Origin: a virus
Strand: one strand, 5' to 3'
DNA length: 21,202 nucleotides
Virus record (IMG/VR): IMGVR_UViG_3300015372_000032
Span: 1 to 21,202 of that record
Shown here: piece by piece, positions 1 through 21,202 of the stretch
Layout: every line of letters starts with the position of its first letter
Numbering within the stretch: position 1 is the stretch's first letter
Made by a program: the position numbers and the translations under genes
The notes under the pieces: model-generated
Databases searched by the model: none
The model's input: only the letters and a program-made list of their open reading frames with translations
Told to the model about the DNA's origin: nothing

Positions 1-82
1 CCTGCTCGCTGATTACGAAGGTCGGGTACATCTCTTCCCGGCCTGATCTTTTCTCCTTGGTATGAATCTGAAGGAAATCCAC
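1..82 (-). CDS. Conserved phage protein, N-terminal 27 codons only (cut by window edge)
   Basis: A GTG start at 80-82 follows an excellent AAAGGAGG site with four bases between, placed directly after the TGA of the gene at 96. The frame stays open to base 1 and begins MDFLQIHTKEKRSGREEMYP. The pattern (short hydrophobic start, a TKE/K stretch, then YPTFVI) recalls the start of a conserved phage protein that often follows this gene set. I cannot name its function, because the informative part lies outside the window. The 13-base gap and strong ribosome site suggest it is co-transcribed with the upstream gene. Seen: start, ribosome site, open frame. Inferred: family membership. Confidence 0.7.
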   Translation of the reverse strand, partial: MDFLQIHTKEKRSGREEMYPTFVISEQ

Positions 83-95
83 TACACCTCCTTTC

Positions 96-695
96 TCAAT
101 ACTCGGGGTGGATCTCTCCTATGAACTCGTTCATCTGGTACCAGATCTCGACCTGCGTCTGATCCCTGGAAGGCCACGCCAGGGGGAAGAACCCACCAAC
201 TCCGTCTTTGCGGTAGTTCCTCCAGATCAGCTTCTCGATGATCTCGTCTGCCTTCTCCGCCTTGCGGCGGCTGAGCGGGTCGTACATCTTGTGCAGCTCG
301 AGGTTCCTCAGGAGCTGCCACGCCCACCCTTCCGGCCCGTCTCCCGCAAACCACGCGAGCCTGCGGGAGATTCCGATCATGACCTCCAGAACGGAGCAGG
401 GACCGAACAGGCCCTTGTCTCCGCTCACCCCGTTCTCGTGGAAGAACTCGATCCTGAGATCGAGCCCGTCCGCGATACGGTTGTCGTCGTTGCCCACGTT
501 GGGTATCCACACGAATTCCTTCGAGTGCATGAGGCTCAGGACGTCCCAGTAGGTCTTCTCCTGGTGGGTCGTCCCTTCTTCCCTGACCTGCTCTACCAGC
601 CAGTGGAAATATGCCTCATGCAGCCTCTCAGTTCTCCTCGTGAGGCGCCCTCCGCCTCCTTCTCTCGTACCCCCCGTCCGAGTGCTGGATGCCAT
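96..695 (-). CDS. Conserved phage protein of unknown function (199 aa, tryptophan-rich)
   Basis: Soluble protein with no signal peptide or membrane segment. The core from about residue 23 carries an aromatic pattern (AYFHWLVEQV, KEFVWIPNVGNDDNRIADG near 60-80, LEVMIGISRR near 105, WAWQLLRNLEL near 125, WRNYRKDGVGGFFPL near 158, then VEIWYQMNEFI). These blocks match my memory of a widespread protein of Gram-positive phages encoded beside DUF6353-type genes; its function is unknown. The ATG at 693-695 has AGGAGG only 3 bases away and makes a 68-base overlap with the upstream gene. The first 20 or so residues (rich in Thr, Arg and Gly) look like out-of-frame reading of that gene's Arg-rich tail. 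No ATG, GTG or TTG lies nearer the conserved core; a CTG at 621-623 sits about 9 bases after a GAGGAGA and just past the upstream stop. The start is therefore uncertain, the gene itself is not. Confidence 0.85.
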   Translation of the reverse strand: MASSTRTGGTREGGGGRLTRRTERLHEAYFHWLVEQVREEGTTHQEKTYWDVLSLMHSKEFVWIPNVGNDDNRIADGLDLRIEFFHENGVSGDKGLFGPCSVLEVMIGISRRLAWFAGDGPEGWAWQLLRNLELHKMYDPLSRRKAEKADEIIEKLIWRNYRKDGVGGFFPLAWPSRDQTQVEIWYQMNEFIGEIHPEY

Positions 696-1470
696 GCACC
701 TCCTCTGCGAAGTCGCCCGGGTCCCGCACCAGCTCTATCTCCAGTGCCAGGTGGTCGTTACGGATATAGACAACGTTGGGATCCTTCGTCCCCCCGTGCC
801 CGAACCTACCGAGATTGTGATTGCCGACAATCTCGTCTCGGGCCGTAACGATGTTGTTGCCCTCGTCGACAACGACATCATCGCCCTCGTAATAGGTGTA
901 GGTAAGCGAATCGAAATCCGCCTCGCCCCGTTCGTCAACGTGAATGACGTACGGGATTCGGTGGTTCCGGTTCGCCTTCTCCTCGTCCCAGTTCCACCCG
1001 TCGGGGTAGTCCTGCGTGAGAGGATCCCGGTCCTGAGCCTCCTCCAGAGCGTGGTGGATGGCGTTGGGCTTCCCGACGGGCCGCTCCGGGACCGGGACGG
1101 GCGGCTTGGGCTCGATGGCTGTCGGATCTGCTTCAGGCGGGACCGGCTTCGGTCCAGTCGGCGAAGCATAGCCGAGCCTCTCGGCCTCGTCTGCAAGGCC
1201 TCCGAGATCCGGCTTCGTTTCCTTGGAGACGAGTCTTGCGCGAAAGTGCTCGCGCATCGCGTCGATCTCCTCCTCGGCCTGCTTCTCGTACTTCGTCTCG
1301 AGCTTGCGCCGGGTCCAGAGGAAGGCGATACCCGCACCCACGGCGGCGCCGACCGCGAACCCGATGGCGAGGTCCCGCCCTGACAGCGAGCGGGACACGG
1401 CTGCGACGTTCAGGGCTTCTGACGCAACGCTTTCAGCTGCGTCAGCAACCACTTCGGTCAGCTCTGCCAC
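628..1470 (-). CDS. Membrane-anchored phage protein with conserved C-terminal domain
   Basis: 280 aa. An N-terminal helix and one membrane segment (about residues 34-52, LAIGFAVGAAVGAGIAFLW followed by TRRK) precede a charged coiled-coil-like stretch (about 55-80) and a Pro-rich linker (about 100-135). The C-terminal domain (about 165-275) contains PYVIHVDE, SLTYTYYEGDDVVVDEGN, GRFGHGGTKDPNVVYIRND and DFAEEVHG. This domain resembles one I recall from many Gram-positive phages, with unknown function. The layout suggests an inner-membrane protein with a soluble cytoplasmic domain. Start GTG at 1470 (GGAG about 8 bases upstream) overlaps the previous gene by 13 bases, implying translational coupling. 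The last residues (YERRRRRAPHEEN) are very basic and overlap the next frame. Confidence 0.85.
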   Translation of the reverse strand: MAELTEVVADAAESVASEALNVAAVSRSLSGRDLAIGFAVGAAVGAGIAFLWTRRKLETKYEKQAEEEIDAMREHFRARLVSKETKPDLGGLADEAERLGYASPTGPKPVPPEADPTAIEPKPPVPVPERPVGKPNAIHHALEEAQDRDPLTQDYPDGWNWDEEKANRNHRIPYVIHVDERGEADFDSLTYTYYEGDDVVVDEGNNIVTARDEIVGNHNLGRFGHGGTKDPNVVYIRNDHLALEIELVRDPGDFAEEVHGIQHSDGGYERRRRRAPHEEN

Positions 1471-2369
1471 TTGATCCGCTCCGAAGCCCGGGAGCCGAGC
1501 TTGTCGTAGATCAGGCCGTCCACGTTGAAGTCCAGGAGAATCGCACCCTCCCGGCCGTTGACGAAGTCACGCGCCCTCGGGTTGTCCTCGTAGAGGCCGA
1601 AGTCGATGTGGTTGTCGGTCGAGCCGTCGCTGGACAGGATCCAGCCGACCACCGAGCCCTCTTTCGTGTCCTCCATCCCGAGCGCCCTGTAGACCTCGTT
1701 CAGAAAGACGTGACCCCGGGCGCGAAGCATGTGGTTGAAGTACGACTGCTGGTGCTTGAGGTACACCAGGTTGTACTCCGGATCCTTCGACCACTCCGAG
1801 CAGAGCTGGTCGAAATATCGCGCGTACATCGACGGGTCGCCCGTGACCCGGGTCGAGTGCGTGATGTTGCCCTTCTCGTTGATGACGTCGACCGGCTCCG
1901 AGTCGTGCATCAGGTGCAGGTCTTCCTCGACGCCGTACTTCTCGCGGACACGGCCGCGGTAGCGCTTGAACGCCTCGTCGACCGCGACGTAGGCCGCCGT
2001 GAGCGCTGCGTTGCGCTGGACGAGGATGTTGTGGGACTTGGCGAGGCAGGCGACACCGGCCGCTCCGAGCAGAATCGACGGGCCGTACAGCTTCGCCATC
2101 TGGATGACGCCGCGCGAGTAGACGACGGTGATGTCGTGCTTGCGGTCCTTCTCGGTGTATCCCGGGTTCTCGTGGTTCTTGACCCGGTCGAGCTCACGCT
2201 TGGTCGCGTCGAGGGTCTCGTCGACCTTCAGGGTCGCCCGGCAAGCGAGAACGGTCGACCCGATCATGCCAGCCACACCAACCCCGAACAGGATCGCCGG
2301 GGAGTGCTTCGAGGCCCGAAGACCCTGTCGCGCCACCCCCTGGCTGATCGCAGTTGGAATCAGGTTCAT
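1458..2369 (-). CDS. DUF6353-like two-helix membrane protein (copy b)
   Basis: 303 aa. Two hydrophobic segments (about residues 24-46, SPAILFGVGVAGMIGSTVLA; about 95-113, YGPSILLGAAGVACLAK) flank a charged loop. They are followed by an Ala/Arg helix (AALTAAYVAVDEAFKRYRGRVREKYG) and a C-terminal soluble domain with RYFDQL, HMLRARGHVFLNEVYRALGM and a late LDFNVDG. The gene at 4739-5539 has the same order of parts, including the AAL-AAY helix, so the two are diverged paralogues. I assign both to the DUF6353-type phage family from memory; the molecular function is unknown. ATG at 2367-2369 follows AAGGAGAAACA. The likely role is a phage membrane protein acting during infection; there is no lysis-protein hallmark such as a catalytic motif. 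Confidence 0.85.
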   Translation of the reverse strand: MNLIPTAISQGVARQGLRASKHSPAILFGVGVAGMIGSTVLACRATLKVDETLDATKRELDRVKNHENPGYTEKDRKHDITVVYSRGVIQMAKLYGPSILLGAAGVACLAKSHNILVQRNAALTAAYVAVDEAFKRYRGRVREKYGVEEDLHLMHDSEPVDVINEKGNITHSTRVTGDPSMYARYFDQLCSEWSKDPEYNLVYLKHQQSYFNHMLRARGHVFLNEVYRALGMEDTKEGSVVGWILSSDGSTDNHIDFGLYEDNPRARDFVNGREGAILLDFNVDGLIYDKLGSRASERIKWQS

Positions 2370-2381
2370 TGTTTCTCCTTA

Positions 2382-2600
2382 CTAGAAGAGCCGGAGATCT
2401 GAGTAGCTCTCCGGGCTCTTGTTGATTTCGATATCGAGTTCTTCTGGTGTTGCTGGTCGTGGTTGATGAGGATTGGAGATGAAGCGAAGGTAGATCGCGA
2501 TGATCATCGCATCGTCCATCCCCTGGACACGTGTACGCCACGTGTCGTTGTCGTACATGGAGGCGACCACTTCGATCTTCCTCCGCATGTCGTCGGTCAT
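2382..2600 (-). CDS. Small soluble phage protein, unknown (72 aa)
   Basis: The sequence opens MTDDMRRKIEVVASMYDNDT and ends NKSPESYSDLRLF; it is acidic, mostly helical in appearance, with no membrane segment. The ATG at 2598-2600 overlaps the TGA of the upstream 31-aa peptide in an ATGA junction, so translation is probably coupled to it. No family recognised. Position between membrane peptides and the DUF6353-like gene suggests an accessory rather than virion role, which is only an inference. Confidence 0.75.
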   Translation of the reverse strand: MTDDMRRKIEVVASMYDNDTWRTRVQGMDDAMIIAIYLRFISNPHQPRPATPEELDIEINKSPESYSDLRLF

Positions 2601-2692
2601 GTGATCAACCACACGACGACGAGACAGATATCCAAGATGATCATGAAGACCACGAACCACCAGAGATATCCCAGTATCAGTACCCGGTTCAT
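2597..2692 (-). CDS. Single-helix membrane peptide (31 aa)
   Basis: The peptide MNRVLILGYLWWFVVFMIIL... is one uninterrupted hydrophobic helix with two tryptophans and a lone basic residue near the N-terminus, and ends in VVVWLIT. ATGA junctions link it to the gene before (stop 2689-2691) and the gene after (start 2598-2600), the usual mark of genuine small coupled phage genes. Its small size means no family can be claimed. It could be a regulator of a neighbouring membrane protein or a small holin-like or antiholin-like peptide; nothing in the sequence separates these. Confidence 0.65.
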   Translation of the reverse strand: MNRVLILGYLWWFVVFMIILDICLVVVWLIT

Positions 2693-3324
2693 CGGCCCAG
2701 GTGCTCGGGTTCCGGCAGATCCAGCAGGTAGCCGAGCCCTCGGACCCGGCCCACCTGGGTGCCGCGTAGATCGGTCCATCCCCACATGGTGTCCGTGTGC
2801 TCCGGACGTATCCCCACGAGGCCGTACAGGTCCGCCACGGTCACGACCTCGTACTGCGAGCCGAGGATGTCGTACATGCGGGACAGGACCTCCTCAGCGT
2901 CCTCGCGCGTCTGCAGGATGATCTCGTCGAAGCTGTGACGAGCTCTGGCCTGCCGGGAGATCTCCGGCCGCGTGGGCAGCGGAGGCCGGTCGTCGACGCG
3001 CATCGGCCCTCGGGAATATGAGTTGTAGCTCACATAGCCCAGAGGGTTGGGACCGGAGCCACGGCTGCGCGGGCGAACCGCCCCGTTGAACAGCCGCTCG
3101 ATCCCGCCCTGGAGCACGTCGACCACGAGGTCGCGGGCCTGGGGAAGAGCGTTCTCCCAGATCATGTACTCCCAGGCTGTCCTGGCATCGCCGCCTACGA
3201 ACGTCTGGGCGAACTTCTTCCCCAGAGACGGCTTCCGCCGGACAGCATCGGCCTGCGTGACTCGCTGGACCGGCTCTTTCGGCGGGCCCTTCGAGGCCTT
3301 GCTGTTGGGTGGAAAGTTTTCCAT
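2689..3324 (-). CDS. Conserved phage protein of unknown function (211 aa)
   Basis: Soluble and basic at the N-terminus, with a disordered Lys/Pro-rich start (MENFPPNSKASKGPPKEPVQ). Recognisable blocks are RRKPSLGKKFAQTFVGGDAR (about 29-48), a Ser/Arg/Gly-rich linker with GYVSYNSYSRG near 100, FDEIILQTREDAEEVLSRMYDIL near 135, VVTVADLYGLVGI near 160, WGWTDLRG near 180 and a final GYLLDLPEPEHL. This order matches a conserved protein of Gram-positive phages that I remember only as hypothetical. ATG at 3322-3324 follows AAAGGACACT. A strong terminator-like hairpin (3346-3367) lies directly upstream with no array promoter in between, so its own promoter, or read-through, is unexplained. Confidence 0.85.
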   Translation of the reverse strand: MENFPPNSKASKGPPKEPVQRVTQADAVRRKPSLGKKFAQTFVGGDARTAWEYMIWENALPQARDLVVDVLQGGIERLFNGAVRPRSRGSGPNPLGYVSYNSYSRGPMRVDDRPPLPTRPEISRQARARHSFDEIILQTREDAEEVLSRMYDILGSQYEVVTVADLYGLVGIRPEHTDTMWGWTDLRGTQVGRVRGLGYLLDLPEPEHLGR

Positions 3325-3345
3325 AGTGTCCTTTGAGAAAGAAAA

Positions 3346-3367
3346 GGAGAACCCGTGTGGGCTCTCC
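3346..3367 (-). terminator. Intrinsic terminator after the 95-aa gene
   Basis: In the minus-strand RNA a 9-bp stem (GGAGAGCCC with GGGUUCUCC, one G-U pair) closes a four-base ACAC loop and is followed at once by a U-rich run (3330-3345, UUUUCUUUCU). It starts 9 bases after the TAA at 3376. The CCCGTGTGGG-type loop resembles the other hairpins of the array. Confidence 0.8.
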
Positions 3368-3375
3368 AGTTGAGG

Positions 3376-3663
3376 TTACTTCTCGGTGGGGGTCTTCTCG
3401 GCCTTTCGGGCCTTCCGCTCCCTCCACTTCGAGCCGACGAAGTCCAGCGTCTTGTCGACGGCTGAGTCGGTCACACCAGACGTGGCAGTGGCGACTACTT
3501 CTCCACCCGTCCAGCAACCGGCCTTGACAACGATGTTGTCAGTGTCGATCTCTGTGTGGGTTTCCAGCAGGTCCATGCTCGTCTGATATGCGCCGAGCGC
3601 AACCAGTCGGTTGATGAAGAACTTCGTGAACTCACGTGGAGTTCGGGGTAGGTCGATCTGCAT
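3376..3663 (-). CDS. Small phage protein, unknown (95 aa), own promoter unit
   Basis: Starts MQIDLPRTPREFTKFFINRL and ends in a Lys/Arg/Glu-rich tail (ERKARKAEKTPTEK); the middle is Thr/Val-rich with a single Cys-Trp pair. No membrane segment and no recognised family. ATG at 3661-3663 follows AAGGAGTAATTCG. It is bracketed by an array promoter upstream (-10 at 3693-3698) and an intrinsic terminator downstream, so it is an isolated one-gene transcription unit, like the small genes at 5.9-8.1 kb. Confidence 0.75.
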   Translation of the reverse strand: MQIDLPRTPREFTKFFINRLVALGAYQTSMDLLETHTEIDTDNIVVKAGCWTGGEVVATATSGVTDSAVDKTLDFVGSKWRERKARKAEKTPTEK

Positions 3664-3687
3664 CGAATTACTCCTTAGTTGAGGGTG

Positions 3688-3724
3688 TTCTCATTAGAAC
3701 CCATGTTTTCTTCGCGAGAAGAAA
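3688..3724 (-). promoter_or_regulatory. Array promoter copy I
   Basis: Ninth good copy of the repeated element. Read on the minus strand: a TCGCG-containing box, GAAAACATGG, two bases, a TCTAAT -10 (3693-3698), then GAGAAC. It lies 24 bases upstream of the ATG at 3663. It is about 2.3 kb away from the other copies, so the element is not merely a local tandem duplication. Confidence 0.7.
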
Positions 3725-3728
3725 GGGA

Positions 3729-3755
3729 CCCGGGGGCCGGTACTGCACCCCCGGG
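3729..3755 (-). terminator. Terminator-like hairpin after the chaperone-like gene
   Basis: Perfect 8-bp GC stem (CCCGGGGG at 3729-3736 with CCCCCGGG at 3748-3755) and an 11-base loop, about 18 bases after the TAA at 3773. In the minus direction it runs into UCCCUUUCUUC, which overlaps the start of promoter copy I. Confidence 0.65.
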
Positions 3756-3772
3756 CTGAGAACCCCCTCTCC

Positions 3773-4414
3773 TTAGGAGAGCTTGTAGCGGCCTTCGACG
3801 AGGCCGCGCTGAAGTTCGGCCGAATCCATCTCCCGGATCTCCACCGCCGTGAGGACGCGAGCCTCAGGCGTGTCCGACATGGCCTCTCGAGGAGGATGCT
3901 TCATCGACTCCGTCGGGACGAACGGCTCGTCGCGATCGACGGGGCTGTCCATCGGACGCGGAGCCGACTCCTTCTCGAACACGTTGGCCGTGGCCACCTC
4001 GGGCCGCGGGCCAGGAGGAGGCGTCTTCCGCTCGATCTGGGCGATCTGGTCGGCGAGGTCGTGAGGGATGATCCCGTTGACGAACTCGGCCGCCTTGGAC
4101 GGGTCGCCGAGAAGCTCCATGAGGAGCTCGGAGAAGGCCTCGCTCGACTGGAACTCCTCGCGGTACTGGGCGTTCTTGATGTGCCGGGCGCCGTCCTCGG
4201 ACCGCTTGCCGTAGGCCGTGAGGACGATCTGGGTGAGGAAGCCCCAGATCTTCTCGATGTCCTGCTCCTGCTGGATCCGCTCCAGGTAGAACTTGAGGCC
4301 GCCCTTCTGCTGAGCCTCCATCTGGATCAGGTCCGCCTTGGAGAGATGGAAGTAGAACGTCTCCTCCCTCTCCTGATCGTTGAAGTCCTTGTACTTGATG
4401 GTCTTCTTGATCAT
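3773..4414 (-). CDS. Tail-assembly-chaperone-like phage protein (213 aa)
   Basis: The N-terminal half (MIKKTIKYKDFNDQEREETF, then FHLSKADLIQME near 22-34, VLTAYGKRSEDG near 65, SEAFSELLMELLGDPSKAAEFVNGIIP near 95-121) matches my memory of a phage protein annotated as hypothetical or chaperone-like in Gram-positive phages. The C-terminal half (about 130-200) is Pro/Glu-rich and probably disordered, ending ELQRGLVEGRYKLS. ATG at 4412-4414 overlaps the upstream TGA (ATGA). A longer upstream reading to 4516 crosses the neighbouring gene and is rejected. It lies about 13 kb from the canonical chaperone at 17778-18320. Family is moderately sure, role unproven. Confidence 0.85.
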   Translation of the reverse strand: MIKKTIKYKDFNDQEREETFYFHLSKADLIQMEAQQKGGLKFYLERIQQEQDIEKIWGFLTQIVLTAYGKRSEDGARHIKNAQYREEFQSSEAFSELLMELLGDPSKAAEFVNGIIPHDLADQIAQIERKTPPPGPRPEVATANVFEKESAPRPMDSPVDRDEPFVPTESMKHPPREAMSDTPEARVLTAVEIREMDSAELQRGLVEGRYKLS

Positions 4415-4533
4415 CAGACGCCAGGCCCGTCCGTCGTCTGCTGCTTCTTCGACTCCTCGTCGATCTTCTGTGCGATGAGCACGGCCATGGCTCCCATCAT
4501 GAAGCCATTGGACCACGCGAGGAACGTCTTCAT
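4414..4533 (-). CDS. Small membrane peptide (39 aa)
   Basis: MKTFLAWSNGFMMGAMAVLI then AQKIDEESKKQQ: one membrane helix (about residues 4-21) and a charged cytoplasmic-type tail. The ATG at 4531-4533 follows GGAAGGAAACCT and overlaps the TGA of the upstream gene; its own stop overlaps the next start, so three genes are coupled. No family recognised. Confidence 0.7.
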   Translation of the reverse strand: MKTFLAWSNGFMMGAMAVLIAQKIDEESKKQQTTDGPGV

Positions 4534-4739
4534 AGGTTTCCTTCCTTGAGTCGTCGATCTTGCGCTTCTACCTCGTCGAGGTACAGCTCGAGCTTGTGGT
4601 TGCCGAACTCCTTGGCCGAATATGCCATGGCTGCGGCGGCGATGCCCAGGGCGGTGCACGCCTTGGTCATGTGGTTGGGGATGAAGGTGAAGGGCCCGAC
4701 CGCAATGGCCAGGCCCTCCTTCGTCAGGAGCAGTCGCAT
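4530..4739 (-). CDS. Small membrane protein (69 aa)
   Basis: MRLLLTKEGLAIAVGPFTFI, followed by a hydrophobic helix about residues 27-42 (ACTALGIAAAAMAYSA) and a charged helix KLELYLDEVEAQDRRLKEGN. ATG at 4737-4739 overlaps the stop of the DUF6353-like gene (ATGA); a longer start would run inside that gene. Probable single-pass membrane protein of unknown function that may act with its larger membrane neighbour. Confidence 0.7.
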   Translation of the reverse strand: MRLLLTKEGLAIAVGPFTFIPNHMTKACTALGIAAAAMAYSAKEFGNHKLELYLDEVEAQDRRLKEGNL

Positions 4740-5539
4740 CAGTACAGCTGGCGGTACTCGGTCCTCGGGTTGGTCACGAACTCCACCGCGAGGCACGGCT
4801 TGTCGTCAGGCGACTTCACGGTCGTGATCACGACGTCGAGCGCCCCTGTCGTGGCCATGTTCCAGCCGACCTCCTCGCTGAAGCCCGTCGGTTTCAGGCC
4901 GAGCTGGTCGTACCAGAGCGACAGGCTGGCGTACTGCGACTGCCACAGCTCCTCGTTGATCGCGTTCTTCGCCGAGAGGATCTTCTCGGCCGAGCCGTGG
5001 AAGTACCGGTCCGAGTGCATGTCGTAGCAGAGCACCTCGCCGCTGGCGACGACGATGATGTTCTGCGGAGGCGGGTTGACGTTCACCCGGTCCTGCGCGA
5101 TCTCCTCCTCGACCGCTTCCTTCTTCGGCTTCGAGAGCTTCTCCTCGACGCGCTGCTTGTAGTCCGCCCAGCGCTGCTCCGACAAGCCGTACGCGGCTGC
5201 CAAGGCTGCCGCCCGCTTCGCCGAGATCTGGTTGGCTGCGACGATGCTGGTGATCGTGAGCACACCGATGGCGACCGGCGGGATGAACAGCGGCGCCGCG
5301 ATCTTGATCTTCTCCATCTTGGTGAGCGTCTCGTCCGGGATGTCGTCCGGATCGTTCGCACGCGCGATCGCCTGGCGCTCACGGTTCTCGATGTCGATCC
5401 GGAGGGCTGCGTTGCCTCCGGCCCGAGCGGCCAGCGTCGCGGTCAGGACCGTGCCGATGACCCCACCTGCGGTGAGGATCGTCGAGGCATTGTCCGAGAT
5501 CAGCTTTCCTGCGGCTTCCTTTAGCCCAGGGATGTTCAT
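4739..5539 (-). CDS. DUF6353-like two-helix membrane protein (copy a)
   Basis: 266 aa. Membrane segments at about residues 20-38 (TILTAGGVIGTVLTATLAA) and 81-102 (AAPLFIPPVAIGVLTITSIV) flank a charged region rich in Asp/Glu. An Ala-rich helix (AAALAAAYGLSEQRWADYKQ), a Lys/Glu coiled-coil-like stretch and a soluble C-terminal domain (CYDMHSDRYFHGSAEKI near 165, LSLWYDQLGLKPTGFSEEVGWN near 205, ending YRQLY) follow. The same plan in the gene at 1458-2369 marks the two as paralogues. ATG at 5537-5539 follows AAGGAGCAACT. Function unknown; a membrane-associated infection or superinfection role is a guess. Confidence 0.85.
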   Translation of the reverse strand: MNIPGLKEAAGKLISDNASTILTAGGVIGTVLTATLAARAGGNAALRIDIENRERQAIARANDPDDIPDETLTKMEKIKIAAPLFIPPVAIGVLTITSIVAANQISAKRAAALAAAYGLSEQRWADYKQRVEEKLSKPKKEAVEEEIAQDRVNVNPPPQNIIVVASGEVLCYDMHSDRYFHGSAEKILSAKNAINEELWQSQYASLSLWYDQLGLKPTGFSEEVGWNMATTGALDVVITTVKSPDDKPCLAVEFVTNPRTEYRQLY

Positions 5540-5569
5540 AGTTGCTCCTTGTAGTTTGTCCCTAGAGGG

Positions 5570-5695
5570 TTATCGACGCCGCATCTCGCGGACGAAGATC
5601 CAGATGCCCCACAGCCCACCCGTGAAGATGAATGCGAGGATGTCGATGCAGAAATCAAGAGCCCCGTAGGGCTCTGCCACGCGCACCAGGCGCAT
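5570..5695 (-). CDS. Small membrane protein with GGLWGIW motif (41 aa)
   Basis: The peptide MRLVRVAEPYGALDFCIDIL continues AFIFTGGLWGIWIFVREMRRR: a short soluble start, one hydrophobic helix and a very basic end. The GGLW-IW pattern is shared with small phage membrane proteins and loosely with superinfection-immunity peptides, which is only a hint. The ATG at 5693-5695 has a poor ribosome site (GAGACGAC), and no better in-frame start follows the stop of the upstream gene, so translation may depend on re-initiation from it. Confidence 0.65.
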   Translation of the reverse strand: MRLVRVAEPYGALDFCIDILAFIFTGGLWGIWIFVREMRRR

Positions 5696-5741
5696 GTCGT
5701 CTCGAGGAATGCGACTCTCGAGAATATATGTCTGGCGGCGT

Positions 5742-5900
5742 CTACGCACGCTGCTGGATCCCGATCGCGTTCGGATTGCGCTTGAGCGCTCTCTTCTCAG
5801 CGACCTCTCGCGACGAGGCTCGCACCTTGACGTCGCGCGTGAGATTGTTCTCATACACCAGCGTGATGTTGTACACGCGGGAGGCCTTCTTTGCCTTCAT
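5742..5900 (-). CDS. Small basic phage protein (52 aa)
   Basis: MKAKKASRVYNITLVYENNL then TRDVKVRASSREVAEKRALK: Lys/Arg-rich, looks like a small beta-alpha fold, ends QQRA. ATG at 5898-5900 follows AAAGGAAGGC. The frame is open upstream, and a second ATG at 5991-5993 with a GGAG site would add 31 residues; that extension (LHQRPPFLFSLSISGKEG) does not look conserved, so I prefer the short form. It is the first gene after promoter copy H and so leads the transcript that runs into the DUF6353-like genes. Confidence 0.7.
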   Translation of the reverse strand: MKAKKASRVYNITLVYENNLTRDVKVRASSREVAEKRALKRNPNAIGIQQRA

Positions 5901-6018
5901 GCCTTCCTTTCCACTAATCGATAAAGAAAATAAGAAAGGCGGTCGCTGGTGTAGCTCGGACCTTATAGCTGTGACGCGGTTAGCCTTCAACATTACTGTC
6001 TCCGGTACCACAGCTACC
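5901..6018 (-). other. Long leader of the 52-aa gene transcript with 8-bp stem
   Basis: About 118 bases lie between the expected transcription start of promoter H and the ATG at 5900, against roughly 25-40 bases for the other units. A perfect 8-bp stem (TAGCTGTG at 5966-5973 with CACAGCTA at 6009-6016) sits at the very start of the transcript with a 35-base loop. An in-frame ATG at 5993 lies inside the loop. No riboswitch class is recognisable. Confidence 0.4.
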
Positions 6019-6019
6019 T

Positions 6020-6053
6020 CTCTCATTACAAGCCATGTATTCTACGCGAAACT
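6020..6053 (-). promoter_or_regulatory. Array promoter copy H
   Basis: Minus-strand reading: TTCGCG, two bases, GAATACATGG, two bases, TGTAAT (-10, at 6025-6030), then GAGAGA. Drives the 52-aa gene and probably the run down to 3773. Confidence 0.7.
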
Positions 6054-6075
6054 GAAAGCCCGTGTGGGCTCTCAG
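6052..6075 (-). terminator. Terminator-like hairpin overlapping the stop of the 41-aa gene
   Basis: Inner stem AGCCC/GGGCT (6057-6061 with 6066-6070) around a four-base loop, extended by CTGA/TCAG (6052-6055 with 6072-6075). The TGA stop at 6072-6074 is part of the stem. It is followed by AGUUUCGCG, the start of promoter H. Confidence 0.6.
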
Positions 6076-6197
6076 CAGTAGATCTTCGTGTAACCGGGGA
6101 CGAGGGTCGTCTCGGCCAGCTTCTTCTGGCTCTTCTTGATCTTGCGCTCGTACTTGACGGCGGCGAGGATCTCGAGGGGCTTGCGAATGCGGCTCAT
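6072..6197 (-). CDS. Small basic phage protein (41 aa)
   Basis: MSRIRKPLEILAAVKYERKI followed by KKSQKKLAETTLVPGYTKIYC. Strongly basic with an amphipathic helix, ending in a single Cys. ATG at 6195-6197 follows AGGAGAAATTGTT. It has its own promoter copy (G) upstream and its own hairpin at the stop. Too short for family assignment; a nucleic-acid or host-protein binder is possible from the charge alone. Confidence 0.65.
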   Translation of the reverse strand: MSRIRKPLEILAAVKYERKIKKSQKKLAETTLVPGYTKIYC

Positions 6198-6224
6198 AAC
6201 AATTTCTCCTAAGTTGGGTGAAGG

Positions 6225-6256
6225 TTCTCATTATAAGCCGTGTTTTCTACGCGAAA
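6225..6256 (-). promoter_or_regulatory. Array promoter copy G
   Basis: TTCGCG, two bases, GAAAACACGG, two bases, a perfect TATAAT -10 (6230-6235) and GAGAAC on the minus strand. This copy is close to the consensus. The ATG of its gene is 27 bases downstream. Confidence 0.75.
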
Positions 6257-6257
6257 G

Positions 6258-6287
6258 CTCAGACCCCGTGTAGGGATCTGGGCTGAG
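6258..6287 (-). terminator. Terminator-like hairpin after the 62-aa gene
   Basis: Outer CTCAG/CTGAG stem (6258-6262 with 6283-6287) and inner AGACCCC/GGGATCT pairing with one mismatch around a GTGTA loop. It begins 3 bases after the TAG at 6290 and is followed by CUUUCGCG, the TTCGCG box of promoter G. Confidence 0.6.
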
Positions 6288-6289
6288 TG

Positions 6290-6478
6290 CTACTTCCTGC
6301 GGCGGCGTTCCTGACGGATCTTGTAGTTGACCTGTCGCGCGTAGGCTCGCGAACCCGCGGACTCGCCATGGGCCTGGATGACCTTTCCGACTGCTGCCAG
6401 AAATGCCGTTCCAATCCCAAGGGCAAGGGTCGGGTTCTGCTCGGCCTCGCGCTTGAGGTTCTCGAAGAATCGGTTCAT
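6290..6478 (-). CDS. Small membrane-associated phage protein (62 aa)
   Basis: MNRFFENLKREAEQNPTLAL then GIGTAFLAAVGKVIQ, one weak hydrophobic segment (about residues 17-34), and a very basic tail ending IRQERRRRK. ATG at 6476-6478 follows AAGGAGCACTA. One-gene unit between promoter F and the hairpin at 6258-6287. The short charged N-terminus, helix and poly-basic tail are typical of small phage membrane proteins; no named family. Confidence 0.7.
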   Translation of the reverse strand: MNRFFENLKREAEQNPTLALGIGTAFLAAVGKVIQAHGESAGSRAYARQVNYKIRQERRRRK

Positions 6479-6501
6479 TAGTGCTCCTTAGAGGGGTATA
6501 G

Positions 6502-6535
6502 TTCTCATTACATGCGATGTTTTGCGCGCGAAACT
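6502..6535 (-). promoter_or_regulatory. Array promoter copy F
   Basis: TTCGCG, two bases, GCAAAACATCG, TGTAAT -10 (6507-6512) and GAGAAC on the minus strand. More diverged in the spacer than copies D and G. Confidence 0.65.
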
Positions 6536-6536
6536 C

Positions 6537-6556
6537 AGAACCCGGGTAGGGGTTCT
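6537..6556 (-). terminator. Terminator-like hairpin after the 58-aa gene
   Basis: Perfect 7-bp stem AGAACCC/GGGTTCT (6537-6543 with 6550-6556), six-base loop, about 34 bases after the stop at 6591 and directly before the GAGUUUCGCG of promoter F. The U-run is only three bases. Confidence 0.55.
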
Positions 6557-6590
6557 AAGTTGAGGTTTCCTGTTCGGATTCCTGAAGGGT

Positions 6591-6767
6591 TTACAGCTCG
6601 ACCAGCTGGCTCTTGAGCTCGGACCGCTTGGCGCGCAGCTCCTGGATCTGGGCAGTGATCTCGTCCATCTCTGAACGGATCTCTGCATTGTGGATCTCGG
6701 CGTATGCGCGACCAATGCGGGTCGTGGCGTCAATAGCGACAGTGGTGATTCGCGTAACAATCTTCAT
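6591..6767 (-). CDS. Small coiled-coil phage protein (58 aa)
   Basis: MKIVTRITTVAIDATTRIGR, then a helix with a heptad-like pattern (EIRSEMDEITAQIQELRAKR and SELKSQLVEL), which predicts a coiled coil from about residue 28 to the end. No membrane segment. ATG at 6765-6767 follows CAGGAGAACACC. One-gene unit driven by promoter E. The frame happens to be open up to the ATG inside the promoter, but no ribosome site supports that start. Function unknown; oligomerisation is likely. Confidence 0.7.
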   Translation of the reverse strand: MKIVTRITTVAIDATTRIGRAYAEIHNAEIRSEMDEITAQIQELRAKRSELKSQLVEL

Positions 6768-6790
6768 GGTGTTCTCCTGTTTTAGGGGGG

Positions 6791-6825
6791 TTCTCATTAT
6801 ATGCCATGTTTTCCACGCGAAAAAT
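6791..6825 (-). promoter_or_regulatory. Array promoter copy E
   Basis: TTCGCG, two bases, GAAAACATGG, CA, TATAAT -10 (6796-6801) and GAGAAC on the minus strand. Its upstream TTTTT is the U-tract of the hairpin at 6823-6849, so terminator and promoter share bases. Confidence 0.75.
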
Positions 6826-6849
6826 GAGACCCCGTGTAGGGGCCTCATT
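6823..6849 (-). terminator. Intrinsic terminator after the 63-aa gene
   Basis: Two-part stem AATGAG/CTCATT plus CCCC/GGGG around a GTGTA loop (6834-6838) with a single mismatch, followed by five U residues (6820-6824). Starts 2 bases after the TAA at 6852. This is the clearest terminator of the array. Confidence 0.8.
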
Positions 6850-6851
6850 CT

Positions 6852-7043
6852 TTAGGCGGCTTCCTCTTCGGCAACAACGCCGGTGGTGTAGGCGTCGTAC
6901 ACGCCCTCCTCGACTGCGAACTCGTGCCACTCCTGCGCCCGCTTCGTGACGACGACGGCGACGCCGGTGATGGCGCCAGCGACGGCGTACTTGACGCGGT
7001 GCCGGATGACATGATTCTTGATCTTGGTGAGCTTGTCCTTCAT
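6852..7043 (-). CDS. Small membrane protein (63 aa)
   Basis: MKDKLTKIKNHVIRHRVKYA then VAGAITGVAVVVTKRAQEWH: a basic N-terminus, one hydrophobic helix (about residues 18-33) and an acidic end VVAEEEAA. By the positive-inside rule the N-terminus would stay in the cytoplasm. ATG at 7041-7043 follows AGGAGGTAGTA. One-gene unit between promoter D and the terminator at 6823-6849. No family recognised. Confidence 0.7.
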   Translation of the reverse strand: MKDKLTKIKNHVIRHRVKYAVAGAITGVAVVVTKRAQEWHEFAVEEGVYDAYTTGVVAEEEAA

Positions 7044-7072
7044 TACTACCTCCTATGGTTGGGGCGAGAGGA

Positions 7073-7107
7073 TTCTCATTATAAGCCGTGTTTTCCGCGC
7101 GAAAAAA
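7073..7107 (-). promoter_or_regulatory. Array promoter copy D
   Basis: TTCGCG, two bases, GAAAACACGG, two bases, TATAAT (7078-7083), GAGAAT on the minus strand, preceded by six T residues shared with the hairpin at 7108-7130. Confidence 0.75.
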
Positions 7108-7130
7108 GAGAAGCCTGGTTATGGCTCCTC
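7108..7130 (-). terminator. Intrinsic terminator after the 45-aa gene
   Basis: GAG-AGCC/GGCT-CTC stem with one mismatch and a seven-base loop, followed by six U residues (7102-7107). Begins 8 bases after the TAA at 7138. Confidence 0.7.
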
Positions 7131-7137
7131 TTCGGGA

Positions 7138-7275
7138 TTACTTCTTGCGGGTGTTCCAGACGAACTTGGTCACTCCAGTAGCGGTCTTGACGAGGGCGAC
7201 GCCACAGCTGTACGCGAAGTAAGCGGTGTCGGCGATCTCTGTCTTGACGGCAGTGGGATAGACGGTGATCTTCAT
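7138..7275 (-). CDS. Small phage protein, unknown (45 aa)
   Basis: MKITVYPTAVKTEIADTAYF then AYSCGVALVKTATGVTKFVW and a basic NTRKK end. Looks like a small beta-rich domain with one Cys. ATG at 7273-7275 follows AAAGGAGAAACC; TAA at 7138-7140. It sits alone between promoter C and the terminator at 7108-7130, the same layout as its neighbours, which supports a gene this short. No family recognised. Confidence 0.65.
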   Translation of the reverse strand: MKITVYPTAVKTEIADTAYFAYSCGVALVKTATGVTKFVWNTRKK

Positions 7276-7296
7276 GGTTTCTCCTTTGAAAGTTGG

Positions 7297-7331
7297 TTTC
7301 CATTACAACCCATGTTTTCCGCGCGAAAAAA
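7297..7331 (-). promoter_or_regulatory. Array promoter copy C
   Basis: TTCGCG, two bases, GAAAACATGG, two bases, TGTAAT (7302-7307), then GGAAAC on the minus strand. Its leading six T residues are the U-tract of the terminator at 7337-7354. Confidence 0.7.
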
Positions 7332-7336
7332 GGGAA

Positions 7337-7354
7337 AGCCCCCTTTCAGGGGCT
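7337..7354 (-). terminator. Intrinsic terminator overlapping the stop of the 84-aa gene
   Basis: AGCCCC/GGGGCT stem with a short loop that contains the TGA stop (7346-7348), followed by UUCCCUUUUUU (U-tract at 7326-7331). Termination signal and stop codon share the same bases. Confidence 0.75.
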
Positions 7355-7600
7355 CTCACTCTGGATCATCTTCGTGACGTGGGGCAGTGCAATCAGGTCG
7401 AACTCGTCGAGGTCAATGTTGTTCTCGTTGAGGATGTGGATCAGGTACTTCAGCTCGCCTTCGAGAGTATCGGCGACCTCTACCATCTCGCGAATACACT
7501 CGACGGCAGCGATCAACGCTTTCTTTCTCTTGCGGCTGACAGCCAGATCCCATCCCCAACAGAAGGCAAGACTGATCACGACTTCGGTCGGTATCTTCAT
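7346..7600 (-). CDS. Small phage protein, unknown (84 aa)
   Basis: MKIPTEVVISLAFCWGWDLA, basic SRKRKK, a helical middle (ALIAAVECIREMVEVADTLE) and an acidic C-terminal part (NENNIDLDEFDLIAL). The N-terminal 20 residues are hydrophobic and could be a short membrane anchor. ATG at 7598-7600 follows AAGGAGCCGTA. One-gene unit driven by promoter B. No family recognised. Confidence 0.7.
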   Translation of the reverse strand: MKIPTEVVISLAFCWGWDLAVSRKRKKALIAAVECIREMVEVADTLEGELKYLIHILNENNIDLDEFDLIALPHVTKMIQSESP

Positions 7601-7621
7601 TACGGCTCCTTGTTACTAGGG

Positions 7622-7656
7622 TTCTCATTAGAAGCCGTGTAATCCTCGCGAAGAAA
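7622..7656 (-). promoter_or_regulatory. Array promoter copy B
   Basis: TTCGCG, two bases, GATTACACGG, two bases, TCTAAT (7627-7632), then GAGAAC on the minus strand. A weak 4-bp hairpin (7663-7674) sits just upstream where the other units have a terminator. Confidence 0.65.
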
Positions 7657-7697
7657 TATATGGCCCTCTGGGGCAAATCTCCCCCCGGGAAAAAAAC

Positions 7698-7717
7698 AGA
7701 ATCCGTGTTTGCGAAAC
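7698..7717 (-). repeat. Decayed copy of the array promoter
   Basis: On the minus strand this reads TTTCGC, AAACACGG, ATTCTG, which aligns with the consensus if about four spacer bases are deleted; the -10 is lost (ATTCTG instead of TATAAT). It is followed by seven T residues (7690-7696). The 7601-7777 gap also holds the good copy B and an 11-bp palindrome (7728-7738) but no ORF with a ribosome site, so it may mark a lost small gene. Confidence 0.4.
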
Positions 7718-7777
7718 GAGAACGCCATGCAATTTGCACAGCGCTCCCGCTTCGACTTTCCTCCGGGGAGGGAGGGT

Positions 7778-8059
7778 CTATTTCGGCTTGATGACGAATC
7801 CGAGCGCTTTCGTCACAATGACGTTGAACTGCTCGTGTCGGACGATCATCACGATGCCGAGGATGTTGGTTGCCACGAGGGCGGCCGTGTTCGGGCTCAG
7901 CTTCTCGGGCCGGTCTTCGGCCCGCATCTGCTGAAGCTTCTTCAGCCGCTCCACGAGGGTTCCGTATTCCTCAGAATTCGGATCTGTCGTCTCGAGTTCG
8001 CGCAGCACTCTACGTACTTGCTTGTCGTACTCGGACTCGCCGTGGGCGAAAATATTCAT
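7778..8059 (-). CDS. Conserved small phage protein with C-terminal hydrophobic helix (93 aa)
   Basis: An N-terminal charged helical region (YDKQVRRVLRELETTDPNSE, VERLKKLQQM) is followed by SPNTAALVATNILGIVMIVR (about 54-73), a hydrophobic segment, then a Val/Ile-rich end ALGFVIKPK. The pattern SP-T-A-IAANI-GI--VIRHE is one I recall from small genes located after tail genes in Gram-positive phages. ATG at 8057-8059 follows AAAGGAGAAAG. It is the first unit of the promoter array. Function unknown; membrane association is likely. Confidence 0.8.
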   Translation of the reverse strand: MNIFAHGESEYDKQVRRVLRELETTDPNSEEYGTLVERLKKLQQMRAEDRPEKLSPNTAALVATNILGIVMIVRHEQFNVIVTKALGFVIKPK

Positions 8060-8078
8060 CTTTCTCCTTTGGGGGTTG

Positions 8079-8112
8079 TTCTCATTATAAGCGGTGTTTC
8101 CACCGCGAATTT
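8079..8112 (-). promoter_or_regulatory. Array promoter copy A, with hairpin spacer
   Basis: First copy after the structural genes. TTCGCG, two bases, GAAACACCG, two bases, TATAAT (8084-8089), GAGAAC on the minus strand. Unlike the others, its spacer forms a perfect 6-bp stem with a GAAA loop (GCGGTG/CACCGC, plus-strand 8091-8106), and no separate upstream terminator is visible. Confidence 0.7.
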
Positions 8113-8115
8113 CCC

Positions 8116-8205
8116 CTACAACCCAGGGAGACTGGCTAGTATCGCAATCACTCCGAGGAGCATGAGACAGACGAGGCACACGAGCGCCACGGCCGTCCCG
8201 CTCAA
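8116..8205 (-). CDS. Single-helix membrane peptide (29 aa), TTG start
   Basis: MSGTAVALVCLVCLMLLGVI followed by AILASLPGL: one hydrophobic helix with two cysteines. The TTG at 8203-8205 overlaps the TGA of the upstream gene (TTTGA), with only a weak AAGG site, so coupled translation is assumed. It ends at TAG 8116-8118, 4 bases before promoter A. The gene is too short to be sure of; support is the uninterrupted helix and the exact fit between the neighbours. Confidence 0.5.
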   Translation of the reverse strand: MSGTAVALVCLVCLMLLGVIAILASLPGL

Positions 8206-8513
8206 ACTCTGTGAACCTTGAAGACGACCTCCTCCTTGTCCTTCAGGTCCTCGGGAGCCTTGTCCAGCTCGAGAGTGAATATGTCCTTCTCGTCGGACTC
8301 GGTCACGACGATCGATCCCGCGCTGACACGCCCCTTCTTCGCGTCGTCCCACTTCTGCTTGGCGAAGACCGCTCCGCCGGTGATGAGGCCGACGAACACG
8401 CCGTTGAGAAGCTGGTACCGGTCCGAGGTGTTGGCCAGATCGATGATCCCCAGACCCAGCAGGGTGGCGAAGAACGCCGAGACCCCGCCCCACAGCGCTA
8501 CGTGATTACGCAT
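8202..8513 (-). CDS. Two-helix membrane protein downstream of tail genes (103 aa)
   Basis: Two membrane segments (about residues 5-25, HVALWGGVSAFFATLLGLGI; about 35-53, LLNGVFVGLITGGAVFA) are followed by KQKWDDAKKGR and a soluble beta-rich tail with ESDEKDIFTLELDKAPEDL and VVFKVHRV. ATG at 8511-8513 lies 3 bases after AGGAGG; the preceding GTG has no room for a ribosome site. A holin would have this size and topology, but the conserved-looking C-terminal domain and lack of a lysin next door leave the role open. Confidence 0.8.
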   Translation of the reverse strand: MRNHVALWGGVSAFFATLLGLGIIDLANTSDRYQLLNGVFVGLITGGAVFAKQKWDDAKKGRVSAGSIVVTESDEKDIFTLELDKAPEDLKDKEEVVFKVHRV

Positions 8514-8520
8514 CACCCTC

Positions 8521-9696
8521 CTATACGACTGAGATGGTCGGGTACTGCTTCTCCCCTGTCTTGTCCTCCGATCGGATGAACTCCGTGACCCGGGCCTTGG
8601 CCGTGGTCCCCGTGAGGCTCACGAGCTCGATGATGTCGCCGAGCCCGTAGTCGACCCCGTACGTGTAGTCGCCCGCGGGGGACGTCTGCCCGTCGATGGC
8701 CTGGATGTAGTTGTGGTTGGCAAGAGCGTCCTTGGCGTTCTGGTCGATGAACTGGTTGATGTCGTCGATGCCGACGACGGTGCTCCAGCCACCTCCGTAG
8801 TAGGCCCCTCCCCCGAACTGTACCTTGTGGCCGACGGGCTCGCCCTCGGCGTCGGTGACCATGACCCGCCTGTCGAATCCCTCGGGCTTCGGTGCGGCAG
8901 GATCGAAATATCGGAGGTAGACCTGGTCCTTGTACCAGACGTAGACGACGTTCTTGAAGTTCGCGTTCGAGTGGACCTCCTTCAGCCCCGCCAGCGTCTC
9001 CATGTTCGGTGACAGGCGGACCAGGGGCTCCGGGCCCCCGGTGGAGTGGTCCTTGCCGCGGTAGGTGGAGAACTTGAGGACGTACCCGAGAACGGGGTCT
9101 GCCGAGTCGAGATACAGCTTGATCCCGACTTGTTCCTGCTCGGCCAGCGTCTTGATCCCGTCGTAGAGGGGCCCGATGGGGATCGTGTAGCGCTCGACGA
9201 CTCCCCCGGTGTCCACATCGCCGATCACGAGATGGTCGATCGCCTCGAAGTCCCAGTCGAGCTGCACGTTGGTGAAGCTGGTCCCGGGGATGGTCGTGGG
9301 GGATATGGCCATCTTGGTGACAACGTCGGCCAGGAACGCGCCGATCTTCTTCGTGTCGTCGGAGTAGTCCAGGATCTTGGGGCCGTTCTCCCCGTCGCTG
9401 GTCCAGGACGGGTTCTTGAACCAGGCGATCCTCTGGTTGAGGAATTCGAGCAGGCTCTTCCCGACCACCGTCATGAGGCCTTCCTCGATGGACTGCGTCT
9501 CGAGGAGCATGACCTCCTTGGTCCCCCGGAGGGCCAAATATGTTCCGGGTGCCAGCTTGGCGATGTTCTCGTCCGTGGCCTGGACGACCAGCTGGACATC
9601 TCCGGCAGACAGGTACCGCTCGGTCCAGATCGCCGAGACGAAGTCGTCGACGACATCCTTGTCGAGGAAGGTCCCGCCCAGCGTGTAGAGATCCAC
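8521..9696 (-). CDS. Gp37-like siphovirus tail/baseplate protein
   Basis: 391 aa. Resembles the ReqiPepy6 Gp37-like family (a tail protein placed after the distal tail protein in actinobacteriophages). Features: TLGGTFLDKDVVDDFVSAIW near the start, VQLVVQATDENIAKL, LETQSIEEGLMTVVGKSLLE (about 65-85), a middle DHLVIGDVDTGGVVERYTIP, SNANFKNVVYVWYKDQVYLR near 245, and a Gly-rich GGGAYYGGGW. The C-terminal segment DYGLGDIIELVSLTGTTAKA is typical of late baseplate hub-type domains. GTG at 9694-9696 overlaps the upstream TAG (TAGTG) with a weak GGGGG site; a longer reading to 9798 lies inside the distal tail gene and is rejected. Probable role: tail tip assembly. Confidence 0.85.
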   Translation of the reverse strand: MDLYTLGGTFLDKDVVDDFVSAIWTERYLSAGDVQLVVQATDENIAKLAPGTYLALRGTKEVMLLETQSIEEGLMTVVGKSLLEFLNQRIAWFKNPSWTSDGENGPKILDYSDDTKKIGAFLADVVTKMAISPTTIPGTSFTNVQLDWDFEAIDHLVIGDVDTGGVVERYTIPIGPLYDGIKTLAEQEQVGIKLYLDSADPVLGYVLKFSTYRGKDHSTGGPEPLVRLSPNMETLAGLKEVHSNANFKNVVYVWYKDQVYLRYFDPAAPKPEGFDRRVMVTDAEGEPVGHKVQFGGGAYYGGGWSTVVGIDDINQFIDQNAKDALANHNYIQAIDGQTSPAGDYTYGVDYGLGDIIELVSLTGTTAKARVTEFIRSEDKTGEKQYPTISVV

Positions 9697-10544
9697 TAGA
9701 GACCCCCGAACCGGTTGAAATATGCGAGCGACCAGGCTTGCCCGGCCTCGGCACCGGCGACGGTGACGTAGTTCTTGCCGTACTTGAGCTGGGGCCACAC
9801 CGACTCGTCGGTCATCTTGGAGAGGATGTTGGTTATGTCCCCGTCCAGGAGGTCGACCGTCTGCACGCGCTTGGCGCCGGGGACACTGCTCATCTTGAAG
9901 TACTTGGTGGTGTCGATCGTCACGCCCTGGGCCGTGAACTCCTGGGGATCCGTGGGCGACTTCGTGATGATGGTGATGTCGCCCGTGTAGGACGGGTTGG
10001 CCGGGGTCCGGTCGATGCGCAGCTCGAACCCGGTTGTGACGGTTCCGATGTAGTCGAACTCGAGCTCCGTCGTCCCGTCGTCCACCGTCCCGAAGTACAC
10101 GGTGGTGTCGGCCTCGATGAAGTCGGGCCGGAAGCAGATGACGGAGATCTGGATCTCGGGGTCCTGCGAGAAGATGTTGGGCTCGACGCTCTCGACGACT
10201 CCCTCGATGTCCACCGTGGGCATCTCGTCACTGAAAAAGCGCAATTTGCACCATTCCTCCGGCATGAAATAGGCGTAGAGCCTCTGCCGGAGGGCTGTGA
10301 GCGTCTGTACGCGCCAGTCCGGGTTCAGTCCCAGGTTCATGACGATGTTCCGCTTGCCGGTGGAGCTTCCCTGCGGGACCTCCCCCCGACCGGCTGCGAG
10401 GTTGGTGGAAGTGATCTCGGCCTTGACCGGCCCCAGACCGTCGATGCTGCGGATCTGAACCGTGTCGTCGTTCGGCATGAATCCGCCCAGAGGGAGCTCT
10501 GGTGCGGACGGGTTGCTGCTGAACACTTCCATCTTCGTCAGCAC
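9696..10544 (-). CDS. Distal tail protein (Dit-like)
   Basis: 282 aa, within the usual range for siphovirus distal tail proteins, and placed directly after the tape measure gene where Dit is expected. The start (SSNPSAPELPLGGFMPNDDT), the IRSIDGLGPVKAEI block near 32-45, the GKRNIVMNLGLNPDW region near 63-77, and ALRQRLYAYFMPEEW near 84-98 fit a Dit N-terminal beta barrel; the middle and C-terminal domains are beta-rich with a galectin-like look. Dit forms the hexameric hub joining tail tube and baseplate. GTG at 10542-10544 follows GAAAGGAGG with 5 bases spacing; an ATG four codons later is the alternative. The stop overlaps the next start. Confidence 0.85.
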   Translation of the reverse strand: MLTKMEVFSSNPSAPELPLGGFMPNDDTVQIRSIDGLGPVKAEITSTNLAAGRGEVPQGSSTGKRNIVMNLGLNPDWRVQTLTALRQRLYAYFMPEEWCKLRFFSDEMPTVDIEGVVESVEPNIFSQDPEIQISVICFRPDFIEADTTVYFGTVDDGTTELEFDYIGTVTTGFELRIDRTPANPSYTGDITIITKSPTDPQEFTAQGVTIDTTKYFKMSSVPGAKRVQTVDLLDGDITNILSKMTDESVWPQLKYGKNYVTVAGAEAGQAWSLAYFNRFGGL

Positions 10545-10637
10545 TCAGACCTCCTTTCAAGAATATGACGCAGCCGGACCCTGGTGACACGAAGGCAGTC
10601 GCTATGGGCAGCGAACCTCCCCAGGGCCCGGCCACGC
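10545..10637 (-). other. 93-base structured gap between tape measure and distal tail genes
   Basis: The only sizeable gap among the structural genes. A 12-bp stem (10573-10584 with 10621-10632; 11 Watson-Crick pairs plus one G-U in the RNA) encloses 36 bases, which hold a nested CGCT/AGCG hairpin (10600-10603 with 10610-10613). No U-tract follows; instead come GCGTCATATTC and the AAAGGAGG of the distal tail gene. It could limit transcription or stabilise or separate two messages. Confidence 0.55.
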
Positions 10638-13600
10638 TTAGGACGCCAGACCCAGTCCTCGCTTGACCTGCGAGAGCTGGTTCTTCGTCTGGCGATAGAT
10701 CTCGACGTCCGACAACGACTCCGGCGAGTAGTTGTTCTGCTCGTAGTTGAACGTCGTCCCACCTGCGGCAGCTTGACCGCTCTCGGCCAGCGCTTTCTGC
10801 TGATCCGAGATGGCCGCCGCTTGGCTGTACGAAGCCGCCGCGGTTATCGGGGTGACGTTGGTGAGGTCCGTCAGCCCCTTAGCGTCCTGCTCGACCTTGG
10901 TGAGGTCGAGAACCGGGGTTATGACCGGCTCCATGTCGACGATGCCGTCGAGGAGGGCAGGAATATCGCTGAACGCGGATGTGGCGGTGTTCACCACGTT
11001 CGTCGCCGCGTCCTCCATGCTGCTCTTGACCGCTGGCTCGCTGTCCTCGATCCCGGTGATGAACCCGAGCATGACGTTCTCGCCGATCTCGGCGAACACC
11101 TTCGACGGGGACGAGATCCTCAGGATCTTCTTCGCCCAGCCCGGCAGGAGGCTGAAGGCCGCCTCGATCGCCTTCTTCAGCGGGAAAGCGAGCTTCCCGA
11201 ACTGGCTGGTGACACCGTCGACGATGGCGTCGGCGATGCCGATACCCGCGTCGACCAGGTCGTCGAAGTTGTCCCTGATGGCCTTCTCGAGGCCGTGCAG
11301 GAACCGGATGACCGCCTTGAACCCGATGTCGGCAAGCCCGGCCAGACCGTCGGCCAGGCCGTTGAGGAATGCCCGGGCCACGGCGAGGCCCTTCCTGACC
11401 AGTCTCGGGATGGCCTCCTGGATGCCGTCCAGGAACCCGATGACGATGTCGACCCCCGCTCTCACGAAGCGAGGGACGGCCTTGGCGATCTGTCTGAGGA
11501 ACGTCACGATGAGGTTGGTGCCCGAAGCGACGATCCTCGGAATATGCTTCGTCACACCGTCCAGGAACGTGGTGATCATCCTCGCCACCACGGGCAGCAC
11601 GTCCGGAATCTTCTTCGTGATCCCGTCCAGGAACTTCCCCAGCATCTGGAAGCCCGCGTTGATGATCTTGGGAGCGTTCCGCCCCAGGCCCTCGATGAAC
11701 TTGACCACGATCTCCGTGGCCTTGTCCATGACCTTCGGCATGTTGTTGGATATGCCGGTCAGGAGACCCAGGAGGAGCGCGAACCCCGCAGCTATCAGCG
11801 TCGGAGCGTTCTCCCCCAGGACCTGGGCGATGAGCACGACCAGAGCCGCTATCGCCTCGGCGATCTTGGGCGACAGGGATATGATCGCGTCCAGCAGGGT
11901 GGATGCGATAGAGACCAGCGACTTGGCTATCTCGGGGGCGATCTTGACGATCTCCGCGACGATGACCACCAGACCCTTGATGAAGTCGATGATCAGCTTC
12001 GGGAGGATCAGGAGGAACGCGCCGAACGCCGCCACCATGGCCGCTATGGCCTTGGGTCCCTTGTTTCCCAGCTGTGCCAGGGCCAGGACGAACAGGGACA
12101 ACGCCCCGGATATGACGAGCATCCCCAGACCCAGGGCACCCAGGGCGAGCCCCAGTGCCGTGATCGGGCCGGAGGCCAGCGCTCCCGCGATGGCGAGCAC
12201 CGCCAGGATGGCCGCCATGGCTCCGAGGCCCTTGATGATGGTGCTCCACTTCAGCTGCCCCATGAAGGCGATCGCCGGGCCCAATATGGCGAAGGCCGCT
12301 GCCGCTCCCAGGAGAGCCGCAGCACCGGCCAGGGTCCCCGACATGAGCGTGAGCCCACCGGCCAGGATGAGCAGCGACAGCCCCATGGCGGCGAGTCCCT
12401 TGGCCAGGGTCTCCATCTCCAGGTTGCCCATGATCGCCACGGCGGCCGCTATCCCGTTCAGGGCGACGGCGACCAGGACCAGCCCGGCCGCGGTGAGGAT
12501 CAGGTTCGGAGGCATGAGCATCATCGCCCCGGCGATGGCCATGATGGCCCCCGACACGCCGATGAGGCCCTGAACCATCGTCTTCAGGTCCATGCCGCCG
12601 AAGGCCGCCACCGCTGTGGAGAGCAGGATCAGCCCCGCCGCGACGATGGACAGCCCGATCCCCGTGAGGATCATGTTCGGGGGCATGACCGCCATGGCCA
12701 GAGCGATCGCGCCCAGAGCACCGGCGACCCCGACTATCCCCTTCGCCAGCTCCTCCCACTTCATCGACGACATGATCTTCATCGCGATGGCGAGGATGTT
12801 CAGGGCGATGGCGATCGGGAGGAGCGCGGCTGCGGTGACCAGCAGCTTGGGCCCGTTCATGAGCTTCGTGGCTGCTCCCACGGCAATCAGGGCACCGGCG
12901 ATCCCCGCGATGCCCTTGGCGATCTCCTCCCAGGAGAGCTTGGCCATGATCCGCATGGCCACGGCAAGGATGGTCACAGCTGTAGCCAGCAGGATCATCG
13001 AGGCCGCGATAACGCCGATCTTGAAGCCGAGACCGCCCTTGGAGGCGATGGTCAGCAGGTAGATGGCACCGACCAGCTGGGCCAGGCCGATGGCCACAGC
13101 CGTCATGGCCTTCTGCAGCTTGTCCGCCGGGATCTGCGACAGGACGGTGATGCCCGCCGCCAGGATGCCGACGGCGACTGCGATCTCCAGAAGTGTCGCC
13201 ACCTGAAGGCCGCGCTGCATCGCCTTGAGGTTGTCGGTCAGCGTCCCGAGCGCGGTGGCGAGGTTCTTGATGACCCCTCCGCCGAAGTCGATGTTGAGGC
13301 CTCCCTGGATGGCCTGCTTCAGCTTGAGGAATATGCCCGCGATGAGACCGGTCTGGATCGCGTCGACCGCGTCGTTCCAGTCCATGTTCGCGAACTTGTC
13401 GGCGATCATCTTGCCGATGCCGCCCAGGAAGTCGAGCAGGTTGGTGATGCCCGGCTCGATCGTGTCCTTGACCTTGTCGAGGATTTCGACGAACTTGTCC
13501 CAGGCAGCTGTAACGTCGTCGACGACCCCTGCCAGGGGCTTGAGCGAGTCCCCGAGCTTCTCCATCGAGGAAGCGACACCCTCCGCCTTCTTCGGATCCG

Positions 13601-15377
13601 CACCGAAGAACATCTCGCCGATGGCGCCCGCGATCTCCTTGATCAGCTCGAGCGGGACGCGGAGGACGTTGGTGAGCCCGTCGAATATCCCCTTGAGAGC
13701 TCCACCCTTCGCCACGGCTTCGTCGATGGCGACGAGGAAGTCCCCGATCGAGGCCAGGAACTGAACGAATCCCCCGGAGCCTTCTCCGGCGATGCCGAAC
13801 AGGTCGAAGATGACGTCGACGACTTCCCCCACCACGGTCTTGGTGATGTCCATGACCGCGAACAGCCCGGCAAATATGCGCCGGAGCGCGTCGACCAGAG
13901 CGGGCGAGGGCTTCAGGGCCTCGGTGAACTCCTTGAACCTGGCACTCAGGTCCGCCAGGTCCTGGCCCGTCTGCCTCGGGAATATGTCTCGGAACGCCTG
14001 CCCGATGGGCTTGAGGACCCCCATCAGGGCCTCGAAGGCGTTGGAGAGCCCCTCGATGAGGTCCTTTCGCCCTCCCAGCTCCTTCCAGTCCTGCAGAGTC
14101 TTGTTGCGGGCGTTCGACGACTGCAGGATGAAGCCGCCGATGACCTCGTTGACCTTGCCCCACAGCTGGGTCGCCTCTTCGAGGTTGCCGAAGATGATCT
14201 CGAAGGTGTTGGCCCACCCCGAGCCGATGGACTCGGTGAATATCCCGATGAGCTGGGTGAAGGTCTTGACCTCGGTGGCCGCCTTGAAGGCAGCCTTGCC
14301 GAGCTTGGTGTTCTCGTCGGTGTACTTCGCCAGCGTCGTGGTCAGCGCGTCGGCCGTCAGCCACTGGTCCTGCAGGGTCGAGGTGAAGTTCTCCGCCGTG
14401 ACGACCGTGCCCTTGGCCGTCTCGAGCTGGCCCTTGGTGTTCTCCTTGAGGAGACCCATGGCCTTGGCGGTCTTGATCAGCTCTTCCTTGAACTGCTTGG
14501 TCCCCATGTTGGCGATCTCGACCGATCGCCAGTCCCGGAGAGCCACGTAGCCCTGGCCGATGGCCTGGCCCAGGTTGTACATCGAGTGCGCGGCTTCCTC
14601 GGTGCTGGCGCCCGAGAGGGCGGCGACCTGGGAGATGCCCTGGATCGCCTTGACCGCCGGTGCAAGAGCCACTCCCGCGTTCGTGAACTTCGGGAGGTTG
14701 TCCGTCATGTTCTTGAACGAGTAGATCGTCTTGTCGGAGTACTTGTTCAACTCCTGCAAGGCGTCTGTGACCGGCCCGATCCCTTCGCCGGTCGAGGACA
14801 TGATGGTCCGGATCGAAGTCAGCTTCGTCCCGTACTCGTCGTACCCCTGCATGATGGGGCCGAGCGTCATGTCCTTGATGAACCGGGCAGCGGTCTGCGC
14901 GCCCAGGGCAGTGATGTTGCCGAAGGCCACGGCTGCGGCACCCTCGAGCACCGAGAACCGGCTGGCGCTCTCCTCGACGGCCTTGTTGAGAGGCGAGAGC
15001 TTGACCTGGCCCGACTCCGCCTCGATCTTGCCGAAGGCGGAATGGGCCTCCGGGAAGCTGAGCTTGGCCTTGATCGCGTCGATGGCCTTGCTGACGCCTC
15101 CGAAGGTGACCCTGTCGGCCGCGGACTCCATCCGCTGGAAGGCGCCACCGAGCTCCTCGAAGTGGAGCTTGCCCTTGAGCTTGTCGATCGCCGACATCGG
15201 GCCGGAGAGCGTGACCTTGTTGGCCTCAGCCTCGATCTTGGCGAAGCTGAAACCCGATCCCACGTTGCTCAGAGCCGTATTCAGCTTGGACAGCGTTCCC
15301 ATCGTCTGAGCGACGCCCGCCTCGAACTTGGCGTTCTCGAAGCTCATTGAGACGATGCGCTCGTCGATGCTGGCCAC
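10638..15377 (-). CDS. Tape measure protein
   Basis: 1579 aa, the longest gene, which sets tail length; at about 0.15 nm per residue it would give a tail near 240 nm. An N-terminal repeat region (about 20-130) is followed by a tape-measure N-terminal domain (about 165-340, FIKDMTLGPIMQGYDEYG and TDNLPKFTNAGVALAPAV). A very hydrophobic zone lies at about 700-1140, with repeats bearing SWEEIAKGI, KWEELAKGI, DLKTMVQGL, EMETLAKGL. A second set of repeats (about 1190-1380) has FLDGI-IP-FV spacing. The C-terminal part has ISSPSKVFAEIGENVMLGFI and ends EIYRQTKNQLSQVKRG. GTG at 15375-15377 overlaps the upstream TAG; AAGGAGG lies 10 bases before. A start at 15398 lies upstream of this ribosome site. 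Confidence 0.95.
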   Translation of the reverse strand: MASIDERIVSMSFENAKFEAGVAQTMGTLSKLNTALSNVGSGFSFAKIEAEANKVTLSGPMSAIDKLKGKLHFEELGGAFQRMESAADRVTFGGVSKAIDAIKAKLSFPEAHSAFGKIEAESGQVKLSPLNKAVEESASRFSVLEGAAAVAFGNITALGAQTAARFIKDMTLGPIMQGYDEYGTKLTSIRTIMSSTGEGIGPVTDALQELNKYSDKTIYSFKNMTDNLPKFTNAGVALAPAVKAIQGISQVAALSGASTEEAAHSMYNLGQAIGQGYVALRDWRSVEIANMGTKQFKEELIKTAKAMGLLKENTKGQLETAKGTVVTAENFTSTLQDQWLTADALTTTLAKYTDENTKLGKAAFKAATEVKTFTQLIGIFTESIGSGWANTFEIIFGNLEEATQLWGKVNEVIGGFILQSSNARNKTLQDWKELGGRKDLIEGLSNAFEALMGVLKPIGQAFRDIFPRQTGQDLADLSARFKEFTEALKPSPALVDALRRIFAGLFAVMDITKTVVGEVVDVIFDLFGIAGEGSGGFVQFLASIGDFLVAIDEAVAKGGALKGIFDGLTNVLRVPLELIKEIAGAIGEMFFGADPKKAEGVASSMEKLGDSLKPLAGVVDDVTAAWDKFVEILDKVKDTIEPGITNLLDFLGGIGKMIADKFANMDWNDAVDAIQTGLIAGIFLKLKQAIQGGLNIDFGGGVIKNLATALGTLTDNLKAMQRGLQVATLLEIAVAVGILAAGITVLSQIPADKLQKAMTAVAIGLAQLVGAIYLLTIASKGGLGFKIGVIAASMILLATAVTILAVAMRIMAKLSWEEIAKGIAGIAGALIAVGAATKLMNGPKLLVTAAALLPIAIALNILAIAMKIMSSMKWEELAKGIVGVAGALGAIALAMAVMPPNMILTGIGLSIVAAGLILLSTAVAAFGGMDLKTMVQGLIGVSGAIMAIAGAMMLMPPNLILTAAGLVLVAVALNGIAAAVAIMGNLEMETLAKGLAAMGLSLLILAGGLTLMSGTLAGAAALLGAAAAFAILGPAIAFMGQLKWSTIIKGLGAMAAILAVLAIAGALASGPITALGLALGALGLGMLVISGALSLFVLALAQLGNKGPKAIAAMVAAFGAFLLILPKLIIDFIKGLVVIVAEIVKIAPEIAKSLVSIASTLLDAIISLSPKIAEAIAALVVLIAQVLGENAPTLIAAGFALLLGLLTGISNNMPKVMDKATEIVVKFIEGLGRNAPKIINAGFQMLGKFLDGITKKIPDVLPVVARMITTFLDGVTKHIPRIVASGTNLIVTFLRQIAKAVPRFVRAGVDIVIGFLDGIQEAIPRLVRKGLAVARAFLNGLADGLAGLADIGFKAVIRFLHGLEKAIRDNFDDLVDAGIGIADAIVDGVTSQFGKLAFPLKKAIEAAFSLLPGWAKKILRISSPSKVFAEIGENVMLGFITGIEDSEPAVKSSMEDAATNVVNTATSAFSDIPALLDGIVDMEPVITPVLDLTKVEQDAKGLTDLTNVTPITAAASYSQAAAISDQQKALAESGQAAAGGTTFNYEQNNYSPESLSDVEIYRQTKNQLSQVKRGLGLAS

Positions 15378-15760
15378 TACCTGGTCACCTCCTTCCACAT
15401 GTCGGCTGCGATCTGGTCAAATATGGGACGCATCGCGGGGTTGATGTAGTCCCGGCCCTGCACGTAGCCCCCGTGGCGGGTGCCGTGTCCGTACTGGATG
15501 ATGGCGGCGATGGGGATCGTCCCCGGCTCCTCCACGTTGGCGTTCAGCCAGTGGATGGCGAAATATCCCGGGCGCTCGACGATCTCGTAGTACCACCTCT
15601 CGGCGGTCTTCCCGGAGTCAACCGGGGTAGAGCTCGACAGGGCGTTCACGCCGGTCGTCCCGTACCTCTCGATGACCTTGAGATACGAGTGCGACTTCAT
15701 GCGCTGGAGGAAGTCCTCCGTCTTGGCGAAGGAGCCTCGAACAGTGACGGTGATGCCCAA
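15377..15760 (-). CDS. HK97 gp10-like tail completion protein (TTG start)
   Basis: 127 aa, the usual size for the HK97 gp10 group. Blocks: GSFAKTEDFLQRM near 9-21, STPVDSGKTAERWYYEIVER (about 44-63, with the typical TPVDSG-T), IAAIIQYGHGTRHGGYVQGR (about 83-102) and INPAMRPIFDQIAADMWKEV. The YGHGT and INPAM motifs are the family hallmark. The start is TTG at 15758-15760 with GAGGAGG 6 bases before; no ATG or GTG fits. Members act at the head-tail junction or tail terminus; the position immediately before the tape measure gene is unusual compared with the lambda or HK97 order, but the gene is otherwise intact. Confidence 0.85.
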   Translation of the reverse strand: MGITVTVRGSFAKTEDFLQRMKSHSYLKVIERYGTTGVNALSSSTPVDSGKTAERWYYEIVERPGYFAIHWLNANVEEPGTIPIAAIIQYGHGTRHGGYVQGRDYINPAMRPIFDQIAADMWKEVTR

Positions 15761-15772
15761 GGCTCCCTCCTC

Positions 15773-17128
15773 TCACGAATCGACCTTGAAGATGCGGATC
15801 AAGACGGCCCCGTCGGGAGAATATCCCGAGGCCTTGGATCCGGCCGGGGTCGTGTGGTTGGCACGGACTCCGCCTCCGCCCCCAGGGACGACGGCGACGC
15901 TCACACCTCCCGATCCGGACGGTATGGACTGCCGGTACTGGCGGATGCCGTAGACCGTCGTGTCGGCGAAGGAATATGAGCCCTGGCCTCCGTTGGAGGC
16001 GATGTTGGTGATGGCTCCTCCCCCAACCCCGCCGCTCGGAGGCCAGTACTTCCCTCCGAAGCCGCCGCCTCCGCCTTGCCCGATCACTCCATCCCAGGTC
16101 CCGTCCTTCCCAGCGGCGCTGCGAGCTGTAGACCCTTGGGCGCCTCCGCCAGCCGCGGACTGCCCTCCGACGCCACCGTCACCGCCGATCTGATCGTCGC
16201 TCTTGACCGCTCCGACCCACTTGATGCCGCTGTGGCCGCCCTTTCCCCCGGAAGCGACGGTGAGCCCTCCGAACGAGGAGGATCCTCCGTCCTCTCCAGG
16301 AGTAGGAGGCGGGACAGCCTCGTGAGGGAGGGGCCAGAGATAGCCCCAGTTGTTGACGATGTCCACCTTGGCCATGTCGGCAGGACTGCTGAAGTAGTGG
16401 TTGTCCACCCACTCCGGCGCCAGCATGTAGTGGTGACGGTCCACCCATCTGGGGGGCTCCGGCACGTAGGTGGGGCTGCTGTTCAGATCCTGGCCGTTGG
16501 CTCCGTCCGCCCCGTGCTGTCCCACAGCGACGGGAACCACCGCGGGAAGATCGGCCAGGAGGCCGGAGCCGACGCAGACGCCGCCACCGCCTCCGGCGCC
16601 TCCCAGGCTGTATCCGGATGACCCGGGGTTGTAGGAGAGATCGGCGTCCAGCAGGTCGGCCACCGTCCAGGTGTTGATGGAGCCGATGTGCGTCGGGTTG
16701 ATGTAGTTCAGGTGCTCTTCGTCCGTCATCCACCGGGCGGGGACCAGCGGTTCCCACACCTGGGAGTGCCACTGGCCGTACGGGACGTAGCGCCCGTCGA
16801 CCCAGACTTGATCGGTTCCCGGGCCGGTGTAGAGATATGACCGCCGGAGCTGGACGGCGGCATTCCAGACCGTGTCCGGGGTGTGGACGTCGAACGTGGT
16901 CACGGGGACCCACTGGATGGGAGCGTTCCGCCCTCCGACGCCGCCGCAGGCACCGACGACCCAGACCTCGTAGTGCGTATAGCCCACGCCCTCCCAGTCG
17001 AACTTGATGAAGGGCTCTCCATCGTTGAGCTGGAGAACGACCGAGGGGAAGTTCTCGTCCACGTTGGGGTCCGGCAGAGCGACCGTGGGGATCGGCTCAC
17101 CGAACCCGCCAAGTTCGATCCGGCTCAT
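15773..17128 (-). CDS. Glycine-rich minor tail protein / adhesin-like
   Basis: 451 aa. N-terminal domain with MSRIELGGFGEPIPTVALPD and VLQLNDGEPFIKFDWEGVGY, then THYEVWVVGACGGVGG. From about residue 175 on, Gly-rich runs alternate with ordered blocks: GYSLGGAGGGGGVCVGSGLL, PGEDGGSSSFGGLTVASGGK, GGDGGVGGQSAAGGGAQG, GGGGGFGGKYWPPSGGVGGG. It ends with ASGYSPDGAVLIRIFKVDS. Gly-rich sandwich domains of this kind are known in phage tail-tip receptor-binding proteins; here receptor binding is an inference. ATG at 17126-17128 overlaps the upstream TGA. A long upstream reading to 17311 lies over the paralogous tail gene and is rejected. Confidence 0.85.
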   Translation of the reverse strand: MSRIELGGFGEPIPTVALPDPNVDENFPSVVLQLNDGEPFIKFDWEGVGYTHYEVWVVGACGGVGGRNAPIQWVPVTTFDVHTPDTVWNAAVQLRRSYLYTGPGTDQVWVDGRYVPYGQWHSQVWEPLVPARWMTDEEHLNYINPTHIGSINTWTVADLLDADLSYNPGSSGYSLGGAGGGGGVCVGSGLLADLPAVVPVAVGQHGADGANGQDLNSSPTYVPEPPRWVDRHHYMLAPEWVDNHYFSSPADMAKVDIVNNWGYLWPLPHEAVPPPTPGEDGGSSSFGGLTVASGGKGGHSGIKWVGAVKSDDQIGGDGGVGGQSAAGGGAQGSTARSAAGKDGTWDGVIGQGGGGGFGGKYWPPSGGVGGGAITNIASNGGQGSYSFADTTVYGIRQYRQSIPSGSGGVSVAVVPGGGGGVRANHTTPAGSKASGYSPDGAVLIRIFKVDS

Positions 17129-17763
17129 GCTGACTCGACCAGAGCGAGGAGGTCGACCAACCCGGGGAGGTTTGGGTCGGAATCCTCTGAGCCGTAGAGG
17201 AGCTCCTCGATGGAGGACAGCAAGGCCGGATCTATCGTCCGGGACTCGAGCGAGACATGACTCGTCGGCCGGATCCCGAACATCTGCGAGGGAGTTCCGA
17301 AGAGACTCCACTCAAAAGCTTGAACCGCCGGGGACTCGGAGATGGTCCCCAGCGTGGTGTCGCTGGGTATGGCCAGGAGGTTGTAGAGGATGTGGATCTT
17401 GTAGCCGTAATCGGACCCCAGCAGGTCGTTCCCGACCTGTGTCCGGTACGACAGGTTGAACAGCTTGGGCTGCCCTTGATCGTGGACGAATACCCCCGGA
17501 GCAAATTCGGCGGTTCCGATCAGGTCGTCCAGCTCGTCGGGGTATGTGAACGCCTGGAGCTTGGCGGCATACGACCCGGGGACGTGGTGATCGAGGAACT
17601 TGATCCCGTCGATGTAGTACGGCTTGACCTCCCGGCTGAGGGTCTCGCTCACCGAGATCAGCCCGTTCCAGGGGACGGTGAGGGTCGGCAGGTAGAGAAC
17701 TCCGTGGTCGACTCCGGTCTCGAAACGACGTTCACCGATCTGGTCCCAGACCAGAGTTGTCAT
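17125..17763 (-). CDS. Paralogue of the major tail protein (minor tail protein)
   Basis: 212 aa. It begins MTTLVWDQIGERRFETGVDH and shares the whole ordered set of motifs with the major tail protein at 18342-19004: WDQ-GER-ETGVD-GVLY-P, WNGL, AFTYPDE, LSYRT-VGND--G-D-GYK-H-LY, a late PT------ES-T-DP, and LLYG. The pair flanks the tail assembly chaperone, so duplication followed by divergence is the simplest reading. ATG at 17761-17763 follows AAAGGGGGGCCTG. It could form a specialised ring of the tail tube, near the tip or the terminator. The N-terminal insert of the major protein (GVYDEGFAW region) is missing. Confidence 0.85.
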   Translation of the reverse strand: MTTLVWDQIGERRFETGVDHGVLYLPTLTVPWNGLISVSETLSREVKPYYIDGIKFLDHHVPGSYAAKLQAFTYPDELDDLIGTAEFAPGVFVHDQGQPKLFNLSYRTQVGNDLLGSDYGYKIHILYNLLAIPSDTTLGTISESPAVQAFEWSLFGTPSQMFGIRPTSHVSLESRTIDPALLSSIEELLYGSEDSDPNLPGLVDLLALVESA

Positions 17764-17777
17764 CAGGCCCCCCTTTC

Positions 17778-18320
17778 TTATCCAGATGTGCCCAGCTGGG
17801 CCTTTCGCTGGGCGTTGAGTTCGCGGTTCCGCTGAGCTATCTCGTTCCTGCTCATCTTCTTCGGCTTCGCCGCCTTCACGTTGCAGACCCGGATGAGGGT
17901 GAAGAGCCGGTTGAGGTGCCAGCTCTCGGCCTCCCAGGGGATCTGGAAGGTCGTCATCCAGTAGTAGATGAGCTCGGAGGTGATGACCTCTCTGCTCTTC
18001 GGCTCACTGGGCTGCTCGGAGAACCAGGTCGCGGTTCTCTTCGCCTCCAGGTAGTCGTTGATCTGCTTGAAGTTCTCTTCGGAGAGTTGGTGGAGAATGT
18101 CCTCCGGAAGATTGTCGTCCAACAGCATGCACTCCACGTAGGAGATGACCTCTTCCGGTGACTTCTCTTCCTTGCCGAGAAAGGGCTTCTCGTGCTTGGA
18201 CTCCCATTTTGACAGGCTGAGCAGGGAATGCTCGAGATGGACCTTGCGACCGCCGGTGATGACGAACGTCTGCCGTCCGTCGTCGAACGACTCGGTGCCC
18301 CCGATCGTGATAGTGAGCAT
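17778..18320 (-). CDS. Tail assembly chaperone
   Basis: 180 aa, all soluble. Blocks recalled from the phage chaperone family: LEHSLLSLSKWESKHEKPFL (about 29-48), LGKEEKSPEEVISYVECMLL (about 48-67), a middle with NFKQINDYLEAKRTATWFSE, REVITSELIYYWMTTFQIPW (about 109-128), HLNRLFTLIRVCNVKAAKP, and a basic end PKKMSRNEIAQRNRELNAQR. Such proteins hold the tape measure protein during tail polymerisation. ATG at 18318-18320 follows AAAGGACAGGGA. The usual programmed frameshift into a second ORF is not evident: no slippery heptamer of the XXXYYYZ type is visible near the end, and the next gene is a tail tube paralogue. Confidence 0.85.
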   Translation of the reverse strand: MLTITIGGTESFDDGRQTFVITGGRKVHLEHSLLSLSKWESKHEKPFLGKEEKSPEEVISYVECMLLDDNLPEDILHQLSEENFKQINDYLEAKRTATWFSEQPSEPKSREVITSELIYYWMTTFQIPWEAESWHLNRLFTLIRVCNVKAAKPKKMSRNEIAQRNRELNAQRKAQLGTSG

Positions 18321-18341
18321 TCCCTGTCCTTTCAGCTTCTG

Positions 18342-19004
18342 CTACGGGCCGACGAGCGCGATGACCTCGTCCGGCGTCGGCAGCTGGGGATCCGTTCCCG
18401 GAGCCCCGCCGGTGCCGTACAGCAGATCCTCGAGATCGCTGAGCGCCGCGGGGTCGACCACCGTCGAGTCGACCACGAGGAGGGCGGTCGGCTTGTAGCC
18501 GGTGACCGGCACTGGGGTGGAGGAGACCTCCCACGAGAACGTGATCGCCTCGGGCGAGTCGTTGATCGTGGCGTAGGCCTTCTCCGACGGCGCTGCCTGC
18601 AGGCCGTAGAGCAGGTGGAGCTTGTAGCCGTGGTCCGTCCCGTCGATGTCGTTGCCGACTCTGGTCCGGTAGCTCAGGCCGAAGACCTTCCGGCCCTGCT
18701 GACCGATCTGGACACCCGGCTTGGCGTCGACCGTGCCATCGCACTGGCCGAACTCGTCCGGGTAGGTGAAGGCCTCGATCGTGCCGCCGAAGTCCTCGGC
18801 CGACAGGAGGTTGAGGTACTTGATGTTGTCCGCGTACTGCGCGTTGGACTCGGCGCCCGACGGGGACTCGGTGACGGTCGTGAGACCGTTCCACGCGAAC
18901 CCCTCGTCGTAGACGCCCGTGTCGTCGGGGATGTAGAGAACGCCGCGATCGACGCCGGTCTCGTAGAGACGCTCACCGACCTGGTCCCAGACCAGTGCTG
19001 TCAT
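18342..19004 (-). CDS. Major tail protein
   Basis: 220 aa, beta-rich, no membrane segment. Motifs: WDQVGERLYETGVDRGVLYI near the N-terminus, AWNGLTTVTESPSGAES (about 37-53), NIKYLNLLSAEDFGGTIEAF and TYPDEFGQCDG (about 60-90), VFGLSYRTRVGNDIDGTDHG (about 107-126), YKLHLLYGLQAAPSEKAY. The GLSYRT-VGND stretch is characteristic of this tail-tube family. It polymerises around the tape measure protein to form the tail tube. ATG at 19002-19004 follows GAAAGGATCAAGCGC. Its codon usage is uniformly G/C-ending (no ATATT words), consistent with high expression. Confidence 0.9.
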   Translation of the reverse strand: MTALVWDQVGERLYETGVDRGVLYIPDDTGVYDEGFAWNGLTTVTESPSGAESNAQYADNIKYLNLLSAEDFGGTIEAFTYPDEFGQCDGTVDAKPGVQIGQQGRKVFGLSYRTRVGNDIDGTDHGYKLHLLYGLQAAPSEKAYATINDSPEAITFSWEVSSTPVPVTGYKPTALLVVDSTVVDPAALSDLEDLLYGTGGAPGTDPQLPTPDEVIALVGP

Positions 19005-19017
19005 GCGCTTGATCCTT

Positions 19018-19317
19018 TCAGAAGAAGAGGTTGAAGACGTGATGGTTGAGGCTGTCTGCCGTGAAGAATCGGTCGAATCTGCACAGAGGCAGGTCTTCCA
19101 CCTTGTCTGGCAGTTGGCTGTCGGGATTCCGGTCGATGACCGTCACCTGATACCGCTTGACGCGCAGGTACGACACGTTGTCCGCGTGTTCCGCCTCACC
19201 TCCGTCCCGTTCGTAGATGATGCACGGGTACTCGATCTGGAAGTTGGTCGGCGGCTGGAAGTAGACGTGCTCCGTGACCGCTTCGAGAAGCGACTGGAGC
19301 TCAAGCCTTGGGGCCAT
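19018..19317 (-). CDS. Tail terminator protein
   Basis: 99 aa. Starts MAPRLELQSLLEAVTEHVYF and contains EYPCIIYERDGGEAEHAD near 32-50, RYQVTVIDRNPDSQLPDKV (about 57-75) and a final CRFDRFFTADSLNHHVFNLF. The YPC-IY-R, YQVTVIDR-PDS-IPDKV and FTADNLNHDVFNLFF patterns match a tail-terminator-like family I remember. It caps the tail tube so that the head can attach. The ATG at 19315-19317 has GGGGAGG 7 bases before; a TTG at 19330-19332 lies upstream of this site and is not preferred. It overlaps the upstream gene by 17 bases. Confidence 0.85.
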   Translation of the reverse strand: MAPRLELQSLLEAVTEHVYFQPPTNFQIEYPCIIYERDGGEAEHADNVSYLRVKRYQVTVIDRNPDSQLPDKVEDLPLCRFDRFFTADSLNHHVFNLFF

Positions 19318-19621
19318 TGTAGACCTCCCCAAGCCTCATGAGCAGTCGGGGCCTCTGGATCTCCACATCCGTGACGGTCCAGTAGACCCCTGACCACTCG
19401 ACGTATCGAACCTCGAAGAAATGCTCAGCGGCGTAAGCATTCGCCACGATGCTGATGGCGTTGGTGAGGGAGAGGTCCGGGTTCAGGTCCTCCCCCTCAG
19501 CCAGCTTCCGAGCAGCTCGTGTCACGTCACCGAAGTACTCGTGCTCGACGATGACGTCTTCATACACGCCCGGTGAGGTTTCCACGGTCTCGCCGAACCC
19601 GACTTGTCCGTGGAAGCGCAT
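19301..19621 (-). CDS. Neck/head-closure protein
   Basis: 106 aa. MRFHGQVGFGETVETSPGVY, EYFGDVTRAARKLAEGEDL (about 28-46), NDAISIVANAY-like block (LSLTNAISIVANAYAAEHFF, about 51-70), RYVEWSGVYWTVTDVEIQRP, and RLGEVYNGPK. The order resembles a small phage connector family placed directly after the capsid gene. I call it head-closure by family memory and position. The ATG at 19619-19621 lies 3 bases after the TAG of the capsid gene and has no clear ribosome site, so re-initiation after the capsid stop is likely. Confidence 0.8.
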   Translation of the reverse strand: MRFHGQVGFGETVETSPGVYEDVIVEHEYFGDVTRAARKLAEGEDLNPDLSLTNAISIVANAYAAEHFFEVRYVEWSGVYWTVTDVEIQRPRLLMRLGEVYNGPKA

Positions 19622-19624
19622 GAC

Positions 19625-21202
19625 CTAGGGCGCCGTGCCGCCCGCGTCCGGGTTCCACGCGTCCCGGCCGGTCGGGGCTCCGCGCTTCACGAACGTCCAC
19701 GAGGTGTTCGCGGTGCTCGAGAAGTAGTTCCCCGCCGTCGGGACGGCGACGATCGTCACCTGCTCGCCGTCGGCGAGGGTGATCGTGGTGCCGGAGACGA
19801 CGCTGCCGTCGTCCTCGCGTCGGTACGACACGCCGGTCATGGAGGGCACGTCCACGTCTCCGCTCGCGGGGTCGAACGTCGGGGCCGTCGGGACCCGGAC
19901 CGTGTCGGAGGCGCCGACCTTGTGGAGCACGATCGCCGAGCGGATCTTGATGAGCGCGCCCGACAGGCGGGTCTCCAGCAGGTACTTGTACTGGTTGTAG
20001 TCGATGTCGAAGTCGTCGAACATCGCCACGTCGCCGCCCTTGTCGGCGCCCAGCGTGTAGTCGTTGAGGTTGACGATGATGCCGACGAGATCGGTCTCGA
20101 CCTCGAGGGCCTCCACCGTCTGGATCGACGAGACCTGCAGCTCCGACGCGAGCTCCGAGGCCGTCCGGTACAGGCGGCGGCCCAGGGTGTCCTTGGCGAG
20201 CAGGAGCTTGGTGAGCATCGGCAGCGTCGTGTAGAACGTCGGCGACCCGCTGCCCTTGTAGAGCCCCATGTTGAGGATGATCGCGTCGACGATCTCCGAG
20301 GGGTTCGAGTTGGCGTCGTCGATGTTGACGTACACCTTGGGGGCGTAGAGGTCGTGATCGTGGAGGATCGAGCGGATGCCCGCGCCCTCGTTGGCGCCGG
20401 AGGGATCGCGGATCTTGTCCTCGTCGTCGACGGCCCGGCCGTCTCCGATCAGGACCGCGCGCGCGAGCTCCTCGTCCAGCATGATCCGCATCTCGGCCTT
20501 CATCCAGGCCACGACATCGAGGTCGACGATGTCGATGATGTCGTCGCGGTCCAGCTTCTGCTTCTTGTAGACCGTGGTGGGCGTGGTGATCCGGCGGGTG
20601 AGACCGAACCACTCCTCCTTCTTGAAGTTGCCCTTGATGTAGCCCCGGGCACGGGCCTCGTCGTGCGTGATGTCCGCGACCAGGGACTTGATGCGGCTGA
20701 ACGGCGAGTGCCGGGTGCCGTTGATGACGGACTTGACCCACTCCATCCGGCGTGAGTCGAACTCCGGACGGTCGGTGACCGCGCGGGCGTCCGGGAACAG
20801 GACCTCGAGGTTGTCGATGCCGTGCGCGAGTGCGTAGGCCTCGACTGCCTCCTTGAGCGATCCCATCCGCACGGCGTCCTGGGCGATGCCGCGCATGTCG
20901 TCGTGGGACAGCGTGTGCTGGGGCGTCTGAGAGCCCGAGGAACCGTTCTGCTCCTCGAAGACGTTCCTCGACATGGTGCGGGTGTCCTCCTCGTTGTTCG
21001 TGGCGGAATGGGATGCCGTGCCGTTCTCGCTCTTGGTGTTCGGCGCGGGGGTCTCGGTGCTCTCGAGCGCGGCCCCCACCATGTAGTGGACGACCTCCTT
21101 CTGCTCGGGGGACATCCCGTCGTAGACGTCCTGGACGGTCGGCTCGTCCTCGTTGCTCTCCTCGACGACCACCGCCGACTCGTCCCCGTGACGCAGGGGC
21201 TC
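19625..21202 (-). CDS. Prohead protease-major capsid fusion, C-terminal part (HK97 fold)
   Basis: The frame is open to base 21202, so the N-terminus is outside the window. The first visible residues (EPLRHGDESAVVVEESNED, then VQDVYDGMSPEQKEVVHYMV) resemble the end of a prohead protease/scaffold as I recall it from Gram-positive phages. A Ser/Thr/Asn/Glu-rich linker follows, then the capsid part from MSRNVFEEQNG (ATG at 20972-20974) with LSHDDMRGIAQDA, FPDARAVTDRPEFDSRRMEW, HSPFSRIKSLVADIT, RARGYIKGNFKKEEW, TPTTVYKKQKLDRDDIIDI, VVAWMKAEMRIMLDEELARA, and DFDIDYNQYKYLLETRLSGA. A further C-terminal piece of about 95 residues (VPTAPTFDP to the end) is beta-rich and Ig-like in appearance. GAGGAGG lies 11 bases before the internal ATG, so separate capsid translation is possible. 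Ends at TAG 19625-19627. Confidence 0.9.
   Translation of the reverse strand, partial: EPLRHGDESAVVVEESNEDEPTVQDVYDGMSPEQKEVVHYMVGAALESTETPAPNTKSENGTASHSATNNEEDTRTMSRNVFEEQNGSSGSQTPQHTLSHDDMRGIAQDAVRMGSLKEAVEAYALAHGIDNLEVLFPDARAVTDRPEFDSRRMEWVKSVINGTRHSPFSRIKSLVADITHDEARARGYIKGNFKKEEWFGLTRRITTPTTVYKKQKLDRDDIIDIVDLDVVAWMKAEMRIMLDEELARAVLIGDGRAVDDEDKIRDPSGANEGAGIRSILHDHDLYAPKVYVNIDDANSNPSEIVDAIILNMGLYKGSGSPTFYTTLPMLTKLLLAKDTLGRRLYRTASELASELQVSSIQTVEALEVETDLVGIIVNLNDYTLGADKGGDVAMFDDFDIDYNQYKYLLETRLSGALIKIRSAIVLHKVGASDTVRVPTAPTFDPASGDVDVPSMTGVSYRREDDGSVVSGTTITLADGEQVTIVAVPTAGNYFSSTANTSWTFVKRGAPTGRDAWNPDAGGTAP

Follow-up and report, generated by a model that had tools for sequence, protein, structure and literature searches.

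Element copies and gene cassettes

The window analyzed here is a whole viral record of 21,202 nucleotides, in which a row of small genes alternates with copies of an element carrying a TATAAT-like hexamer. This raises the question of what reads the element, for which a sequence-only reading had proposed a phage activator, a sigma-like factor, a polymerase, or a repressor. A scan of the window allowing up to 3 mismatches detected exactly nine copies of the 32-bp element, all on the minus strand, and a repeat finder recovered the identical set. The array described in that reading is real; no copies were found in 100 dinucleotide shuffles of the window. An additional copy reported near 3688, outside the array, was confirmed at 3687, ∼20 nt before a 95-aa gene. 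However, a supposed decayed copy at 7698–7717 was rejected, because it scored −17 to −25 bits with the motif matrix compared with +22 to +43 bits for true copies. The copies are as follows.

8078–8109, minus strand: element copy, TATAAT; candidate promoter for the 93-aa gene
7621–7652, minus strand: element copy, TCTAAT; candidate promoter for the 84-aa gene
7296–7327, minus strand: element copy, TGTAAT, the most diverged; candidate promoter for the 45-aa gene
7072–7103, minus strand: element copy, TATAAT; candidate promoter for the 63-aa gene
6790–6821, minus strand: element copy, TATAAT; candidate promoter for the 58-aa gene
6501–6532, minus strand: element copy, TGTAAT; candidate promoter for the 62-aa gene
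6224–6255, minus strand: element copy, TATAAT; candidate promoter for the 41-aa gene
6019–6050, minus strand: element copy, TGTAAT; candidate promoter for a structured noncoding RNA, with the 52-aa gene >110 nt downstream
3687–3718, minus strand: element copy, TCTAAT; candidate promoter for the 95-aa gene outside the array

The hexamer had been described as varying at its second base only, which holds in the window (4 TATAAT, 3 TGTAAT, and 2 TCTAAT). The element is not palindromic, and all nine copies are co-oriented with the genes. Eight of them lie ∼20 nt upstream of the start codon of a small gene, with a separate AGGAG between the element end and the start codon, whereas the ninth (6019–6050) precedes a predicted structured RNA of ∼105 nt. 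Of the eight array genes described as having an element upstream, seven therefore start at this short distance, and the 52-aa gene does not. The genes are listed below.

7778–8059, minus strand: cassette gene, 93 aa, PHROG 5818 (function unknown)
7346–7600, minus strand: cassette gene, 84 aa
7138–7275, minus strand: cassette gene, 45 aa, with a homologue in the sister phage G001
6852–7043, minus strand: cassette gene, 63 aa, PHROG 12653 (function unknown)
6591–6767, minus strand: cassette gene, 58 aa; order relative to the 62-aa gene swapped in G001
6290–6478, minus strand: cassette gene, 62 aa, PHROG 18827
6072–6197, minus strand: cassette gene, 41 aa
5742–5900, minus strand: gene, 52 aa, downstream of the noncoding RNA
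3376–3663, minus strand: cassette gene, 95 aa, outside the array

Pfam and PHROG searches yielded no function for any cassette protein. A homologue of the 63-aa gene, with its own element, is present in Gordonia DJ phages.

A terminator-like hairpin, missed in the sequence-only reading, was found directly before every copy in the window, with folding energies from −10.7 to −22.1 kcal/mol.

8113–8129, minus strand: weaker hairpin before the 8078 element, −10.7 kcal/mol
7663–7674, minus strand: weak hairpin before the 7621 element, −12.0 kcal/mol
7329–7362, minus strand: terminator hairpin abutting the 7296 element, −20.6 kcal/mol
7105–7133, minus strand: terminator hairpin abutting the 7072 element, −16.0 kcal/mol
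6822–6850, minus strand: terminator hairpin abutting the 6790 element, −21.2 kcal/mol in a 45-nt stretch; its U-tract continues into TTCGCG
6533–6560, minus strand: terminator hairpin abutting the 6501 element, −17.3 kcal/mol
6256–6284, minus strand: terminator hairpin abutting the 6224 element, −17.9 kcal/mol
6051–6076, minus strand: terminator hairpin abutting the 6019 element, −18.7 kcal/mol
3729–3756, minus strand: terminator hairpin before the 3687 element, −22.1 kcal/mol

Because each putative promoter lies directly behind the terminator of the preceding unit, the region appears to be a chain of independent units. A similar layout is known from the actinophage phiC31, where promoters of the early region alternate with terminators; no two-barrel RNA polymerase is attributed to phiC31.

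Predicted noncoding RNAs and the proposed transcript start

The RNA behind the ninth copy was examined together with its counterparts in related phages.

5920–6024, minus strand: predicted noncoding RNA of ∼105 nt, starting at the element GAGA, with a U-rich tract at its end

The 5′ end of this RNA pairs with its 3′ CCUUUCUU. Homologues were found at three related loci (L105, L131, and L118), and four pairs are changed on both sides among three sequences; the shuffle z-score of the RNA was only −1.4. No Rfam matches at gathering thresholds were obtained for the window and ten related loci. Among 641 elements, 533 precede an open reading frame and 108 apparently precede short noncoding RNAs, one of which is a tRNA-Ala in ReqiPoco6. 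In 87 nonredundant RNAs, an exact complement of the 5′ hexamer that follows TATAAT occurred 21 times in the 3′ tail of the same RNA. Permuted tails gave an expectation of 6.8 ± 2.2, and none of 2000 permutations reached 21. The excess fades upstream of the position after TATAAT.

Because the RNA 5′ end is complementary to its own 3′ end, the transcript would start at TATAAT|GAGA, at or within ∼2 nt of the G after TATAAT and ∼6 nt upstream of a sigma-A start. Complementarity does not separate a start at the G from one at the directly preceding A or T. The sigma-like geometry proposed earlier, with starts ∼7 bases after the −10 hexamer, is probably wrong for this reason.

The same 5′ ends bear on joint silencing of all units by a repressor, with the element as its operator. 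Many co-oriented intergenic copies are also a property of stoperators, known from cluster A mycobacteriophages and the Streptomyces phage R4 (PMC10276819). However, the element is non-palindromic, every copy directly precedes a gene or RNA that runs in its direction, and the final bases of the element act like an RNA 5′ end. In addition, the full record of the Gordonia DJ phage Jodelie19 has no annotated repressor or integrase. An operator role is thus highly improbable.

Distribution of the element in related phages

The element family was detected in ∼200 named actinophages and many IMG/VR contigs. With a position matrix, most genomes of relatives were found to carry 6–29 copies, all on the coding strand, and Markov nulls gave no hits. 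The distance from element to gene start is fixed, with a median of 20 nt. The sequence-only reading had held that copies at random genome places would count against a promoter array; in complete and near-complete relatives, nearly all copies fall between the tail and replication genes. Clade-specific concerted variants of the element were seen among the relatives. Diverged yet consistent elements accompany the polymerase described below in Curtobacterium phage Eevee, Lactococcus phages 1706 and P078, two saliva phages, and Faecalibacterium phage FP_oengus. No earlier description of the element was found in a literature search that covered mainly open-access papers, so its absence there is weak evidence. 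We also did not find it described for clusters AM/AU (PMC5513430), CC (PMC13313380), or DJ (PMC11749222).

A repeat that mainly aids the shuffling of one-gene cassettes, dispersed or recombinational and without a promoter role, would fit the difference in cassette order between the window and G001, where the 58-aa and 62-aa genes are swapped and one cassette is replaced. It would not fit the fixed distance to the gene start, the terminator directly before each copy, the concerted variants, or the diverged versions that track the polymerase. We regard this explanation as having almost no probability; cassette shuffling may be a by-product.

A predicted phage-encoded RNA polymerase that accompanies the element

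The sequence-only reading had suggested a search for a phage DNA-binding or polymerase gene that co-occurs with the element, and PHROG 4291 shows this co-occurrence. This protein is encoded by 31 of 35 long element-bearing contigs. Conversely, of 30 contigs with the polymerase gene, 26 have the element, confined to a single strand, and the reversed pattern gave no hits. All 8 exceptions to this tight pairing are contigs truncated before the missing region. The window likewise ends before the polymerase gene, which is encoded at 41961–44705 in G001. Among 50,697 phage records, 202 had element hits and 250 had polymerase hits; the two sets agree by host profile counts (Gordonia 55/55, Streptomyces 54/54, Rhodococcus 4/4, and Microbacterium 4/4 for element/polymerase). 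Of the readers proposed earlier, the polymerase is strongly supported by this co-occurrence, which spans phages of two bacterial phyla, and the others are not needed. Common descent of these phages could explain part of the co-occurrence, and the element could instead be read by a different protein that the group conserves.

The PHROG 4291 protein has ∼900 aa, a DFDGD motif of the catalytic DxDxD type, and terminal helix-turn-helix segments, and it matches the PHROG 4291 sequence family over its full length (E 0). The extended motif SGADFDGD does not vary across 5 named phages and 25 contigs. A match to the Pfam RdRP family PF05183 was sub-threshold only (E 0.002–0.02), and a PDB sequence search with the polymerase profile found nothing real. 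The AlphaFold model (pLDDT 76.7, pTM 0.61) gave 15 Foldseek hits at E ≤0.001, all of them QDE-1 or P23-45-type gp64/gp62 RNA polymerases (QDE-1, 2.5e-9; P23-45 gp64, 1.4e-7; P74 gp62, 2.1e-7), with global TM-scores to QDE-1 of only ∼0.35. PHROG 4291 is linked to two-barrel RNA polymerases only through its modelled fold and its motif. In Lactococcus phage 1706, the homologue orf75 carries the annotation "structural," so the polymerase may be packaged in virions and enter the cell with the DNA. An N-terminal motif, HYGxxRxSGRYPWGSG, was considered as a packaging tag common to several virion proteins and was dropped, as it occurs in the polymerase only.

On this sequence evidence, the elements are very probably cognate promoters of the PHROG 4291 polymerase, a single-chain two-barrel enzyme. 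The double-psi β-barrel, QDE-1/YonO-like protein would recognize each 32-bp element, reading CGCR near −25, ACAY near −14, and TATAAT from −6 to −1, and would initiate at or within ∼2 nt of the GAGA that follows. Each unit would then consist of a terminator, a promoter, and either one small gene with its ribosome-binding site or a short noncoding RNA; the targets are presumably early genes.

Alternatively, the host sigma-A polymerase might use TATAAT as its −10 hexamer, with a phage protein at TTCGCG/ACAYG replacing the −35 contact. The model for such a replacement is MotA/AsiA at T4 middle promoters. TATAAT is the host consensus, and the second-position A, the base most critical for sigma-A, is kept in 91% of 662 copies overall. 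A conserved upstream block lies near −30 in sigma numbering, no sigma-70-type promoter with a −35 hexamer 16–18 nt upstream of the −10 was found in window positions 3000–9000, and many phage proteins of unknown function could act as activator. However, the second base is not A in 5 of 9 copies in the window and 7 of 9 in G001 (G or C in 12 of the 18), and the sequence used is TTTAATAGA in Eevee and CTTTATGGA in FP_oengus. The start proposed above abuts TATAAT, and the pattern is kept over two phyla together with an RNA polymerase. Use by sigma-A is therefore unlikely.

With the PHROG 4291 polymerase as reader, a wider reading has a slightly better than even chance of being correct. It holds that phages of Actinobacteria and Firmicutes have in common a promoter system in which a two-barrel polymerase, virion-carried at least in 1706, acts on CGCR/ACAY/TATAAT and starts right after TATAAT. 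The system would drive chains of one-gene cassettes and structured, often tRNA-like small RNAs closed by pairing of a promoter-derived 5′ end with the 3′ terminator, and the TATAAT, which resembles a host −10, would be read by a different enzyme.

Comparison with known systems

Thermus phage P23-45 has a virion (gp96) and a non-virion (gp64) RNA polymerase with promoter motifs, and in its relatives the motif is present or absent together with the polymerase (PMC10770324). Both systems pair a phage two-barrel polymerase with a conserved motif that tracks it and precedes early genes or, here, presumably early genes. The P23-45 motifs differ from the element, being AT-rich and GC-rich, and in P23-45 the virion polymerase forms a fusion with the tape measure protein. 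PHROG 4291 has no detectable sequence similarity to the P23-45 polymerases, and most units here comprise a single gene or a small RNA. YonO of the Bacillus prophage SP-β is also a phage-encoded single-chain two-barrel polymerase of similar size; it reads one late operon, with its promoter sequence left open (PMC5467207), whereas many promoters would lie here between the tail and replication genes.

The DFDGD-type two-barrel fold is common to PHROG 4291, gp66 of the crAss-like phage phi14:2, and fungal QDE-1. QDE-1 is the best structural match and phi14:2 gp66 a weak one (E 0.12). QDE-1 functions in RNA interference, with no phage promoter of its own. The phi14:2 gp66 is a much larger chain and a virion protein, as the annotation of 1706 orf75 also suggests for that homologue.

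Intergenic repeats are known from actinophages, namely the SAS/ESAS of cluster K and those of Microbacterium clusters EC, EF, EG, and EI (PMC7302621). Like the element, they are multi-copy, co-oriented, and near gene starts. However, no polymerase link is reported for them, their sequences differ from the element, and SAS lie at the ribosome-binding site. The element was correctly set apart from the cluster K sequences in practice, because it precedes the ribosome-binding site and appears to drive noncoding RNAs as well.

Few enzymes are more closely related to the core of cellular RNA polymerase than single-chain two-barrel RNA polymerases. For one large family of such enzymes, present in ∼250 named phages, the analysis proposes a promoter sequence, a start position, and a set of targets, so that a little-studied family gains a testable promoter. 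As the family includes laboratory-tractable Gordonia, Arthrobacter, and Streptomyces phages, activity and specificity are directly testable. The element may serve as a signature to find and type phages with such a polymerase. It also marks the cassette genes and small RNAs as predicted targets of the phage's own enzyme, and these would be a natural place to seek host-takeover and anti-defence functions.

Element Copies in the Window and Related Phages

A pattern scan with TTCGCGNNGAAAACAYGGNNTNTAATGAGAAC, allowing up to three mismatches, gave nine matches in the window, all on the minus strand, and zero copies of this type in 100 dinucleotide shuffles of the window, which bears out the multicopy element upstream of small genes described in the sequence-only reading. 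A tenth, decayed copy proposed there scored −17 to −25 bits, compared with +22 to +43 for true copies, and was rejected. Each of the nine copies is preceded by a hairpin (folding energy −10.7 to −22.1 kcal/mol) whose tail enters the element. In eight, an ORF of 41–95 codons, preceded by a ribosome-binding site, lies about 20 nt downstream; a noncoding stretch lies downstream of the copy at 6019.

Features of the window
4739–5539, DUF6353 (PF19880) membrane protein, conserved in related phages, where it closes the cassette array
5920–6024, minus strand, predicted RNA of about 105 nt
6019–6050, minus strand, element copy of this RNA
6290–6478, 62-aa cassette gene
6591–6767, 58-aa cassette gene
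10.6–15.4 kb, minus strand, tape measure protein
right end, minus strand, major capsid/protease fusion

The window is an actinophage fragment. The sister contig G001 (45,079 bp) carries nine copies of the element family and orthologues of most window cassette genes (67–84% identical), with the order of the 58-aa and 62-aa cassettes reversed. The family is also present in Gordonia DJ phages, in Streptomyces, Arthrobacter, Rhodococcus, and Microbacterium phages, and in at least 120 stretches of IMG/VR. Across the genomes that were scanned, elements lie almost only between the tail and replication genes, on the coding strand. Earlier work had described arrays of small membrane genes in AM/AU cluster phages and in Pepy6/Poco6, with no mention of a promoter (PMC5513430).

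Co-occurrence with a Candidate RNA Polymerase

The candidate for a co-occurring phage polymerase or DNA-binding gene, as sought in the sequence-only reading, is a protein of about 900 aa, matched over its full length by PHROG 4291. It is encoded in 31 of 35 long element-bearing records; conversely, the element is present, on one strand only, in 26 of 30 contigs found via the protein, where a reversed-pattern control gave no match. All eight exceptions were examined: G002, G017, G018, and G026 end before the nuclease-polymerase locus, and G043, G044, G055, and G057 are without the cassette region. Absence of the gene from the window is uninformative because the window ends before this locus; in G001 it is intact (41961–44705). 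Across 50,697 phage records, element and polymerase matches, compared as counts per host and not as record sets, were 55/55 for Gordonia, 54/54 for Streptomyces, 4/4 each for Rhodococcus and Microbacterium, and 82/95 for Arthrobacter with a strict probe.

In the phages examined the gene adjoins VRR-Nuc and Cas4-like nuclease genes, and its annotation varies between "helix-turn-helix DNA-binding protein" and "RNA-dependent RNA polymerase." Helix-turn-helix matches occur at both ends, and SGADFDGD is invariant. An AlphaFold2 model built from 25 contig sequences (pLDDT 76.7, pTM 0.61) matched only two-barrel RNA polymerases at E ≤ 0.001, among them fungal QDE-1 (E 2.5e-9) and the P23-45-type gp64/gp62 polymerases (E about 1e-7). 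PHROG 4291 is therefore a predicted two-barrel RNA polymerase by fold and motif, short of proof of activity because TM-scores are modest. The N terminus of PHROG 4291 proteins (P0001–P0005) carries a near-invariant HYGxxRxSGRYPWGSG, in a low-confidence part of the model; where found, this motif occurs once per genome, in the PHROG 4291 protein only.

Probable Transcript Start and Proposed Recognition of the Element

In 95 of the putative noncoding units, predicted folding pairs the 3' end with the sequence that begins at the G after TATAAT; upstream of that G, pairing falls sharply. In a sharper test on 87 nonredundant RNAs, 21 carried the exact complement of their 5' hexamer in their own 3' tail, versus 6.8 ± 2.2 with permuted tails (0/2000), an excess that is gone a few bases upstream. 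The simplest reading of this complementarity is that GAGA would be transcribed and that the start coincides with the G after TATAAT or lies no more than about 2 nt from it.

Sigma-A starts lie 6–8 nt downstream of TATAAT. The main rival, in which host sigma-A aided by a phage activator reads the elements, thus conflicts with the inferred start, which abuts the hexamer. Moreover, no −35 was found in window positions 3000–9000, the hexamer has lost A as its second base in 12 of 18 copies of the window and G001 clade, and the element is conserved across phyla together with the polymerase; we consider this rival improbable. A repressor operator, also raised in the sequence-only reading, and a pure recombination repeat both fit poorly with the unit anatomy. 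From that reading's list of activator, sigma-like factor, polymerase, or repressor, the polymerase is favored by co-occurrence, start, and fold. Very probably, then, the elements are promoters of the phage-encoded PHROG 4291 polymerase, which would recognize them and start transcription near the G after TATAAT.

Noncoding Units

For 641 elements the available sequence was long enough to look for a following gene. An ORF follows 533 of them, with medians of 20 nt for the distance to the start codon and 75 aa for its length. By a mechanical rule the other 108 have none, a few of them probably coding units missed by the rule; most are followed by a short stretch with a U-tract end, and one, in ReqiPoco6, by tRNA-Ala. 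Homologues of the window RNA occur in three related loci (L105, L131, L118), with four pairs changed on both sides.

A recurrent RNA family of about 90–130 nt behind the element combines AGACACGAAUG, a tRNA T-arm-like hairpin (GUAGG-UGAAAAC-CCUAC, GGUUCAAAUCC in some), and a hairpin with loop UUUUCGUUGG; Rfam at gathering score gave no match in the searched loci. Degenerate tRNA-like RNAs, ending in a U-tract in place of CCA, directly follow other elements. ARAGORN accepted none of the four as tRNA, and they are possible tRNA decoys. At L024:4770, L028:5507, and L083, a self-complementary hairpin and U-tract immediately behind the element would give RNAs of only about 30–45 nt.

Loci of predicted noncoding RNAs
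90–130-nt family: L026:2138, L043, L064, L065, L083, L100, L114, L121, L129, L130, L133, L141, L143:15033, L144:27986
Degenerate tRNA-like: L015:3275 (Jodelie19), L145:23223 (Gordon), L232:19536 (P078), L258:19860 (D_HF5_2C)

Diverged Elements and Proposed Biological Role

Recognizable diverged elements accompany the distant PHROG 4291 homologues of Curtobacterium, Lactococcus, and Faecalibacterium phages.

Diverged elements
Eevee: CGCARGAATTACARGGCCTTTAATAGA
Phage 1706: GCAYNTTTTACAYNNNCTATAGTAGA
P078: TTTTACATACCCTATAATGA
FP_oengus: ACGCGAAAAATACAGCYTSCTTTATGGA (read by eye from upstream regions)

Variants (TATARTGACA, TAATAATGAGA, TTTAATAGA, and CTTTATGGA, seen in G041, G054, G011, Eevee (L231), and FP_oengus (L257)) differ between phages and are largely uniform inside one genome, which suggests that they may co-evolve with the recognizing protein. 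Promoters dedicated to a phage-encoded RNA polymerase are already known, and promoter motif and polymerase co-vary likewise in P23-45 relatives (PMC10770324). No earlier description of the element or of its link to PHROG 4291 was found in the literature searched. The phage 1706 homologue was annotated as a structural protein in its original record, which points to an injected polymerase; from this annotation and their location, we infer that the cassette genes are early genes.
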